A stretch of DNA of 64,000 bases from Rhodopirellula islandica (GTDB taxonomy: Bacteria > Planctomycetota > Planctomycetia > Pirellulales > Pirellulaceae), in contig NZ_LECT01000006.1 in NCBI RefSeq assembly GCF_001027925.1, positions 62,001 to 126,000 of the forward strand. Reading direction: 5' to 3'. Below are positions 1-64,000 of the stretch, one piece after another. The notes beneath the pieces were generated by a model. The model did no database searches. It was not told the DNA's origin and was given only the letters and a program-made list of their open reading frames with translations. The first letter of the stretch is position 1, and each line of letters starts with the position of its first letter. Made by a program: the position numbers and the translations under genes.

Positions 1-796
1 GGACCAGGGACTCTGGGGCTCGGCGTGAGACGCCCAGCAGACGTTCCAGTTTTTTATCGGTCATCCGAAGCGTATGAGCGAACGAGAAGTAATTCATGTT
101 CAGTTCATAGCTTCCGTCGTCGTTGACGCGAATCAATTCTTTGCGAATGACGTCCGCAAACGTCGGTTCGCCATAGGGGGCGAGCCCCATCAATTTGTAT
201 TCGCCTGAATTGACTCGGAAGCCACAGAAGTAGGTGAACGCCGAATACAGCAAGCCCAGCGAATGGGGGAATCGAATGTCTTGTTTCAGCTCGATCTTTT
301 CTCGGGTTCCGATTCCCCAGCTGGTGGTCGTCCATTCGCCGACACCGTCCACCGTGAGGATTGCTGCTTCGTCAAATGGGCTGGGGTAAAAAGCACTCGC
401 CGCGTGCGATTCGTGGTGTTCGCAAAACACAATCCGGCGTTTGGTTTTGCCGCCAAGATGCTTTCGAATCTCGCGAGGAAGGTGCAGTTTGAGATGCAGC
501 CAGGGTGGCATCGCTCGGGCGAACGACGCGTAGCCGCGTGGAGCATACGCCAAGTAGGTTTCCAGCAACCTTTCAAATTTCAGCAATGGCTTTTCGTAGA
601 ACCCGACATAGTCGATGTCGGAGACGCTGGCCCCGATTGACTCCAGGCAGCCTGCCAGTGCCTCGCTGGGAAATGCCGCGTCATGCTTCTTCCTTGTGAA
701 GCGTTCCTCGCTTGCAGCAGCGACCACCGCCCCATCGTTGATCAGTGCGACGGCGGAATCGTGGTAGTAAGCAGAGACGCCAAGGATGAGTGTCAT
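1..796 (-). CDS. Carbamoyltransferase (NodU/CmcH family), 5' part only
   Basis: Starts at the ATG at 796 and runs off the left edge of the window, so only about the first 265 codons are present. The start reads MTLILGVSAYYHDSAVAL, followed by a stretch with EERFTRKKHDAAFPSEAL. Near residue 126 it has HHESHAASAFYPSPFDEAA, the signature of the N-terminal ASKHA/Kae1-like domain of O-carbamoyltransferases. In this family that domain makes carbamoyl adenylate from carbamoyl phosphate and ATP, and the C-terminal domain passes the carbamoyl group to a hydroxyl of a sugar or natural product. The C-terminal domain and the acceptor cannot be judged here. A DNA gap of about 260 bp separates it from thrC upstream. 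Confidence 0.9.
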   Translation of the reverse strand, partial: MTLILGVSAYYHDSAVALINDGAVVAAASEERFTRKKHDAAFPSEALAGCLESIGASVSDIDYVGFYEKPLLKFERLLETYLAYAPRGYASFARAMPPWLHLKLHLPREIRKHLGGKTKRRIVFCEHHESHAASAFYPSPFDEAAILTVDGVGEWTTTSWGIGTREKIELKQDIRFPHSLGLLYSAFTYFCGFRVNSGEYKLMGLAPYGEPTFADVIRKELIRVNDDGSYELNMNYFSFAHTLRMTDKKLERLLGVSRRAPESLV

Positions 797-971
797 GGCA
801 GCCGTCTAGCCAGGTCGTTTGCCCGTGAGTTGACCACTTGTTGGTGTCCCTTGTGGGGCAGATGAGTCATGTTTCCTGGCTGCGAAGCAGCGACACCAAA
901 ATAAAAGGGCAACACACATGCACCGTGTGGGCGTCCGCTCCAGTTGCACGTCGGAACCGTGCCCCACGCCA

Positions 972-1019
972 GGCGGCAAAAATGCCGCCCTGACTGCTTC
1001 GCACAAACCGTTTTTGTGC
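972..1019. terminator. Two hairpins downstream of thrC
   Basis: Two perfect 7-bp stems lie close together: GGCGGCA/TGCCGCC with an AAAA loop (972-989) and GCACAAA/TTTGTGC (1001-1019). They lie just past the thrC stop on the minus strand. A U tract is poor, so termination is only inferred. Apart from these I see nothing convincing in 797-1055; a minus-strand reading frame there looks like chance or a repeat remnant. Confidence 0.35.
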
Positions 1020-1055
1020 AGGCCTGCTTCAAGACAAGCTCGCCTTGCGAATGGA

Positions 1056-2426
1056 TCAGCCGTTGTGTTGTTCCAGGCGGCGAGCGATCTCGTCTTTGAC
1101 AGCGTTGGCGTCCGCGGGCAGGTGAACTGCTGGGTTGGCATGTTTGCTGTCGATGCCTTCGAGCGTTGACTCGTGATAGCCGACTTTGAAGTCGGTGAAC
1201 TTCAACCCGTGAGCGGTGCTGATCACAACGGTCTTGTCTTTCGAGGAGATCTCACCTCGATCGATCAATTTTTTCAGCACAGCCAAGGCGACACCGGTGT
1301 GCGGGCACGTGAACATCCCGGTCAAGTCGGCGGACGCCGACGCTTCGGCGAGTTCGTTTTCAGTGGCTTGCTCGACAATGCCATTGGTTTCTTGGACGGC
1401 TTTGACCGCTTTGGCGTAGCTGACCGGATCGCCGATTCGAATCGCGTTGGCCAGCGTGTCTTGAGCGGTGACGCTGACTTTTTCCGCGAAGCCGTTTTTG
1501 TAAGCGGTGTAGAACGGGTTGGCGCGTTCGGCTTGGGCGGCGACCAAGCGTGGCATGCGGTTGATCAACCCCAGGTCCAGCATCAGCTTGAAACCCTTGT
1601 AGAGGGCACTGATGTTTCCGAGGTTGCCAACCGGGATGATGATCCAGTCCGGAACTTCCCATTCAAATTGGCGAACCAATTCGATGCCGACCGTTTTTTG
1701 GCCTTCGATGCGAAGGCTGTTCATCGAGTTGGCGAGGTAGATCGAATTGTCCTGCGTGACCTCTTGGACAATCTTCATGCAGCCGTCGAAGTCGGTGTCG
1801 AGTGCCAGCACGTGGGCGCCATTGGCGACGGGTTGGATCAGCTGCGCGGTGCTGACTTTTCCAGCGGGCAAGAAGATCACCGCGGGGATGCCCGCGTAGG
1901 CGGCGTAAGCGGCCAATGCCGCGCTCGTGTCACCGGTGCTGGCGCAGGCCACGGCTTTGACGCTGCTGCCTTGGGCCATCATTTGTTTGACGACGCTGAC
2001 CAACACGGTCATGCCCAGGTCTTTGAAGCTGCCTGTGTGACTGTTGCCGCAGAGTTTGATCCAAAGATCGGGGACACCGAGTTGAGCTCCGAGTCGCTCG
2101 GCCCAAAACAGGTTTGTGTTTCCCTCGAACATGCTGACGATGTTCTCGTTTGCCAACGACGGAACAACCCACTCTCGCATGCCCCAGACGCCGCTGCCGA
2201 ATGGCCATTTCGAAGTGCTGGCACGAGAATCGAAGAGTTGTTGCCACTGGTAGGCATTTTTTTGTTTCAGCGGTTCCCGCTCGTGATAGACCTCCAGCAG
2301 ACTGCCGCAAGTGGGGCAGGTGTAGATCACATCAAAGATCGAGTGCTTTGCGCTGCAGCCTGAAATGCAACGAAAGTAGGTGGTTTGGTGGTCCACGTCC
2401 GATTTGGACTCAACGGCAAGAGACAT
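1056..2426 (-). CDS. thrC: Threonine synthase
   Basis: 456 residues, the usual size for the shorter threonine synthases. It is a PLP enzyme that converts O-phospho-L-homoserine to L-threonine, the last step of the pathway, in the cytoplasm. The PLP lysine is K135 in [12 protein letters not shown], and the Ser/Gly-rich phosphate-binding region follows ([20 protein letters not shown]). The N-terminus has CX3C (C20, C24) and CX2C (C37, C40), a small zinc-ribbon-like module seen in many threonine synthase and cysteate synthase relatives. The ATG at 2426 fits this N-terminus. No leader peptide or riboswitch was seen upstream. Cysteate synthase is a related alternative but less likely. Confidence 0.93.
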
Positions 2427-2587
2427 GAGGGGATCCTGGTGCGATGGGAAACGGGGCCGACATTATGATCGCAGCCCACTCACAGGCAAAGGGCGAACCA
2501 AAAGAGGCGTGAACTTCGTTTGTCGGCCAAATTTGGGTCGCTTCGCCACCATTCCATCCCGACGATCGTTTGCTCCTGCTGCTCGTC

Positions 2588-3094
2588 TCAGCGGAACCCG
2601 TAGGTCGGCACGCCGTAGTAGCGTGGCACGGCATAGTAGGTTCCCGTTCCGAACTGCACCCCGCCTCCAGGGCCAACTTGCAATCCAGTTCCGCTGACCG
2701 TTCCAGGCACGAAACCGTACCCATAGCTGCGGTATCCGTACCCATATCCACCGTACCCGTACCCGCCGTAACCATACCCACCGCGGTAGCCAGATCGACG
2801 AGGGGTGTTGTAGTAATAATTTGTCACTGACCCGCGATTGGAGTTGGTGCCGCTGATGCTGGGACGGCGGGCGGTGTAGTTGTTTTGAGGCAAACCGCCC
2901 CGCTGGCCGATGATGGCGCTGCCGCCACGATCGAATCCGTTGCTTTGGATTCCATACCGGTAACCTTGGGCGGACGCATCGGAGGCAAAGAAAAACGCTC
3001 CCAGACCGGCGACAGCCAGCGCCACCAAGCCTGTCGAAGCCCAAGCGGGCAGGTGACGTTTCGTGGAACTCAGTGTTTTGAGAGGCGTGTTCAT
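2588..3094 (-). CDS. Exported Gly/Tyr-rich hypothetical protein
   Basis: 168 residues from the ATG at 3094 (MNTPLKTLSSTKRHLPAW), chosen because it gives a normal signal peptide: a basic start, a hydrophobic run STGLVALAVAGLGAFFF, then a cut after SDASA. The mature part is basic and polar, then has a YRGG-type Gly/Tyr tract with repeated GGYGYGGYGYGGYGYGY. The reading frame continues upstream to 3223, but that extension has no signal logic. Gly/Tyr tracts of this sort occur in secreted adhesive or wall proteins. No catalytic motif is visible and the function is unknown. Confidence 0.65.
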   Translation of the reverse strand: MNTPLKTLSSTKRHLPAWASTGLVALAVAGLGAFFFASDASAQGYRYGIQSNGFDRGGSAIIGQRGGLPQNNYTARRPSISGTNSNRGSVTNYYYNTPRRSGYRGGYGYGGYGYGGYGYGYRSYGYGFVPGTVSGTGLQVGPGGGVQFGTGTYYAVPRYYGVPTYGFR

Positions 3095-3368
3095 GTGGCA
3101 CCTGAAGGGTTTGTTGGGAGGAGAGGTCGGGAAGTGTTTGCGGCGGGATCCATTGAATTTTATGCGTTCGCAAACTCGAAGTCCTGGGATCAAAATGTCT
3201 GATTGCGCCACCTTCTCCGCCAAACCTTTGGCTCAAAGGGCTTCATTTCGCGCGGGTTTCATTCCAGTTTCGGGCCTGCGTTGTGCCTCAGCGTCGTCCC
3301 ATGGAAGCCGAACGACTTTGCTAAACTAGGGCGTTTCTTCTTCTGGTTCTCTTGCTTGAATGGTCGTT

Positions 3369-4460
3369 ATGGCTCGCTGTTGGTTGGGATGTCTCGGTTT
3401 GGTTCTGCTACTTGGATGCAGCAAATCTGGTTCCAGTTCCTCGGAACAATCGCAATCCGGCCCTGAAACGGTGGGACAGGCTTCGGTGGATGCCTCCGGT
3501 TTTCCGCGTCAGTGCGGCAACTACACGGTGCTGGGGATTCTGACCGACAATCAGGACAATTCGAAAGCCAAAGAGAATGCCGAAACGACGTTGTTGCGGC
3601 ATCCGAATGTCGGGTGCTTGGTTGGGCTCTGGAGCCAAAACACGCCGATGATTTTGGCGGGGCTTCGGAGCAGCGACGCGGTCGGAAAAGTTTCGGTGGT
3701 CGGTTTCGATGAGCACCCGGACACTTTGGCTGGTATCCGCGATCAGTCCGTCTTTGGCACGGTGGTGCAGCAACCCTATGCGTTTGGGTATCGCAGTGTG
3801 CAGTGGCTGACGACGCTGGTGAAAGGCGGGCAAGTCGATGTGCCTGAGTCAGGGATGATCATCATTCCTCACCGGTCGATCACCCTCGACAATGTCAATG
3901 AGTTCGCGGCGGACGTGGACGCGATGAAATCCGGTGAAGGCCCGATTTTGTCCGGTGAGGAGAAGATCGATGGGGCGGGGGTTCGTGTCGCCTACATCAC
4001 CAATTCATTGGACCCGTTTTGGACGCTGGCCGATGCGGGCTGCAAACGAGCGGCGGAGCAGTTTGGTTGTGAGGTCGATGTGCAGATGCCTTCTTCCGGT
4101 TCCATCGAAGAGCAAAAGCGATTCTTGGAATCCAACGTGGCCGCGAACGTGGATGGGATCGCAATCAGCCCGATCGATCCCGAGAACCAAGTGGCGATGA
4201 TCAACGAGGCGTGCCAAGCCACGACGGTGATTTGCCAAGACAGCGATGCGCCAGCCTCACGCCGGAAATTCTACCTGGGCACCAGCAACTACTTGGCTGG
4301 ACGGGCGGCCGGCAAATTGATTCAAGAGGCCATTCCCGAGGGTGGCGAAGTGATGCTGTTCGTTGGCAAGATGGAAGTCCTCAACGCTCAAGAACGCAGC
4401 CAGGGCATCATGGACGAACTCGCGGGGAAACCAATTCCAGCGATCTTGCAAGGCAATTGA
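3369..4460 (+). CDS. Sugar-binding lipoprotein with swapped halves (circular permutation)
   Basis: 363 residues. The N-terminus MARCWLGCLGLVLLLGC is a lipoprotein signal with the lipid Cys at position 17; an ATG at 3360 is an alternative start. What follows is a type I periplasmic binding protein (ribose/ABC sugar family, Peripla_BP_4-like), but in the wrong order. Residues about 48-185 match the usual C-terminal half: YTVLGILTDNQDNSKAKENA, VVGFDEHPDTLAGI, VFGTVVQQPYAFGYRSV. Residues about 205-360 match the usual N-terminal half: VAYITNSLDPFWTLADAG, GIAISPIDPENQVAMINEA, CQDSDAPASRRKFYLGT, AGRAAGKLIQEAIPEGG, VGKMEVLNAQERSQGIMDEL. The protein stops where the family would go on into the second lobe. 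Each half looks intact and there is one signal peptide at the front. No ABC permease or ATPase is adjacent. Sugar binding is inferred. Confidence 0.8.
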   Translation: MARCWLGCLGLVLLLGCSKSGSSSSEQSQSGPETVGQASVDASGFPRQCGNYTVLGILTDNQDNSKAKENAETTLLRHPNVGCLVGLWSQNTPMILAGLRSSDAVGKVSVVGFDEHPDTLAGIRDQSVFGTVVQQPYAFGYRSVQWLTTLVKGGQVDVPESGMIIIPHRSITLDNVNEFAADVDAMKSGEGPILSGEEKIDGAGVRVAYITNSLDPFWTLADAGCKRAAEQFGCEVDVQMPSSGSIEEQKRFLESNVAANVDGIAISPIDPENQVAMINEACQATTVICQDSDAPASRRKFYLGTSNYLAGRAAGKLIQEAIPEGGEVMLFVGKMEVLNAQERSQGIMDELAGKPIPAILQGN

Positions 4461-4672
4461 GTCGGTGAAGATCGCCGCATGAAAGTGAGGCGATGAGCCG
4501 GTGCGACCCGTAAAATCGGAATCAATGGTGAGGGCTTCGGAGGTTCAGTCGCGTTTCCATGGCCCCGCCAGGAGGATTGCGGCGGGGGGGCCGAAAGGTG
4601 ACGTAGGTTTGCGTGTCGAGCGAGGGTGTGCCTGGTTCGATGCGACGTGCAAACCTTTTTGCGAGTTTGATC

Positions 4673-4870
4673 ATGAGTGCCATTCCACCCGCCGTGCAGC
4701 AGGTCCTGCAAGCCCGCCAAGACGCGACCCAGACGCAGATTGATGTGGCGCTGCTGGGACAGAATCTGGACGTGCAGCGGCAGACCGGCGACGCGATTGT
4801 GCAGATGATTTCCGAAGTCGTTGACGTGCAAAAGCAACTCGCCAGCGGTCACATCGACGTCCGCGTCTAA
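4673..4870 (+). CDS. YjfB-like small protein
   Basis: 65 residues from the ATG at 4673 (MSAIPPAVQQVLQARQDATQ). It resembles the YjfB family of short, Ala/Gln-rich helical proteins (putative motility protein in Bacillus), with the pattern of one amphipathic helix, the DVALLGQNLDVQ turn and QMISEVVDVQKQLAS. An upstream in-frame start at 4613 would add a basic 20-residue tail and is less likely. It lies 212 bp after the permuted binding protein and ends before a pair of hairpins. No other motility gene is in the window, so a motility role is only a family label. Confidence 0.6.
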   Translation: MSAIPPAVQQVLQARQDATQTQIDVALLGQNLDVQRQTGDAIVQMISEVVDVQKQLASGHIDVRV

Positions 4871-4884
4871 CGCGTCGATGATCG

Positions 4885-4929
4885 GATCCATTCCTGCAAT
4901 GGATCGGAAGTGGGTCGAGCGTCGACCCA
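4885..4929. terminator. Pair of hairpins between convergent genes
   Basis: GATCCATT/AATGGATC with a 5-nt loop (4885-4905) and TGGGTCGA/TCGACCCA with a 3-nt loop (4911-4929), both perfect 8-bp stems. They fill the gap between the YjfB-like gene (plus) and the metallophosphoesterase (minus). They probably act as a two-way terminator, though T runs are weak. Confidence 0.5.
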
Positions 4930-4966
4930 GCCGAACGGGAACCCTGTCTCGGCCACTCGTTTTTTC

Positions 4967-5725
4967 TCAGCGACCTTCGCGAAGCCGATAGCCCAGGAAA
5001 TTGTCCAGCTCGGCTTCTTTCTCGATGGCTTGGACGGTTCGTTCGATGTCGTATTCGACTCGGCGAAACATCACCAAATCCGGTTCCACAATCGCGTAGC
5101 AACTGCGAGGGTCGCCATCACGTGGTTGGCCCACACTGCCGACGTTGATCATCAGTTTCGAATTGGGATCGGCCAGTGAGTACCCCGTGCCGGTGTCCGC
5201 CGGGCGGACGAAGCGTTGTTCCATCGTGAACACACCCGGAACATGCGTGTGGCCTTGGAAGCAAACTCGCGGGACCAGCGAAAATAGCTTTTCCATCTTC
5301 TTGGTGTTCTGGGCGTCTTCCGGGAAGACGTATTCGTTGGTTGGTCCACGTGGCGAACCATGGACAAACAACCAGTGATCTTCGCGTACGGTTCGCGGCA
5401 ACGCACACAGGTATTCGATCCGTTTGCGGCTGGCGCCTGGATCGTCACCGGTTGCTTCGAGTTGGCTGCGGGTCCAGAAAATCGCTTGCTCGGCCGCGAC
5501 GTTGAATCCTTCGGGGTCGAACAGAGAACTGCTGTCGTGGTTCCCGAGGACACAGAAATCGAACCCCATCACGATGTCCAGGCACGCACAGGGTTCGGGG
5601 CCGTAGCCGACCACGTCGCCCAAACAGACGATGCGATCGACCTTTTGAGCCTCGACATCGGCCAGAACGGCTTCGAGCGCGGAGAGGTTTCCGTGAATGT
5701 CGCTAAGAATGGCTGTGCGTGTCAC
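4967..5725 (-). CDS. Calcineurin-like metallophosphoesterase (copy 2)
   Basis: 252 residues with a GTG start. It has the full metallophosphoesterase motif series: AILSDIHGNLSALEAVL (D-x-H), CLGDVVGYGPEP (GD), LGNHDSS (GNHD), FVHGSPRGPTNEYV (H) and CFQGHTHVPG (GHTH). These residues bind two metal ions in this superfamily (YfcE/MJ0936-like). It begins 4 bp after the stop of a same-length, clearly related gene, so the two form an operon born from tandem duplication. The substrate is unknown: phosphodiesters, cyclic nucleotides or phosphoproteins are all possible in this family. Confidence 0.85.
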   Translation of the reverse strand: MTRTAILSDIHGNLSALEAVLADVEAQKVDRIVCLGDVVGYGPEPCACLDIVMGFDFCVLGNHDSSSLFDPEGFNVAAEQAIFWTRSQLEATGDDPGASRKRIEYLCALPRTVREDHWLFVHGSPRGPTNEYVFPEDAQNTKKMEKLFSLVPRVCFQGHTHVPGVFTMEQRFVRPADTGTGYSLADPNSKLMINVGSVGQPRDGDPRSCYAIVEPDLVMFRRVEYDIERTVQAIEKEAELDNFLGYRLREGR

Positions 5726-5729
5726 CCGA

Positions 5730-6488
5730 TCAATGTCCTCGTTTCAGCCGATCGCCCAGGGCATCGTCCAGATCGGGTTGTGCGTAAATCTTTTGAGCCG
5801 TCTTCTCGAAATCGTATTCCACTCGGCGGTAGGTCAACGTTTGGGCATCGGTGTCCAAGATGGCGTAGCACGATTGGTTGTTTTCGTCTCGCGGTTGGCC
5901 AACGCTGCCGACGTTGATCATCAGTTTGTTGTTGCCCAGAGCGTACGTGTGATCGCACTCGTCCGGCGTGACGAATTCGCACTCGGTGGTGAACACACCC
6001 GGCAAATGCGTGTGCCCCATGAAGCAGTACTTGTCGATTTTCCCGAACAAGATTTCCATCTTGCGAGCATCATACATGTACTCGGGGAAGACGTATTCGT
6101 TCGTCGGGTCGCGGGGCGAGCCGTGGACAAATTTGAAATCGCCGTCATCGATGAATCGCGGCAACTCACCCAGGAAGTCCCAGCGAGCGTTCATCTGAGC
6201 GGGACCGCCTTTGCCGCTGTCCAATTCGTCGCGGGTCCAGTAGATCGCCCGCAGAGCCATCGGGTTGAATCCGTCAGGATCAAACAGTGCTGCCTGATCG
6301 TGGTTGCCCAGGATGGTGTGTTTGCATCGCCGCATCACCAGATCCAAGCACTCACACGGGTTGGGACCATATCCAATGATATCGCCCAGGCATATGACTT
6401 CTTGGACCCCGACCTTGTCGATGTCTTCCAGAACCGCTTGCAGCGCTTCAAGGTTCCCGTGGATGTCGCTGATCAACGCTCGCTTCAC
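5730..6488 (-). CDS. Calcineurin-like metallophosphoesterase (copy 1)
   Basis: 252 residues, GTG start with a fair ribosome site (GAGGAA, about 7 nt upstream). Motifs match its downstream neighbour: ALISDIHGNLEALQAVL, CLGDIIGYGPNPCECLDLV, LGNHDQAALFDPDGFNP, FVHGSPRDPTNEYVFPE and CFMGHTHLPGVFTTE. Both proteins also share a C-terminal SVGQPRD block and the ending YRRVEYDFEKTAQ. All metal ligands are present, so both copies should be active. It is divergent from tsaB, with about 108 bp of shared upstream DNA. Confidence 0.85.
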   Translation of the reverse strand: MKRALISDIHGNLEALQAVLEDIDKVGVQEVICLGDIIGYGPNPCECLDLVMRRCKHTILGNHDQAALFDPDGFNPMALRAIYWTRDELDSGKGGPAQMNARWDFLGELPRFIDDGDFKFVHGSPRDPTNEYVFPEYMYDARKMEILFGKIDKYCFMGHTHLPGVFTTECEFVTPDECDHTYALGNNKLMINVGSVGQPRDENNQSCYAILDTDAQTLTYRRVEYDFEKTAQKIYAQPDLDDALGDRLKRGH

Positions 6489-6596
6489 AAAATTCCTCGG
6501 TCACCTCACCTGGATGCTTAACCTGCCGAGTGTCATTGTAGTCTGGACCAATTTTGCACGACAATCCCACGCAATTCACTCTTCGAGTTCTCGATC

Positions 6597-7415
6597 ATGG
6601 ACCCCCAGACCGAATTTGGCAGCCCACGACCAGTCATTGGATTGGCTCTGGAAGTCATCGGTCGCGAAGGATCGGTGGCTGTGATTGAGGGGGGCAAGGT
6701 CGTCCAGACGCTGGAATTGCCGAGCGATGTGCGGGCCACCGCATCGTTGACTCCGGCTCTGCAAACGTTGTTGCAGGCGATCCATCCAGGCGAAAAACGT
6801 CCTGAGGCCGTCTCGACGGGCAGCGGTTTTCGCGCCCCTGCAACTCGACCGGACTACATCGCGGTTGCCGATGGCCCTGGATCGTTCACCGGCCTGCGCA
6901 TTGCCGCAGCCACCGCGAAAACATTGGCGTATGCCTGGGGAATTCCCGTGGTGACGTTGGATTCTCTGTCTGTTTTGGCGGCCGCCGTGTTGCCAGCCAA
7001 TTCCTCCGAAAAAGATTCCACGCCGGCTGAGTGGCCAGCACCCGGGCAGCGATTGTTGGTCGGGCTGGATGCCTATCGCGGCCAAACGTTTGTGGGTTGG
7101 TTTCGGGAACAGGACTCAGGCTGGGTTTCCGAGGGACCGGTTGAGCTGCTGGATCGAGCCCACTGGCTAGAAACGGTGGAATCAGCTGCTCCAGGCATTT
7201 GGGCCACTGGAGACGCGATGAAGAACGGGTTGCCGGCGGATCATTTGAAGCCCGTCGTTCAGCAGCAAACGTTGGCGTCCGCGGTCGCGAGGCTGGCCAA
7301 TCAAAAATATTTGGCGGGGCAGACGACCGATCCGATGGACGTGTTGCCCAAATACTTTCGGCCCAGCGCGGCCGAAGAAAAGGCCGCCGCCAACCAATCC
7401 GGATCGGCGAAGTAG
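6597..7415 (+). CDS. tsaB: tRNA threonylcarbamoyladenosine biosynthesis protein TsaB
   Basis: 272 residues, a little longer than typical TsaB (about 230). TsaB is the partner that binds TsaD and TsaE in the complex that places threonylcarbamoyl on A37 of ANN-decoding tRNAs. The key stretch is IAVADGPGSFTGLRIAAATA followed by AYAWGIPVVTLDSLSVLA, the family hallmark, and further on LLVGLDAYRGQTFVGWF. TsaB lacks the metal-binding His pair of TsaD, as here. The extra length is an insert around residues 135-150 and a polar C-terminal tail (AAEEKAAANQSGSAK). The tsaD, tsaC and tsaE genes are not in this window. Confidence 0.9.
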   Translation: MDPQTEFGSPRPVIGLALEVIGREGSVAVIEGGKVVQTLELPSDVRATASLTPALQTLLQAIHPGEKRPEAVSTGSGFRAPATRPDYIAVADGPGSFTGLRIAAATAKTLAYAWGIPVVTLDSLSVLAAAVLPANSSEKDSTPAEWPAPGQRLLVGLDAYRGQTFVGWFREQDSGWVSEGPVELLDRAHWLETVESAAPGIWATGDAMKNGLPADHLKPVVQQQTLASAVARLANQKYLAGQTTDPMDVLPKYFRPSAAEEKAAANQSGSAK

Positions 7416-7421
7416 TCCGCT

Positions 7422-7464
7422 GGCGAGACCACAGAGGTCTCGCCGTTCGGATTTCGAACCGAAC
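7422..7464. terminator. Pair of hairpins between tsaB and the BamA barrel gene
   Basis: A perfect 9-bp stem GGCGAGACC/GGTCTCGCC with the loop ACAGA (7422-7444) is followed at once by GTTCGG/CCGAAC with an 8-nt loop (7445-7464). The site lies between convergent genes and suits termination from both sides. There is no clear T run. Confidence 0.5.
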
Positions 7465-7483
7465 CGGCGATGTCAGGCCCTGA

Positions 7484-9169
7484 TCAGCGGATCGCACTCA
7501 TGTAGAAACTGAACATTCGCTCGTCGTCCGTGTCGGCCATCGCAACTGGGAATGCAAAGTCGAACGCCAGCGGAGCGGGACCGAGCATTGGGATCGCGAC
7601 ACGCAGACCAAAGCCAGGAGCGACTCGGAAATTATCGGTGTCAATCTCGATGTCCTGTTCGACCGTTCCGAAGTCAACAAAGGCAACGCCGCGAAAAGCG
7701 TCGTCGGCGGTCAGCGGGAACATGTATTCGACCGAGTTCAACCATTGGAACTGACCCCCGACTTCCACGCCGTTGATGACGGGGCTGGCACCCCGGAAAT
7801 CGAAACCGCGAATCGTCGCGTAACCACCGGCAAAGTAGTTTTCGAAGATCGGTGTTTCGTCGCCGCTGAAGCCAAGTTGGACACTGTAGGAAAGGGTTTG
7901 CTTCCCCGAGCCATCGGCTCGTTCGCGAAGCAACCAGTACTTGCGGTATTCGGCTTCGAAGGTGGAGTACTCGTAGTCGCCAAAGGTTTGTTCGAAACTC
8001 AATTCAAAGTAGTGACCGCGACTGGGCTGCAACGGGCTGTTGCGAGTGTCGTGGATCAGTGACGCCATGCCACTGAACAGAGCGTTGTCGCCGAGGGCCG
8101 AATTCAGTTCGGGCACAGTGTTGACTCGTGGGTCAGTGATCTCGACATTTTGTCCGCCGACGCCAAGCGAAATCGAAAGGTCGGGGGTCACGCGATAACC
8201 AAAGCTGGCTCGGCCGCCGAGGCGGTTTTCGTCCCAGTCGTCAAAGTTGCGATCGTACAAGAACCCACTCAGCGACATGCTAATGGGCAAGTAACCCAGC
8301 AGGTTGGGGTCCGCGAACTGAGCGGTGTACCGTTGATAATCACTCCCGGGAGCGGCTTCCAATCGAAACGTTTGGCCGGCACCACGGAAGGCGGTTCCGC
8401 TGAACAGGTCGCCAAAGGAGGTCGGCCAGCGACTGATGTCAAAGTTGCGTTCATCCACGGTGATCTGGCCGGTGACGCCGGCGTCACTGTTGACCGCACC
8501 GCCGAACATCAGGCGACCCGTGCGAGCGGGGTAACCTTGAATGATCAGGTCGGCCTCCCGAACGGTGGGTTGATTGACAACCGGAGGTGCCAAGCTGGGT
8601 GACGATGGAAAGCTGCCCTGCAAAGGACCGGATAGAGTTCCGCCTTGGTAAGCGTCACCTTGGTAGGTTTGGCCCTGGTAAGTTTGCCCCTGATAGGCGC
8701 CGTTGGGATAGGCCGCCGGCGGAGCTGCAACGTTTCCGCCATAAGTCGGCGCGGCGTAGGGGTTGGCTGCCGTGGGGGCAGGTGTGACTGTCGCGGGAGC
8801 AGTCGTTCCGGGTGCGCCGTAGGCGGACGGGCCGCCATAGACCGATTGGCCGTAGGTCGAATTGGTCGGCGCCGCTGTTGTGCCCTGCAACGAGGGTGGT
8901 GCTCCGTAGGCGGACGGTGGCGGCGGAGCTGGATAGTCCGTTTGTGCGGAGCTAGGCGACGACGACACGAGGCTGGACGACAATGCCAGCAACGCGGACG
9001 CGGAGACGCGAGTCCACAGCGCGCGGTGGATGTCATCGAGCCAACGCGTTGCTGCGCGATGCTTCGACGTGGCCGAAGGATCCGATTCAGAAGATTGGGT
9101 CACAGCACGCATCCATGACTTGAAGCGGGACTTGAGCGGGAGTGAATTCAGTGGGGGCTTGGAGTTCAT
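7484..9169 (-). CDS. BamA-type outer-membrane beta-barrel, separate from its POTRA gene
   Basis: 561 residues. The long cytoplasm-like N-terminus (to about residue 55) leads into a possible membrane or signal segment (ALLALSSSLVSSSPSSAQ), then a Pro/Tyr/Gly/Thr-rich linker to about residue 195 with AYGAP and QGQTYQGQTYQGD repeats. From about 205 to the end it is a bacterial surface antigen (Omp85) barrel. It includes the conserved loop-6 motif in YFAGGYATIRGFDFRG (usually VRGF/IRGF) and FVDFGTVEQD near the end. It overlaps the POTRA gene by 4 bp (ATGA), so the two are translationally coupled and together cover a full BamA. The likely role is outer-membrane protein insertion. Confidence 0.85.
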   Translation of the reverse strand: MNSKPPLNSLPLKSRFKSWMRAVTQSSESDPSATSKHRAATRWLDDIHRALWTRVSASALLALSSSLVSSSPSSAQTDYPAPPPPSAYGAPPSLQGTTAAPTNSTYGQSVYGGPSAYGAPGTTAPATVTPAPTAANPYAAPTYGGNVAAPPAAYPNGAYQGQTYQGQTYQGDAYQGGTLSGPLQGSFPSSPSLAPPVVNQPTVREADLIIQGYPARTGRLMFGGAVNSDAGVTGQITVDERNFDISRWPTSFGDLFSGTAFRGAGQTFRLEAAPGSDYQRYTAQFADPNLLGYLPISMSLSGFLYDRNFDDWDENRLGGRASFGYRVTPDLSISLGVGGQNVEITDPRVNTVPELNSALGDNALFSGMASLIHDTRNSPLQPSRGHYFELSFEQTFGDYEYSTFEAEYRKYWLLRERADGSGKQTLSYSVQLGFSGDETPIFENYFAGGYATIRGFDFRGASPVINGVEVGGQFQWLNSVEYMFPLTADDAFRGVAFVDFGTVEQDIEIDTDNFRVAPGFGLRVAIPMLGPAPLAFDFAFPVAMADTDDERMFSFYMSAIR

Positions 9170-10617
9170 CTCAACGATTCCTCCAATGGCTTCACGATGA
9201 TGTCCGGCGGGGCGGCGATCGTGGGATTGGTTTCGAGCAGTTGGCTGCGTTCGATCCGGTTACGCCCGGTTTCTAAGTCGCGACGATCGATGTAATCACC
9301 TTCTCGCATCTCGATCAGGTTCAACATCGTGGTTTCTCGCATCAGGTGAGGTTCCCCGTCGATTTCGACGCGGATGCTGTTCACTTTCCAGCGATCGCCT
9401 TCTGTGATTTCGAACACCAAGTCGACGATGCCGTTTTCATCTCGCATGATCGTCTTGGGGTTGACCTCGGCGTAGATGAATCCGAGTTCACCGTAGCCAT
9501 AGACGATCTCACCGATGTCTTTTCGCATCTTGGTGCCGCTGAAAACATCATTGGCTTTCAGTTCCAGACGTCGTCGCAGTGATTCTTCGGTGATGAATTC
9601 GTTGCCGACAATTTGAATGTCGCCGATGCTGAAACGTGGGCCTTCGTTGACGACGAACACGATTGTCATCCACTTGCCGGTTCGGTCGTATTCGATCCGA
9701 CGTCCGACGGTCGCGGTCAGGAATCCAAGGTTGTGATAGTAGGACGCCAACACATCGACATCGGCGTCGATCTTTTTCATGTCCGCGACGTTGCCGATGT
9801 AGCTCATGATGCCCATCATGGGGCCACGGCTTTGAATGATTTTTTTCAACCGCGATTCGCTGACGATGGAAGCCCCTTCGATGCGAATGTCTCGGATGCG
9901 TTCTTTCGGGCCTTCGTTGATTCGAAAGACGACCGCGTTGGGATCACCGGGCAGTCCGATGGACGCAATGATCGCGGCTTGGTTGAAGCCCTCTTCGTGG
10001 TAGTAGTCGATCAAACGACGCTTGCCGGTTTCGATCGCGAATTCGCTGAGCGGGTCACCCGCGGTGATTCCCGAGCGTCCCGACAGTTCACGGTCGTTCA
10101 TTCCGTAGTCGCCGTGATAGATGACCTGCGAAACCATCGCTCGTTCCCGAACGTAGAACGTGACCAGAACGCTTTTCTGGGGTGCACTGCCGTTCGAACC
10201 GGGAGTTGCCGTGAGGCGTTCCTCGGCTTCGAAGGTGACGTGATCGAAGGATCCCATGTCGTTCAGTCGACCAACATCAGAAAGAACGGTATCTTCACTG
10301 TAAAAGCGACCTTTGCGGGTTTGAATTTCCGCCAGAATGTCTGTGGTCCGGATGACTTGGTTGCCGACCAGCCGAACTTCGGCCACGACTGCGTCGCCCG
10401 CTTCGCGACGCAGTGCCATGCCGTCGCGGTTGTGAATGTGATCACTGAATTTGGGTTTGGTTGCGGCGGCGGGTGCTTGAGCTTGGCCTCCACCCATGCC
10501 TCCACCACCCATTTGGGCGTGAAGATGGTTGGATGAGAAGGCAATCGCCAAGCAGCAAACAAAACACGCTAGAAAGCGGTGCTTCGAAGTATCGCAGCGG
10601 TAGAATCGAAACGGCAT
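9166..10617 (-). CDS. POTRA-domain protein, N-terminal half of a split BamA
   Basis: 483 residues from the ATG at 10617 (a GTG at 10638 is an alternative). A signal peptide (HRFLACFVCCLAIAFSSNHLHAQ) is followed by a short Gly/Met/Gln-rich stretch. Then come about five POTRA repeats: VAEVRLVGNQVIRTTDI, SQVIYHGDYGMNDREL, RIRDIRIEGASIVSESRL, RFSIGDIQIVGNEFITEESL and KVNSIRVEIDGEPHLM. No barrel follows; the protein ends KPLEESLR and the next gene, starting inside its stop codon, carries the barrel. POTRA domains receive unfolded outer-membrane proteins in the periplasm. Presumably the two products pair. Confidence 0.85.
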   Translation of the reverse strand: MPFRFYRCDTSKHRFLACFVCCLAIAFSSNHLHAQMGGGGMGGGQAQAPAAATKPKFSDHIHNRDGMALRREAGDAVVAEVRLVGNQVIRTTDILAEIQTRKGRFYSEDTVLSDVGRLNDMGSFDHVTFEAEERLTATPGSNGSAPQKSVLVTFYVRERAMVSQVIYHGDYGMNDRELSGRSGITAGDPLSEFAIETGKRRLIDYYHEEGFNQAAIIASIGLPGDPNAVVFRINEGPKERIRDIRIEGASIVSESRLKKIIQSRGPMMGIMSYIGNVADMKKIDADVDVLASYYHNLGFLTATVGRRIEYDRTGKWMTIVFVVNEGPRFSIGDIQIVGNEFITEESLRRRLELKANDVFSGTKMRKDIGEIVYGYGELGFIYAEVNPKTIMRDENGIVDLVFEITEGDRWKVNSIRVEIDGEPHLMRETTMLNLIEMREGDYIDRRDLETGRNRIERSQLLETNPTIAAPPDIIVKPLEESLR

Positions 10618-10891
10618 GAGCAGCCATATCCGTGGCACGAGAAACAGGATCTTCCCGTCTCTACCAATGCTTCGGCGGGTGCCACAAGGCGAATACGACT
10701 CTCCCCTCGAACTTCAATCAAGTTTGCAAAATGGTTGATTTTGCGGAGGAACAAGTGATTGGCCGATGGGAGCCGTTTCGGCGCGATTTCCGCCCGAACA
10801 CAGTCGTGGCAGCGGTCGTGAAACAGGTCAGTTTCCTGCTCGCGTTTCACAAGGGAAGGCTTGCCGCTGAATGGTTCCTACCGCGATGGCG

Positions 10892-11770
10892 TCAGGGAGC
10901 ACCGTGTTCAATCAGCTTTTTCTGAAACGTCTCAAAGAAGCTGCGATCCTTGGCGTACTGGTCTGGATCGATCTGGTTTTTGAAGTCATCCAAGTAGTCG
11001 ATCCAGCGTTTGGTCTCCTCGACGAAGGAGTATTCCGGGTCCGCCATGGGATTGACCCAGTCCGGATCCCCTGGTTCACGTTGCCCCGTGATCTGGCCGT
11101 CGCCGTTGACGAGGAAATTCGCAGTCAGCACAGGAAGCTTCATCCGCAACTCGTGAACCGCACGTTCGCCCCAGGACATGCCGGCGGTCGCTTCCTCCCA
11201 CGCCTGCGTCACTTCGGGCGATGTCGTGCTATCAGGGAACCGAAGCCCGTTGGCTTTGCCTGATTGCGTGATCCCATCGCGGTTGAGGTCCACCTGGGCA
11301 GCGGGAGGGATCAAAAGGTTGAGCGCCCCTTCCTCACTTAGCGAATCGACCTGGATCGGATCGGCCAAGCGATGGATGGTTTGGACCGTTTCCAGTTCGT
11401 CGGCCGGCAATCCACGCAGGAAGTCTTTTGGCGAGGCGTAGCCGCCTTCGTCGTAAGCCTGGGACATCACGCCAGCGTACGACTCACCCAGAGCCGCGGC
11501 GTCCTCTTGGCCGCGATAACGCCCGAGTTGCTCGACGCGATACCACTGGGTCCACGATTGCTGAATCTGAGAATCCAGCGGCGTTTCAGTGGAGACCGGT
11601 TCAGCGCTGGCGTATCCCTCGCGTCCGAAGTTCTCCAGCACTTCGCTGAAGACGCTTTGCACGTTTTCGTTGGCAGTTCGGCGATGATCATCCAGTGTCG
11701 TCACACCGGATTGGGTCGTCACACCGGATTGGCGAGTGTCGATTCGCACTTGAGGTTTCGCTCCATGCAA
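10892..11770 (-). CDS. Hypothetical protein, soluble, acidic
   Basis: 292 residues. The start is a TTG at 11770, supported by GGAGG about 10 nt upstream on the minus strand; a GTG at 11749 is possible. I do not recognise the family. The protein is polar and acidic with many Trp and Asp residues (GDPDWVNPMADPEY, RWIDYLDDFKNQIDPDQY), and no signal peptide or membrane segment. A short piece, VDLNRDGITQSG, has the look of a dockerin/EF-hand calcium loop (DLNRDG), and VNGDGQITG looks like a second one (NGDGQI). Near the N-terminus QSGVTT is repeated twice, from an 18-bp DNA duplication. It is followed by the two-kinase operon upstream of it, transcribed in the same direction. Confidence 0.6.
   Translation of the reverse strand: MHGAKPQVRIDTRQSGVTTQSGVTTLDDHRRTANENVQSVFSEVLENFGREGYASAEPVSTETPLDSQIQQSWTQWYRVEQLGRYRGQEDAAALGESYAGVMSQAYDEGGYASPKDFLRGLPADELETVQTIHRLADPIQVDSLSEEGALNLLIPPAAQVDLNRDGITQSGKANGLRFPDSTTSPEVTQAWEEATAGMSWGERAVHELRMKLPVLTANFLVNGDGQITGQREPGDPDWVNPMADPEYSFVEETKRWIDYLDDFKNQIDPDQYAKDRSFFETFQKKLIEHGAP
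11697..11732 (-). repeat. Tandem 18-bp duplication in the coding sequence
   Basis: Two perfect adjacent copies of an 18-bp unit, GTCGTCACACCGGATTGG (11697-11714 and 11715-11732). On the minus strand each encodes QSGVTT, so the reading frame is kept. It looks like recent slippage. Confidence 0.9.
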
Positions 11771-11885
11771 GCAGGACGTTCCTCCCGCTTATCGACCGGT
11801 GTCCATGTTCAAGTTTGATGGTTCAGGACGAATTTTCGGAGATTGTCGGCTGGGGTGACCCACCGTGATTCGCTGCAAGAGCAAA

Positions 11886-14630
11886 TCAAGTGGTCAGGCG
11901 GGCGATCATTTGGATCAACTTCTGTTGATCGAGCGGCTTGGTGGTGTAGTCGGTGCATCCCGCGGCCAAGCACTCTTCGCGATCGCTTTTCATGGCATTG
12001 GCGGTCAGGGCGATGATCGGCAGTTTGCAATCGCGCCGCCGGAGTTCCGTGGTGGCTTCGTAGCCGTCCATGATCGGCATCTGCATGTCCATGACGATCA
12101 AATCCACCGGTGGTGAATCGGGCGACTCGATGAACTCAATGGCTTCCTGCCCGTTGGTGGCGGTGTAGACCGTGCTGCCCGCTTTCTCAATGAAGTGCTG
12201 GGCCAAGTATCGGATGTCGCGTCGATCATCGACGACCAGCACATTGGCCGACAACCGGACCTCGGGGGCTGGTGTCTCTTGCGCAGGCAGGCTGTTCAGG
12301 TTGGGTTGGATCAATTTCCCGCTGGCGTCGACCTTCAGGCACAGTGTGAATCGACTGCCCTTGCCAGGTTGACTGGAGACATCGATTTGCCCACCCAAGG
12401 CTTGGGACAATCGACGGCAGATCGTCAGTCCCAACCCGGTGCCACCATGCGAACGCGTGGAGGTGCTGTCGACTTGTGTGAACGGTTCAAACAGCGAATC
12501 CAGTTTCTCCGACGGAATGCCCACCCCGGTGTCGATCACATCAAAGTTCAGCAGTTTGGATCGTTGGTCGTAGCGGATGTTCAGTCGCACTTCACCGTCG
12601 TTGGTGAATTTGATCGCGTTGCCGACCAGGTTCAAGAGGATTTGACGCAACCGGACCGCGTCGGTGCGAATGGTTTCCGGGATCGGGCCAGCGAACTCGA
12701 CTTTCAGCGGCAGGTCTTTTTCCGCGGCGCGAACATCCATCAGCGAACGAATGTCACCCACGATCGTGTCGGGCCGGACCGGTTGCTTCTGCAGATCCAT
12801 CTTGCCAGCATCAATTTTGGACAAATCCAAGATGTCGTTGATGATCGCCAGCAGGAAATTTCCATTGCGACGGATGGTTTCCACCACCAACAAATTGTCG
12901 GGGTCTTTCAGGTGGTCGTTCAGAATGTCGGCATGCCCGAGGATCGCTGACATGGGCGTTCGGATTTCATGCGACATGTTGGCGAGGAATTCGCCGCGAG
13001 ATCGATTGGCCATCTCCGCCGATCGCTTGGCGCGTTGCAGCGATTGCTCAAAGATTTTTCGGTCGGTGATGTCTTGCACCGTGCCCACTCGCCGAACAAC
13101 ACGACGACTCCGTTGGATGCCCTCGCGAAAGGTGCATCCCGTGTCGATGAGCCAGCGAGTCTCTCCATCAGGACGATTGATTCGAAACTCGATGGAGTGC
13201 TGGTCGGGGCCGTCCGGCAACATGGAATGACGCAGTGTTTGCCGGAATCGTTGCCGATCATCGGGATGCACCAACGACGCATAGCGGTTTTCGTCCGCGG
13301 CCCCGTCCGCGGGCAAGCCGAGGATCCGGAACAATTCATCGGACCAAATGTTCTGCGAGTCGGTGGTGGTGATGTCGTAGGTGCCAAAGCCGGTCGTCTC
13401 CGCGGCCAAACGCAGGCGGCTTTCACTGGCCTCGATGTCGGCGGCCCGCTGCCGCAGCGATGTTTCGGCCACTTGGCGATCGTGAACATCGATCACGCTT
13501 CCGATGTAGCCTTCAAATTGTCCTTGGGAATTGAACTTGGGACGCCCGGCATCGATGGCCCATCGGTAGTCGCCGTTGACGGTCCGTAGTCGGAAGTCAT
13601 GTTCGAAAGGGTCACGGCGTTCGAAAGCGGAGAGGATGATCCGGTGGGCGTCCTCACGGTCATCGGGGTGAACCATGTCGAGCCAGCCAATTCCCAAGCC
13701 GTCGGATTGAGATTGTCCGGTGTAGTCTTGCCAGCCTCGAGAGAGAAACGTGCAGGAATGGTCGGCACCGGTGACCCACAGCATCGCCGGGGCCGCGTCC
13801 GTCATCTCGCGAAAATATTGTTCGCGGCGTCGGATCGATTCCGCGACTTGCTCGTGTTCGGTGGCGTCGTAGAAATAGCAAACCACTCCGAAGCATCCGT
13901 CGGGCAGCGTCGTTCGCTCGATTTGCCACTCATAGGATTCGGCTTGGTCCGTGTCATGACGATTTTCAACGAACGCCGGCGCTTGATAGGGTTCACCGGT
14001 TTCCAGCGTGTGTTGAAAGAGCCTCATGATCTCGGTGGCAAACTCCTTTCGCCAAATCGTGAACATGATCGTTTCGAGATCGTGCCCTTCGATGGGATCA
14101 AATTGAGTGAAGTGCTCCCGTGCACCCTTGCTGATGTAACGCATCTTCAAGTCGGTGTCGACGACGTAGATGCCAAAGGGACTGTTCTGCACCAGGTTCT
14201 CAAACGTCTCTTGGGATCGTTTGAGGAAGTCTTCTTCCTGCTTTTTGTGAGTGATGTCGACGGCCGCCAGAAGTGACGAAACCGGAGTTCGTTGGCCGTC
14301 TCGCTCCTCAAAGATGACTTTTTTCCGAATGCTCAGCCAACGCACGTCTCCGTTGTCATGGATGATGCGATGTTCCATTGAGAATTCCCCCACACCATTG
14401 GGATCCATCGACTCGGCGAGATGCTCGTTGATCGCGACCGCATCATCGGGGTGGAACTTCAAATGAACTGTTTCCCGGTCGACCTGCACACCCGGGGGCA
14501 AGTCAAACAGTCGTGCGGCTTGCTGATCAGCCGAGGCGAGTTGGGTGTCGTAGTCCATGTGGATGACACCCATCGAGGACATCGACAATGCCAGACGCAG
14601 TTGCTGTTCGGTGGTGGTGAGTTCGCTCAT
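11886..14630 (-). CDS. Cytosolic hybrid histidine kinase with four PAS domains
   Basis: 914 residues, no membrane segment. In order: PAS/PAC units at roughly residues 5-135, 140-260, 265-395 and 410-530 (each with a D-H-P-D-D or PDG..RW type pattern), the HisKA dimerisation domain with the phospho-His in FLANMSHEIRTPMSAILGH (about 550), an HATPase with NLVGNAIKFTNDGEV, DTGVGIPSEKL and GGTGLGLTICRRL, and a receiver domain with DLIVMDMQMPIMDG (Asp near 846) and the conserved Lys in TKPLDQQ. No Hpt domain is attached, so phosphate must leave to a separate protein. The start overlaps the stop of the upstream 1608-residue kinase by 4 bp (ATGA), so the two are made together. Signal and target are unknown. 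Confidence 0.92.
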   Translation of the reverse strand: MSELTTTEQQLRLALSMSSMGVIHMDYDTQLASADQQAARLFDLPPGVQVDRETVHLKFHPDDAVAINEHLAESMDPNGVGEFSMEHRIIHDNGDVRWLSIRKKVIFEERDGQRTPVSSLLAAVDITHKKQEEDFLKRSQETFENLVQNSPFGIYVVDTDLKMRYISKGAREHFTQFDPIEGHDLETIMFTIWRKEFATEIMRLFQHTLETGEPYQAPAFVENRHDTDQAESYEWQIERTTLPDGCFGVVCYFYDATEHEQVAESIRRREQYFREMTDAAPAMLWVTGADHSCTFLSRGWQDYTGQSQSDGLGIGWLDMVHPDDREDAHRIILSAFERRDPFEHDFRLRTVNGDYRWAIDAGRPKFNSQGQFEGYIGSVIDVHDRQVAETSLRQRAADIEASESRLRLAAETTGFGTYDITTTDSQNIWSDELFRILGLPADGAADENRYASLVHPDDRQRFRQTLRHSMLPDGPDQHSIEFRINRPDGETRWLIDTGCTFREGIQRSRRVVRRVGTVQDITDRKIFEQSLQRAKRSAEMANRSRGEFLANMSHEIRTPMSAILGHADILNDHLKDPDNLLVVETIRRNGNFLLAIINDILDLSKIDAGKMDLQKQPVRPDTIVGDIRSLMDVRAAEKDLPLKVEFAGPIPETIRTDAVRLRQILLNLVGNAIKFTNDGEVRLNIRYDQRSKLLNFDVIDTGVGIPSEKLDSLFEPFTQVDSTSTRSHGGTGLGLTICRRLSQALGGQIDVSSQPGKGSRFTLCLKVDASGKLIQPNLNSLPAQETPAPEVRLSANVLVVDDRRDIRYLAQHFIEKAGSTVYTATNGQEAIEFIESPDSPPVDLIVMDMQMPIMDGYEATTELRRRDCKLPIIALTANAMKSDREECLAAGCTDYTTKPLDQQKLIQMIARLTT

Positions 14631-17600
14631 GTCAATTTGCTGACCAGCTGAATCAGTTTGGCAGCATCAATGGGTTTACTGAGGTAGTCGTTGCAACCTG
14701 CTTCCAGGCACAGGTTCATGTCGCCCTGCATCGCGTCTGCGGTCAAGGCGATGATCGGCCCTTCGTAGCCGAGTTCTCGGAGCTTTTTCGCGGTGGCGTA
14801 CCCGTCCAGTGTTGGCATTTGCATATCCAGAATGATGACATCCGGGCAATGTTCCTCGTTCATGCACTCGACGATTTTATGGACGGCTTGCAGGCCGTCC
14901 TCGCATTCGTCGACTGTGGCACCTGCTTTGGTCAGGATACGCCGGCTCAAAAAACGAATGTCGCGGCGGTCATCCACCACCAACGCGTAACAATTCAGTT
15001 CGATGGGATGCCCGTCCGGGGCTTCAGGAACATTGTCTTGATAGGCAATGGGTTCTGAGTGGTCCACCATGGGGACACCGGTCAACTCGCCAGGGGAAAC
15101 AATCAGCGTGAATGTGCTGCCGACTCCCATGTCGCTTTCGAACGTGATGTTGCCGCCCAGCATTTCCGCCAATCGCTGGCTGATCGTCAATCCAAGCCCG
15201 GTTCCACCGAACGTCCGGCTGACGCTGGAATCGCCTTGCGAGAAAGGCTGGAACAAATGGTTTTGTTGTTCTGTTGCGATCCCGATCCCCGTGTCGATCA
15301 CGTCGATGCACAAGCGATCGGGATCGGAATCCATCCGCACCACCAACCGCACGCTTCCCTCGTGTGTGAATTTGATCGCGTTGCCAACCAAATTGATCAG
15401 AACTTGTTTGAGGCGTTTGGAATCGGATTGAATCGATGCGGGGATGTGCTCATTGTATTCGACGGTCAATTCGAGCCCGGCTTCTTTGGCTCGGACTTCC
15501 ATGATGCTGCGAACATCTTCGATCAACCGGCCTGGATCAAAGCGTTCGTTTTCGACATCCAGTTTGCCAGCTTCGATTTTGGAAAGGTCCAAGATGTCAT
15601 TGATGATGTCCAGCAAGTAGTCGCCATTTCGCCGAATCGTTTGCAGATGCTGGCGAGCTTCGCTGTCCTCCACCACATCGTGCAGCAAATCGGCGTAGCC
15701 AAGGATGGCGGTCATCGGGGTGCGAATTTCATGCGACATGTTCGCCAGGAAAGCGCTCTTGGAAGCACTGGCTTCATTCGCGCGTCGCTCGCTCTCACGC
15801 AGCGTTTCTGCTTGCACGTGTTCTTGGGTGGAATCCCAATTGACACCGTGCATCCGAGTGACCTGGCCGGATTTCGAACGCACGATCTCCCCCATTCCGG
15901 TGATCCAACGCAACTCCCCATCGGGGCGTTGGATGCGGAACTCAAATTCGTAGTCGTGTTTGCCTTGGATCGCATCTCGCCAATGTTGTTTCAACCCCTC
16001 CGTGTCGTCAGGGTGAACGAGTGAAAACAATAGTTCGGAACTGGCTTGTTGGTCTGCTGAAACACCCAGCAGTTCGTACAGCTCTTTGGTCCAATAGCTT
16101 TTCGTTGGCGTCCATTCCCACGCGGCCATGCCTCCCGCCCGAAGTGCCATTTGCATCCGCCGGGAAGCGTTTTTCATGGCCCGTTCTGCTTTTTTACGAT
16201 CGCGAATGTCGACGCCCGATGGAATCAGGTACTCGATGTTTCCATTGTCATCGAATACAGGTGCAACCATGAAGTCGATCATCACGCCATCATCACCGTG
16301 GGCGAACAAGGACACGTCGTAGCGCACCGGTTCACCCTGGAAGGCTCGCTTCATTGCCTCTCGAATCTGCTGAGCGACATCCGGGTCGTAGCTCCACCAC
16401 GGAGCCTCGTGGAACGGTTTGCCAATCACGTCCGTGCGGTTGACTTTCGCGTGTTCCAGCGACCGGTCATCGATTTCCAACAGCAATCCGTTGCGATCGA
16501 TCACCCCCACCAATCCCAGTTGGTTGTTGATCACGCGGCGCAGGTGAGCCTCACGATGAACCAATTCCAACCGGCTTTGTTTTTGATCGTGGATGTCGAT
16601 GTTCATTCCCACCCAACGATGCACGGTTCCATCGGGGCGGTGTTGAGGAGCGGTCCGAACTTGGAACCAGCGGTGATCGCCATTTCGGTTTCGCAGACGA
16701 TATTCCATCACCAGCGGGCGTCCCTTTTCGACCGCGTCGACCCAGACCTTCTGAGTCAGTTCCCGGTCGTCGGGATGGATCGCGTCCAGCCATCCAAAAC
16801 CAGACCATTCCTCCATGGTTTGTCCGGTGTATTCACGCCAGCTCGTTGAGTCGGATTCGACCACACCTTTGGCATCGGCGATCCAGACGATCTGGGCCGA
16901 GGCACGGACCAACGATTGGAACAGCTCTTCGCTTTCTCGCAGCTGCGTGACATCGGTGAAGGTGAGCACAATCCCATCGTGATCGCCTGTGTGGGAGCGA
17001 TACGGCAGCACACGACGGATGAATGCTTGGCCGGATTGAGCAACAATGGTGTGCTCGACGCCGTCTTCTTGGATCAATTGTTCCCAACTGGGAAGCGGTG
17101 GCATGACGCTCACATTGGGAACGATTTGCGTGAGTGGACGCCCCACATCGGTCGCGATCAGACCATAGATCTCTGTCGCCGCAGGTGTGAAGCTTCGGAT
17201 CGACAAATCGTCATCCAAAAAGATGGTTGCAATGCGTGTGCTTCGCAGCAGGTTCTGCAAGTCCGCATTGGCACGGGCGACCGCCTCACTGCTGCTGCGG
17301 ATTTCTTCTTTGGAGACCTCCAGTTTTTCGTTGGCGGTTTGCAGCCCTTGGTTCATCACCAGGAGTTCGTCGTTGGACGACTTCAGCTCCTCATTGGTAG
17401 CCTCCATTTCTTGCATCGACCGATCGAGGTCTTCCCGGGTGGCCGCGAGCTCTCGCTGGAGTTGTTCGATCAATCGTTGGGCGTCTTTCTCCGAGGTTTC
17501 CGGCGGATCGGAGCCGTCGGTTGACCCTTCCAAGTCCGAAGCGGGAGGGCTCCGATCCTGGAAGGCCACCATGAACAACTCGGTTTCGTGCCCCAATTGC

Positions 17601-19453
17601 ATCATGGGTTGAATGGTCAGCTTCACCCTTTGTTGGCCGCCCTCGCAGGCGACCGACAGATCATCGCGGACAACCCGTCGACGATTGCTCTTGGCCTCCG
17701 CGAAGGCGCTGCGGAGTCCAACTCGCAGACTAGCAGGAGCGATCTTGATCAGGTTCTTTTGCAGCAACCCGCCGTCACTGGACAGATACGGGTTGGTCTC
17801 TGACAAGGAGCAAACGACTTGCCCGTCAAAGTCAACGACCACTGCCTTGGGGGCAAACTCATCCAGGATGATCCGCTGCAGAACCTGGTGGATTTCTTGG
17901 GTGTCCTCTTCGCCTGGAAGGATTGCCGCCGGTCGGGCAACTTCGATTGCGCTGAGGAAACCTCGTGAGTCTTCCGCCGCCGTGACCGTTTCGGTTCCTT
18001 TGCGTCGGTTGATTCGATGATTGGCGTTCACGCCATCAAACAGTTCGCCGTGCGAGGAAATGGATTCACTCGGACCAAGGAAGAGGTACCCGTTGGGACG
18101 CAAAGCATAGTGAAAAAGGGGGATCAGTTTTTTCTGCAGGTGCGGACCCAAATAGATCAGCAAATTCCGACAGGAGATCAAGTCTTGACGCGAGAAAGGT
18201 GGGTCGCTGATCAGGTTGTGCAGCGAGAAGAGAATCGACTCACGCAGGTTCCTTTTCGCGTGATAGCGTTTGCCACGCTGGACGAAGAACTGTTTCAGTC
18301 GGTCTTCCGAAATGTGCTCGCTGATCCCAAGCGGATAGACTCCTTGTCGCGCGATAGCCAACGCACGCTCGTCGATGTCGCTGGCGATGATTTGAAACGT
18401 CGGCAGGGATTCTTTGGAGAGGGTGCCACCTTGCTGTGTTTGCAATTGGTCAACGTATTCATGGCACAGGATCGCCAGGGTGTAGGCTTCCTCTCCCGTC
18501 GCGCATCCCGGCACCCAAATGCGAACCGGGTCGCTGGCAGTGCGCCCTTCGAAGATCGGAGGGATCACTTCGGCTGCCAACTTCGTGAACGATTCGGGAT
18601 CGCGGAAAAATGCCGTGATCCCAATCAGCAATTCGCGAAACAGGTTCTGCGATTCTTCCTGGTCGTCCCGCATTCGGTTCAAGTAAGCCGCGACATCGGG
18701 GATCTGCAGGACTTGCATCCGCCGCAAAATTCGTCGGGTCAGCGTGCCCGTCTTGTAGTGTTTGAAATTGTGCTTGGTCTCCTGATACAGAATATCCGCG
18801 ACTTCGGGGATTGCCTGTTCGATCTGTTCCAGTAGCGATCCGCTCACCCGTTCGTCCGAGTGTTGTTTCAGATAGCGAACGTAGTCCTTGAGTTGATCAG
18901 CGATCTTTGCTGGGGAGAGAACATGATCGGCCACACCGGTGATCGCCGCGTTTCTCGGCATCGAATCAAATTTTGAAGATTCGGAAGTTTGGGCAAACGT
19001 CATTCCCCCTGCGTCACTGATGGTTTTCAACCCCAGCGTGCCATCCGTGCCCGTCCCAGACAAAACGACTCCAACGCCTCGCGCTCCTCGCGTTTCCGCA
19101 ATGGAATGAAAGAAATGGTCGATTGGCGTCGCAAAGGATTCTTCGGTGGTCTGTTTCAGCAACAACCGGGAACCACTGCTGATGGTGAGCAGGCTGTTGG
19201 GGGGGCAGAGGTAAACCGTGTTCGGTTTGAGAAGTTTGCGAGACTTCAGTTCGACGATTTGCAATGGCGTCGCACTCGCCAATTCACCAGCCTGGTGTGA
19301 ATGCAATTCCGATGGATCATCGGCGACGAACACCACCGCCAGATCGGGTGAGTCACCCAATGACGTCAAGAATTCTCGCAATGCTTCCATCCCGCCGGCG
19401 CCAGCACCCACGCCGACAACCAGTGGTTTGGATTCCAGTGGTGGATCGCTCAA
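14627..19453 (-). CDS. CheB*-CheR-PAS hybrid histidine kinase fusion
   Basis: 1608 residues. The order is a CheB-like methylesterase domain (about 1-190), CheR methyltransferase (about 200-480, SAM motif WVPGCATGEEAYTLAI near 314), an acidic linker, a coiled coil (about 650-740, REDLDRSMQEMEATNEELKSS), about five PAS units, HisKA (FLANMSHEIRTPMTAILGY, about 1239), HATPase (NLVGNAIKFTHEG, GGTGLGLTISQRL) and a receiver domain (VIILDMQMPTLDGY, Asp near 1541). In CheB the catalytic Ser sits in GxGASxGG; here the line reads GVGAGAGGMEAL, with Gly (codon GGC) in the Ser place. The His expected in the VVQH stretch also seems replaced (VFVADDPSEL). The Asp of SGTGTDG is kept. So the CheB part is probably a non-catalytic binding module. 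It is the first gene of a two-gene operon. Confidence 0.9.
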   Translation of the reverse strand: MSDPPLESKPLVVGVGAGAGGMEALREFLTSLGDSPDLAVVFVADDPSELHSHQAGELASATPLQIVELKSRKLLKPNTVYLCPPNSLLTISSGSRLLLKQTTEESFATPIDHFFHSIAETRGARGVGVVLSGTGTDGTLGLKTISDAGGMTFAQTSESSKFDSMPRNAAITGVADHVLSPAKIADQLKDYVRYLKQHSDERVSGSLLEQIEQAIPEVADILYQETKHNFKHYKTGTLTRRILRRMQVLQIPDVAAYLNRMRDDQEESQNLFRELLIGITAFFRDPESFTKLAAEVIPPIFEGRTASDPVRIWVPGCATGEEAYTLAILCHEYVDQLQTQQGGTLSKESLPTFQIIASDIDERALAIARQGVYPLGISEHISEDRLKQFFVQRGKRYHAKRNLRESILFSLHNLISDPPFSRQDLISCRNLLIYLGPHLQKKLIPLFHYALRPNGYLFLGPSESISSHGELFDGVNANHRINRRKGTETVTAAEDSRGFLSAIEVARPAAILPGEEDTQEIHQVLQRIILDEFAPKAVVVDFDGQVVCSLSETNPYLSSDGGLLQKNLIKIAPASLRVGLRSAFAEAKSNRRRVVRDDLSVACEGGQQRVKLTIQPMMQLGHETELFMVAFQDRSPPASDLEGSTDGSDPPETSEKDAQRLIEQLQRELAATREDLDRSMQEMEATNEELKSSNDELLVMNQGLQTANEKLEVSKEEIRSSSEAVARANADLQNLLRSTRIATIFLDDDLSIRSFTPAATEIYGLIATDVGRPLTQIVPNVSVMPPLPSWEQLIQEDGVEHTIVAQSGQAFIRRVLPYRSHTGDHDGIVLTFTDVTQLRESEELFQSLVRASAQIVWIADAKGVVESDSTSWREYTGQTMEEWSGFGWLDAIHPDDRELTQKVWVDAVEKGRPLVMEYRLRNRNGDHRWFQVRTAPQHRPDGTVHRWVGMNIDIHDQKQSRLELVHREAHLRRVINNQLGLVGVIDRNGLLLEIDDRSLEHAKVNRTDVIGKPFHEAPWWSYDPDVAQQIREAMKRAFQGEPVRYDVSLFAHGDDGVMIDFMVAPVFDDNGNIEYLIPSGVDIRDRKKAERAMKNASRRMQMALRAGGMAAWEWTPTKSYWTKELYELLGVSADQQASSELLFSLVHPDDTEGLKQHWRDAIQGKHDYEFEFRIQRPDGELRWITGMGEIVRSKSGQVTRMHGVNWDSTQEHVQAETLRESERRANEASASKSAFLANMSHEIRTPMTAILGYADLLHDVVEDSEARQHLQTIRRNGDYLLDIINDILDLSKIEAGKLDVENERFDPGRLIEDVRSIMEVRAKEAGLELTVEYNEHIPASIQSDSKRLKQVLINLVGNAIKFTHEGSVRLVVRMDSDPDRLCIDVIDTGIGIATEQQNHLFQPFSQGDSSVSRTFGGTGLGLTISQRLAEMLGGNITFESDMGVGSTFTLIVSPGELTGVPMVDHSEPIAYQDNVPEAPDGHPIELNCYALVVDDRRDIRFLSRRILTKAGATVDECEDGLQAVHKIVECMNEEHCPDVIILDMQMPTLDGYATAKKLRELGYEGPIIALTADAMQGDMNLCLEAGCNDYLSKPIDAAKLIQLVSKLT

Positions 19454-20005
19454 CAGAAATGTCTCTCCCGACCCGCGACCACCGTCGGCAGGTAGTTCGG
19501 TCTTGGGTCGGTGGGGGTGGTTGGCATGGCTTCGTTTCGATGAGATTCAGAGGTCATCGAAACCTCTTCAACAACCTCGCTAGACGAACGTCCGGTTCGT
19601 CCTGATTGGACGCGACGAGCCCGCTGGGGTCAATCGATTGTGGGGTGCAAATGCCGTGTTCCACGCTTTGGCGAAACGTTTTGCAATGGTTGACGGTCGC
19701 TAGGGACGGATGATCACCCCGTTGCCTGCGTTGTTTGGTTTCCGATCAATCGACCAGTCATCGTGCAATCTCCACCCCGGTCGAGAATTCGCTTGGTTTC
19801 CACTGGATCGGCCGAGGGATGGCTCAAAACCCAAGCGGACATCACGTGACGACTGGTTGGATTCGCTCAAACCGATGCCGGTCATGTGATTTGGCTGCTT
19901 TGGCATCGCATTCGCGTCAGCGTGATTGCTCTCGAGACGCCTTCACGGCTTAGCCTAGCAGGTTGCCTCGATCTTAACCAACTTCGTATGCCAAAAGGTC
20001 CAGCC
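19454..20005. other. Intergenic stretch, 552 bp
   Basis: Divergent gap between the kinase operon (minus) and the small lipoprotein gene (plus). The perfect inverted repeat 19534-19563 and the hairpin 19583-19601 are the only structured elements I see. The reading frames inside are short and show no protein-like features. I see no RNA gene. Confidence 0.5.
19534..19563. promoter_or_regulatory. Perfect 10-bp inverted repeat upstream of the kinase operon
   Basis: GTTTCGATGA, 10 nt, then TCATCGAAAC: a perfect match with 20 bp between the arm centres, about two helical turns. It lies 81-110 bp upstream of the start of the 1608-residue kinase, so a dimeric DNA-binding protein could sit there. Operator function is inferred. 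A smaller hairpin GACGAAC/GTTCGTC lies nearby at 19583-19601. Confidence 0.4.
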
Positions 20006-20185
20006 ATGAGACAACCACGTGATGTCGTTCACTTTCTTTTGCTCACCGCGGCCATGGTGGCGGGTTTCATCGTGACCGGATGCGATCGGAAAGAAACCGT
20101 GCTGGACGTTGAAACTCCAAACGGTGGCGTGGAAGTGAACCGTGACGTCGACGATGGCAGTGTGAGTGTGGACGTCGAAGAGTAG
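20006..20185 (+). CDS. Small lipoprotein
   Basis: 59 residues from the ATG at 20006. The N-terminus RQPRDVVHFLLLTAAMVAG leads to a lipobox FIVTGC, followed by a short charged mature part DRKETVLDVETPNGGVEVN that ends in acidic residues. It resembles the very short stress-linked lipoproteins found near CsbD genes. An upstream ATG at 19988 would add six residues. No further function can be read. Confidence 0.6.
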   Translation: MRQPRDVVHFLLLTAAMVAGFIVTGCDRKETVLDVETPNGGVEVNRDVDDGSVSVDVEE

Positions 20186-20255
20186 GACACCGCAGAGCCC
20201 CGGGCGACGCTCGTCCGGGCGGGTTTCAGAATATCAATTCTTCAGGAGAAACGAA

Positions 20256-20459
20256 ATGAATTGGGATCAAATCGAAGGCAAGTGGAAACAGGTCAAAGGT
20301 CAAGCTCAGCAGCAATGGGGGGACTTGACCGATGACGACCTTGATCGTGTCAACGGAAAACGCGAGGAGCTGGTTGGCGTCGTCCAAGAACGCTATGGAC
20401 TGGCGAAAGACGAAGCCGAAAAGCAAGTCAAGAAGTTTGAGACGTCTTGCAATTGTTGA
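20256..20459 (+). CDS. CsbD-family stress protein
   Basis: 67 residues, MNWDQIEGKWKQVKGQAQQQ, with the second motif WGDLTDDDLDRVNGKREELV and a C-terminal part YGLAKDEAEKQV. This is the complete CsbD signature; the family is a general stress (sigma-B in Bacillus) gene of unknown mechanism. A clear ribosome site AGGAG sits about 8 nt before the ATG. It has an unusual ending, ETSCNC, with two Cys. It follows a small lipoprotein by 70 bp and may share its promoter. Confidence 0.92.
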   Translation: MNWDQIEGKWKQVKGQAQQQWGDLTDDDLDRVNGKREELVGVVQERYGLAKDEAEKQVKKFETSCNC

Positions 20460-20604
20460 GTCCAACCAGGCTGCTCGATGGTGAGAGCAAAAATTCACCA
20501 ATCGCGTTTGTCGTTTCAAGCGGGTCGCGTCGGCTTTGGTCGATTGCGGCCCTTTTCCGTGCTGGGAAAGCACCCCGTTCCAACCACAAAGCAATTCGGT
20601 GACC

Positions 20605-20940
20605 ATGGACATTCCGCAAATCACAACTGGATCCGACGCCGAGCAAGGTGCGATGGGGCAGATTTATTTGGCGACTGGAAAGCACGTCGCTCTTCGCCGG
20701 TGGGAGGAAAGCCCGGGCGTGTTCAGCAAGCCAACGACCCGTGACTACGAGGCCGTCGGTTACCTGTTGGAAGGTGCCTTGGAGTTGGAGTTGGATGGGG
20801 GAACGGCGCAATTGAGCGTCGGCGATTCCTGGCTCGTACCGGCAGGTGCGATTCATCGATATCGCGTGCTCAAACCCATCGTCGCGATCGAAGCAACCAG
20901 CCCACCAGCTCGTTTCGGAGACCGTGATAAACCGGTGTGA
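20605..20940 (+). CDS. Single-domain cupin protein
   Basis: 111 residues from the ATG at 20605. It has a small beta-barrel with the pattern LLEGALELELDGGTAQLSVG then GDSWLVPAGAIHRYRVLKP. The first cupin motif is missing its usual HxH pair, while the second keeps a Pro/Gly-rich turn and one His. It may therefore bind metal weakly, or not at all, and the substrate cannot be told. An upstream in-frame start at 20536 is less likely. It may be a cofactor or substrate-binding member of the stress cluster. Confidence 0.7.
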   Translation: MDIPQITTGSDAEQGAMGQIYLATGKHVALRRWEESPGVFSKPTTRDYEAVGYLLEGALELELDGGTAQLSVGDSWLVPAGAIHRYRVLKPIVAIEATSPPARFGDRDKPV

Positions 20941-21092
20941 TGCGTCCGGCGTTGGGGAATGTCAGTGGCGAGGGGTGAGCGAACCTGGAGGCGCACCCTG
21001 CTATCTTGTTTCGTGTGCATCGTTCCCTCGCCCGCTCTGCGTCGGTCGCCTCTCGACCGTCGATGGGCAATTCACCTCTCCAGTCTTTTTGC

Positions 21093-21536
21093 ATGGCCAT
21101 CCGATACAGCGTCGGTCTCTCGTTGGAATCGACGCAATTCATTGATCTGCTGAAACGATCCACCTTGGCGGAACGCCGTCCCGTCGACGACGAGGCAAGG
21201 ATTCGCGAGATGTTGTCGAACGCGGACGTGCTGGTGACCGCTCATTGGGTCGAAGATTCAGCGGTGGCCCATTCGGAAGCACCCGGCAAGCTCGTTGGTG
21301 TTTCGCGAGCCATCACCGACCATGCCTACTGCACCTATCTGTCGGATCTTGCCGTCGATACAGATCACCAAGGCCAAGGCATCGGTCGGGAATTGATTCG
21401 GCGTACCCATCAAGTCGCTGGCCTGCGAACTCGGCTGATTCTGCTGTCGGCACCTGCGGCGGAAAGCTACTACCCGCATGTCGGAATGCAGCCTCATGAT
21501 TCTTGCTGGATGATTCCGCCCAGCGACGAAGGCTGA
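21093..21536 (+). CDS. GNAT-family N-acetyltransferase
   Basis: 147 residues from the ATG at 21093. The acetyl-CoA-binding motif is [20 protein letters not shown] (Q/RxxGxG/A) after a beta-strand [10 protein letters not shown]. The acceptor side ([25 protein letters not shown]) is the usual YjaB/ElaA-like form. The predicted reaction is transfer of an acetyl group from acetyl-CoA to an amine or amino acid. The substrate is unknown. Confidence 0.8.
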
Positions 21537-21656
21537 ACAATGCCCTTCGGAATCGTTTGTCAATCTGTTCGTCGGAGCGGAGTGGTACGAATTGTCTGGT
21601 GGGCTGGCGTCCTGCTGAGATGAACTGAAATGCCAACGTGAATCCCGCGCGTTCAC

Positions 21657-23225
21657 TCAGCGTTTGAATCCGACCAGCACGCCCACTTCCGAACGCTCGG
21701 TATCGAAGTCGTCGTTGTCCGAAGCAAATCGATCGTGCCCGGCGACGGCGGAGACGGAAAGCTGTTCAGTGAGCTGATAGCTCAGCTTCCCATCGACTCG
21801 CCAAAAAATTTCATCGCGACCAATCGGGTCGGTGAAGTCGGGGTAGTTGCGATAGCCCACACCCCAGGTCGGCGTGAACTTCCAGCGGTCGCTGATTTGC
21901 CAGTCCGTTGAACCATGCAGGTTGATGGAGAGATATCGATAATCGTCGCCTTTGGTGTTGGCGTATTCCAGGTCGGTTCCCAAGGCGACCATTGGCAGGG
22001 CTTCCCAACGCGTTCGTTTGAAGTGGCTGGCACCGAACGTCAGCGTTGTTCCGTCAAGTGAGGTTTGTGCTGGGACGGCACCGTCGTCTTCAAAGTTGGA
22101 TTGCGCGACCGTGGTGTACCCATACCAAGCGTTCAAGTCAGGTCGGATCACGGTGACCGACGCTGTTCCTGCATGCCGATCGCCCACTTGATTCCCATCA
22201 AAGAAGTCATTGGAGAACACGTACTCCATTCGCCCAATCACTTCGTTCCCGCCGAATAAAAAGTCTCTTTCCGCAAACGCACCGGGTTGGAAACTAGCCA
22301 GGTTGAATTCCTGAAATTGGCTTTCGTTGGCGGTGAAATACCCGCGAAACAAAACCCCTGCACGAGAGCTTTCGCGGCGGATCAGTTTCCAGTCCAGGTC
22401 GGGACTGGCGAACCACTGAAAGCTGGCTTGCTCGTCTTGTGCGAGTTCACGGCTGATCGGCGTGAGCGTGACGTTGGTGTTGTAGAGCAGTCCCGTTTCC
22501 AAAAAAATTCGGAACGGACTGGTCGGATTTACCGCTTCGCTTTCGAGTTGTCGCAAGCGGTTCTCGAGGTCATCGGAACCATCGAAGGTTTGGATTTCGT
22601 AGCCGACTGTTTGAGTTGGCGCACCCGCAAGATTGGGCGGCGCGGGAAGATCGTTTGGGTGCGCCAGTTCGAAGGGTTCGGAAGTCATCCCGGTCTTCGC
22701 CGATGGTTGGTCGGCGAAGTCCGGGCTCGTGGTGGGTGCGATGAGTTGTGCGATCGCGGGGGCTGGGGCCTCGATACCCAGTGCACGGACTTGGTCGGCG
22801 TAGTTGCTCGAAGGAGCGATGTTCAGCACCTCCTGCAGATGAAAACGGGCCGCATCTGGACGCGCTTGGTCGTTGAGTAGTTGCCCCAAATCAAAATGAG
22901 CGGCGGCATTGAACGGATCGAGATCCAGTGCCTTCCGATTCGACGCGATGGCAGCGTCTGGGTCACCGAGTCTTCGTTGCAGTCGCCCCAACGTTCGCCA
23001 CGAATCAGAGTGCTCCGGATTCTGGGCGACCTTTTGCTGGAGCATGACCAGCATTCGCTGTTGAGCAGGACTGGGGCCAGAAGCGGTCTCCAGATCGGGA
23101 CTCGTCGAACTGGTTGGGGGGGAAACGCCTGCGAATTCGTCTGCCGAGGTGATGGAACTGAAAGCGATCAGGCCCAACCAACTGGTCCAAGCGAAACTTC
23201 GTAATCGGCGGTTCCAGTCAAGCAT
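21657..23225 (-). CDS. Outer-membrane protein with TPR domain and C-terminal barrel
   Basis: 522 residues. A signal peptide (FAWTSWLGLIAFSSITSA) is followed by a TPR-like region at about 50-130 (DSWRTLGRLQRRLGDPDAAIASNRKAL then FNAAAHFDLGQLLNDQARP), a Pro-rich linker, and from about 245 a series of alternating beta strands (RAGVLFRGYFTANESQFQEF, RMEYVFSNDFFDGNQ, KFTPTWGVGYRNYPDF) that ends VLVGFKR. This is like tetratricopeptide outer-membrane proteins of the Slam/DUF560 type, which help place surface proteins, but the identity is not certain. Nothing near it would be an obvious substrate. Confidence 0.65.
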   Translation of the reverse strand: MLDWNRRLRSFAWTSWLGLIAFSSITSADEFAGVSPPTSSTSPDLETASGPSPAQQRMLVMLQQKVAQNPEHSDSWRTLGRLQRRLGDPDAAIASNRKALDLDPFNAAAHFDLGQLLNDQARPDAARFHLQEVLNIAPSSNYADQVRALGIEAPAPAIAQLIAPTTSPDFADQPSAKTGMTSEPFELAHPNDLPAPPNLAGAPTQTVGYEIQTFDGSDDLENRLRQLESEAVNPTSPFRIFLETGLLYNTNVTLTPISRELAQDEQASFQWFASPDLDWKLIRRESSRAGVLFRGYFTANESQFQEFNLASFQPGAFAERDFLFGGNEVIGRMEYVFSNDFFDGNQVGDRHAGTASVTVIRPDLNAWYGYTTVAQSNFEDDGAVPAQTSLDGTTLTFGASHFKRTRWEALPMVALGTDLEYANTKGDDYRYLSINLHGSTDWQISDRWKFTPTWGVGYRNYPDFTDPIGRDEIFWRVDGKLSYQLTEQLSVSAVAGHDRFASDNDDFDTERSEVGVLVGFKR

Positions 23226-23471
23226 TCAATTGCCGAGCGAGAGTTGTTTTGCAACGTTGTCAAACAGATGGCTGCATAGTGAGCGTCGGAATCACCCTGG
23301 AAATTCGCGTCCAGGATCGCCTACTTTGCGATCGGTCTGAGGGCGGACGTCCGTTCGCCCCCAGTTGGTATCAGTCGGCGCTTTTCAGTTGCCACCCCGA
23401 TTCACGAAGCTCGAGTGAAAGGGGCGATGGCTTGCAGGCGTTTGGAAATTCAGATGGAGTTGAACTCACGG

Positions 23472-24641
23472 ATGAAACGTCACTCAAAGAATGCCTTGGC
23501 GATCGCTTGCATGCTGTGCACCGGTGGAACCGTTCAAGCTCAAGGATTGGATGGAGCCCTGTCGCGTGTTCGCGGGCAGGTTCAGCAGAATGTGCAAACC
23601 CAAGTTCAGCAACGAGTCCAGGCTCGCGTTCAGAGCCAAGTGCAAGCGAACGTCCAAAGCCAAGTGCAACAACGCATTCAAGCGAACGTTGCCAATGGTG
23701 TTCAAGCTCGCGTCGGAAACCAAATCGAAGCTGCTGCCCAAACCGCTGCTGGCTTGGCTGCACGTGCTCAGGCACAAGCCAATGCGACTGCCGACCGTGC
23801 GTCGCGAAGCAACGTCGGTGCCAACTCCGATGTCCAAATCAACGTCAATGCAAATGCGAACGTTGCCGGATCGCAGTCACGCACCTCGGCTGGGTTTGCT
23901 TCTTCGACGCGAGTCTCTGCCAGCCCGATCCAAATCAGCGTTGCTGAAATTCAGGCGTACGATTCTGTCTTTGGTCAGTTCAACCCTCTCCGCACGTCGG
24001 CCGTTTTGAACACTGCCGCGGCAGTTCGTCAGAATGCGACCGCCCAAGCCACCGGCGCTTTCGCTTCGAGCGACGCCCCATCAAGTTCGCCAAGCACGGC
24101 CAGCATGCCTTCGGAAAACGCCTCCGCACCGGAAGCAGGTTCACCAGAAGCCCCCGATGCATCTGGGGTTGCTGGATCGACCTTCGGCGGCGCGTTCAGC
24201 CAAGTCACTCAGGGACAAGCCGGTGCGTCCAATGGCCAATCGGTTCGTGGGACGGGCCAAGCGGCCGGGGACTTCGGCGTCGCCGGTGTTTTGGCGTCGA
24301 ACATTGACTTCTCGTCGATGATCGCCGTGGCGGCACGTCAGCGCCAAGCTGAGATCGCTGAAATGCGTGACCAAGCCTTGGTCTCGGCCAATGCCGAATT
24401 GTTGGCGCAAGCTGACGCGATGGAGGCTCGTTTGAACGCGTTTGCATCGGCTCAACAAGAATCGATGGCGTCGACACAAACCAAGATTCAATCGTTCCAA
24501 GCAAAGGCGGCTAACCAAGTGGGAACAGCTGCCAGCCTGAACGTCAATGGTTCAGCCCAAGGACAAGCCACTGCAAACGGTGTCGGTCAAGCGGAAGCAT
24601 CCGCCGCGAGCAACGCTCGTCTGAACGGTTCGATTCGCTAG
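23472..24641 (+). CDS. Exported repetitive Gln/Ala/Val-rich protein
   Basis: 389 residues from the ATG at 23472 (MKRHSKNALAIACMLCTGGT), which gives a signal peptide cut after VQA; reading frame to 23415 adds non-signal residues. After a short spacer, a coiled-coil-like region (about 25-95) repeats QVQQRVQARVQSQVQANVQS, with four to five imperfect 8-residue units. The middle is low-complexity Ala/Asn/Ser and the C-terminus has another helical part (AVAARQRQAEIAEMRDQALV) and ends with GSAQGQATANG. It has no catalytic motif. It may be a surface or matrix fibre protein. A strong terminator follows at 24684-24713. Confidence 0.75.
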   Translation: MKRHSKNALAIACMLCTGGTVQAQGLDGALSRVRGQVQQNVQTQVQQRVQARVQSQVQANVQSQVQQRIQANVANGVQARVGNQIEAAAQTAAGLAARAQAQANATADRASRSNVGANSDVQINVNANANVAGSQSRTSAGFASSTRVSASPIQISVAEIQAYDSVFGQFNPLRTSAVLNTAAAVRQNATAQATGAFASSDAPSSSPSTASMPSENASAPEAGSPEAPDASGVAGSTFGGAFSQVTQGQAGASNGQSVRGTGQAAGDFGVAGVLASNIDFSSMIAVAARQRQAEIAEMRDQALVSANAELLAQADAMEARLNAFASAQQESMASTQTKIQSFQAKAANQVGTAASLNVNGSAQGQATANGVGQAEASAASNARLNGSIR

Positions 24642-24683
24642 TGATTTCCGACCGGTCCGCCGGTTTGGATCGTGATCGTTTTG

Positions 24684-24713
24684 AAAGGCGGGAGTTCAGC
24701 TCCCGCCTTTTTT
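24684..24713 (+). terminator. Intrinsic terminator
   Basis: An 11-bp perfect stem AAAGGCGGGAG/CTCCCGCCTTT with a 5-nt loop followed by a T run to 24713. It lies 43 bp after the repetitive protein gene. Confidence 0.85.
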
Positions 24714-24760
24714 ATTGCGCCGATCCGATTTGCTGTCGTTGGTACGCGAGTTGCCTGTGT

Positions 24761-24808
24761 GTAGGGCGGAACACCCGCGACTGGCGGGAATCGTTGAAAC
24801 CGCCCTAC
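24761..24808. repeat. Hairpin element with GTAGGGCGG arms
   Basis: Perfect arms GTAGGGCGG (24761-24769) and CCGCCCTAC (24800-24808) with an inner CCCGC-rich stem. I recall similar GTAGGGCGG palindromes between genes in planctomycetes; a genome-wide count is needed. It sits just before the next small lipoprotein gene. Confidence 0.5.
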
Positions 24809-24845
24809 CCATGGGCGAGAACCCTTTCCCATTTGGAACAGTGCT

Positions 24846-25223
24846 ATGAAATCGATCACCACATTTTTGATGGCCGTCTGCATGATGGTTGCCGTTGGAT
24901 GCGACGAATCCGCCTTGGATCAAGAGGCCGATGCGATTCGCGATGCCACCCAGCAACAGGCCGAAGACATTCGTGATTCGTCACAGTCAACGGCTGAAAC
25001 GATTCGTGATCAGTCTCAACAGCAGGCTGAAAACGTCCGGAATCAAGCGGAAAACGCTCCGGATGCAATGGAAGATGCCGCTGAAGAACGAGCTGACATG
25101 ATTGAAGACCGAGGCGAAACCAAGGCCGATCAGAAGGAAAACCTCGGCGAGCAAAAAGCCGATGCATTGGAAGAGGCTGGTGAACAGAAGGCCGATCGTC
25201 TCGAAGAAATTGAAGTGGAGTGA
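24846..25223 (+). CDS. Coiled-coil lipoprotein
   Basis: 125 residues from ATG at 24846. The lipobox is MVAVGC (lipid Cys at 19). The rest is highly charged and Gln/Ala-rich, with an 11- or 22-residue repeat (EADAIRDATQQQAEDIRDSS, QSTAETIRDQSQQQAENVRN) typical of a long amphipathic coiled coil. It has no catalytic residues. This fits a membrane-tethered spacer or stress lipoprotein. A terminator follows at 25256-25294. It lies in the cluster of small stress proteins. Confidence 0.8.
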   Translation: MKSITTFLMAVCMMVAVGCDESALDQEADAIRDATQQQAEDIRDSSQSTAETIRDQSQQQAENVRNQAENAPDAMEDAAEERADMIEDRGETKADQKENLGEQKADALEEAGEQKADRLEEIEVE

Positions 25224-25255
25224 TTGCCCACCACCCCGGTGGATTGAACCCTATG

Positions 25256-25294
25256 AATGCTTGGTGGTCGTTTGGCCGCCAGGCATTTTTTTTT
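25256..25294 (+). terminator. Intrinsic terminator
   Basis: AATGCTTGGTGG pairs with CCGCCAGGCATT (10 of 12 positions, plus wobble), followed by a run of eight or nine T. It ends the coiled-coil lipoprotein transcript. Confidence 0.7.
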
Positions 25295-25311
25295 GTGAAT
25301 CGAGGAATGGT

Positions 25312-26013
25312 ATGAATCATCTGCTTGGGACTCCCGCTCGCATGGTCGTGACGGCCATGGTTGTCTTGTTGCTCGTCGCAGGAGGGGCCTTGGCTTTCCT
25401 CTCGCTCAGTTCGGTGGAGCATTTGGCGAGCGGTTCCGCTGAAAAAACGATTGTGGTGGAATGTGACTTCGAGAAATTTCGCCAAATCATGGTTCGGAAG
25501 AACGCGACCGCTGCGATCGTGGGTCAGTCCGGCATGACGTTGATCGATGAACGCGTGGAAGATCTCCAGGTCGACACCAGCCAGGATGATCGACCGCTGC
25601 TCAATGCCATTCGAGGTCGTTCAAAAACCGACGTTCAGGCGGTCAAAAAGTTGCGTGTGAGTTTGAACGACCCACACATCGCCGCGGATGAATTGACGTT
25701 GCGTCAGCGAGCCAATGTCCACCCCGATGGCATGGACGTGGTCACGGAATCGATTGCTGCAGCCGCGAATTTGGATTCGTATCGAATTACGCTCGATGCA
25801 CGACCCAAAGGCACTCAAACGGAGGTCACGTTGACGGTGGCGTTGGATGTCCGGGTAACAGTTCCAAAAGCCTTCACTGGACGCGCGGATCGCGAAGTGC
25901 AGCAATCTGCGGTGGAGGCGGTGAGTGAGCAAGCGACCAGTTTGCAGCGGTTCGTGGCCGAGCACGCCGGTGAGAGATTCATCCTTCCAGAACTCGGTGG
26001 TGGCTCGGATTGA
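25312..26013 (+). CDS. Membrane-anchored hypothetical protein, possibly SRPBCC-like
   Basis: 233 residues from the ATG at 25312. One N-terminal membrane or signal helix (RMVVTAMVVLLLVAGGALAFL) is followed by an outside domain. Alternating beta strands (KTIVVECDFEKFRQI, TLIDERVEDLQVD, ELTLRQRANVHPDG, TQTEVTLTVALDVRVTV) and a long final helix (REVQQSAVEAVSEQATSLQRFV) look like a START/SRPBCC-type ligand cup, but this is only a pattern guess. I do not recognise the family. Neighbours are small stress-related genes. Confidence 0.6.
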   Translation: MNHLLGTPARMVVTAMVVLLLVAGGALAFLSLSSVEHLASGSAEKTIVVECDFEKFRQIMVRKNATAAIVGQSGMTLIDERVEDLQVDTSQDDRPLLNAIRGRSKTDVQAVKKLRVSLNDPHIAADELTLRQRANVHPDGMDVVTESIAAAANLDSYRITLDARPKGTQTEVTLTVALDVRVTVPKAFTGRADREVQQSAVEAVSEQATSLQRFVAEHAGERFILPELGGGSD

Positions 26014-26273
26014 TTCACTTCGGTTGACTCTGGTTCATTGCAGAGCATTCGCGATGGACTCTGGTCGGTTTCAACGCTGCCTGCATGATTCCCAATCAAT
26101 TGCTTCTGGTGAAACGCGACTTGACGGTGAAAGACGGGCACTTTTGAGACTTTCAGGGAATTGTGGATCAACGGGATCTTGTTCGGCACGGGAATCGCTT
26201 TACCTCACCTTCGTTCGCTGAGAACACGGTGTTCGTGTTGGCGAAACACAATCAAAAATCTAAGGAGAATATT

Positions 26274-26441
26274 ATGTTGGGTTGGGCTTTGACGTTTTTG
26301 GTAATCGCTTTGATCGCTGCCGCATTGGGCTTTGGTGGACTGGCCGGAACCGCTGCGATGGTTGCAAAGGTTTTGTTCGTTGTCTTCTTGGTTCTGTTTG
26401 TTCTTGGTTTGGTCATGGGCCGCCGTGGACCAACCGTCTGA
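26274..26441 (+). CDS. DUF1328/UPF0391 small membrane protein
   Basis: 55 residues: two short membrane helices, [20 protein letters not shown], then [19 protein letters not shown], and a basic tail MGRRGPTV. This is the usual layout of the UPF0391 family (E. coli YtjA type), found in stress-response clusters. The ribosome site AAGGAG lies 6 nt before the ATG, which fixes the start over an upstream in-frame one. Confidence 0.9.
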
Positions 26442-26538
26442 TTGAGGATGCGAACTCATCGTGACACCTAAACGATCTGCGTGTCTTCCGATGCGTCGAT
26501 CGACACGGATCGTCACTTCATCCATCAGGATCAGAGAC

Positions 26539-26892
26539 ATGGATCAAGAATTGAACCCGCAAATGGAACGAGCGTTGGATGAACTCGCCACGCTGGTTTG
26601 CCAATCGCTCGAAGGCGATGGCGAGCAGTTCGTGGAACGGCAAGATGGCCTGCTGAAGACGCTGGTTATGAGTGGTCACTCATGGAAGTCCGAAAGGACT
26701 GTCATGGAAGAAGTCGAACGTCGGGTGAAAGAGCGATGCAGCGAATGCGCCATGCACCGCGGTGGCGCGTTGACGTCGCTGACTAGCAAGCTTGGTACGA
26801 AATTGCAGTCGCTCGCTCGTTGGGAATCGAATTCCCCCTCGGAGGATTCGCCCGCGAAACCCGCGAACATCAGTTCTGCGACAGACGCTTGA
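26539..26892 (+). CDS. Hypothetical protein
   Basis: 117 residues. A predicted helical protein (MDQELNPQMERALDELATLV) with an acidic first half and a Cys pair in a CSECAMHRG segment. No domain recognised, no signal peptide. It follows the DUF1328 gene by about 100 bp and is 18 bp before the Rho-N protein gene, so it probably shares the transcript with it. Confidence rests on the regular spacing and good codon use. Confidence 0.55.
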   Translation: MDQELNPQMERALDELATLVCQSLEGDGEQFVERQDGLLKTLVMSGHSWKSERTVMEEVERRVKERCSECAMHRGGALTSLTSKLGTKLQSLARWESNSPSEDSPAKPANISSATDA

Positions 26893-26910
26893 CGCGTTGG
26901 AGGTGTGACA

Positions 26911-27210
26911 ATGGCCAAGTGGACGGAAAAAGACGGTCGCCAGTACGAGCACATCAAAGAAAGTGAACTGGACCGTGGTCAGACGGAAGAAGAGGCAGAG
27001 GAAATCGCGGCTCGCACTGTGAATAAACAACGTCGAAACGAGGGACGAACACCGAATCGAACAACTCAAGGGACAGGCAATCCAAACGCTTCCTTGGAAG
27101 ATCGAACGGTCAAAGAGTTGCATAACCTAGCTTCCGAACTCGCGATCGAGGGACGAAGCAAGATGAACAAGTCGGATTTGATTCAGGCGATTCGCAGCGA
27201 ACGGTCTTAA
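26911..27210 (+). CDS. Rho-N domain protein (plasmid-stabilisation-like)
   Basis: 99 residues from the ATG at 26911, with ribosome site GGAGG 7 nt upstream. It starts WTEKDGRQYEHIKESELDR, has EEIAARTVNKQRRNEGRTPN and TQGTGNPN, and ends with a Rho-terminator N-terminal fold LHNLASELAIEGRSKMNKSD. The whole matches a known family of small soil/stress proteins with a helical SAP-like end. It may bind nucleic acid. It sits in the small-protein stress cluster. Confidence 0.85.
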   Translation: MAKWTEKDGRQYEHIKESELDRGQTEEEAEEIAARTVNKQRRNEGRTPNRTTQGTGNPNASLEDRTVKELHNLASELAIEGRSKMNKSDLIQAIRSERS

Positions 27211-27256
27211 ACGCTCGCTGGGATCTATTTCAACGTCATCCCAGAAGGAGTTTGAA

Positions 27257-27694
27257 ATGTCGACGGAAACGAGCGTGGCTCACGAAGCGGATTGGACCCG
27301 CGTTCGCTCAGCGGTGTGCAATCGCTGGCCACATATTAAAGAAGAAGAGTTGTCCAAGTGCCCAGACGAGGCGGAGTGGATGATTGAATTTGTCAAAAGC
27401 CGGGTGGATGCATCGCAAGATGAAATCGAGTCGGTCGTCCGCGAGTTCGCGCCTCAGGAATCGATTGCGGATCGAATCAGCCACTCCGCGGAAGACTCCG
27501 TCCGCAAGGCCAGCGAGTCGGCTCGCTTCGCTGTCATGCGAGCCGATGAGTGCATCGCCGAACGACCAACGCAATCGGTTTTGGCAAGCTTTGTGGCAGG
27601 AGCACTCGTTGGTGTCACGGTCACGGCATTGTGGTTTCGGCAGCATCGCGAACCAACTCGATGGGAACACTTCAAGACGCGAACTTGGGGCTGA
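27257..27694 (+). CDS. DUF883/ElaB-like tail-anchored protein
   Basis: 145 residues. The N-terminal half is an acidic helical region with WPHIKEEELSKCPDEAEWMI, similar to CsbD-like parts, and the C-terminus has a single membrane helix ERPTQSVLASFVAGALVGVT preceded by a conserved D-E-x-I-A-E-R-P motif. E. coli ElaB and YqjD bind ribosomes through the N-terminus and sit in the inner membrane by the C-terminal helix; both are stationary-phase genes. The same layout suggests a similar role. Confidence 0.75.
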   Translation: MSTETSVAHEADWTRVRSAVCNRWPHIKEEELSKCPDEAEWMIEFVKSRVDASQDEIESVVREFAPQESIADRISHSAEDSVRKASESARFAVMRADECIAERPTQSVLASFVAGALVGVTVTALWFRQHREPTRWEHFKTRTWG

Positions 27695-27810
27695 CCCGGT
27701 TTGGTTCACCCACTGACTGAGCGGGTGTTGCAGCGACGTTCGATCGTCTCTCTGCAGTTCCACGCTGGTAGCAAGAATCTTTTCATCAACCGACGAAGCG
27801 AGTGAGGTCA

Positions 27811-28224
27811 ATGGTCCTTTCCTCGTTGCGTCGGTTGCTTTTCGTGGGGAGATTGGTGTGCTTGTGGCTGGTCGCCGCTCTATTCATTTTGGCGGGAATC
27901 AACCACTTCGTCTCGCCTGCTTTCTATGTTCAGATGATCCCGGACGGTTGGCCCAGCCCCCGATTGCTGGTTTTCGTGTCAGGGTTCTTTGAGGTTCTCG
28001 GCGGGACCGGTTTGCTTTTTCGACGGCTTCGCACGATTGCCGGTTTCGGTTTGATTGCGTTGTTAATCGCGGTCTTTCCAGCCAATGTGCACATGGCGAT
28101 GCACGCTGATCGCTATGATGCGTTTTCACAGACGGGCTTGATTGCTCGACTGCCCTTGCAAGCGGTGTTGATCGCTTTGGTTTGGTGGGTCGCTTGTTCG
28201 AAAAGGAATCGCGAAGTTGAATGA
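27811..28224 (+). CDS. DoxX-family membrane protein
   Basis: 137 residues with four membrane helices. Motifs AALFILAGINHFVSPAFYVQMI and PSPRLLVFVSGFFEVLGGTG define the DoxX/DoxD-like family. The GTG at 27802 is an alternative start; ATG at 27811 is chosen, with GAGG just upstream. The family is membrane-bound and linked to quinone or sulfur-redox chemistry in some members, but no mechanism can be read here. The last 8 bp overlap the ZIP gene, so translation is coupled. Confidence 0.8.
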   Translation: MVLSSLRRLLFVGRLVCLWLVAALFILAGINHFVSPAFYVQMIPDGWPSPRLLVFVSGFFEVLGGTGLLFRRLRTIAGFGLIALLIAVFPANVHMAMHADRYDAFSQTGLIARLPLQAVLIALVWWVACSKRNREVE

Positions 28225-28933
28225 ATTGGCTCAGGTTTTGTTGCTGACCACAATGGCCGGATTGGCGATTCCAATCGGTGCTTTGGTCGCGATGGTCGAA
28301 AAGATCTCACCGGAGTGGTTGGAGACAGAACTTCGGCACAGCGTCATCGCATTTGGTGGTGGGGTGTTGGTTTCGGCGGTCGCCTTGGTGCTGGTCCCGG
28401 AGGGAATCAAAGAGCTGTCCCTGCCTTGGATCATTCTGGCGTTCGCGTTAGGGGGTCTCGTGTTCTGGGGCTTGGAGACGCTCCTGGATCGTTCAAAGAG
28501 TTCGATGGCTCAGTTGGTCGCGATGCTGTCGGACTTTGTGCCGGAAGCGGTCGCACTCGGAGCGGCCTTCGCGACGGGGGAAGGAGCGGGAATGTTGCTC
28601 GCCGTGTTGATTGGGCTACAGAATCTTCCGGAAGGCTTCAACGCGTATCGCGAGTTGGACTCCTCGTCCGAGCTGAGAGGCTGGAAACTCATCGCCTGCT
28701 TGGCGGCCTGTGTTCCTCTCGGGCCACTTGCGGGTTGGATCGGCTATGAACACCTTTCCAGTTTTCCTCGCCTCGTGGACTTCATCATGTTGTTTGCAGC
28801 CAGCGGTATCTTGTATCTCACGTTTCAAGATCTGGCGCCGCAAGCGAAGACTGAAAATCAGCGAGCGCCCGCGATCGGGGCTGTCCTGGGATTTCTCCTC
28901 GGCCTCATCGGAAACGTGCTGCTGGAGGGATGA
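28217..28933 (+). CDS. ZIP-family metal transporter, atypical metal site
   Basis: 238 residues, about seven membrane helices. A TTG at 28217 overlaps the DoxX stop; an ATG at 28253 is another choice. The family is recognised from SVIAFGGGVLVSAVALVLVP and the paired metal helices. The usual two helix motifs are HNxPEG and HxxPEG; here they read SDFVPEAVALG and LIGLQNLPEGF, so the His of each is changed to Asp and Gln. A branch of bacterial ZIP-like proteins does show similar changes. Whether it moves zinc, iron or another ion is unknown. Confidence 0.75.
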   Translation: MNELAQVLLLTTMAGLAIPIGALVAMVEKISPEWLETELRHSVIAFGGGVLVSAVALVLVPEGIKELSLPWIILAFALGGLVFWGLETLLDRSKSSMAQLVAMLSDFVPEAVALGAAFATGEGAGMLLAVLIGLQNLPEGFNAYRELDSSSELRGWKLIACLAACVPLGPLAGWIGYEHLSSFPRLVDFIMLFAASGILYLTFQDLAPQAKTENQRAPAIGAVLGFLLGLIGNVLLEG

Positions 28934-28954
28934 TCCTGGCTGATTTGTCAGCAC

Positions 28955-29137
28955 TTAGGAAAGACGCGAAAGCCCCGGCGGCCGAGAGGCCATGATGTAG
29001 AGCGAGTACACCAGGCCTGGCACAAATCCGAGCAGCGTCAGGATCAAGCTGATCCAAAAATAGTGCCCCACACCGATTTGCATGTAAACCGCGACCGGTG
29101 GAAGGAGAAAGACCAGTAGGAGTCGAATGAAGTTCAT
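28955..29137 (-). CDS. Pmp3/YqaE-family small membrane protein
   Basis: 60 residues: LLLVFLLPPVAVYMQIGVG then WISLILTLLGFVPGLVYSLYI, the full Pmp3 (YqaE/UPF0057) pattern. These two-helix proteins are salt- or cold-induced and act on membrane potential in yeast. The start at 29137 gives the standard N-terminus; a long in-frame extension upstream to 29209 lacks a membrane sense. It lies opposite and next to the ZIP gene's end. Confidence 0.9.
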   Translation of the reverse strand: MNFIRLLLVFLLPPVAVYMQIGVGHYFWISLILTLLGFVPGLVYSLYIMASRPPGLSRLS

Positions 29138-29214
29138 GGGGACATTCCTCAATGGAGGGCACGAAATTTCTCTGCGAAGTGGTCTCCCATTCGTCGCATC
29201 GTCGAACATGGGAG

Positions 29215-30240
29215 TCAGCTGAGACGGACCAGTTGCTTTCCAAGATTGTCGCCTTCAAACAGCCCGATGAAGGCATTGGGTGCATTTTCAATGCCATCTG
29301 TGATCGACTCTTCCCAGACAACCTTGTCCTGTTGAATGAGCTTCGCCATGTCGGACACAAATTCGTCCTTGGCATCCATGTGGTCTCGGACGATGAATCC
29401 TTGGATTCGCAAGCGTTTGGCGATCACCTTGAACAGGTTGCGTGGTGCCGCTGGGGCTTCGGTGGCGTTGTAGGTCGCGATCATGCCGCATTCGACGCAG
29501 CAACCGAAGTCGTTCATGTTGTCGATGGCTGCTTCGAGGTGGTCGCTGCCCACATTGTCGAAGTAAACATCGATTCCGTCAGGAGCATGCTTGGCAAGTT
29601 CCTGGCTGAGGTTGTCGACTTCTTTGTAATGGATGACCGCATCGATGCCGGTCTTGTCCTGGAGCCACTGGATCTTTTCCTGCTTGCCAGCACTTCCGAT
29701 CACGCGGCACTCGATGGCTTTGGCCAACTGACAAACAATGGAGCCAACTGCTCCGGAGGCTGCCGAGACAAAGACGGTGCTCCCTTTTTTGAGCTGCGCG
29801 ATCTTGTGCAGCCCGACCCAAGCGGTCATGCCTGTCATGCCGAGGGCACCCAGGAAGGCTTGAGCCGGTGCGATGGTGGGATCGATCTTCGTGATTCCAC
29901 CTCCGTTGGACGTCCAGTACTCTCGCCAACCAAGGTTGCCGAGGACCATGTCGCCCTCCTCGAAGTCGGCATTCTGCGATTGAATGACTTCACCGATGCA
30001 TCCGCCCTCCAGCGGTTGGTCGATTTGAAACGGTGGCACGTAGCTGTCGCTGTCCTTCATGCGGCCTCGCATGTAGGGATCCACCGACATCCACCGGTTC
30101 TTCACGAGGATCTCGCCGTCCTGGATCGGCCCGACCTCTGTTGTCCGCAGTTCAAAGTTTGATTTTTGCGGCATCCCTTCCGGACGCGATACCAGCTCGA
30201 TTTGTTTGGATTGAATCGCTTTGCTTGTTGCAGTGTTCAT
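29215..30240 (-). CDS. NADP-dependent zinc-independent MDR oxidoreductase (CurA/LTB4DH type)
   Basis: 341 residues with a good ribosome site AGGAGT 6 nt before the ATG. Key features are the N-terminal LVKNRWMSVDPYMRGRM (catalytic domain of the zinc-less branch), GALGMTGMTAWVGLHKIAQL and the nucleotide-binding loop FVSAASGAVGSIVCQLAK. The family includes E. coli CurA and leukotriene B4 dehydrogenases, which reduce the C=C bond of enones and enals with NADPH. It starts 3 bp after the stop of the aldehyde dehydrogenase gene, forming an operon that could detoxify reactive carbonyls. Confidence 0.9.
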   Translation of the reverse strand: MNTATSKAIQSKQIELVSRPEGMPQKSNFELRTTEVGPIQDGEILVKNRWMSVDPYMRGRMKDSDSYVPPFQIDQPLEGGCIGEVIQSQNADFEEGDMVLGNLGWREYWTSNGGGITKIDPTIAPAQAFLGALGMTGMTAWVGLHKIAQLKKGSTVFVSAASGAVGSIVCQLAKAIECRVIGSAGKQEKIQWLQDKTGIDAVIHYKEVDNLSQELAKHAPDGIDVYFDNVGSDHLEAAIDNMNDFGCCVECGMIATYNATEAPAAPRNLFKVIAKRLRIQGFIVRDHMDAKDEFVSDMAKLIQQDKVVWEESITDGIENAPNAFIGLFEGDNLGKQLVRLS

Positions 30241-30243
30241 GAA

Positions 30244-31617
30244 TTACTCCTGGTCTCCTAAGTGGATCAGTTTCTTGTTGACGAACTCCAAGATGCCCAG
30301 GTGCGAAAGTTCGCGACCGTAGCCGGAGTTCTTGATGCCGCCGAATGGCAGTTCGGATTGCGAGCGAGTGGGCTGATTCAAGAACATCATTCCCGTTTCA
30401 ATTTGTTCTGCCACACGACGTCCTCGCAGGATGTCTTTTGTGTAGACCGATCCGCCCAACCCGTACGAAGATCGGTTCGCCAGTTGAATGGCAGCGGCTT
30501 CATCAGCGACGACATAAATCGTCGCGACGGGGCCGAACAGTTCCTGATCGAATGTCGGGTTGTCTGGTGTGACATCGGTCAAGATGGTGGGGTTGAAGAA
30601 CGCACCATCCCGGTCGGGGCGATCGCCGCCCAGCATGACCGTGGCACCCGCATCGATTGATGATTGGACTTGCTCTTGTAATTTGACCGCGGCGTCCTCG
30701 GTCGAAAGAGGGGAGAGTGTGGTTTCCTCATCCATTGGATCGCCAAGTTTCAGTTCCTGAAGCTTGGCCTTGAAGCCTTTCATGAACTGGTCCGCGACTT
30801 CCTCCACGACGATGAAGCGTTTGGAGGCCACGCAGGATTGACCCGCATTGACCATGCGGCCCTTCACGGCTTGTTCGATCGTCAGATCCAGGTCCGCATC
30901 GTCAAGCACGATGAATGGATCGTTGCCGCCCAGTTCGAGAACGCTGCGTTTGAGGTTCTTGCCTGCCTGAGCCGCGACCGCTCGTCCAGCAGGCTCACTG
31001 CCCGTCAGCGAAACCCCTTGGACGCGCGAGTCGGAAATGATCGATTCGACGAAGTCCGATGGGATGAACAGGTTTTGGTACACACCCTTTGGCAGCCCGC
31101 AATCGTTGTAAAGCTCTTCGATCGCGGCAGCGCACTGCGGCACGTTGCTGGCGTGTTTCACCATGACAGTGTTGCCCGCCATGATGTTGGGCGTCGCGAA
31201 ACGAACGACTTGGTAGAACGGGAAGTTCCAAGGCATCACGCCCATCAGCACCCCGATCGGTTCGTAGTGCAGGTACGCGTTGGCTTCGACGCGTTCGATT
31301 GGCTGATCCGCCAAGAATTCCTCCGCCCCGTTGGCGTAGAACTCAGCGATGTTTGCGCAGTATTCGATTTCGTATTGCGATTCCGAGATCCGTTTGCCCA
31401 TCTCCAGCGTGATCATGCGGGCGTATTCGTCGGAGTCCGCTCGCAACAGGTTGGCAAATTGGAGGAGACACTTTTTCCGTTCCTCGAATGCCGTGCATCG
31501 CCAGTTTTGAAACGTTTTGTGAGCGGTTTCGATGGCCTGCATCGCATCTTGCTTGTGAAGCGGTTCAAACTCGCGAATGGTTTCGTTGGTGGCTGGATTG
31601 ACGCTGGTAATCGACAT
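30244..31617 (-). CDS. NAD(P)-dependent succinate-semialdehyde-type dehydrogenase
   Basis: 457 residues from the ATG at 31617, with AAGGA 9-10 nt upstream; an in-frame extension to 31680 is discarded. The aldehyde dehydrogenase catalytic Glu is in SVLELGGNDPFIVL and the Cys in VNAGQSCVASKRF. Other features: MPWNFPFYQVVRFATPNIMA, EPIGVLMG and SSYGLGGSVYTKD, all typical of the succinate-semialdehyde dehydrogenase (GabD/Sad) branch. It may serve GABA breakdown or remove other aldehydes; a broad substrate is possible. The start gene is an SDR, then this gene, then the MDR. Confidence 0.9.
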   Translation of the reverse strand: MSITSVNPATNETIREFEPLHKQDAMQAIETAHKTFQNWRCTAFEERKKCLLQFANLLRADSDEYARMITLEMGKRISESQYEIEYCANIAEFYANGAEEFLADQPIERVEANAYLHYEPIGVLMGVMPWNFPFYQVVRFATPNIMAGNTVMVKHASNVPQCAAAIEELYNDCGLPKGVYQNLFIPSDFVESIISDSRVQGVSLTGSEPAGRAVAAQAGKNLKRSVLELGGNDPFIVLDDADLDLTIEQAVKGRMVNAGQSCVASKRFIVVEEVADQFMKGFKAKLQELKLGDPMDEETTLSPLSTEDAAVKLQEQVQSSIDAGATVMLGGDRPDRDGAFFNPTILTDVTPDNPTFDQELFGPVATIYVVADEAAAIQLANRSSYGLGGSVYTKDILRGRRVAEQIETGMMFLNQPTRSQSELPFGGIKNSGYGRELSHLGILEFVNKKLIHLGDQE

Positions 31618-31695
31618 GAAAAAGTCCTTGAGGAGTGAGTGGAATCGCAGCGATGTGTGATCGCCAGACAGGGAATTCACGGGATGGGAAGCAGG

Positions 31696-32475
31696 TCAGG
31701 CACTTTGCATCTTGCCGACCAATTTCCGAGTGGCGAAACGCGGCAAGAAACCTGCGGAAGTCACCATCAGACGGTTCTTCCAGCCGGGAATGACAACGTC
31801 TTCGTTTTTCATGTAGCCTTCGTATCCAGCACGCGCCACCGCATCGGCGGTCATGGTGGTCGAGGAAAACATGTCCAGGTTGCCCATCCCTGAGTCGGCA
31901 CCAAATCCGGATTCGGTCGGGCCGGGTTCGAGGCAGGTGACGTGCAAGGAAGTGCCTGAAAGCTCCTCACGCAGCCCTTCGGTGAAGGACAGCACGTACG
32001 CCTTGGTCGCGTAATAAACCGCCATGTTGGGACCCGCTTGGTAAGCCGCAATCGATCCGACGTTGAGAATGCCGCCTCGGTTCTTCTGCAGCATGTTCGG
32101 AAGCAGTTGACGGGTGAGACGAGTCAACGCCACCACGTTGACCATCACCATGTCGGTCTGACGATCGGCCGAAAGTTCCGAGAATTTTCCGAGGGCACCA
32201 AATCCGGCGTTGTTGACCAGCGTGTCGATTGGGATCGATCGTTGTGTCAGTTCATGGCACAGTTGATCCACGGCCTCAGGACGAGACAGATCGCAAGGGA
32301 TCACGGTGGCATGTCGGCCGGACTGAGATTCGATTTCGGTCGCCAATTCACGAAGTTTGTCTTCGCTGCGAGCGACCAGGACGACGTCGTCCCCACCCAT
32401 GGCGAATTGGATCGCCAGTTCTCGTCCAATCCCCGATGAAGCTCCGGTGATGAGAGCGGTGTTGTGTTGAGTCAT
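31696..32475 (-). CDS. Short-chain dehydrogenase/reductase
   Basis: 259 residues, starting MTQHNTALITGASSGIGREL with the TGxxxGIG cofactor loop, NNAG in LVNNAGFGALGKF, and the YxxxK active site in YYATKAYVLSF after a Ser in GSIAAYQ. It is a classical SDR, NAD(P)H-dependent, close to the YqjQ/DltE branch. The substrate is unknown. The ATG at 32475 is taken over a long upstream frame. It leads an operon with the aldehyde and enone dehydrogenases, which suggests joint handling of a reactive carbonyl. Confidence 0.9.
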   Translation of the reverse strand: MTQHNTALITGASSGIGRELAIQFAMGGDDVVLVARSEDKLRELATEIESQSGRHATVIPCDLSRPEAVDQLCHELTQRSIPIDTLVNNAGFGALGKFSELSADRQTDMVMVNVVALTRLTRQLLPNMLQKNRGGILNVGSIAAYQAGPNMAVYYATKAYVLSFTEGLREELSGTSLHVTCLEPGPTESGFGADSGMGNLDMFSSTTMTADAVARAGYEGYMKNEDVVIPGWKNRLMVTSAGFLPRFATRKLVGKMQSA

Positions 32476-32783
32476 CGATCGATGTCCATGGAGGAAACGA
32501 GAGAGGTAAACTCGACACCCGTCAGTCGCGGAAACCGACGCCGTCGGCGTCGGCGCCCATCCCAAGTGTGCCGAGGGAACAAACACGGACGCACATGCCA
32601 TGCCAAGAATTCGGTCGTTCGGAAGTCCCGGTTGTTCCGGCGTCTGAGGTTGGCGTTCCAAATGGCATAGGAAGTGCAATGAATAGGAAGGGCAATGAAA
32701 CGAGCCCTCGGGCAACTGCAACCGGGGCAAACTGAATTTGGAGCCGATGGGGCTCCCCACTCTTCTGGCAAACATCTGTGACT
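32476..32783. other. Divergent intergenic region, about 308 bp
   Basis: Holds the shared promoter region of the SDR operon (minus) and the hypothetical gene at 32784 (plus). Besides the perfect palindrome at 32535-32553 I see no coding or RNA signal. Confidence 0.5.
32535..32553. promoter_or_regulatory. Perfect palindrome, candidate operator
   Basis: CCGACGCCG-T-CGGCGTCGG, 19 bp with 9-bp arms and one central base, 60 bp upstream of the SDR start. It may be a repressor site or an RNA hairpin. Its function is inferred from position and perfect symmetry only. Confidence 0.4.
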
Positions 32784-33482
32784 ATGAATTGGTTGACGCA
32801 TCAGTGGATTCTCGCGGGCATGGTCTCTTCCGCTGCGAGATTCGTCCCGATTCCTTTTGTGGATGACGTGATCCGCGGCCAATGCCGTCGGTTTGTCGTG
32901 ACTCGAACGCTGGAAGCACACAATCGAACCGACTCCCTGAAAGAACTGCGTGCTTTTTACGCGGAGGACTCAGGCTGCGTTGCCGGTTGCCTGGGAATGC
33001 TCGCCAAGGCACCGTTGAAGCTGTTGTTGTTCCCCGTTCGAAAGATCGTTGCGATTCTGACTTCGGTGCGAGGGGTTCCGATGGAGATCATCCGAATGGT
33101 TTTGTTGGGGCGGACTCTCGACCGACTTCTCAAAGAAGAAGTGATTGCGGCCGGACCAGTGAGACCTCAGCAAGTCGTGGCGATGCGAGAAGCATTCGAA
33201 GAGGCCTTTGCCCGAATGGATTTTCGGGTCGTTCGTGCAGGCATGTCGGATGCCTTGGCCGGAGCGACCGGATGGAAGGAGTCCGCGATGGATTTGGCGG
33301 CGAAGGTTGCTGGCCGTGAAAACGAAGCGCAGCCCGCGGGGGATCTCCGCGCCGACGAGAACATGGAAGCCGGTGCCAAGCAATTGGAAGAGGTTCTGGA
33401 ACGCCCGGAGTTGGTCGCAGCATTCATTGAGTTCGATGATCGCTTTGATGACGCGTTCGCGATGAAGTCAACGAACGTCTGA
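32784..33482 (+). CDS. Hypothetical protein
   Basis: 232 residues from the ATG at 32784 (a GTG at 32778 is also possible). The N-terminus reads MNWLTHQWILAGMVSSAARF and the middle has a hydrophobic basic segment LKLLLFPVRKIVAILTS followed by an amphipathic helix, so it may be membrane associated. The C-terminal 80 residues are acidic and helical (GAKQLEEVLERPELVAAFIE). No family recognised. Divergent from the SDR operon with a shared palindromic intergenic region. Confidence 0.55.
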   Translation: MNWLTHQWILAGMVSSAARFVPIPFVDDVIRGQCRRFVVTRTLEAHNRTDSLKELRAFYAEDSGCVAGCLGMLAKAPLKLLLFPVRKIVAILTSVRGVPMEIIRMVLLGRTLDRLLKEEVIAAGPVRPQQVVAMREAFEEAFARMDFRVVRAGMSDALAGATGWKESAMDLAAKVAGRENEAQPAGDLRADENMEAGAKQLEEVLERPELVAAFIEFDDRFDDAFAMKSTNV

Positions 33483-33606
33483 CGAACACAAGGACCGGTC
33501 TTGCGATCCCATTGCGTGCAGAGATACTGAGCGATTCGCCGCGAGTTTCAATTGCTTGGAATCGTATGTCGCGGCAGGCGGTTTTCGATTGTTTGAAAGA
33601 AGAACA

Positions 33607-33975
33607 ATGGCTTGGGGTTACTTGTTGCTGGCCGGTTTGCTTGAGATTGGATGGGCCGTTGGATTGAAGTACACCGAAGGATTCTCACGCCCCGTTCCGA
33701 CGTTGATCACCATCGTGATCATGATCGCGAGTTTCTTCACGCTTTCGTTGGCACTTCGAGAGATTCCACTTGGGACGGGCTATGCGATTTGGACCGGGAT
33801 CGGTGCCGTTGGAACCGCCATCGCCGGAATGATTCTGTTTGGTGAATCCCGCGACGCGATTCGGTTGGCGTGCATCGCTGTCATCGTGTCGGGGATCGTT
33901 GGTTTGAAACTGGCTTCGTCGAACAGCCCTGCCCCGCCCGCTCAGGCAAATGCCGATTCGATCCCGCCTCGTTGA
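33607..33975 (+). CDS. sugE: SugE/Gdx-type small multidrug resistance transporter
   Basis: 122 residues, four membrane helices. LLEIGWAVGLKYTEGFSRPV matches SugE closely, with the essential Glu (E13-like) in the first helix. Further features: IASFFTLSLALREIPLGTGY and AIWTGIGAVGTAIAGMILF. SugE (Gdx) exports guanidinium in exchange for protons. The C-terminal tail (SSNSPAPPAQANADSIPPR) is longer than usual. I looked for a guanidine riboswitch upstream and did not find one. Confidence 0.9.
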   Translation: MAWGYLLLAGLLEIGWAVGLKYTEGFSRPVPTLITIVIMIASFFTLSLALREIPLGTGYAIWTGIGAVGTAIAGMILFGESRDAIRLACIAVIVSGIVGLKLASSNSPAPPAQANADSIPPR

Positions 33976-34016
33976 AGTTCAGTCAGACGAGGCGGCCAGA
34001 ACTTCGCAGCAAAAAC

Positions 34017-34475
34017 TCAGCCATCTCGCTGGAGAAAACGGAGGTGATGGGCAGCATGCAGCGAGTGAATTTCTTCGATTTCAGTCCGGCTCATCCGCCC
34101 GAAGGCCGGGTGAGGTGCGTACTCGCCCAGGTGTGAATGAAATCGTTTGACACTGTGAGCGAATGCATCGACTTCTTCTTGGTCAATGACGTCATCAGGT
34201 GGGACGAATATCGACGCGGTTCGGATTCCGCGTGGAGAATCAGGACGACGAAGTTTGGGCAGCAACCAGCGTCGCATGGCCGGACGCATGAATGCAAACA
34301 AAGACATCCAGGCGGGGTAGCCATCGACACTTGGGTTCTGGACCAGGCTTAGGTGTCGGCAAATTTGGCCCAGCGACCAATTGCCACAGGGGGTGTATCC
34401 AGCTTGCAGGAGCGATCGAGCCTCTTCGGCCGCGTCACTCAAGTCGTTGAACTGCAAGGTTCTCAGGTTCGTCAT
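34017..34475 (-). CDS. DUF1569 protein
   Basis: 152 residues. The start LRTLQFNDLSDAAEEARSLL, then GNWSLGQICRHLSLV, and LQAGYTPCGNW fit DUF1569, a DinB-superfamily four-helix protein family. DinB-like members often bind a metal through three His; H in RHLSL and HAAHH are visible. The function is unknown. It is convergent with SugE and divergent from the RND operon. Confidence 0.75.
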   Translation of the reverse strand: MTNLRTLQFNDLSDAAEEARSLLQAGYTPCGNWSLGQICRHLSLVQNPSVDGYPAWMSLFAFMRPAMRRWLLPKLRRPDSPRGIRTASIFVPPDDVIDQEEVDAFAHSVKRFHSHLGEYAPHPAFGRMSRTEIEEIHSLHAAHHLRFLQRDG

Positions 34476-34710
34476 TGATTCAAAGGCTCTCGTTGGAAAA
34501 CAAACGCCATGCTGCGCGTGGTCATGATTGGATTCATCGTACCCAAACGGGGCGCCACTTCATTCCTCGAACAGGTGGCGAATTGTCACGTCGTGTATCG
34601 AATCCTTTTGTGATGTTGCCTTGGATCTCCCCGGTTGTAGCTTTGCTGTTGGAATAGACTTGGTACAAACCGCGACGTGCTTTGGGCGTGGCTCTTCCGA
34701 TTGGAAGATC

Positions 34711-36549
34711 ATGCTGCAATTTCGCTCTTCTCTGATTGCCTTCTTGATGACAGCTTCTTCTTTCAAACCAACGGGGCATGCAGCCCGCTTGGCATCCCTT
34801 GTTTGGTTGATCGTGACGGTGGGGTGCGCACCAAAGGAAGAACGCCAGTTCGAAAAGGCGCCGCGACCTGTCGAAGTGATGACGCTGACGCGAACCGTTC
34901 CGGTTTCGTCCTATACCGCGACGGGCAGCGTGCAGTCTTGGAAGACCGAGGACATCGGTTTTGAGGTCAGTGGAAAAGTCTTGTGGGTTTTGGAACCAGG
35001 AGAAAACATCGACGGACGAGTCATCGACGTGGGCGGCGAAGTGGTTCAGCAGGGAACACCGCTTGCGCGGATCGATCCGGAACGCTACGAAATCGCCGTC
35101 GAGTCTGCGGTGGCGGATTTGGAAGTCGCTCGGTTGAACAAGGAAAGCATCGAAATACGGCTGGACGAGTCGTTGCCGGCGGAGATGGAATCGGCCCGAG
35201 CGAACTTGGCACTCGCCGAGATGGAGTTCTCACGCATTGATAATTTGAAACAGCAAAACGCTGCCTCCAAAAGCGAATACGACCAAGCTCGAAACCTCGT
35301 CCAAACCCGTTTGGCTTCGTTGAGTGGATTGCAGGCCACGGAAAAGCAGACCCGTGCGGAACTGAAGTCGGCCGAGTCGCAAATTCGACGCGCTGAACAA
35401 ACGCTGCGCGACGCTCAACGCGATTTGGAACACACCACCTTGTTTGGTTCGTATCAGGGGCAAATTTCGGCGGTGAATGTTGTTCCTGGCAGTGTGGTCA
35501 ACGCGGGGGATCCCGTGCTGACATTGCAGATGACCAACCCGATCAAGGTCGAGGTGGAGCTGTCGGCCAAACAATCGCGATCGATGCGGAGTCGCCGTCA
35601 GTTGCCCATTTCATACGCCCTGGCCGATGGAACCCAGCGTCATACCAACGGGTTGGTCTACAACGTGGACGCGAGTGCGGATCCCGGTACTCGAACCTTC
35701 ACGATGACGATGTTGTTGTTGAATGAGCGAATGCGAGACCGATTGCCGGGAGATCTACCCGATGACAAAGTGGCTCGCTCGGAAGACCTTTGGCCCCTGC
35801 GACTCAATCGCATGATGGGGACTTCGGAGGAAGTGGTCTTGGTGGAAGAAGAGTCCATTCATCGCGACGACGAAGGTTCCTTTATCTATCTCGTCGCCAA
35901 CAGCAAGCTGCGAGAACGCTTGCCAGAGGTCTTGAAAGTCCGCCAGCAGCGTTTGCAGGAGAACAAACTCAGGATTCCCTTCTTGGGGAACTGGGTTTTT
36001 CGAAGCGTTCAAATGCTGGGCGAGAACGGGGAACCGATCGACATCGATTTGGAGTCTTTGTATGTCGGGAAATTAGCAGGCGATCCCAATATGGATCCTG
36101 CGGAGGCGAAGCAAGGCGGAAACCCGCCCCGGAATTGGGACGGCGAGTCGGTGGTCTTGGACCCAGGGGCCGAATGGATGTTGCGTCCAGGTGAATTGGT
36201 GACAGTTGACTTGGCGGACCAAAATGAAGGCAAAGGTTTCTTTGTGCCGTTCGATGCGATCGACGAGGAGTCAGGTCAAACGTTTCTCTATGAGATCAAG
36301 GATGGACTGGCTTCCAAAGTTGGCGTTGAAGTGGTCGCTCGGGAAAATCTGGACACTGGTTCGATGATCGAAGTGCAATCGCCGGAGCTTCGCGAAGGAT
36401 TGCAAGTCGTCGTTCGTGGGGTTCACTTTCTGACCGACGGCGAACGAGTGCGAAAAGTGGGAGCGCCTCGACGACTGGATGAACTGGAAGAGGGGCATTT
36501 GATTGGTAGCCCGGTGCCACCGATGGTGGTGGAGGGATCCGCAGAATGA
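34711..36549 (+). CDS. RND efflux periplasmic adaptor (HlyD/MFP family), enlarged
   Basis: 612 residues, against about 380-400 for typical RND adaptors. A lipobox (LIVTVGC) marks a lipoprotein. Next comes a lipoyl half (VEVMTLTRTVPVSSYTATGS), a long helical hairpin (SVAD...LNKESIEIRLDES and ATEKQTRAELKSAESQIRRA), and the second lipoyl half with GQISAVNVVPGSVVNAGDPV. After the barrel there is an extra stretch of about 170 residues (about 335-505) with VVLVEEESIHRDDEGSFIYL, not usual in this family. The final beta region ends VHFLTDGERVRK. It overlaps the pump gene (ATGA), and no TolC-type gene is adjacent. Confidence 0.9.
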   Translation: MLQFRSSLIAFLMTASSFKPTGHAARLASLVWLIVTVGCAPKEERQFEKAPRPVEVMTLTRTVPVSSYTATGSVQSWKTEDIGFEVSGKVLWVLEPGENIDGRVIDVGGEVVQQGTPLARIDPERYEIAVESAVADLEVARLNKESIEIRLDESLPAEMESARANLALAEMEFSRIDNLKQQNAASKSEYDQARNLVQTRLASLSGLQATEKQTRAELKSAESQIRRAEQTLRDAQRDLEHTTLFGSYQGQISAVNVVPGSVVNAGDPVLTLQMTNPIKVEVELSAKQSRSMRSRRQLPISYALADGTQRHTNGLVYNVDASADPGTRTFTMTMLLLNERMRDRLPGDLPDDKVARSEDLWPLRLNRMMGTSEEVVLVEEESIHRDDEGSFIYLVANSKLRERLPEVLKVRQQRLQENKLRIPFLGNWVFRSVQMLGENGEPIDIDLESLYVGKLAGDPNMDPAEAKQGGNPPRNWDGESVVLDPGAEWMLRPGELVTVDLADQNEGKGFFVPFDAIDEESGQTFLYEIKDGLASKVGVEVVARENLDTGSMIEVQSPELREGLQVVVRGVHFLTDGERVRKVGAPRRLDELEEGHLIGSPVPPMVVEGSAE

Positions 36550-39500
36550 ACTTGCCAACCTTGGCGGTCAAATACCGTCCCATCGTTTTTTCACTGGCGG
36601 TTTTGGCCATGGCATGGGGAGCAGTCACCTATGTCACGATCCCCCGACGGGAAGATCCCGAATTCACGATTCGTGTTTGTGTGGTCTCAACCTCTTGGCC
36701 GGGAGCACCTGCTGAGACGGTGGAGGAACTGGTCACCGATAAGATCGAACAGAACTTGACCGGCATCGAGGAGGTCAAGCTGACTCGGTCGACCACGTTG
36801 ACGGGCCAGTCCACTGTGTTTGTGGAATTGGAAGACAACATCCCGCCCGCGGACATTCAGAATGTCTGGGACAAGGTTCGGGCGCGCGTGGATCTGGTTC
36901 CCATGCCTGCTGCCCACGTCAGTCCCATTGTCAACGATGAGTTCGGTGACACCTCCGTGCTGTTGTTGGGGATCCATCAGACACCTTCCAAAGGACGGTC
37001 GGAAATCCGTCCTGGGGATCGTTACACACTGCGTCAACTGGAAAAGCACGCCGAAGAGGTGCAGGACGCTTTGCGGTTGTTGCCGGGCGTTGCGAAAGTC
37101 GACATGTTCGGGCAACGATCCGAGGCGATCTTCATTGAGACAGACCTCGCCAATTGGGCCCAGTTGGAACTCACCACCAACCAACTGGAATCGTTGGCGG
37201 ATGATCGCAACATCATTCAAGCCGGTGGAGAACTGGACACCGATTCCGGGCACTTTTCGGTCAAGACCGAAGGTGAGTTCAATGCGGTCGATGAAATCAC
37301 CCAAATTGCGAGCACGGTTCGAACCGGCCAAGGCGACAACAGCGTTTCTTTGGCGGAACTTGGTCTGACGGTCACGCGTGACTACGAAGATCCGGCGAAC
37401 TACATCTGCCGAGTGGGCGATTCAAAAGGCAGCACACCCGCTGTGATGCTGGGGATCACCATGAAATCTGGTTCGAACATCATCGAAGTCTGCGAAGCGG
37501 CGAAGCACCGCGTGTGGGAGATGTCGGAGGTGGAGCAATTGTTGCCTCCGGACATTGGCGTGACCGCCGTTTCAGATCAAAGCGAAAGCGTTGCGAAGAA
37601 GATTCGCGACGTGATCATCAATGTCGTCGAAGCCGTTTTGATTGTGGTGGTGGTGGTCTACTTGGTCGTCGGTTTCCGCACCTCGTTTGTGATGGCGGCG
37701 AACATTCCGATCGTGGTGGTCGTCGCTGTCGGTCTGATCTCCTTGTTTGGCGTTCAACTCGAACAGATTTCGCTCGCTGCGATGATCATTTCGTTGGGGC
37801 TGTTGGTCGACAATGCCGTGCAGGTGTGTGACCAAGCTAGGTCCAATCAAATGGCGGGCATGGATCCGTTCCCTGCGGCGATTGATGGTGCCAACACCTT
37901 GGCGATTCCGATGTTGGTCGGCACACTCACCACGATGGCCGCGTTTGTGCCGATGTTGGTGAGCCTGGAAGGTGGCGGAAAAGAATACGTCTACAGTCTA
38001 CCGGTCACGGTTTCGACCACGCTTGCGCTCAGTTGGGTGTTGGCGATGTCTCTGTGTGTGATCTTGGCTGGGATGTTCATTCGGGCTCCGCAGGGAGATC
38101 AAACGGGTTCGCCGGTGGTGGCGACATGGAATCGACTGGCCCATTGGATGCCGCGAAGAAAACGTCGTTCGGATCAAACCCCCGAAAGCTCCTCACGAAG
38201 CCTTTCCAACGACAAGCAAGAGAACCTGCCCTTTCGGTTGTACGGATGGCTGGGCGGTTTGGCGGTCAAGTTCAAATGGGTGACGGCGTTTGCCACCCTC
38301 GGACTGATGATTGGAATCTTGGCATTGCCAGTGAGTTCGGAATTTTTCCCGGATGCAGATGGGACTCAGTTTGCGGTCAAAGTGATCTTGCCTGAAACGG
38401 CAACGATTGAACAAACCGATCAAGTCACCCAGCAGGTTGAAACGATTCTTCAGCGTTTGGGAACCGAAAACCTCGCGGCCAACGGATTTTCCCAGCCTCC
38501 ACTTCGCGTGTATCGATCTTTGGTTGGTGGTGGTGGGTCGCGTTGGCACTTGGGATGGAATCCGGAGCCGAAAACACGGTCCTTCGCGGAGATTTTGGTG
38601 CGGACGACGGATGCGTCGGTGACGAAACAGTTCGCCCAACGCGTGCGAGAAATCGCGGAGCGTGGCGACGAGGCTTTGGGGATCGATCCGATCGTCGGGG
38701 CTCGCATCGTGCCGGTTCGATTGGCGTTGGGACCACCGGCTGATCCGCTGGTCTTTCGGATTTCTGGGAATGGTTTCGCGAACCCTGCCGTGTTGCGGGA
38801 AGCCTCCGACATGCTGAAACAGCTCGTCACGGCACAGCACGAAACATGGGACGTGTCGGATTCCTGGGGAGTGGATGGGTATCAAATTCAGGTGGCGGTG
38901 GAACAGGATCGTGCGTCGTTGGTGGGGGTCACCAATTCGCAGATTGCTCGGACGCTGAATTCCTACTATTCCGGTTTGCAACTGACCACGTTTCGCGAAG
39001 GCGACCACGAGGTGCCGGTTTACTTTCGGTTGAAAGCCAGCGAACGCGAATCGGTTCGCGGACTGCAAGAGTCATATGTGGAAGGGGATCGTGGGAAGGT
39101 GCCACTGGCTTCCTTGGCGGTTTTGAAACCGGCGTTCGAAATTGCCAAGATTGAACGTCGGAAAATGAATCGAACGATCGAGGTCAGTTCGCAAATGGAA
39201 CCGGGCGTCACCGGCAACGACGTGGTCGCTCGGGTGTTGAAGTCAGAAGAGATGCGGCAGATTCAGGACGAACTGCCCACGGGATATTGGATCGAACCGG
39301 GTGGGTCGTACGAAGAGAGTGCGGAAGCCGGTGGGCAGATGATGATGTCCTTTGCCATTTCGTTCCTGCTGATCGTTTTGTGTCTGATCTTTCAGTACAA
39401 CGGTTGGTCCAAACCGCTGCTCATCCTTTCCACGTTGCCCCTGGCGTTGGTGGGAGCCTGGCTGGGGTTGTACCTGTCTGATAAGTCGCTGGGATTCATG

Positions 39501-39893
39501 CCGCAGTTGGGAATCCTGGCTTTGTTTGGCATCGTGCTGAACACCGCGATCATTTTTGTCGAATTCGCCGACATCTTGATCTCAGAACGATCGCGAGCCA
39601 AAGCCTCCTCCGGAGAAGAGGAGGGACCGATTGTTGGTCTGACCAAAGACGAGTTTCGTGATTGCTTGATCGATGCGGGCAAGCAGCGCATGTTGCCAAT
39701 CTTCCTCACCACCGCGACAACGGTTGGTGGCCTCTTGCCCTTGGCTCTCAGCGGCGGACCGCTGTGGGAAGGATTGGCGTGGTGCATGATCGTGGGGCTG
39801 TTGCTGACGACCATGTTGACTTTGCTCATCGTGCCCGCTTTCTACGCCATCCTGGTCGAAACGTTCCGAGTGGTTCCGATCAAACGTGCCTGA
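36546..39893 (+). CDS. RND-family efflux pump (HAE type)
   Basis: 1115 residues, 12 membrane helices and two large periplasmic loops. It starts LAVKYRPIVFSLAVLAMAWG and has the pump start TIPRREDPEF with VSTSWPGAPAETVEELVT. The proton site region reads GLLVDNAVQVCDQ near residue 418; the first Asp is kept and the second is Asn, as in many RND pumps. The last helix block, TTATTVGGLLPLALSGGPLW, is typical. It moves a hydrophobic or toxic compound from the inner membrane with proton energy, together with the adaptor. The outer-membrane partner is not in the window. Confidence 0.95.
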   Translation: MNLPTLAVKYRPIVFSLAVLAMAWGAVTYVTIPRREDPEFTIRVCVVSTSWPGAPAETVEELVTDKIEQNLTGIEEVKLTRSTTLTGQSTVFVELEDNIPPADIQNVWDKVRARVDLVPMPAAHVSPIVNDEFGDTSVLLLGIHQTPSKGRSEIRPGDRYTLRQLEKHAEEVQDALRLLPGVAKVDMFGQRSEAIFIETDLANWAQLELTTNQLESLADDRNIIQAGGELDTDSGHFSVKTEGEFNAVDEITQIASTVRTGQGDNSVSLAELGLTVTRDYEDPANYICRVGDSKGSTPAVMLGITMKSGSNIIEVCEAAKHRVWEMSEVEQLLPPDIGVTAVSDQSESVAKKIRDVIINVVEAVLIVVVVVYLVVGFRTSFVMAANIPIVVVVAVGLISLFGVQLEQISLAAMIISLGLLVDNAVQVCDQARSNQMAGMDPFPAAIDGANTLAIPMLVGTLTTMAAFVPMLVSLEGGGKEYVYSLPVTVSTTLALSWVLAMSLCVILAGMFIRAPQGDQTGSPVVATWNRLAHWMPRRKRRSDQTPESSSRSLSNDKQENLPFRLYGWLGGLAVKFKWVTAFATLGLMIGILALPVSSEFFPDADGTQFAVKVILPETATIEQTDQVTQQVETILQRLGTENLAANGFSQPPLRVYRSLVGGGGSRWHLGWNPEPKTRSFAEILVRTTDASVTKQFAQRVREIAERGDEALGIDPIVGARIVPVRLALGPPADPLVFRISGNGFANPAVLREASDMLKQLVTAQHETWDVSDSWGVDGYQIQVAVEQDRASLVGVTNSQIARTLNSYYSGLQLTTFREGDHEVPVYFRLKASERESVRGLQESYVEGDRGKVPLASLAVLKPAFEIAKIERRKMNRTIEVSSQMEPGVTGNDVVARVLKSEEMRQIQDELPTGYWIEPGGSYEESAEAGGQMMMSFAISFLLIVLCLIFQYNGWSKPLLILSTLPLALVGAWLGLYLSDKSLGFMPQLGILALFGIVLNTAIIFVEFADILISERSRAKASSGEEEGPIVGLTKDEFRDCLIDAGKQRMLPIFLTTATTVGGLLPLALSGGPLWEGLAWCMIVGLLLTTMLTLLIVPAFYAILVETFRVVPIKRA

Positions 39894-39905
39894 TGAAAGA
39901 GGTGG

Positions 39906-40529
39906 TCAGTCGGCCATCTCGCTCATGAATTGAGCCAAGAAGGTTTTCATGAACTGTTCCCGGTCCGTCGCGATTTGACGGGCTGGATCGGTGTGCAGCA
40001 GGTCACGCAGTCGAAAGAGCTTTTGATAAAAGTGACCGGCACCGGTCTTTGGTCCGCTCAGATCACTGGGGTCATTGCCAGCGATGTGAAACGGTTGGCC
40101 GACGGTTGCTCCGTACTCGATCGTTCGCACGATTCCGATCGCGCCCAGTGCGTCGAGCCGATCGGCGTCCTGCACGATTTTGCCTTCCAGGGAAAGTTCT
40201 TCCGCAGTTTCGTGTTTTCGAAACGAAAGGTTGTCGACGATGTGGGCGACGTGCTCGATCGTCATGGGATCCACTTTGAGGTCCCCCAGGATTTCGCGAG
40301 AGAACTCGGCGCTGCGCTCAACTCCATCATGGAATTTCGCGTCACCGACATCATGCAACAGCGCCGCCAGTTCGATGGTGAAAAGGTCGCTTCCAATTTG
40401 CTTTTGAATGTCACAGGCTGTTCGATGGACACGCCGGACGTGATCGAATCCGTGCCCGGCCTGTTGGTCGGCCATTCGCTGGCTCACAATCTCGGCAACT
40501 CGCCGGGTGATGGTTTCAGAGTGGTTCAT
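39906..40529 (-). CDS. HD-domain phosphohydrolase (YedJ-like)
   Basis: 207 residues from the ATG at 40529, chosen because GHGFDHVRRVHRTA matches the family start. The metal residues are H in GHGFDH, the HD pair in LLHDVGDAKFHDG and a D in VQDADRLDALGAIG. Related enzymes are predicted hydrolases acting on small phosphorylated substrates. The exact substrate is unknown. It is convergent with the RND operon and divergent from PhzF. Confidence 0.85.
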   Translation of the reverse strand: MNHSETITRRVAEIVSQRMADQQAGHGFDHVRRVHRTACDIQKQIGSDLFTIELAALLHDVGDAKFHDGVERSAEFSREILGDLKVDPMTIEHVAHIVDNLSFRKHETAEELSLEGKIVQDADRLDALGAIGIVRTIEYGATVGQPFHIAGNDPSDLSGPKTGAGHFYQKLFRLRDLLHTDPARQIATDREQFMKTFLAQFMSEMAD

Positions 40530-40632
40530 CACCGAATCGTAACCGGATACGAAGCCTGATCGTAGGTGACGGCGAACCTGGGTGGTACCAAATGTCTCGT
40601 GCAAAGTGTCCCGACATTCTCTCCTTCAAAAA

Positions 40633-41472
40633 ATGAATCCCATGTCGAACAACGACCCTTTGATTTGGCAGGTGGACGCGTTCACCGACGTGCCTTTTGG
40701 TGGGAACCCAGCTGCCATTTGCCTCGTGCAGGAGTATCCGAGCGACGAGTGGATGCAGCACCTTGCCAGCGAGATGAATTTATCGGAAACAGCGTTCCTG
40801 GTTCCGTTGGCCGATCCGGCCGAATACCAGTTGCGATGGTTCACTCCCAATGTCGAAGTGGATCTGTGTGGCCACGCAACGCTCGCGGCAGCGCACGTGC
40901 TGTGGGAACAAAATCGCGTGGAAGAACGCGTTGTGATTCGTTTTCAAACCCGAAGCGGTGAACTTGCTTGTTCACGAAGTGCATCGGGGATCACGCTGGA
41001 TTTTCCTCACGCACCCTTGTCGGCACTGGACGATTCGAAACTGGAATCACAACTGAAGGCGGCCATGGGGATCGAACAGGCTGAGGTTTGGAGGACACCG
41101 TTTGATCTGTTGATGGTGGCGGAATCGCGTGAGGCGGTGATGGGGTTGCAGCCCGATTTTTCATTGTTGACCGCCATTCCGACTCGTGGTGTGATTGTGA
41201 CGGCAGCAGAGAGTGACGCTGATTTTGATTTCGTCTCTCGGTTCTTTGCCCCTGGCTGTGGCATTGAGGAAGATCCCGTGACAGGATCCGCACACTGTTG
41301 CTTGGCCCCGTATTGGGCGCCGCGTTTAGGGACCAACACCTTGGTCGGTTACCAAGCGTCTCGACGCGGTGGAAGGGTTCGATGTGAGGTTGTCGATGAT
41401 CGTGTGCGTTTGACTGGCAAGGCAGTGACTGTTTTGGAAGGTCGTTTGAAAATCGAAGTTTCTGGAAGGTGA
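40633..41472 (+). CDS. PhzF-family isomerase
   Basis: 279 residues, a normal size. Key motifs: VDAFTDVPFGGNPAAICLV, NLSETAFLVPLADP (the catalytic Glu lies in this stretch), LCGHATLAAAHVLWE and EEDPVTGSAHCCLAPYWA. All the usual active-site parts are present. The fold is a PhzF/diaminopimelate-epimerase-like barrel; members isomerise or epimerise small acids, but the substrate here is not known. It ends in the GTGA that starts the GNAT gene (4-bp overlap), so the two are coupled. Confidence 0.9.
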   Translation: MNPMSNNDPLIWQVDAFTDVPFGGNPAAICLVQEYPSDEWMQHLASEMNLSETAFLVPLADPAEYQLRWFTPNVEVDLCGHATLAAAHVLWEQNRVEERVVIRFQTRSGELACSRSASGITLDFPHAPLSALDDSKLESQLKAAMGIEQAEVWRTPFDLLMVAESREAVMGLQPDFSLLTAIPTRGVIVTAAESDADFDFVSRFFAPGCGIEEDPVTGSAHCCLAPYWAPRLGTNTLVGYQASRRGGRVRCEVVDDRVRLTGKAVTVLEGRLKIEVSGR

Positions 41473-41960
41473 TTGAATTGAAGTTGCGTTCATTTCGAAA
41501 CGAGGATGCTGTCGGATGCTGGCATCTTTTTCATGACACCGTGCATCGAGTGAATGGTCGGGATTATTCCCAGGAACAGCTGAACGCGTGGGCGCCGGAG
41601 GAGGTGGACCTGGAAGCTTGGACCGATCGGTTTCAAAATCGCGTGGCCTTGGTGGTGGAGTCGGATTCGAAGCTGATTGGATTCGCAGACATGACCCGCG
41701 ACGGGCACCTGGACCGACTGTTTGTCTCGGCGGATCATCAACGACAAGGTGTCGCAAAGTTGATTTGGACCGGACTTCGCAAGCATGTTCGACGTTTGAA
41801 CTGTGAAACTGTTTCTACCGAAGCCAGCGTCACCGCGAAACCTTTTTTTGAATCAGTTGGGTTTCAGGTGCGCCAGCGTCAGGAAGTGATTTGTCGCGGC
41901 GTCTGCCTGGTCAACTTCCGCATGCAATGGCGGGGGGACCAATTCAACGAGGCGACGTGA
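41469..41960 (+). CDS. GNAT-family acetyltransferase (YafP-like)
   Basis: 163 residues with a GTG start in the PhzF stop. The N-terminal half, HRVNGRDYSQEQLNAWAPEE, is the pattern of YafP-type acetyltransferases, and the acetyl-CoA motif is VSADHQRQGVAKLIWTGLRK. C-terminal SVTAKPFFESVGFQV carries the family ending. It acetylates an unknown amine. Expression is linked to PhzF. Confidence 0.85.
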   Translation: MIELKLRSFRNEDAVGCWHLFHDTVHRVNGRDYSQEQLNAWAPEEVDLEAWTDRFQNRVALVVESDSKLIGFADMTRDGHLDRLFVSADHQRQGVAKLIWTGLRKHVRRLNCETVSTEASVTAKPFFESVGFQVRQRQEVICRGVCLVNFRMQWRGDQFNEAT

Positions 41961-42201
41961 ATTGGACTGCCGTTTCCTCACTGTCGGTACCATTGGAACC
42001 TCACCTGGTTTGGGAGGGGATTTCTGCCGGAAGAGGGGAGGATTCCTTGGCATTTTGGATGCAAGTCGCCGATTCATGAACCATGTTGTTGAAGTTGCTT
42101 CGGTCGTTTGCGAGCGAAGCATTTGGGGGCACCAGAACAATTTCAACTGCTTGGACGTGAAGGTACGCGCAGTTGTTGACGATTGCCCCAAGGATTCATT
42201 G

Positions 42202-42675
42202 ATGACGCCGTCCTCTTTACGTGAAGAGCTCAAGAAAAAGGGGCCGTTCCAATCCCTCGAGCAAGAGGCCATGCTGGGGATTCTCCGTACCAGCGATCTG
42301 CTTGAAAATCGCTTGGCTCGCCTGCTACGAAAGTATGGGCTGACGCCGTCACAGTACAACGCGATGCGCATTATGCGTGGCGAAGGCGAACCAATGCCTT
42401 GCTTGGAAGTCGCCGATCGGATGATCCAGGTGGCACCCGCAATCACCCGTGTGGTCGATCAATTGCTCCATCGAGAGTTGGTCCACAAAACGCAATCCAG
42501 CCAGGACCGCCGAGTCTTTTTGGTTGGTGTGACGGAGGAGGGCCTCGCCTTGCTCCGACAATTGGATGAGCCGATCCAGAATTTGCATCGCGAATTGTTG
42601 GGGCATGTCAGTGCGGAGGATCTTCAAACGCTGAATCGAATTCTGCATATCGCCCGTGGAAGTGTGTCGGAGTAG
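42202..42675 (+). CDS. MarR-family transcriptional regulator
   Basis: 157 residues from the ATG at 42202 (an in-frame extension upstream is not MarR-like). It shows LARLLRKYGLTPSQYNAMRI, ADRMIQVAPAITRVVDQLLH and the wing motif QSSQDRRVFLVGVTEEGLAL. MarR proteins are dimeric repressors or activators, usually released by small phenolic or oxidant ligands. Target genes could be the neighbouring PhzF/GNAT or the RND pump. A 7-bp inverted repeat, TGCTTCG/CGAAGCA (42096-42121), upstream may be its own site. Confidence 0.85.
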   Translation: MTPSSLREELKKKGPFQSLEQEAMLGILRTSDLLENRLARLLRKYGLTPSQYNAMRIMRGEGEPMPCLEVADRMIQVAPAITRVVDQLLHRELVHKTQSSQDRRVFLVGVTEEGLALLRQLDEPIQNLHRELLGHVSAEDLQTLNRILHIARGSVSE

Positions 42676-42917
42676 TCTTGCTTCGATGTGTGCCGACCGG
42701 TTGGGATTTTCTGTGACGGATCGATCAGGCACGCTCAAGGCGCTCGGCACGGTTCATTTTGCGTTGAGGGTGGTTTGAAACTCCCAATCGATCCAACCTC
42801 TGATAAAGTTTCTTGTTTGAACGGCGGTTTTTTGGTTCAACTGCAACTGGTTCCAAGGTGCGGCAGGGTGTGCCACGAAATGGCGTCCATTCAATCGTGC
42901 CGCTGATTTAGAACAAC

Positions 42918-43541
42918 ATGACTGAACAACGTGACCCCGACGAAACTCAGACTCGGATTGCCAAGCTGATTGCCGATGCGCGATCGGGGGACCAAAACGC
43001 GTTGGGGGAATTGCTGGACAGTTACCGAAAATTCGTCAAGTTTTTGGCGCGATCCGGTTTGCACCATCATTTGCAAGGCAAAGCCGATCCGTCGGATTTG
43101 GCGCAGGAGGTTTGTATTGCGGCGCATGAGAACATGGCCGATTTTCGCGGCCAAACACCGGAGGAATTCGCGGGTTGGTTGCGAGGCATCCTGCAGAACA
43201 TTTTGGCGATGCACTTGCGAAAGTACTTGGGGACAAAGAAACGCGATCCACGATTGGAGCAGAATTTGAATGCCAGTTTGGCGAACGCTTCCGGGTTCTT
43301 GCAATCAAAGATCGCCGCGGATGTGACCTCACCAAGTCAACACTTCGCTCGCAACGAAGCTTTCCTGCAACTGGCGGAGGCGATTGAGACGCTGCCTGAA
43401 CACTACCGCGAGGTCATCGTTCTGCGTCATGTTGAAGGGATGTCTTTCGCAGACGTCGCGAAGACAATGGGAAAGAGTGTGGACAGTGTTGAAAAACTCT
43501 GGGTACGTGGACTTGCGAAATTGCGAACGATCATGACGTGA
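42918..43541 (+). CDS. ECF-family sigma factor
   Basis: 207 residues. Region 2 has LDSYRKFVKFLARSGLHHHL and KADPSDLAQEVCIAAHENMA, and region 4 has LPEHYREVIVLRHVEGMSFA with VAKTMGKSVDSVEKLWVRG. The linker between them is long. This is the Planctomycetes type of ECF sigma that sits beside a Ser/Thr kinase, here 50 bp downstream, and the kinase may control the sigma factor. No anti-sigma is present. Confidence 0.9.
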   Translation: MTEQRDPDETQTRIAKLIADARSGDQNALGELLDSYRKFVKFLARSGLHHHLQGKADPSDLAQEVCIAAHENMADFRGQTPEEFAGWLRGILQNILAMHLRKYLGTKKRDPRLEQNLNASLANASGFLQSKIAADVTSPSQHFARNEAFLQLAEAIETLPEHYREVIVLRHVEGMSFADVAKTMGKSVDSVEKLWVRGLAKLRTIMT

Positions 43542-43590
43542 GTGTGTGAGAGGCCGAGCTGCAGACGACCAATTGAACGAAGAGGGAAAT

Positions 43591-45906
43591 ATGGCCACTT
43601 TCGATGAAACCAATGACAACGGCGTGGTCGCTGCGGTCAAGGATTACATGCAATTGCTTGATAGCGGGAAGGCTCCTTCGATCGACGCATTCGTGGCTGA
43701 TCATGCCACCATCGAAGTCGAGTTGCGTCCGGCACTCGAAGGGCTGGCCATGCTCCATGGCGTCGGGGCACCGTCTGAGTCGCCCGTGAACGCGGTGGGG
43801 CCCGATGCCGAATTCACTGCCAAACCGATCGGTGATTTTCAAATCGTCGGTGAACTTGGCCGCGGAGGGATGGGCGTGGTCTACGAGGCCATCCAGCTCT
43901 CGCTCGGTCGCAAGGTGGCTCTCAAAGTGCTGCCGTTCGCCAGCGGTCTGGACGAAGTGCGTTTGCAGCGGTTCCGCAACGAAGCTCATGCGGCAGCGGC
44001 TCTGCACCACACCAACATCGTGCCCGTCTACGCCGTCGGCAGCGATCGTGGTGTGCACTACTACGCGATGCAGATGATTGAGGGACGCACACTGGCCGAC
44101 GTGATCGACGAGATGCGGCAGAAGTCAGAGCAAGGCAAAACGGATGACACCGTGCCGTTCCGAGAAGAAGTAGGAACTGCTCCAACTCGACTGAACAACA
44201 CGACTTCGATGGGCACTTCGCTGGGCCGGCGGCGGTACTACGAATCGGCGGTGCGGATGGCCTATGACGCTGCGATCGCAATCGAACACGCTCACCAGTA
44301 CGGTGTGATCCACCGAGACATCAAACCGGGGAACTTGTTGATTGATGGTGCCGGCAAGGTCTGGGTCACCGATTTTGGTTTGGCACACATTGAGTCCGAC
44401 ACGAACAATCTGACTCGGACCGGCGATCCGATGGGGACGTTGCGGTATGCCTCGCCCGAACAAGCGTCTGGCAACCGAATGATTTTGGACCATCGCACCG
44501 ACGTGTATTCGTTTGGTGTCACGCTATACGAATTGTTGACGTTACAGCCCGCCATTCAGGGCGAAGGTTTTCGCGATTTGCTCAATGCCGTGATCGAGGT
44601 GGAACCACCGTCTCCGATCTCAATCGCACCAAATCTGCCCACAGAGCTGGACACGATTGTTCGCAAAGCGATTGCCAAGCAACCGTCCGAACGCTACGCA
44701 ACGATGAAGGATCTCGCGGATGATATGCAGTGTTGGTTGGATGACAAACCCATCCAAGCCAAACCGCCGACGGCACTTGAGCGATTGGCGAAATGGCGTC
44801 GCCGCAACAGCGGACTGGTCACTGCGGCCTTCGGAATGTTGTTCATTGCATCGGTTGCGCTGCTGGTGACAACGCTGTTGGTCTGGGAAGAACAAAGGAA
44901 CACGAAACACGCCCTCGATCGCGTGACAAAAGAACGCCAGTTAGCCGAAGAGAGTTTTCAGCAGGCACGCGCCGCCGTGGATGCTTTCAGCACCTTGAGT
45001 GAAAGCGAGTTGGCCTATCGTGGTGACCTCCAAGACCTTCGCCGGAGCTTCTTGGAAACCTCTCTGTCGTTTTACCGAGATTTCTTGGAACTCCGTGCCG
45101 ATGATCCTGCGCTCAAAAGCGATTTGGCACTGACTTCGGATCGCGTGGAAGCGATGGTGGAAGAGCTGCAGCTTCTTGAGAAAATTGGACCGCTGATGCA
45201 GTTGGCAGAAACCTCGGTTCAGAAAGAGTTGGGCATCGATCGTGAGAAAGCGGATGCAATCACGGAGGCCATCCGGTCTTTGCAAACGCAACGTCAGTCC
45301 TTGGCCAACCAGAACCCTGGGAATCTTTCCGAAAGCAACGAGGATATGACGTTGTTGCTCAACGCGTTCAATACTTTCCTGACTGGGAGATTGACCACGA
45401 GTCAACTTGAGCGGTTGCGACAAATCGCTCGTCAGCGACGGTTGCCATTCACGTTCAAATCCGCTGAGGTCGTCGCGGCGCTCAACCTCACAAGAGAGCA
45501 GCGTGCCAAGATCAATCAAATCATCCAAGAAACGCGACCTCCACGAGGAGGTCGATTCGACGACGGCCGCGGACCTCGGGATCACAACGACGGACGTCGC
45601 GGGCAAGGGCCTCGTGGATCAGATGGAATGCGCGGTGGTCCCGATATTGGGCCGGCTGTCGATGATCCACGGTCCCCTGGTGGTCGCCCTGATGAATTTG
45701 GTGGTCCGCCTGAGATGAATGGACCGCCTAGCTTTGGTTTTGGTGGACCTCCCGAGTTCAGCGGCCCCCCAGAATTCAACGGGCCGCCTCGTGATATGTG
45801 GCGGTCTGAGGCGACTCGGGTCACCGTGGGGCAGATCCTTGAGATCCTGACACCAGAACAGCGTGAGAAATGGGACGCCTTGATCGGCGACCCGTTTTGG
45901 CAATGA
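43591..45906 (+). CDS. Transmembrane Ser/Thr protein kinase with LTxxQ outer domain
   Basis: 771 residues from the ATG at 43591. The kinase domain spans about 80-390: the Gly loop GELGRGGMGVVYEAIQLSLG with the Lys in VALKVLPF, the catalytic loop HRDIKPGNLL near 240, DFGLAH, and SPEQASG. A membrane helix follows at about 407-431. Outside is a coiled-coil region (about 440-600), then LNLTREQRAKINQI near 630, a Gly/Pro/Arg-rich spacer with FGGPPEFSGPPEFNGPP, and LTPEQREKWDALI near 752. LTxxQ motifs are the hallmark of Spy/CpxP periplasmic chaperones. The protein may therefore sense misfolded proteins outside and relay this to the sigma factor next to it. Confidence 0.85.
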   Translation: MATFDETNDNGVVAAVKDYMQLLDSGKAPSIDAFVADHATIEVELRPALEGLAMLHGVGAPSESPVNAVGPDAEFTAKPIGDFQIVGELGRGGMGVVYEAIQLSLGRKVALKVLPFASGLDEVRLQRFRNEAHAAAALHHTNIVPVYAVGSDRGVHYYAMQMIEGRTLADVIDEMRQKSEQGKTDDTVPFREEVGTAPTRLNNTTSMGTSLGRRRYYESAVRMAYDAAIAIEHAHQYGVIHRDIKPGNLLIDGAGKVWVTDFGLAHIESDTNNLTRTGDPMGTLRYASPEQASGNRMILDHRTDVYSFGVTLYELLTLQPAIQGEGFRDLLNAVIEVEPPSPISIAPNLPTELDTIVRKAIAKQPSERYATMKDLADDMQCWLDDKPIQAKPPTALERLAKWRRRNSGLVTAAFGMLFIASVALLVTTLLVWEEQRNTKHALDRVTKERQLAEESFQQARAAVDAFSTLSESELAYRGDLQDLRRSFLETSLSFYRDFLELRADDPALKSDLALTSDRVEAMVEELQLLEKIGPLMQLAETSVQKELGIDREKADAITEAIRSLQTQRQSLANQNPGNLSESNEDMTLLLNAFNTFLTGRLTTSQLERLRQIARQRRLPFTFKSAEVVAALNLTREQRAKINQIIQETRPPRGGRFDDGRGPRDHNDGRRGQGPRGSDGMRGGPDIGPAVDDPRSPGGRPDEFGGPPEMNGPPSFGFGGPPEFSGPPEFNGPPRDMWRSEATRVTVGQILEILTPEQREKWDALIGDPFWQ

Positions 45907-45945
45907 TTTCCCGGCTGAGTGGATCGAAGATTGCCCAGTTTGACT

Positions 45946-45967
45946 AAAAGGTACCTGACACCTTTTT
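45946..45967. repeat. AAAAGGT-acctgac-ACCTTTT hairpin
   Basis: A 7-bp perfect stem with a 7-nt loop, containing GGTACCTGACACC, followed by T. I recall this core from REP/TnpA-Rep-linked sequences scattered in bacterial genomes. It also works as a terminator after the kinase gene. A genome-wide count would tell which. Confidence 0.5.
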
Positions 45968-45977
45968 GGGAGGTTGA

Positions 45978-47252
45978 ATGCGGATTTTGGTGCTGACGGT
46001 GGGGACGCGAGGGGATGTACAGCCGTATGTCGCGTTGGCCGGTGGGCTGAAGGAGGCGGGGCATGTGGTGCAAATTTGTACCTGTCAGGTGTTCGAAGGG
46101 TTCATTCGCTCGCACGGGATCGACTACGCTCCACTGAACAATGACCTCCGCGATTTCATGGAATCCGATGAGGGACGATCGGCCATGGAAACCACCACCA
46201 ACCTGTTTCAGATGGTTCGGGCTGGCATTCGGCTGATGCCGAAACTCACCGACATGATGCACCGCCAAGTCAACGAAATGTGGACGGCGGCGGAGGCCTT
46301 TGAGCCGGATTTGATTCTGTTCCACAAAAAGGCGATCGGCGCAGAAGATTTTGCCGAACGTCTCGGTTGTCGTTGTGCCCTCGCGTTTTATTTGCCGCTC
46401 TATGTGCCCACGGGCGAGTCGCCAGCGTTTGGATTCCCACGCTTGCCGCTCGGGCGTTGGTACAACCGCGCGACCTATCGCCTCATCGAATTCATCTCGC
46501 GTCGCAGTGGCGCTCGGTTCGTGGGAAAATGGCGGCGATCTCAAGGAATGACGGCGAAGCGTCCAGCGTACTTTCGTCACGCGGGTGGCAGCCCGGTCGC
46601 CGCTTTGCATGCTTACAGCCCCTCCGTGATTCCGAGACCCTGCGATTGGCCGGATCACGCGACAGTGACGGGCTATTGGTTCCTGGATGCATCGACCGAA
46701 TTCATACCTGATCCAACCCTGGTGAAGTTTCTTCAACAAGGACCACCACCGATTTACGTTGGCTTCGGCAGCATCTTCGGACGCGACCCGCGAGCGACTG
46801 CGGAGCGTGTCATCGAAGCGGTTCGGTTGTCTGGTCAACGTGCGCTGTTGGCAGCGGGCTGGGGAGGCATGGACCTGAACAAGTTCGATTTACCGGAGAC
46901 GATGCTTTCCATCGATGCAGTTCCACATGATTGGTTGTTCCCCCAAGTCTCCGCGGTGGTTCACCATGGAGGCTGCGGGACCACCGCAGCCGGACTCCGC
47001 GCCGGACGTCGCACGATCATCTGTCCATTCTTTGGTGATCAACCCTTTTGGGGGCGTGTGGTTCAGGATCTCGGTGTCGGCCCCCAACCGATCCCACAAC
47101 GAAAGCTGACACCCAAGCGGCTTGCCAATGCCATCTCTCAAACGATGGAGGATCGTGAGATGGAAGTCAGGGCGGACCAACTTGGCAAACCAATTCGATC
47201 GGAATCGGGCGTGCAGAACGCCGTGCGATTCATCGATGAACTGAGTGTTTAA
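45978..47252 (+). CDS. UGT-type (sterol glucosyltransferase-like) glycosyltransferase
   Basis: 424 residues. It starts ILVLTVGTRGDVQPYVALAG, the hallmark of the GT1/UGT family (GT-B fold), and has the donor-binding C-terminal motif VSAVVHHGGCGTTAAGLRAG with CPFFGDQPFWGRVV. The predicted reaction moves a sugar from a UDP- or TDP-sugar to a lipid or sterol-like acceptor. The acceptor cannot be read. It is probably soluble or peripheral. Confidence 0.92.
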   Translation: MRILVLTVGTRGDVQPYVALAGGLKEAGHVVQICTCQVFEGFIRSHGIDYAPLNNDLRDFMESDEGRSAMETTTNLFQMVRAGIRLMPKLTDMMHRQVNEMWTAAEAFEPDLILFHKKAIGAEDFAERLGCRCALAFYLPLYVPTGESPAFGFPRLPLGRWYNRATYRLIEFISRRSGARFVGKWRRSQGMTAKRPAYFRHAGGSPVAALHAYSPSVIPRPCDWPDHATVTGYWFLDASTEFIPDPTLVKFLQQGPPPIYVGFGSIFGRDPRATAERVIEAVRLSGQRALLAAGWGGMDLNKFDLPETMLSIDAVPHDWLFPQVSAVVHHGGCGTTAAGLRAGRRTIICPFFGDQPFWGRVVQDLGVGPQPIPQRKLTPKRLANAISQTMEDREMEVRADQLGKPIRSESGVQNAVRFIDELSV

Positions 47253-47309
47253 TCAGCTCACAGCGTTTACGTGGCATGGATCTCTCGATCGTTCCAACGC
47301 GTGTTGGAT

Positions 47310-47434
47310 GGGCACTCTTGCCCGTCAGAGTTGTGGGTGTCGGCCAAGAGTGGCCAACCTACAACAAAATCAAGAGGCTGGTGAGCGAGGGAATGGACGT
47401 TACTCCCTTCCTCGCTGACGCTTCGGGTTATGAT
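47310..47434. repeat. Dispersed-repeat-like hairpin and TRSVSE patch
   Basis: GGGCACTCTTGCCC (47310-47323) pairs with GGCCAAGAGTGGCC (47342-47355) as an imperfect hairpin (12 of 14). The plus strand reads VGWALLPVR through it. At 47411-47434 the minus strand reads ITRSVSEE. I recall both phrases as repeated pieces in many Rhodopirellula genomes. It lies between the glycosyltransferase and the sialidase genes, with no reading of its own that looks real. Confidence 0.5.
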
Positions 47435-47512
47435 TGTGCGCTCGTTGTCGCGGTCCATTTTGGAGCTTTCGCGGTTGATCATTTCAGTCTCTCGTTGCTG
47501 CATCCCCTTTTG

Positions 47513-49291
47513 ATGATCCGAACCCTTTTGTTGAGTCTGTTTGTCTCGGTTCCTGTCCTGACAGTCGCGAGCGAACCAGTGCGGTGGTCGGCTGATTCAA
47601 CGCAATCGAGTGTCGTCGCAACGCACGGCAAAGCAGAAATCGGTGCCGGGATCGAAGGTGAGAGCTGGTTGCTCAACGGGCAAACCGTTCTGGAGCCGCA
47701 GGGGGCACGCGACGTTTTGGAAACGGGGGAGCATTCGATTGTTGTTTGGGTGAACCCCTACCGCTTGGATTCTGGCCAACAGATCATCGCGGCCAAGAAT
47801 CGTTATTCGTTGGATGAACGCGAGTGGTCGCTGATGCTGGATCGCAATCACCGATTCAGCCTCTATGTTCATCAAAATGGATGGCGAACCATTTCTGGTC
47901 CTGTGCCTGAACTCGGCCATTGGTACCAACTCTGCTTGGTGATGAAACCTGACCAGGTTGAGTTGTATGTCAACGGTCAACTTTCTGGATCGGTGAAGCT
48001 GGATCGGCCCGTTCAACCCACCGATGCGCCGCTGACGTTGGGGGGAGTGAACGACGACGGGATTGCCCGGCAAACCTGGTATGGCGCGATCGATGAGGTT
48101 CAGCTAATGCCCCGAGCGTTGTCGTCCAAAGAAGTGGCCGCGTCCTATCATCCGGTCGGTTTGGTTCATGATATTCCGACCCCTCCCCCACCGTTCCCAC
48201 TGTGGGATGAGAACTCACCGTTGGCCCCGGCCAATGATCTGCTGGAAGTTGCCAACGTCGACTTCCATGTGATCAAAAAATGGGACAAGCCCCGCGATGG
48301 ATACACGTTCTTGCACGGGGTCGCGTTTGCTTGGCATCAAGGGAAGTTGTTTGCTTCGATCGGTCACAACCAAGGGGACGAAAACACGGTGACCGAGGAG
48401 GCGCAGTACCGAGTGAGCGAGGATGAAGGAAAGACATGGGGGCCGCTGCAAATCATCGATGCAGGGGACGAGGACAACCTCGCTGTCAGTCACGGGGTGT
48501 TCCTCTCACACGGGCGAACCTTGTGGGCATTCCAGGGGGCTTACTATGGGCGGATGGACAACATTCACACGCGAGCCTATCAGTTGGATGATTCCACGGG
48601 GAAGTGGAAGTCACTGGGTGTGATCATCGAACAGGGGTTTTGGCCCATGAACCAACCCGTTCGGATGGACGATGGCAATTGGATCATGCCGGGATTCCTT
48701 GGCAGGCGTTATTCGGGGGACGATGTGTTCCCGGCGGCGGTTGCGATCAGTCGCGGGGCTGACTTCACCCAGTGGGATTTGGTGAAGATTCCTGTGGAGC
48801 CCTCCGTTCATCGAATGTGGGGTGAATCCAGTTTGTGGGTGGACGGCCCAACCGTTTTCAACGTCGCCCGCTACGGTGGTGACGCCAAGGCTTTGGTCGC
48901 CAAGAGCGACGACTATGGTCGGACTTGGTCATCCTCGGCGATCAGCAACCTGCCGATGGCAACGTCCAAACCCGCGGCCGGTGTCCTGAGCAACGGCCAA
49001 AGGTACTTGGTCTGCACAACCGCTGCTAAGAACGGTGGCAAGCGGTCGCCATTGACCATTGCCGTTTCGCGTCCTGGCGAAAATGTGTTTTCCAAGGTGT
49101 TTGTCATTCGACGATCGATGAACGGGGGCGCGCCCGGTGAATCAGCCCCGAGTTTGAGTTTGTCGTATCCATGTGCGCTGGAACATGACGGCAAACTGTA
49201 TGTTGGGTACTCCAACAACGGTGGTCGCCGTGCCAACCAGAACAGCGCCGAGATGGCTGTGTTGCCACTGGAGTCACTTCAGGTCCCGTGA
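47513..49291 (+). CDS. Secreted LamG-sialidase/BNR protein
   Basis: 592 residues from the ATG at 47513, which gives a signal peptide (MIRTLLLSLFVSVPVLTVAS); the frame continuing to 47276 is not coding-like. A LamG/concanavalin domain at about 40-215 (VVWVNPYRLDSGQQIIAAKN, DRNHRFSLYVHQNGWRTIS) is followed by a six-blade beta-propeller with two Asp-box motifs, SEDEGKTWG and SDDYGRTWSS. Asp-box proteins include sialidases and many sulfatase-cluster glycosidases. The catalytic residues could not be assigned. It may help break down marine polysaccharides. Confidence 0.85.
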   Translation: MIRTLLLSLFVSVPVLTVASEPVRWSADSTQSSVVATHGKAEIGAGIEGESWLLNGQTVLEPQGARDVLETGEHSIVVWVNPYRLDSGQQIIAAKNRYSLDEREWSLMLDRNHRFSLYVHQNGWRTISGPVPELGHWYQLCLVMKPDQVELYVNGQLSGSVKLDRPVQPTDAPLTLGGVNDDGIARQTWYGAIDEVQLMPRALSSKEVAASYHPVGLVHDIPTPPPPFPLWDENSPLAPANDLLEVANVDFHVIKKWDKPRDGYTFLHGVAFAWHQGKLFASIGHNQGDENTVTEEAQYRVSEDEGKTWGPLQIIDAGDEDNLAVSHGVFLSHGRTLWAFQGAYYGRMDNIHTRAYQLDDSTGKWKSLGVIIEQGFWPMNQPVRMDDGNWIMPGFLGRRYSGDDVFPAAVAISRGADFTQWDLVKIPVEPSVHRMWGESSLWVDGPTVFNVARYGGDAKALVAKSDDYGRTWSSSAISNLPMATSKPAAGVLSNGQRYLVCTTAAKNGGKRSPLTIAVSRPGENVFSKVFVIRRSMNGGAPGESAPSLSLSYPCALEHDGKLYVGYSNNGGRRANQNSAEMAVLPLESLQVP

Positions 49292-49309
49292 AGTTTGGCC
49301 AGTCGGTGG

Positions 49310-49984
49310 TCAGATTGGTTTGGTGGCGACCGATTCGACAGTTGGGATCGCGTTCAGAGCAGCGATCAGTTGGCTGGCATCGGTGTCATCTTGCGGTTGA
49401 TAGCGATAGACGAGTTCCAGCGACCCACCACGGCGAGCTGTTTCTGCAGAAAGGAGCTGGTAGCTCTTGGTCAGACGTTTCAGTTCGGCGTCCCAACTGC
49501 CGACGGAATGCAGGCCCACCTTGAGTGTCAATCGCCACTGGGGGCCATCTGTCAACGGCAGTTTTTTGGGCAGGGATGCGGAGCTTCCGCCGTTGAACTG
49601 TGTCGCCCAAGCGAGTGTGATCAAACCCAAGAACGAGACCCAGTATTGTCCGGCTCCGATCGCCATGCCGACGACCACCGCTGCCAAGACGAAGGCCACG
49701 TCTCGTGTGGAGGACACCGCGGCCCGAAATCGAACGATCGAAAGAGCGCCTACCAAACTGAATGCACGCGCGATGTTGTCGCCGATGATTTGGGTCGCCA
49801 TGGCGATCAACACGCTCATCAGCACCAGGGTGAGCGTGAGCTGATTCGGCGAGTCGTGGGGCGATTTGATCCGCGCGATCAAAGCCACCACCCAGCCGCA
49901 CAACCAAGCCAACGCAAGTCGTGTTGCCAGCGTTGGCAAGTTGGCATCCACTTGGGTGGAGACAGAAGGAAGCCATTCAGGCAT
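49310..49984 (-). CDS. DUF4956 membrane protein
   Basis: 224 residues. About four membrane helices (RLALAWLCGWVVALIARI, LTLTLVLMSVLIAMATQII, RDVAFVLAAVVVGMAIGAGQ) with the conserved block GALSIVRFRAAVSSTRDVAF, then a cytosolic tail. This is the DUF4956 family, usually next to VTC and CotH genes. The start overlaps the VTC gene by 8 bp. Its role is unknown. Confidence 0.8.
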   Translation of the reverse strand: MPEWLPSVSTQVDANLPTLATRLALAWLCGWVVALIARIKSPHDSPNQLTLTLVLMSVLIAMATQIIGDNIARAFSLVGALSIVRFRAAVSSTRDVAFVLAAVVVGMAIGAGQYWVSFLGLITLAWATQFNGGSSASLPKKLPLTDGPQWRLTLKVGLHSVGSWDAELKRLTKSYQLLSAETARRGGSLELVYRYQPQDDTDASQLIAALNAIPTVESVATKPI

Positions 49985-50771
49985 GCGTCAGGGTCTCGTT
50001 TCGGGAATGCAAGTCAGCAGGTGCGGTGTTCGGAGTGTCAAACACTGGAACAGCCTGATCCAGGTTCCAACAGCGGATGGCGGCACGGTACTTGGAAAAT
50101 CCTGTCACCGGAATTGGGAATTCACGCAGCAGTTCTTTGAAACGATGCGGCATGATTCGATGGAACTTCAGCTCGAGAATTTCGAGCGGCGTCGCTTTCA
50201 CCCGTTGCGAACGATCTGACGAGGCATCTTCGGATGCCACTTCCCACTCAGACGCTGGGCTGGCGTGCAGTTGGCTGTCGATGGTCAAACGCATGTTTTG
50301 ACCTTGTTCCGTGCCCATTCGAGCGAATCGTCGATAGTGGACTTGAATGGTCGGGCGAAGTTGACGCTCAGTGGCTTGGTCGCAGAACCAATCGCCGAAC
50401 CAAGGCGTGGAGGTGGAATCGTCGTCCTTCTGCTCTGGGATGTCATCCAGGCCAATCAAGGCCTGCAACACTTCCTGTTCGGGGCCAGCGGATCGAGTCT
50501 TTTGGACCTCGCTCTTTTTCTTGGATTTGCTTTCCAACCAAAGCTGAGCTTCGCGGCCATAACGTCGAACCCGATACTTCCGTCGCCCGATCACTCCGGT
50601 CTGATGAAACAGATCCAGCTGTTGAGTGTCCAGGTACAGCGTGTTGACGTCGTAGCTGTCCCCCGTTTCGCAGTGAGGGTCCGCGGCGAGATGTTGACGG
50701 GCCCACTGTTTGACTTCCGATGCCAAACTGGGATCCAGTTGATATTTCAGTTCGATTCGCTTGTCGTTCAT
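49977..50771 (-). CDS. VTC-domain polyphosphate polymerase-like protein
   Basis: 264 residues from the ATG at 50771. VTC motifs: RIELKYQLDPSLASEVKQWA, VNTLYLDTQQLDLF, GRRKYRVRRYG, WLESKSKKKSE and PLEILELKFHRIMPHRFKEL. VTC domains build polyphosphate from ATP in yeast. The basic tunnel residues (Lys/Arg) and the acidic end are present. It lies between CotH and DUF4956, a known grouping in bacteria. The role may be phosphate polymer synthesis or phosphate transfer at the surface. Confidence 0.85.
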   Translation of the reverse strand: MNDKRIELKYQLDPSLASEVKQWARQHLAADPHCETGDSYDVNTLYLDTQQLDLFHQTGVIGRRKYRVRRYGREAQLWLESKSKKKSEVQKTRSAGPEQEVLQALIGLDDIPEQKDDDSTSTPWFGDWFCDQATERQLRPTIQVHYRRFARMGTEQGQNMRLTIDSQLHASPASEWEVASEDASSDRSQRVKATPLEILELKFHRIMPHRFKELLREFPIPVTGFSKYRAAIRCWNLDQAVPVFDTPNTAPADLHSRNETLTHA

Positions 50772-50868
50772 GACTGGATTGAATGCTGGAAAATGATTTT
50801 TGGGTCGCAACGCCTCGCGGTCACAACAGGGGCTTCCGCGAGGCGTCGATTGCAATGACGTCTTGACG

Positions 50869-52809
50869 CTACTTCAGCAGGAATTCGCGACGCCCATCGG
50901 CGAAGGCTTTCAAGTTCATCGCACCATGGCCGCGGCTCGGTGCTTCCGATTGGCCGGAGACATCGGTGGCACTGGTCATCGCTTGGAATGATTCCAACGT
51001 TCCCAGTTTTCGCGTGTCGACTTCCAACAGCGGTTCGATCAATTCTGCTTGTGCCTGAACGAACGGGCCGATGGTCTTCCAGTCCAAAGAGTTTTCCGCG
51101 AGTTGGCGAACTTTCGCGAGGTAGGCATCGCGGTACTGTGGGACTGCGAGCACTTTGCTGCGAAGCGGTTTGGTCGGATCTTCCAGGCCAATCAGCGGAT
51201 CCAAACCAAGCGGAGACGTGGTTGTTTCGGGACCGGGACGGTTTGCATCGCGGGGACCGTTCTGGTTTGGGCCAGCAAATCCACGAGGTCGATCTGCATC
51301 ACGAGGTCCATCTGCATCACGAGGCCCATCGAGTCCTCGGGGACCGCCAAACTCACCGGGGCCACCAAAGCCACCTGGTCCACCGCGTCCACGATCACCT
51401 CGCCCGCCCGGGCCACCACGACCTCCAGGTCCGCCGGGGCCACCAGGTCCGCCCGCAGCACGGAAGGCTTCGTTCATGTCGTGTGGGATGAAGTGGAACA
51501 CGTCGTCTTTGTCCAGCACGATGCTGTAGTCACTCGCTCGGATCCAGTAGCCGTCCGAGTTGATCAAGGCATTGTCCAGAGCGAGGAACCAGAGCAATCC
51601 GTCGACGTTGACCATGGGTTCCAAGGCCGCGGGGAGTTCATTGGCTGGGGTTTGTTCGAGCACACGGCACAGATCGACCAGACGCTGAAGGTCTTTGTCA
51701 TTGCCGGACTTTTGTTCGAAAGGATGGCGGTAGTTTTCCAGGTCTTCGCCGCGGTATTCCAGTCCACCGCCACCGCGAGGCGAACCGCTGACTTTCCAGC
51801 GTGCCCCTTTGGCACTGCCAAAGTTTCGCTTGACAAAGTCTTTGTTGAATTGCTCGACGTTGGTGTACACGCCCCAGTCTTCGCCGTTTATGACAACGCG
51901 AACGAAGTTGGCACGGGGAGCAGGAATGTGTTGGTTGGCAATGTGCGAGTACAGCACGGTGCTCATCATGGAATCGTCGCTCGCGCCGTTGAGCAGGTTC
52001 AGGGTTTTGTAGCCTCCGATCCGTTGGTCTTCGTTGGCCATGTCGACCGAGATGTTGAGCGATCGTTTGTAGCCTCGTGGGACCATGCCATACGACGAGG
52101 CACCTCGGAAACTGATGCCGCAGTCGGGATAAGATCTGCCATCGATCGTGATCGTGGCGGGGACTTCGACGTCGGTGCTGTGGAAGGTCTCCATCTCTTC
52201 TTCCCAGTCATCTGTGCCGAAGTCCAAGAACACGGTGCGAACGATCTGAGGATCGTAAAGATCGCCGTCGACTGGGGTGACGGATTCTTTGGTGATGGTT
52301 TGTCCGGGCGTGGGCTCGGGACGATCACGATTCATTCCGGGAGGTCCACCGCCACGTTGGCCACGACCGCGACGGGCTTCGTCGCCTGGGGGGGGGCCGA
52401 AGTCCGATGGAGGCCCAAATCCGGGGCCCGGACCAAAGCCTTGTGGCGGACCGAATCCGCCACGGCCACCTTCGCCTCGTTCACGCCCTCCTTCGAGGCC
52501 GCGACCTTCCCCGGGACCACGTCCTTCCCCCGGGCCGCGAGGTCCACCAGGGCCACCGAAACCTTGCTGAACGGGGTTGGCGGCGAGAAATTCGCGAGCT
52601 TCCTTGCGTTCGGAATCGTTCAACCAAGCGTTGCCGTCCGCGTCAAATTTCTCGACGAGTTCTTGGTCGGGTTGGTCTGGACCGCCGGGGCCACCAGGAC
52701 CCATTCCAGGCGGTTGAGCTTGGATGTTGGGCGAACAACCGAGGCCGCCGATCAAGGCGACTCCAGAGAACAGCAAGGCTGCGGGGCGAACGAGCGGGAA
52801 ACGGAGCAT
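50869..52809 (-). CDS. CotH-type kinase lipoprotein with EF-hand and Gly-rich inserts
   Basis: 646 residues from the ATG at 52809. The frame runs up to 53667 but the rest is not coding. The lipobox is LIGGLGC (Cys25). An EF-hand-like loop, FDADGNAWLNDSERKE, lies at 55-70. A long Gly/Pro/Arg tract follows at about 80-170, then the CotH kinase domain from about 185 (VFLDFGTDDWEEEMETFHST, CGISFRGASSYGMVPRGYKR). It has HDMNEAF near 441, directly followed by an insert of about 85 Gly/Pro/Asp/Arg-rich residues. CotH proteins are secreted protein kinases in spore coats. Heads the operon with VTC and DUF4956. Confidence 0.85.
   Translation of the reverse strand: MLRFPLVRPAALLFSGVALIGGLGCSPNIQAQPPGMGPGGPGGPDQPDQELVEKFDADGNAWLNDSERKEAREFLAANPVQQGFGGPGGPRGPGEGRGPGEGRGLEGGRERGEGGRGGFGPPQGFGPGPGFGPPSDFGPPPGDEARRGRGQRGGGPPGMNRDRPEPTPGQTITKESVTPVDGDLYDPQIVRTVFLDFGTDDWEEEMETFHSTDVEVPATITIDGRSYPDCGISFRGASSYGMVPRGYKRSLNISVDMANEDQRIGGYKTLNLLNGASDDSMMSTVLYSHIANQHIPAPRANFVRVVINGEDWGVYTNVEQFNKDFVKRNFGSAKGARWKVSGSPRGGGGLEYRGEDLENYRHPFEQKSGNDKDLQRLVDLCRVLEQTPANELPAALEPMVNVDGLLWFLALDNALINSDGYWIRASDYSIVLDKDDVFHFIPHDMNEAFRAAGGPGGPGGPGGRGGPGGRGDRGRGGPGGFGGPGEFGGPRGLDGPRDADGPRDADRPRGFAGPNQNGPRDANRPGPETTTSPLGLDPLIGLEDPTKPLRSKVLAVPQYRDAYLAKVRQLAENSLDWKTIGPFVQAQAELIEPLLEVDTRKLGTLESFQAMTSATDVSGQSEAPSRGHGAMNLKAFADGRREFLLK
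51291..51326 (-). repeat. 18-bp near-tandem repeat in the CotH insert
   Basis: GATCTGCATCACGAGGTC and CATCTGCATCACGAGGCC (51291-51308, 51309-51326), two near-identical copies that encode PRDADG-like units on the minus strand. They show that the insert grew by slippage or duplication. Confidence 0.8.
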
Positions 52810-52875
52810 TCGAGATACCTGGCGAACAAGACTGGAGACCACGGGCAGAAAGCCTTCACCAGACCAGTTGTGTTC

Positions 52876-52889
52876 CGGATTCGAATCCG
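52876..52889. promoter_or_regulatory. 14-bp perfect palindrome upstream of CotH
   Basis: CGGATTCGAATCCG lies in the divergent gap, 67-80 bp upstream of the CotH start and 131 bp upstream of the plus-strand prenyltransferase-like gene. Candidate operator for one or both genes. Confidence 0.35.
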
Positions 52890-53019
52890 CCGCATAAAAC
52901 GCGAAAAAGTTTCCAATGAGAAACGAGCGGCCACGAAGTGGCTGGCACATCCCTTGCTTTGGAAAGGCATCCGGCAAGACAGAGAGCGTTTCCTCCCCTT
53001 CGATCACTGAGAAACACAA

Positions 53020-54204
53020 ATGCTTTGGGATTCCAATCCAGCACGTCACACTTCCGCTCGCCGGAAATTTCGCCTCGGTCGCCGGGTTTTTGTCACAACC
53101 TGTGCGGCAGCGATCATCAGTTTGCCCGCTTACGGCCAAAAAGCCGAGTCGACGGCGGGGAATCAACCGATCAGCAAAACAGAGCAGCTTCGCCAGCAGA
53201 TCGTCGACAAGGGACTCGCCTTCCTCGCCAAAGAGGGGCAGTCCGAGCAAGGGACTTTTTCGGACAAAGTTGGTCCAGGCGTGACGGCATTGGCGATCAC
53301 ATCGGCGCTGCGGAACGGCCAGTCGATCGATGACCCGATGGTTGCCGAGGGATTGAAGGCACTCGAAGGCTACGTCAAACCAGACGGCGGCATCTATGGC
53401 AACGGGCGTCTGAAAAACTACGAGACTTGTGTCGCGATGGTGTGCTTCGCCGAAGCCAACAAGACCGGCAAGTACAACGAGATTCTGAAGCGAGCCAAAG
53501 GGTTCGTGACCGGAATCCAATACGGCGCTGGAGCCCGTGACCCATCCGACCCCTGGTACGGCGGCGTCGGCTACAGCGGTGCTGGACGACCTGATTTGTC
53601 GAACACCGCGTACATGATCGAAGCCTTGCGCGCCGTGGAAACTCCGGCCAGTGACCCTGCGATTCAAAGTGCGTTGGTGTTCATTTCGCGATGCCAGAAC
53701 TTGGACAGCGAGTTCAACGACACGCAGTTTGCTAACAAGGTCGATGACGGCGGGTTCTACTACGAAATCCCGACGACCAAGATTGACCCGAGCACGTCGG
53801 AAGAACGCTTCACCCCCAACGGCGGACTACGCAGTTATGGCTCGATGGGATACACGGGGCTCAAGAGCATGATTTTCGCCGGTCTGACCAAGGAGGATCC
53901 TCGTGTCAAAGCGGCTCAACAGTGGATCCAGGATCACTACAGCGTCGAAAAGAATCCCGGCATGGGAACCGCCGGTCTGTATTACTACTACCACACCTTC
54001 GCGGCCGCACTCGATGCAGCAGGACTAAAAACCGTTGCCGATTCCGATGGCGTAGAACATGACTGGAAGGCCGATTTAGTCGCTGAGCTAGCGGAACGTC
54101 AAAACGAAGATGGGTCGTGGAGCAATGACAACCAGCGGTGGTTCGAAAACGACAAGAACCTTGCGACCAGCTTCGCGTTGATGGCGTTGGGGCACTGCCG
54201 GTGA
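53020..54204 (+). CDS. Secreted prenyltransferase/squalene-cyclase-repeat protein
   Basis: 394 residues. A signal peptide with a twin-Arg-like start (FRLGRRVFVTTCAAAIISLP) is followed by alpha/alpha-barrel repeats: KGLAFLAKEGQSEQGTFSDK, EGYVKPDGGIYGNGRLKNYE, NTAYMIEALRAVE and AERQNEDGSWSNDNQRWFEN. QxxxGSW-like (QW) repeats of this type are found in squalene-hopene cyclases, but here there is no DxDD acid motif, so it may bind rather than cyclise a lipid. It is divergent from the CotH operon and 7 bp before the next gene. Confidence 0.75.
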   Translation: MLWDSNPARHTSARRKFRLGRRVFVTTCAAAIISLPAYGQKAESTAGNQPISKTEQLRQQIVDKGLAFLAKEGQSEQGTFSDKVGPGVTALAITSALRNGQSIDDPMVAEGLKALEGYVKPDGGIYGNGRLKNYETCVAMVCFAEANKTGKYNEILKRAKGFVTGIQYGAGARDPSDPWYGGVGYSGAGRPDLSNTAYMIEALRAVETPASDPAIQSALVFISRCQNLDSEFNDTQFANKVDDGGFYYEIPTTKIDPSTSEERFTPNGGLRSYGSMGYTGLKSMIFAGLTKEDPRVKAAQQWIQDHYSVEKNPGMGTAGLYYYYHTFAAALDAAGLKTVADSDGVEHDWKADLVAELAERQNEDGSWSNDNQRWFENDKNLATSFALMALGHCR

Positions 54205-54211
54205 CTTTCCG

Positions 54212-54970
54212 TTGAAGCAAAGCTTACTGACGAATCGATTGCAATCGAAAGAGACGGTCCCCGTGGGAAAACCATCACAATGGCTGTGGGGGATCCAGGT
54301 CGCGGCATTCAGCATGCTTGTGATTTGGGCAGCCGTGGATCCTTCATTTGAGCCCTTGGTCCACGGCAATTGGTTTTCGAGCGGATGGATGTCAGCCAAT
54401 CCAATTCGCTGTGTGGGGATCGTTCTGATTGCGATCCTGGCCGTGGGAAGCCTGCTGGGGTGGATGGTGCAATTCTTTGCGAGGTCGTCGTCGATGATTC
54501 ATCGTCGATCCTTGGCGCAGTTGTTGGCGGTGGCAACGTTGGCCGCGTTTTGGTGTGCACTCGCGATCCACCTGGATACGATCGCTTGGCAAGGCAAACG
54601 GGCGAGATTTGCCTGGCGTGTTCAGGAACTCGAACGCATCGCGGCGCCTCTACGTGAGCAGTGGCCGCAGCGCGATGGTGAACTGCCTGCGATCGGACCG
54701 TTCATGGCGTATCCCTTTGGACGCCCGACCACATTGGTTCTGTTGCAAGCACCTCCCGTGGCCAAACGGTCGGTGTATGTCAGCGCGATCGAGTCTCAGA
54801 ACGGTGCGATCAAGCTGCAGCTGACTGGAACCGACGGGGGTGATTGGGCGGAGTGGCACCCGCGACAGAGTCGGCCGAGTTCATTTGTGGGGGGATTGTC
54901 CGACCCGCACGAATTGGAGGATGCGACTTCGATTGGTCACGGTTGGTACTTGGTTCGCTACCGAAGCTGA
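54212..54970 (+). CDS. Membrane hypothetical protein
   Basis: 252 residues, TTG start at 54212 (GTG at 54263 possible). Three membrane helices: WLWGIQVAAFSMLVIWAAV, CVGIVLIAILAVGSLLGWMV and SLAQLLAVATLAAFWCALAI. The C-terminal part is soluble and Trp-rich. No family recognised. It starts 7 bp after the prenyltransferase-like gene, so the two make an operon and may act together. Confidence 0.55.
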   Translation: MKQSLLTNRLQSKETVPVGKPSQWLWGIQVAAFSMLVIWAAVDPSFEPLVHGNWFSSGWMSANPIRCVGIVLIAILAVGSLLGWMVQFFARSSSMIHRRSLAQLLAVATLAAFWCALAIHLDTIAWQGKRARFAWRVQELERIAAPLREQWPQRDGELPAIGPFMAYPFGRPTTLVLLQAPPVAKRSVYVSAIESQNGAIKLQLTGTDGGDWAEWHPRQSRPSSFVGGLSDPHELEDATSIGHGWYLVRYRS

Positions 54971-54972
54971 AC

Positions 54973-55689
54973 TCACAGACTCGGTTGAGGAGTGCCGGCA
55001 AACTCTTCGACGAGAGCTTGCCAGTCTGACAATGCCATGGGATCGGCATCATCGACGTCGATCCGATCGTCGGTGGCCTTTGCGCCGCATTGTTGCAACC
55101 AGGCGTCGATTTGCCGGCCAAAGGCGCAGTATTCGTCGTAGCTGCTGTCACCGAGTGCCAGCACCGCGTAGCTCAGAGTGGACAAGTCATGCTGAGTGGA
55201 CATCACGTCTTCGGCGAACTCGCAGGCGTGAGCGGGCGGTTCACCCTCCCCTGCGGTGCTTGCCAAAAGGAATGCTTGTCGAGTCGTTTGCAAGCGTTCC
55301 ACCGAAATCGAATCAAGCGGCAGCAGTTCAGCGAACTTGCCTGCCCCACGAAGCAATTCCAAGGTCTGTTGAGCAAGTTCCTCAGCGAACCCGGTTTCAC
55401 TGGCGTAGATCACCAGCACGGGATCGTCGTCGAAGCTCCTGGACGGAACTTCAGGGAGCACCTGACTGCAAGTCATCGGCGTTGCTTTCACTGGCATGGT
55501 CTTGAGGGCTGAGCTCCCTCGAAACGACCAAACGCACAGCAAGCCATAGGCGGCAAGCGAACCTGCCGCCGCCCACCAACGAGAGGCACTCGGTGGTGCG
55601 ATCCACCAAGTGCCTTCCGTCCAATGTGCCAAACCCCAGGCGGCGAAGACAAGTGCCGCGAGGAAAATGGTGTTGACCTTCGAGATCAT
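54973..55689 (-). CDS. Membrane-anchored flavodoxin-domain protein
   Basis: 238 residues from the ATG at 55689. Two membrane helices ([16 protein letters not shown] and [19 protein letters not shown]) lead to a flavodoxin domain: [20 protein letters not shown] (FMN phosphate loop), [20 protein letters not shown] and [19 protein letters not shown]. These match the FMN half of sulfite reductase/cytochrome P450 reductases, but the FAD and NADPH domains are absent. The gene overlaps the DUF4198 gene by 4 bp. It probably carries electrons in a membrane chain with the PepSY protein. Confidence 0.85.
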
Positions 55690-56492
55690 TGAGGCAGGAC
55701 TTCGAATGTGCCCGCGTAGCTCATCCGGCGACCGGAAGCATTTTCGATCTTGGTCTCGTCGTCTTGATGACTGGTTTCGATCCAGTGCATGCCCGGTTCG
55801 GCCCAAGTGATTTGAAACTCGCCCTCTTCGTTGGTCGTGACATTGAGTTCCTCTTGCGAATTGCGGTATCGGGTTCCGCCTTGGATCACAACGATTTCCA
55901 TGTCCTTCTGAGGTTGGCCGTTGACCAAGAAACGGAAGGTTGCCGTTTCGCCCGCATACAAGTCGTTGGGATGCGTGACAGGGATCAGCTCGATGCCTTT
56001 TCCAACTGGCTGCAACGCTTCTTGTGACGGTGCACCATTGGTGACGAACGTTTCGACCCGTCCGAAGCTTTCAGTGATGCGAAGGTTGTCTGCGTCGGCG
56101 GGAACTTCACTTGCGATGGCATCAGCGCTTCCACGCCAACGACGTCGTTCGCCGTTTTCCTCCCAGCTTGCAAAGGCCCCATCGTTGACGACTGCAACGC
56201 GATAGGTGCCACGTTGGGTCAGGGGCAGATCGAACACGCTGCGGTACTTTCCGGTGGATTGGTTCTGGGCTTCCGCTTCGGTTCCATCAGGAGCGGTGAT
56301 GACCAGATTGTCCAGTCGCAATGGAAAGTGGTTGAAGTAGAACAAGTCATTGGAGACAGCCGCGTCGACGGTCAGCCAGGGCTCGGGGCCCGAGAAAACG
56401 GTTTGGGATGGCAGCAACCAAACCTTGTGCGCGTAGGATGCGCTTGGAACGGCAGCGAGCAAAAAGACAAACGAAAGAAGCAAGCGGTTCAT
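55686..56492 (-). CDS. DUF4198 periplasmic protein
   Basis: 268 residues from the ATG at 56492. A signal peptide ([20 protein letters not shown]) is followed by [20 protein letters not shown] and later [40 protein letters not shown], giving two Ig-like parts. This is the DUF4198 family (NikK-like), found near metal uptake genes. The N-terminal His after the signal cut is a possible metal ligand. It lies in a chain with DUF2271 and PepSY. Confidence 0.85.
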
Positions 56493-56518
56493 GATTGATC
56501 TCGTGTAGCGAGGAAGGG

Positions 56519-57046
56519 TTACTTGGTGGGGGGAATGACAAACGTGATTTCGCCGAGTTCTTCTTTGCCGGCGGCCTTCAGCTTTTGAGTCGTCTTGGAA
56601 GGCCATTCAAACGGCAGTTCCAACACTTCGCGGCCGCCGACTTCGCGTGAAGCCTCGACCATCAGGCTGTACTTGCCCGCGGGCAACTTTGAAAAACGTT
56701 GGTTGGCATCGTTGAACATCAGCTCGTGCTTGCCGGCTGGGCGTGTCGCGCTCGAGACGCCGTCCACGGGCATTTGCAAGGAACGTCCGGAGCGACGCCA
56801 CCATTGACGCAGGTCCGGCAGCCACTTGGTGCCTTCGCCTTCGCCCGATTTGGTCAGTTGGTACCAAACGGCCAAGTTTGCGACGCACTTTCGGTTTTCG
56901 TCTTGGATCCAGATCGCGACGTAAGGCCGGTGGTATTCCGAAACGTTCAACCGTGGGATTTCGACGGTGGCTTGCCAGTCTTCAGCGGTTGCTTGGCAAA
57001 CGCCGAGCAATGTGATGCCGAGCATCAACGCAATTCGGTTCAGCAT
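56519..57046 (-). CDS. DUF2271 exported protein
   Basis: 175 residues from the ATG at 57046; an in-frame TTG at 57067 is also possible. A signal peptide ([20 protein letters not shown]) is followed by the DUF2271 pattern: [20 protein letters not shown], then [20 protein letters not shown] and [20 protein letters not shown]. The family has no assigned reaction; members lie with PepSY, DUF4198 and flavin/iron genes. Confidence 0.85.
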
Positions 57047-57082
57047 GGAAAGAAGGTCGTGTTTCAAAGGGAAGGAAAGTGT

Positions 57083-57739
57083 TCAGTGAATCAACAAAAC
57101 AGCAAGCAGGAAGGGAAGGAACAATCCCAGGCCAACCAGTGGCCAAGTCATTTTTCGACGTCGAGCGTGTTCCACCAACAACAGCAAACCCGTGAGACAG
57201 AACACCAAGGTGGCAATTGCGAAAAGATCCAAAAACCATTTCCAGGCTGCCCCGGTGTTGCGCCCTTTGTGCAAATCGTTGAAGTAAGAAATCCAACCTC
57301 GCTTGGTTGATTCAAATTCGAACTCACCAATTTCACGATCGATGGCCAGCCACGCGTCGGAACCGGGACCGGGCATCGAAAGGTAGACTTCCTCTTCCGA
57401 CCAATCCGCTTCTCGGCTTCCGATTGATTTGCCGGTTTGCTTGGTCAACCACTCGGCCAATTCAGGCGGCAAGGCGGCTGACTCTTCCTCTGTCGAATTC
57501 GCGAGCAAGGTCACAAGCTCTGGCGGCAAATCATCGATGACCGATTCGCGTTGCGGGTCAGTTTCGATTTGGGAAGCATGGTTCAGCGTGATGCCGGTGA
57601 TCGCAAACCCCAACATCCCGATCAAGCAAACGGCCGAGCTGGTCCAGTGCCACAACACGACCATCCGCAAAGCGGCGGATGAGAATCCGGGCTTTCGGAT
57701 GGTGGGCGTCGCAGACGTTTCGGCGGGAGGGGTGCTCAT
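57083..57739 (-). CDS. PepSY-associated TM helix protein (PepSY_TM_like_2)
   Basis: 218 residues from the ATG at 57739. A first membrane helix [20 protein letters not shown] with His near its start, an outside part, the motif [20 protein letters not shown], and two more helices ([33 protein letters not shown]). DLHKGR and the His in the first helix match PepSY_TM_like_2 proteins, which may bind haem and pass electrons across the membrane. Lies in the same operon as the flavodoxin. Confidence 0.85.
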
Positions 57740-57764
57740 CAAGGTGTTGAATGCGGTCGAGGAA

Positions 57765-58871
57765 TCAGTGGGACGAAATGGTCTCGACCTCGCGTCCCAT
57801 TCGGGTCCAGCTGGCGTGCCAGACTTGCAAGTCGATCGAGTCGGTCACGGTTTGCACACTGCCGTCGGCCAAAGCGACTTTGACCAATCCCGTGTGGTTG
57901 CTGCGAGCGGCGGTGATCTTGGACGAACCGCGAACCAAGTCGGGGATGTTGCTGTTGGGTGACAAGCGGCCGTTGATGATCGGGCCGTTGGGAACGGTGC
58001 CTCGCAACCAATAGTGATTGCGGTCGCCATTCCAACTGGTGATGTAAGGCTGAACGTTCGCGATGTCGCCTGTGTCCGCGAGATTGGCGACTGCGGTGGT
58101 GACTTCGGATGACCCCGCGCGGGAAAATTGTGGGTCCATGGTGGGAGTCGGGGTGGCTGAATCCAGCCCGCCACCGATCAGAGTTTCTGCAAACACGATG
58201 GTGTGACTGGTGCCGTCCAAGATGTCGCGGAACTTGACCTTCGCATCGGTCCAGCACAGCCCGTCGGGTTCGCCGACGCTGGGGTGATAGACCCCGTCCA
58301 GTCCACTGCCTTGGTTCATCGCGTAGCTGGTGCCTGCAATCGGAATGCTGGCGCCCGATGGCATTGTCAGCATATGCACTTCCCCATTGATATCGCTGGG
58401 GCACTCGTAGGTCGGGACCCGAGTGCCAGCCGCTTCTTGCAAGCCTGCGGGCAAATCTGCGAGAGCGGGGTGACCCATGTAGATGTCGAAATCAATCAGA
58501 TCTTGCAGTTGAGCTTGCTCAAGAAACGGCAAGATCTTGGCAAACGGTGAGTAGTCACTCGGGTATCCGCCGGTCCAACTGTAGCCGTTGTTGGGGAAGG
58601 CGCCGTTGTACGTCGATGCGTAGTTGTGAAGGCCCAGCCCAAGCTGCTTGAGGTTGTTGCTGCACTGCATCGAGCGGGCGGCTTCGCGAGCGGCTTGAAC
58701 CGCGGGCAACAGCAAGCCAACCAGGACGCCGATGATCGCGATGACCACCAACAACTCCACCAGGGTGAAACCTTTGTGGCGAGCGGCGGGACGCGAGGAG
58801 CCAGCTTGATTCGTCTCGATAGAGATCGGTTCAAGGGGCATCGAAGAAGGAACGAAATGCGAACGGGACAT
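57765..58871 (-). CDS. DUF1559 prepilin-like protein
   Basis: 368 residues from the ATG at 58871, with GGAG about 8 nt before it. The type IV prepilin signal is [19 protein letters not shown] (cut after the Gly, with Glu at +5). [20 protein letters not shown] and the DUF1559 domain follow: [26 protein letters not shown], and the ending [20 protein letters not shown]. Planctomycetes have many DUF1559 genes. It heads the PepSY operon here, 25 bp before the next gene, with a perfect palindrome upstream. Confidence 0.92.
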
Positions 58872-58923
58872 TGGAAACTCCTGCCAAAAGGCACACATGG
58901 GACGGATCTACTTCAGCGGATCA

Positions 58924-58946
58924 CATCTCACCACGGTGGTGAGATG
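58924..58946. promoter_or_regulatory. Perfect 23-bp palindrome upstream of the DUF1559/PepSY operon
   Basis: Arms CATCTCACCAC and GTGGTGAGATG with one central G, all 22 arm bases match. It begins 53 bp upstream of the DUF1559 start. A repressor or activator site seems likely. It is not the AT-rich Fur consensus. Confidence 0.5.
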
Positions 58947-59158
58947 GATCAAGAAGCGAAACGAACGTGGCTGGCTGGAGGGCATGAACCCGTTGCTGGC
59001 TGCGTCGACGAATCTACTATTGCGAGTCAGTCGCAATATGGTGCTGATTGATCCGGGTGGTTACAAGGGGGAAAACGGGAAGCGGGGGTGAGTTTTGAGC
59101 TTTTCAAAGCAATGCACGCGTTCCACAGTGGGAACAAGCGATGCCGTGGCAATTTGAA

Positions 59159-59968
59159 TCAGGTCGATAGGGGCACTTCCTGGGCATCGCTTGAGACGAT
59201 TTGCTGGTACCTGGCGGCGAGCGACTGAGCGTTTGTGCACTCTTTTGTCAGAAATTGGTTCACGATCTGGCCGTCTTTCAGGACGACGACGCTGTCCGCC
59301 CAGATCGCAACGCTGGGCTCGTGCGTGACCATCACAATGGTCCGTTGTTGTTGATCGCAGAGGTTTCGCAGCAGCTTGCAGATCGAATCACCGGTCACAG
59401 AATCCAGGCTTCCGGTGGGTTCGTCAGCGAAAACGATGGCCGGGTTGGTGATCAGCGAACGTGCGATCGCGACACGTTGCTGCTCGCCACCACTGAGTGC
59501 ATCGGGACGATGGTGCAGGCGGTCTTCGATTCCCAATTGCAGCGCAAGTTCCTGCAGATCGGAATCGTTGGCCAAGCTCTCTCCTGCAGCGTAGAGCGGG
59601 AACAGAATGTTGTCCCTGGCTGAGAGCGATGGCACGAGGTTGAACGCTTGAAACACCAATCCGATCCGCCGCCGACGAAAGCAGGTGAGTTCATAGTCCG
59701 ACAGCTCAGCGATGTTTTGCCCTTCAATCAGAACGGAGCCCGTTGTGGGGCGAGTCAGCCCGCTCATCAAGTGCAGCAAGGTGCTCTTTCCCGACCCACT
59801 GGCTCCCATGACGGCGACGAAGGATCCCGCTTCGACATTGAGGCTGACATCACGCAGCGCATCAACAGAGCGACTTCCCTGGCGATACGTTTTGGAGATG
59901 GACTGGACCGTTGCGGTGGTCGGACGAACCGTTTCAGAAAAAGACATCAGTGGCGTGATCGGTGGCAT
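59159..59968 (-). CDS. ABC transporter ATP-binding protein (LolD/MacB type)
   Basis: About 269 residues from the ATG at 59968 (a TTG at 59983 and an ATG at 59947 are other choices). Walker [10 protein letters not shown], signature [15 protein letters not shown], Walker [14 protein letters not shown], and the H loop VTHEPS are complete. It resembles LolD/MacB ATPases, which pair with FtsX-type permeases. The permease gene is upstream on the same strand, 258 bp away, so it may power the same or a second complex. Confidence 0.9.
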
Positions 59969-60226
59969 CAGGGACGGCGGCAAGAGGTGCTGAAACGAGA
60001 ATCACCACTTCGATAAGCACGGGCCGTGCCACACTCATTGCGATCATTGATTGACGACGGGAGGGATCACGTTGAAACCAACGATTGACGGGATGCTTTG
60101 CGTTCGGGGGCTCAATCCAATCGGGATCGCGCGCGAGGCGTTGCAGACGCCATCGGCGAAATTGCCGTCGCCAGTGACCGAAATTCCATCGAGCTTGACG
60201 ATGATCATGGGGCGTCCACAAGCGGC

Positions 60227-63022
60227 TCAACTGAAGTCGTTTCCGGATTGGAGCAGATCCATCGGTCGCGATTTACCGATCGAGATGGCGGGCCAAGCGG
60301 CGATGCCAATCCCGAGTAGCAGCACCAACAAAAAGCCACCCATGATCGGCAGCCACGGGATCACGAGCGGTGGATGCAGTCCGCCAAAAAAGCTCATGGA
60401 CTGAGCCATCCCACTGCCGCACCATCCGCTCAAGACGCCAAAACCAAGACTGAGCACGCCGGCAACGAACGCAATCAGCAACCCTTCGACCAAGATCGCG
60501 CGGGTGAGGTCCGAACTGGTGAAGCCGATTGATCGCAACACGCCAAATTCCCATCGTCGCGATCGAACGGACGCCAGCATCACGTTCAGCACACCCAGGC
60601 AAGAGATCAGCAGCGAAACCAATGGGATGTAACTGATGACCCAAATCCATCGCCGCGCCGTGATGTCCAAGTGATCTCGGATACCCTGCACGGGAACCAC
60701 TTTGGCGAGGTCGAGATCGGTGGGGGCTCTGGGCGGTGCTTCCGAATCAAACGATTCATCGACGATGGATTGCCGGACCAGGTTGCTCGCGAAGGCTTGG
60801 ATGCTGTCAACATCGGCATTCTCACTCGCGTAGGAGAACCACACGTGTGACGCGGTTGGCAAGTTGAAGTCGGACGCCACGGATTCGTAATCCGCGATGA
60901 CCAGAGCGGCGGCGCGGTGCGTTCGAGTTCGCAGGCCCGTCAGTTTCGTTTGCCAATGCCATCCGGGAAGTTGGACGACGCCTACGATCATGTATTGGAC
61001 TTGGTTGTCGGCGTTCCGCGGTGGAGAAACGGAGATGGAATCGCCCATTTGGAGTCCTGTTTCATCGACGAAATGATCGGGGACGATGCAGGCACCGCCT
61101 TGCTGCATTTGCTGCACGGCGTCGCGAGGGTTGCCCGCAACCCATTCCAATTGCAGCAGCGGATGCTCTCCAACCAGGGCTCGTTCGGGATCCAGTCCGA
61201 TCATCACCACGTTGTCCTGGCGAATGACGGAGGGGCGTTCGGCGCTCCCGGTGAGATCTTCGACCAACCGAGGCTGTTCCACCACCATCGGCAGGCAACG
61301 CTGGGGATCCACATCGGGATGGTTGGCAAGTTTTCGTGCTTCCTCCGGAGCAAGTCCCGGATTCAACATCACGATGGCGTCGGGCGTCCATTTTCCTGGG
61401 ATGAAGGATTCCAACATGGTGAATCCCCAAACCTGGATCCCGACAAACAACCCCAGACCAAACGCCATGGCAATCGCGGCGCCGACGGTTCGCCAGAGGT
61501 GGCTGGTGATCTGGCTGGCCAGCAGCTTGGGATCGATCCGAAACCATCGGGCGAAGGTCGGGCCGACGTGACGATCGACCCAAACCACAATCGAGGGAGC
61601 GATCACGAAGAAGCCAATGCTGGAACAGAGAAAACCGATTCCCATCGCCAAACCCACGCTGCTTTCGCTGGGCGGGAAGACAAACGTCAGCACGGGATTG
61701 ATTGCAATCAACATGATTCCCGCCACCAATCGCAGCCAACCGGGACGCTGCGAGATCTGTGTTTGATGAAGGGGGGCGACGGCATCCAGCGGTTTGACGC
61801 GAGTGCTTCGATAGGCAGGCAGCAGCGACGCGAGGAAGGCCCCGCCCAAGGACGCGAGCACCGCGAGATTCAGGTTGCGGCCGCCGAGCATGATGCCATG
61901 GTGCAGCAAATCGCCAAACAAACCTTCCACGATTTGCAGCAGTCCCCACCCGACAACGATGCCAGCGACCAATCCCAGCGCACCGAGCACCAACCCTTCG
62001 ACCACGATCAGGGAAAGGATTTGCCATTTGGTGAAAGCGATCGCTCGCAGGACGGCGTATTGCCGGGTTCGTTCGGTCACGCCCATGCTGAGCGAGCAAA
62101 ACGTCACCAGCATCGCAACCAACATGGCCACGCCGGTGGCGGCGTAGGATTGCAGTTTGACGTGCTCGGCCTCGGACGCTTGGTCGAGTGCTTCTTCGAT
62201 TTCGTAGGCTTCTTGAAACTGAAGGGGCGTTTCATAACGGCTCAACCGCGTCGCCCATCCAAATCGAAACTTCGTGATGTCGGCTTGGTCTTGGACGGAG
62301 ACACCGAGCAAGCTGATTTGAAACGGCTCGCCGAGAATGTCTTCCGCCGATTCGACGTTGATGAACGCTTCCCCAAAGCTTGGCGTCAGCATGGGGATCG
62401 ATCCCACGCCCAACTTGGGAGTGGGAGGTGCATCGAGCAGGCCGACGATCTCGAACGCCAGCATGTCTTGCCCGTCGGCTCCGGGACGTGGTCGTTCGAC
62501 CGTCAGCCAGTCGCCGAGATGCAACTGACGACGTTCCGCCACGTCAGCTCGCAAGACGACTTGTGGCGAACTGGCGTCAGAAGCGATCCAAGTTCCTTCC
62601 GACAGATCGAAGGGAGCTTCTGGCGCATCCGTGGCCATGAACATCAGGCTGGGCAGCAATCCGCGTGGACCGTCTCCGGGGCCCGGGGAGGTCGATTGAA
62701 CCGCGGGCGGCAGGTTTGAGTTTTCAATGGCGATGCGTTTCGCCCACATTGGATCGACTGCGGTGACGGCGGGGTCTTCGCGTAGTGGTTGCAAGACATC
62801 GGGCGTCACGAAATCGTTTTCATCTCCGCTGATGGGAGCGATGGCCAGTTCGTAGCGGCCCAGAGCCAGGTTGCTGAACTCGTCGTACGTTTTGTGCAGC
62901 GCTTCGTAGCTGCTGGAAACCCAGATCACCATGCAAACGGCCGCGGCGATGGCGACCGTGGTCAGTGCTGTGCGAGTGGTGCGTTCGCGAAGAAACGCCA
63001 AGGCGAGCCGAATGACTTTCAA
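60227..63022 (-). CDS. ABC transporter permease with two FtsX domains
   Basis: 931 residues. One membrane helix at the N-terminus (TVAIAAAVCMVIWVSSS), a MacB-like periplasmic part, an FtsX-type membrane set (LQSYAATGVAMLVAMLVTFC, GLVLGALGLVAGIVVGWGLL), then further membrane helices, a second periplasmic part, and a final FtsX set (LLIAFVAGVLSLGFGVLSGW). Likely about 10 helices, a fused pair. Such permeases use ATP to move lipoproteins, lipids or peptides, or act as mechanotransmitters. The start overlaps the ATPase gene by 4 bp. Confidence 0.88.
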   Translation of the reverse strand: MKVIRLALAFLRERTTRTALTTVAIAAAVCMVIWVSSSYEALHKTYDEFSNLALGRYELAIAPISGDENDFVTPDVLQPLREDPAVTAVDPMWAKRIAIENSNLPPAVQSTSPGPGDGPRGLLPSLMFMATDAPEAPFDLSEGTWIASDASSPQVVLRADVAERRQLHLGDWLTVERPRPGADGQDMLAFEIVGLLDAPPTPKLGVGSIPMLTPSFGEAFINVESAEDILGEPFQISLLGVSVQDQADITKFRFGWATRLSRYETPLQFQEAYEIEEALDQASEAEHVKLQSYAATGVAMLVAMLVTFCSLSMGVTERTRQYAVLRAIAFTKWQILSLIVVEGLVLGALGLVAGIVVGWGLLQIVEGLFGDLLHHGIMLGGRNLNLAVLASLGGAFLASLLPAYRSTRVKPLDAVAPLHQTQISQRPGWLRLVAGIMLIAINPVLTFVFPPSESSVGLAMGIGFLCSSIGFFVIAPSIVVWVDRHVGPTFARWFRIDPKLLASQITSHLWRTVGAAIAMAFGLGLFVGIQVWGFTMLESFIPGKWTPDAIVMLNPGLAPEEARKLANHPDVDPQRCLPMVVEQPRLVEDLTGSAERPSVIRQDNVVMIGLDPERALVGEHPLLQLEWVAGNPRDAVQQMQQGGACIVPDHFVDETGLQMGDSISVSPPRNADNQVQYMIVGVVQLPGWHWQTKLTGLRTRTHRAAALVIADYESVASDFNLPTASHVWFSYASENADVDSIQAFASNLVRQSIVDESFDSEAPPRAPTDLDLAKVVPVQGIRDHLDITARRWIWVISYIPLVSLLISCLGVLNVMLASVRSRRWEFGVLRSIGFTSSDLTRAILVEGLLIAFVAGVLSLGFGVLSGWCGSGMAQSMSFFGGLHPPLVIPWLPIMGGFLLVLLLGIGIAAWPAISIGKSRPMDLLQSGNDFS

Positions 63023-63777
63023 TGCACCGCCTCCGCACCGAGTGATTCTTGGTAGCGATTCGCGATGATCTGCGGGTCTCGTGTGCCCAACGTTTCAAAC
63101 TCGGCCAGGTTGGTGCCGTCCTTCATGACCACCACGCGGTCCGCCCACATCGCGACGTGGGGTTCGTGGGTCACGACCACGACGCTGCGTTGTTCTTCAT
63201 CGACGAGGCCGCGAAGAAGCTGACAAATCTGAGTGCCGGTGACCGAATCCAAACTGCCGGTGGGCTCGTCGGCCAGCAGGATGGCTGGGTCGCAAATCAG
63301 GGCTCTCGCAATCGCGATGCGTTGTTGCTCGCCGCCGGAAAGAGCCATGGGGCGATGCGAACGTCGCTCGCTCATCCCAAGCCGGTCGAGCAGGCGTTCG
63401 ACGCGATCGTCCAAGTTGCCAGAGTCGGTTGCTGGGAGGCGAACGTTCTCCTCCGCGGTCAAAGCCGGGATCAAGTTGTAGGCTTGGAAGACGATTCCCA
63501 AGTTCTTTTGCCGGAACTTGGTGAGCGCGACGTCGCCCAACTGCGAGAGATCTTGCCCGGACACAACCACCTGTCCCGAGTCGACTTGGATCAGGCCCGC
63601 CATCGCATGCAGCAGCGTGCTTTTACCCGATCCCGACGCACCCATGATCGCCACGAATTCGCCTGGTTGGACGGTCAGGTTCACCCCATCCAACGCGTGC
63701 ACCGTGGAAGTGCCTTGGCAATAGGTCTTGCAAACTTGATCGATTTGCAGCGGCGTGGCAGAGGTGATGGAAGGCAC
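63019..63777 (-). CDS. ABC transporter ATP-binding protein (LolD/MacB type), coupled to the permease
   Basis: 252 residues, MPSITSATPLQIDQVCKTYC. Walker A is [11 protein letters not shown], signature is [15 protein letters not shown], Walker B is [13 protein letters not shown], and the H loop VTHEPH is complete. The C-terminus has about 30 residues beyond the core. It precedes the permease and overlaps it by 4 bp (ATGA), so the two form one complex. A second related ATPase lies after the permease. The substrate is unknown. Confidence 0.92.
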   Translation of the reverse strand: MPSITSATPLQIDQVCKTYCQGTSTVHALDGVNLTVQPGEFVAIMGASGSGKSTLLHAMAGLIQVDSGQVVVSGQDLSQLGDVALTKFRQKNLGIVFQAYNLIPALTAEENVRLPATDSGNLDDRVERLLDRLGMSERRSHRPMALSGGEQQRIAIARALICDPAILLADEPTGSLDSVTGTQICQLLRGLVDEEQRSVVVVTHEPHVAMWADRVVVMKDGTNLAEFETLGTRDPQIIANRYQESLGAEAVH

Positions 63778-64000
63778 GGGAAGGATGACTCCTCAAGGCG
63801 TGAATGACGAAGTTCTGCGTCGACAGAATTGGGACCGAGCGCATGGATCGACGACGTCGAATTGACCAGGCGAACGGACGTGGCGTTGGGACTCAAGGCG
63901 GCGATGGAGAATGCGTCGCCGTTGGCGAAATTTTCATCAGTCTCAAGAAGCGAATGCCTTCGGAAACTCCTGTTTCGCGAGAGGACCGACATTGGTCCGG

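Follow-up and report, generated by a model that had tools for sequence, protein, structure and literature searches.

This locus raises the question of whether a sugar receptor whose two halves stand in swapped order is a genuine and working protein, and with what it would work. The gene lies on the forward strand at 3360..4460 of the window (the whole 64,000-nucleotide stretch of Rhodopirellula islandica DNA that was analysed). We consider its product, with a probability of about 0.85, to be a type I (RbsB/glucose-binding-like) receptor, lipid-anchored and permuted circularly by nature, that serves a CUT2-type sugar ABC importer. The observations behind this reading are the order of the parts, the fold, conservation with purifying selection, kinship with unpermuted receptors of transporter operons and the co-occurrence of a permease.

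Part order, fold and sugar cleft

The open reading frame starts at the ATG at 3360 and ends with the TGA at 4458-4460, giving 366 amino acids; the ATG at 3369 is in frame, three codons further on. The signal peptide (3360..3419) has a lipobox (LLLGC) with a predicted lipidated Cys at residue 20 and is followed by a tether, residues 21-50 (3420..3509), which is mostly disordered (model pLDDT <50 at residues 16-42). The old C-terminal part comes next, as residues 51-190 (3510..3929), and contributes the cleft positions N94, F116, D117 and Q137. A linker of 17 residues, 191-207 (3930..3980), leads from the old C-terminus to the old N-terminus. The old N-terminal part, residues 208-357 (3981..4430), carries N215, F220, W221, S270, D294 and R346 and, according to the profile alignment and the model, runs through the end of the first helix of the second lobe. 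Residues 358-366 (4431..4457) form the new C-terminal tail.

The Pfam model Peripla_BP_4 (PF13407) matched the whole protein with an E value of 7e-50 (170.3 bits; curated cut-off, 35.1) in two stretches of swapped order. Residues 218-358 matched profile positions 10-151, and residues 53-157 (C6:65516-65830) matched positions 151-257 in a scan of the protein's own genome, both parts scoring above the cut-off. In a profile of unpermuted relatives (307 positions, prefixed h), residues 51-190 correspond to h167-306 and residues 208-357 to h3-152, so that the canonical part order of PF13407 members is absent. The Thermotoga structure 2qvc likewise paired as two swapped pieces (query 210-357 with chain 5-153, query 56-157 with chain 156-257). 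The earlier note had described a C-half placed before the N-half behind a single lipoprotein signal, with new ends early in the second lobe. The frame, motifs, and Pfam and profile matches agree with this order; the profile alignment, the model and a solved near-copy agree with the position of the ends; and the lipobox at C20 is the only one, no second signal peptide being seen in the protein sequence. Among proteins cut at the same place (site A; sites B and C are described below), C20 is invariant in aligned sets of 13 and 17, and the linker is 12 to 22 residues long across 30 dereplicated proteins (rows). No close paralogue was found in the same genome, where the sole other match is 25% identical. 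Further along the window, two similar tandem ORFs of 252 amino acids on the reverse strand (4967-5725 and 5730-6488) look metallophosphoesterase-like by eye.

The swapped order might be an assembly or sequencing artefact in which two half genes were misjoined. Against this, the same order, which had been suggested as something to look for in related planctomycetes, was found in the same-genus genomes G002 (99% identical) and G004 (89%), each a single contig, and in the 30 site-A rows. It was also found in PDB 5er3 from R. baltica SH 1, which aligned in one piece over residues 26-366 (E 1e-208). G002, G004 and 5er3 together exclude a misjoin for practical purposes, and the solved near-copy rules out misassembly. 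The dN/dS of 0.03-0.06 between the window gene and six same-genus genes speaks against a misjoin as well, leaving it a negligible probability; a decaying gene was rejected on the same values. These values come from a simple Nei-Gojobori count and are only approximate for five of the six pairs, in which dS is >1.

An AF2 model, built from 17 sequences of the same swapped order, had a mean pLDDT of 87.1 and a pTM of 0.81, with pLDDT ≥90 at 277 of 366 residues. Its best PDB match by Foldseek was 5er3 (TM 0.93 by target length, rmsd 2.2, 318 columns, 93% identity). Canonical receptors, which came next, aligned over only about 150 columns. The proposal that both halves are intact and close into a two-lobe fold, for which structure prediction had been named as a check, is therefore upheld by a confident model that superposes on 5er3. 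The receptor has very probably been kept intact and functional with its halves swapped.

The sugar cleft was compared at 15 positions that we take to be the ligand contacts of RbsB, in 20 sequences (site A, site B and unpermuted) rotated to canonical order. Ten columns were invariant. Seven of these equal RbsB, whose F15, D89, R141, N190, F214, D215 and Q235 correspond to F220, D294, R346, N94, F116, D117 and Q137, and three differ from RbsB family-wide (S9 to N215, F16 to W221 and N64 to S270). RbsB N13, R90, S103, I132 and F164 are not conserved in the receptors compared, R90 being replaced by S or A. The conserved positions are contributed by both swapped halves. The two-lobe fold in the model and in 5er3, together with the cleft columns, places the protein among type I (cluster B) receptors, with binding predicted. 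The differences from RbsB indicate that the ligand need not be ribose. All matches to NCBIfam receptor models were far below cut-off, and none names a ligand.

Transporter partner and the sensor alternative

The partner genes of a CUT2 system, an RbsA-like ATPase and a BPD_transp_2 permease, adjoin the receptor in relatives and stand apart from it, but co-occur with it, in the window's group. Among dereplicated rows with at least 3 kb downstream, with gene names taken from Pfam, both genes lie beside 49 of 53 unpermuted, 13 of 27 site-A (about half) and 3 of 3 site-B receptors; one more site-A receptor adjoins an ATPase only. The 13 site-A rows without transporter neighbours are the window's group (Rhodopirellula, Neorhodopirellula, Roseimaritima and kin) plus L093. 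The window gene itself falls in the short-flank class of this count.

The window genome has three BPD_transp_2 permeases, none on the receptor's contig. On contig C1, an ATPase (86.9-88.4 kb) and a permease (88.3-89.7 kb) form an unlinked pair with no receptor beside it (L059). Compared at full length, the C1 permease had its highest scores among permeases that adjoin site-A receptors (311 bits, 39-45% identity), the best score beside unpermuted receptors being 226 bits; its score is raised by an insert that is common within the main site-A clade. The C1 ATPase hardly discriminates, with 479 bits at best beside a site-A receptor versus 473 beside an unpermuted one. The insert consists of about 90-100 hydrophilic residues after the GGIDLSIGS helix. 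In the 11 permeases aligned, it is present in the C1 permease (L059:6311-7735), L090, L095, L168 and L094 and absent in L050, L052, L176, L227 and two unpermuted systems. Judged by topology, the loop that carries it may presumably be periplasmic.

The co-occurrence of permease and receptor was assessed in 39 chosen genomes. A close orthologue of the C1 permease (at least 51% identity, best piece E ≤4e-82) was found in 20 of 20 genomes whose site-A receptor stands apart, meaning on a different contig or at least 20 kb away, which is less sure in fragmented assemblies and in G005 (short flanks). None was found in 15 receptor-less genomes (six of the same genus and nine others without a receptor match at 1e-20). 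These gave distant permease relatives only (≤43%, E 1.9e-29 or weaker), and one of the nine others, G049, gave no match at all. In G044, G037, G030 and G055, where a site-A receptor lies beside transporter genes, permeases matched at E 6e-43 to 8e-55. The co-occurrence spans related genomes, several with fragmented assemblies, and does not represent 20 independent cases. In G023, G025, G137, G212 and G216, a single contig carries both the receptor and the permease, separated by about 20-28 kb. An operon that came apart in the window lineage is the simplest history.

The earlier note had proposed that the protein may be a sensor since no transporter genes are adjacent. In this alternative, the permuted receptor would no longer take part in transport and would instead be one subunit of a sensor, a conceivable partner being the kinase-like gene that lies beside several such loci. 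No transporter gene was recognised beside the 13 of 27 site-A rows mentioned above, including L007, L080 and L088 of the window's GTDB genus, and a kinase-like gene adjoins the receptor in L044-L047. The kinase-like group, however, was not found at L040-L043, in the window genus, and it also adjoins unpermuted receptors in transporter operons (L071, L072 and L074). The distribution of the permease orthologue, present wherever the receptor stands apart and absent from the receptor-less genomes, also argues against a sensor, as does the receptor-less ATPase/permease pair elsewhere in the genome. The sensor proposal was thus not borne out and is unlikely. For the transport receptor, the predicted course is that it would bind a sugar in its cleft through the usual closing motion and that the bound sugar would pass to the permease of the unlinked C1 pair.

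The kinase-like genes belong to one similarity group, which occurs near the receptor in 13 loci, often divergently oriented (L044-L047, L049, L050, L052, L054, L071-L074 and L078). The two members tested are small-protein-kinase-like, one of them below the Pkinase cut-off, and the group may cohere only through the kinase domain.

Occurrence, cut sites and number of origins

A receptor match at E ≤1e-20 was obtained in 146 of 241 genomes of the GTDB family. In 46 of the 146, the match was a single colinear piece across the swapped junction, 39 query-like and 7 starting later as site B. These 46 genomes had one match each; the other 100 had two matches in 97 cases and one in three (G039, G116 and G238). 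The permuted order was confirmed in all 42 examined of the 46, the remainder being G122, G124, G125 and G126. At the phylum level, 13 of 392 evenly drawn genomes matched at E ≤1e-50, ten with a one-piece site-A-like match, one with site B (G829) and two unpermuted. A scan of 84,980 species genomes gave 232 relatives, and among the best 80 of these (79 loci) 24 loci were permuted (17 A and 7 B), 22 planctomycete by name and two labelled only 'bacterium'. Within the same best 80, loci of Verrucomicrobiota, Pseudomonadota, Bacteroidota and Acidobacteriota were unpermuted wherever the gene was sufficiently complete. A colinear match should rank high in such a scan, which makes the result a mild sign that the permutation habit is planctomycete.

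Permuted proteins and unpermuted relatives are up to about 70% identical in related genomes and often share the same transporter-operon setting. Unpermuted receptors with transporter genes were seen in L107 (TBK1r) and L111 (Rhodopirellula sp. JC639), indicating that both orders occur under related names. The earlier note's expectation that natural permutations of this class are rare held in general, in the literature searched, and failed for this bacterial group, where permutations recur.

Three cut sites were recognised, all in helix-to-strand connections according to the secondary structure of the window model. Site A, that of the window gene, lies at about h152|h165 (ends h151-170, starts h159-174), between helix 341-355 and strand 55-62. 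Site B (ends h223-224, starts h219-227), transferred to the model through profiles, lies between helix 94-104 and strand 111-115 and is found in L020/L099, L021/L101, L096-L098, L100, L102 and L227; the AF2 model of a site-B protein reached a pLDDT of 42, from 7 sequences only. Site C belongs to a related subfamily (L060-L067 and L199-L203, L063 being incomplete at a contig end), with ends at h124-127 and starts at h121-128 of that subfamily's own profile; transferred in the same way, it lies between helix 310-324 and strand 329-335. An ATPase piece was found near 4 of 8 site-C loci examined, with short flanks. The window genome carries an unpermuted member of this subfamily on contig C16 (L002, L068:7029-8345), and no ABC transporter genes of the kind sought were recognised in the 14 kb around it.

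For the number of origins, 176 proteins were dereplicated at 93% identity to 102 rows (66 unpermuted, 30 site A and 6 site B). The fewest order changes in a quick tree of the 102 rows were four. The second tree, of 81 rows after removal of 8 long or remote rows and thinning of 13, also required four, with three for site A from the 5th to the 95th percentile of bootstrap trees. The third tree comprised 70 of 106 rows, the 102 plus four added loci, among them L227 (site B, from a one-contig genome of another family) and L228 (site A); left out of the added loci were L229, with the same match pattern as L093, and the remote L232. This tree required six changes, four for A and two for B, stably across bootstrap trees. 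A tree of site C (13 C rows, 15 unpermuted rows of the subfamily and 4 outgroups, without the incomplete L204 and L209 and without second copies) required five.

The few-events explanation would trace each cut site back to one ancient permutation, or assume fewer events still, with the unpermuted relatives inside the group being reversals or transfers. The change count cannot separate gain from loss, and if only the well-supported (starred) branches of the 70-row tree are considered, no more than three changes are required for A and one for B. AU tests, whose p-values are uncorrected for the number of tests and which were run after the trees had been seen, retained a single clade for main A plus L228 (p=0.227), for L019 plus L176 (p=0.255) and for site C (p=0.278), so that site C was counted once. 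L019 and L176 also resemble each other closely (N part, 73%), and L228 is ambiguous. Three distinct cut sites, on the other hand, are incompatible with one event, and the unpermuted form is present in several phyla. The AU test rejected all site A as a single clade (p=0.0092 in a first test and 0.0006 in a later one), as well as site B (p=0.017). Main A gave p=0.0136 with L019 and p=0.0011 with L176, and site A gave p=0.029 without L176 and p=0.058 without L019. In L019, L176 and L227, the two parts taken separately are both closer to unpermuted proteins than to the main A or main B clade. A few-events history is accordingly very unlikely.

The AU results indicate at least two origins for site A, two for site B and at least one for site C. 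A fair minimum is thus about five origins, and the best count is seven. The permutation seems to have arisen repeatedly and separately in Planctomycetota, at three loops, in the window family and in a subfamily related to it. A chimeric origin of the scattered permuted genes, from parts of different proteins, was considered and rejected for L019, L176 and L227, given the closeness of their parts to unpermuted kin rather than to the main permuted clades; L228 is ambiguous in this respect. An ATPase and a permease adjoin each of L019, L176, L227 and L228, which speaks against these genes being damaged or stray.

Lipid anchor and known permuted receptors

A tandem duplication with fusion of the copies would have given rise to the permuted gene, after which the first copy would have lost its front, behind the signal, and the second its back. 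No duplication intermediate was seen among the loci examined. The new ends are located away from the cleft, where a helix of the second lobe connects to a strand, and the lipid anchor would accordingly now be attached to the second lobe instead of the first. Independent swaps of the same kind would have occurred in related lineages, at the site-A loop and at two others.

By a home-made pattern, a lipobox was found in 27 of 30 site-A, 5 of 6 site-B and 54 of 66 unpermuted proteins, and in the site-C subfamily in 9 of 13 permuted and 14 of 15 unpermuted ones. The available text of PMC4990184 proposes that lipid anchoring may favour permutation. The unpermuted relatives here are mostly lipoproteins too, so anchoring alone does not distinguish the permuted proteins, and the tether idea, as given in that text, is weakened as a full cause. 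Anchoring may permit or favour permutation but is no sole explanation. A bolder and tentative reading, which we hold to be possible and rather doubtful, is that planctomycetes have re-cut anchored sugar receptors repeatedly and adaptively (at least five and perhaps seven origins, at three helix-to-strand loops). The anchor would have been relocated each time, and the permease partner in much of the main site-A clade has an extra domain in a loop that may face the receptor. On this reading, the position of the anchor would be under selection as part of the way in which receptor and transporter dock.

A natural circular permutation is usually encountered as a single old event in a given family. 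The repeated permutation at several sites is the part that would surprise a specialist. The family offers a natural experiment on two matters: the way in which permutations originate and reach fixation in a functioning operon, and whether transport depends on where a receptor is lipid-anchored.

The closest known protein is PDB 5ER3 of R. baltica SH 1, in effect an orthologue, with the same order and 93% identity over 318 structural columns. It was released on 2015-11-25 under the title of an ABC transporter solute-binding protein. No paper on 5ER3 or on permuted planctomycete receptors was found in the open literature, most subscription papers lying outside the search. A structure public since 2015 thus turns out to be permuted, and naming from a domain match alone hides the permutation. 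In the glucose/xylose-binding protein of Thermotoga maritima (2h3h, 2qvc and 3c6q) and in Escherichia coli RbsB, both halves are homologous to those of the window protein and the order is canonical; RbsB has most of its cleft columns in common with the window family.

One naturally permuted class was found in the literature searched. According to the available text of PMC4990184, TpMglB-2/Tp0684 of Treponema pallidum and its relatives ('Type Ic') are natural permuted type I sugar receptors, lipid-anchored, glucose-binding and able to close, reported mostly from treponemes and Gram-positive bacteria. Like these, the window protein is a circularly permuted type I receptor, as seen in the profile alignment and the structure match. 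Tp0684 aligned with the window model by Foldseek over 236-251 columns, more than canonical receptors did, with an identity of only 12-13%. As described in that text, Tp0684 is cut in the first lobe, with the first three strands moved to the C-terminal end. The window protein, in contrast, is cut after the first helix of the second lobe, sites A and B both lying in the second lobe and site C at the lobe crossover. Relative to this one class, cut elsewhere, the cut of the window protein is new.
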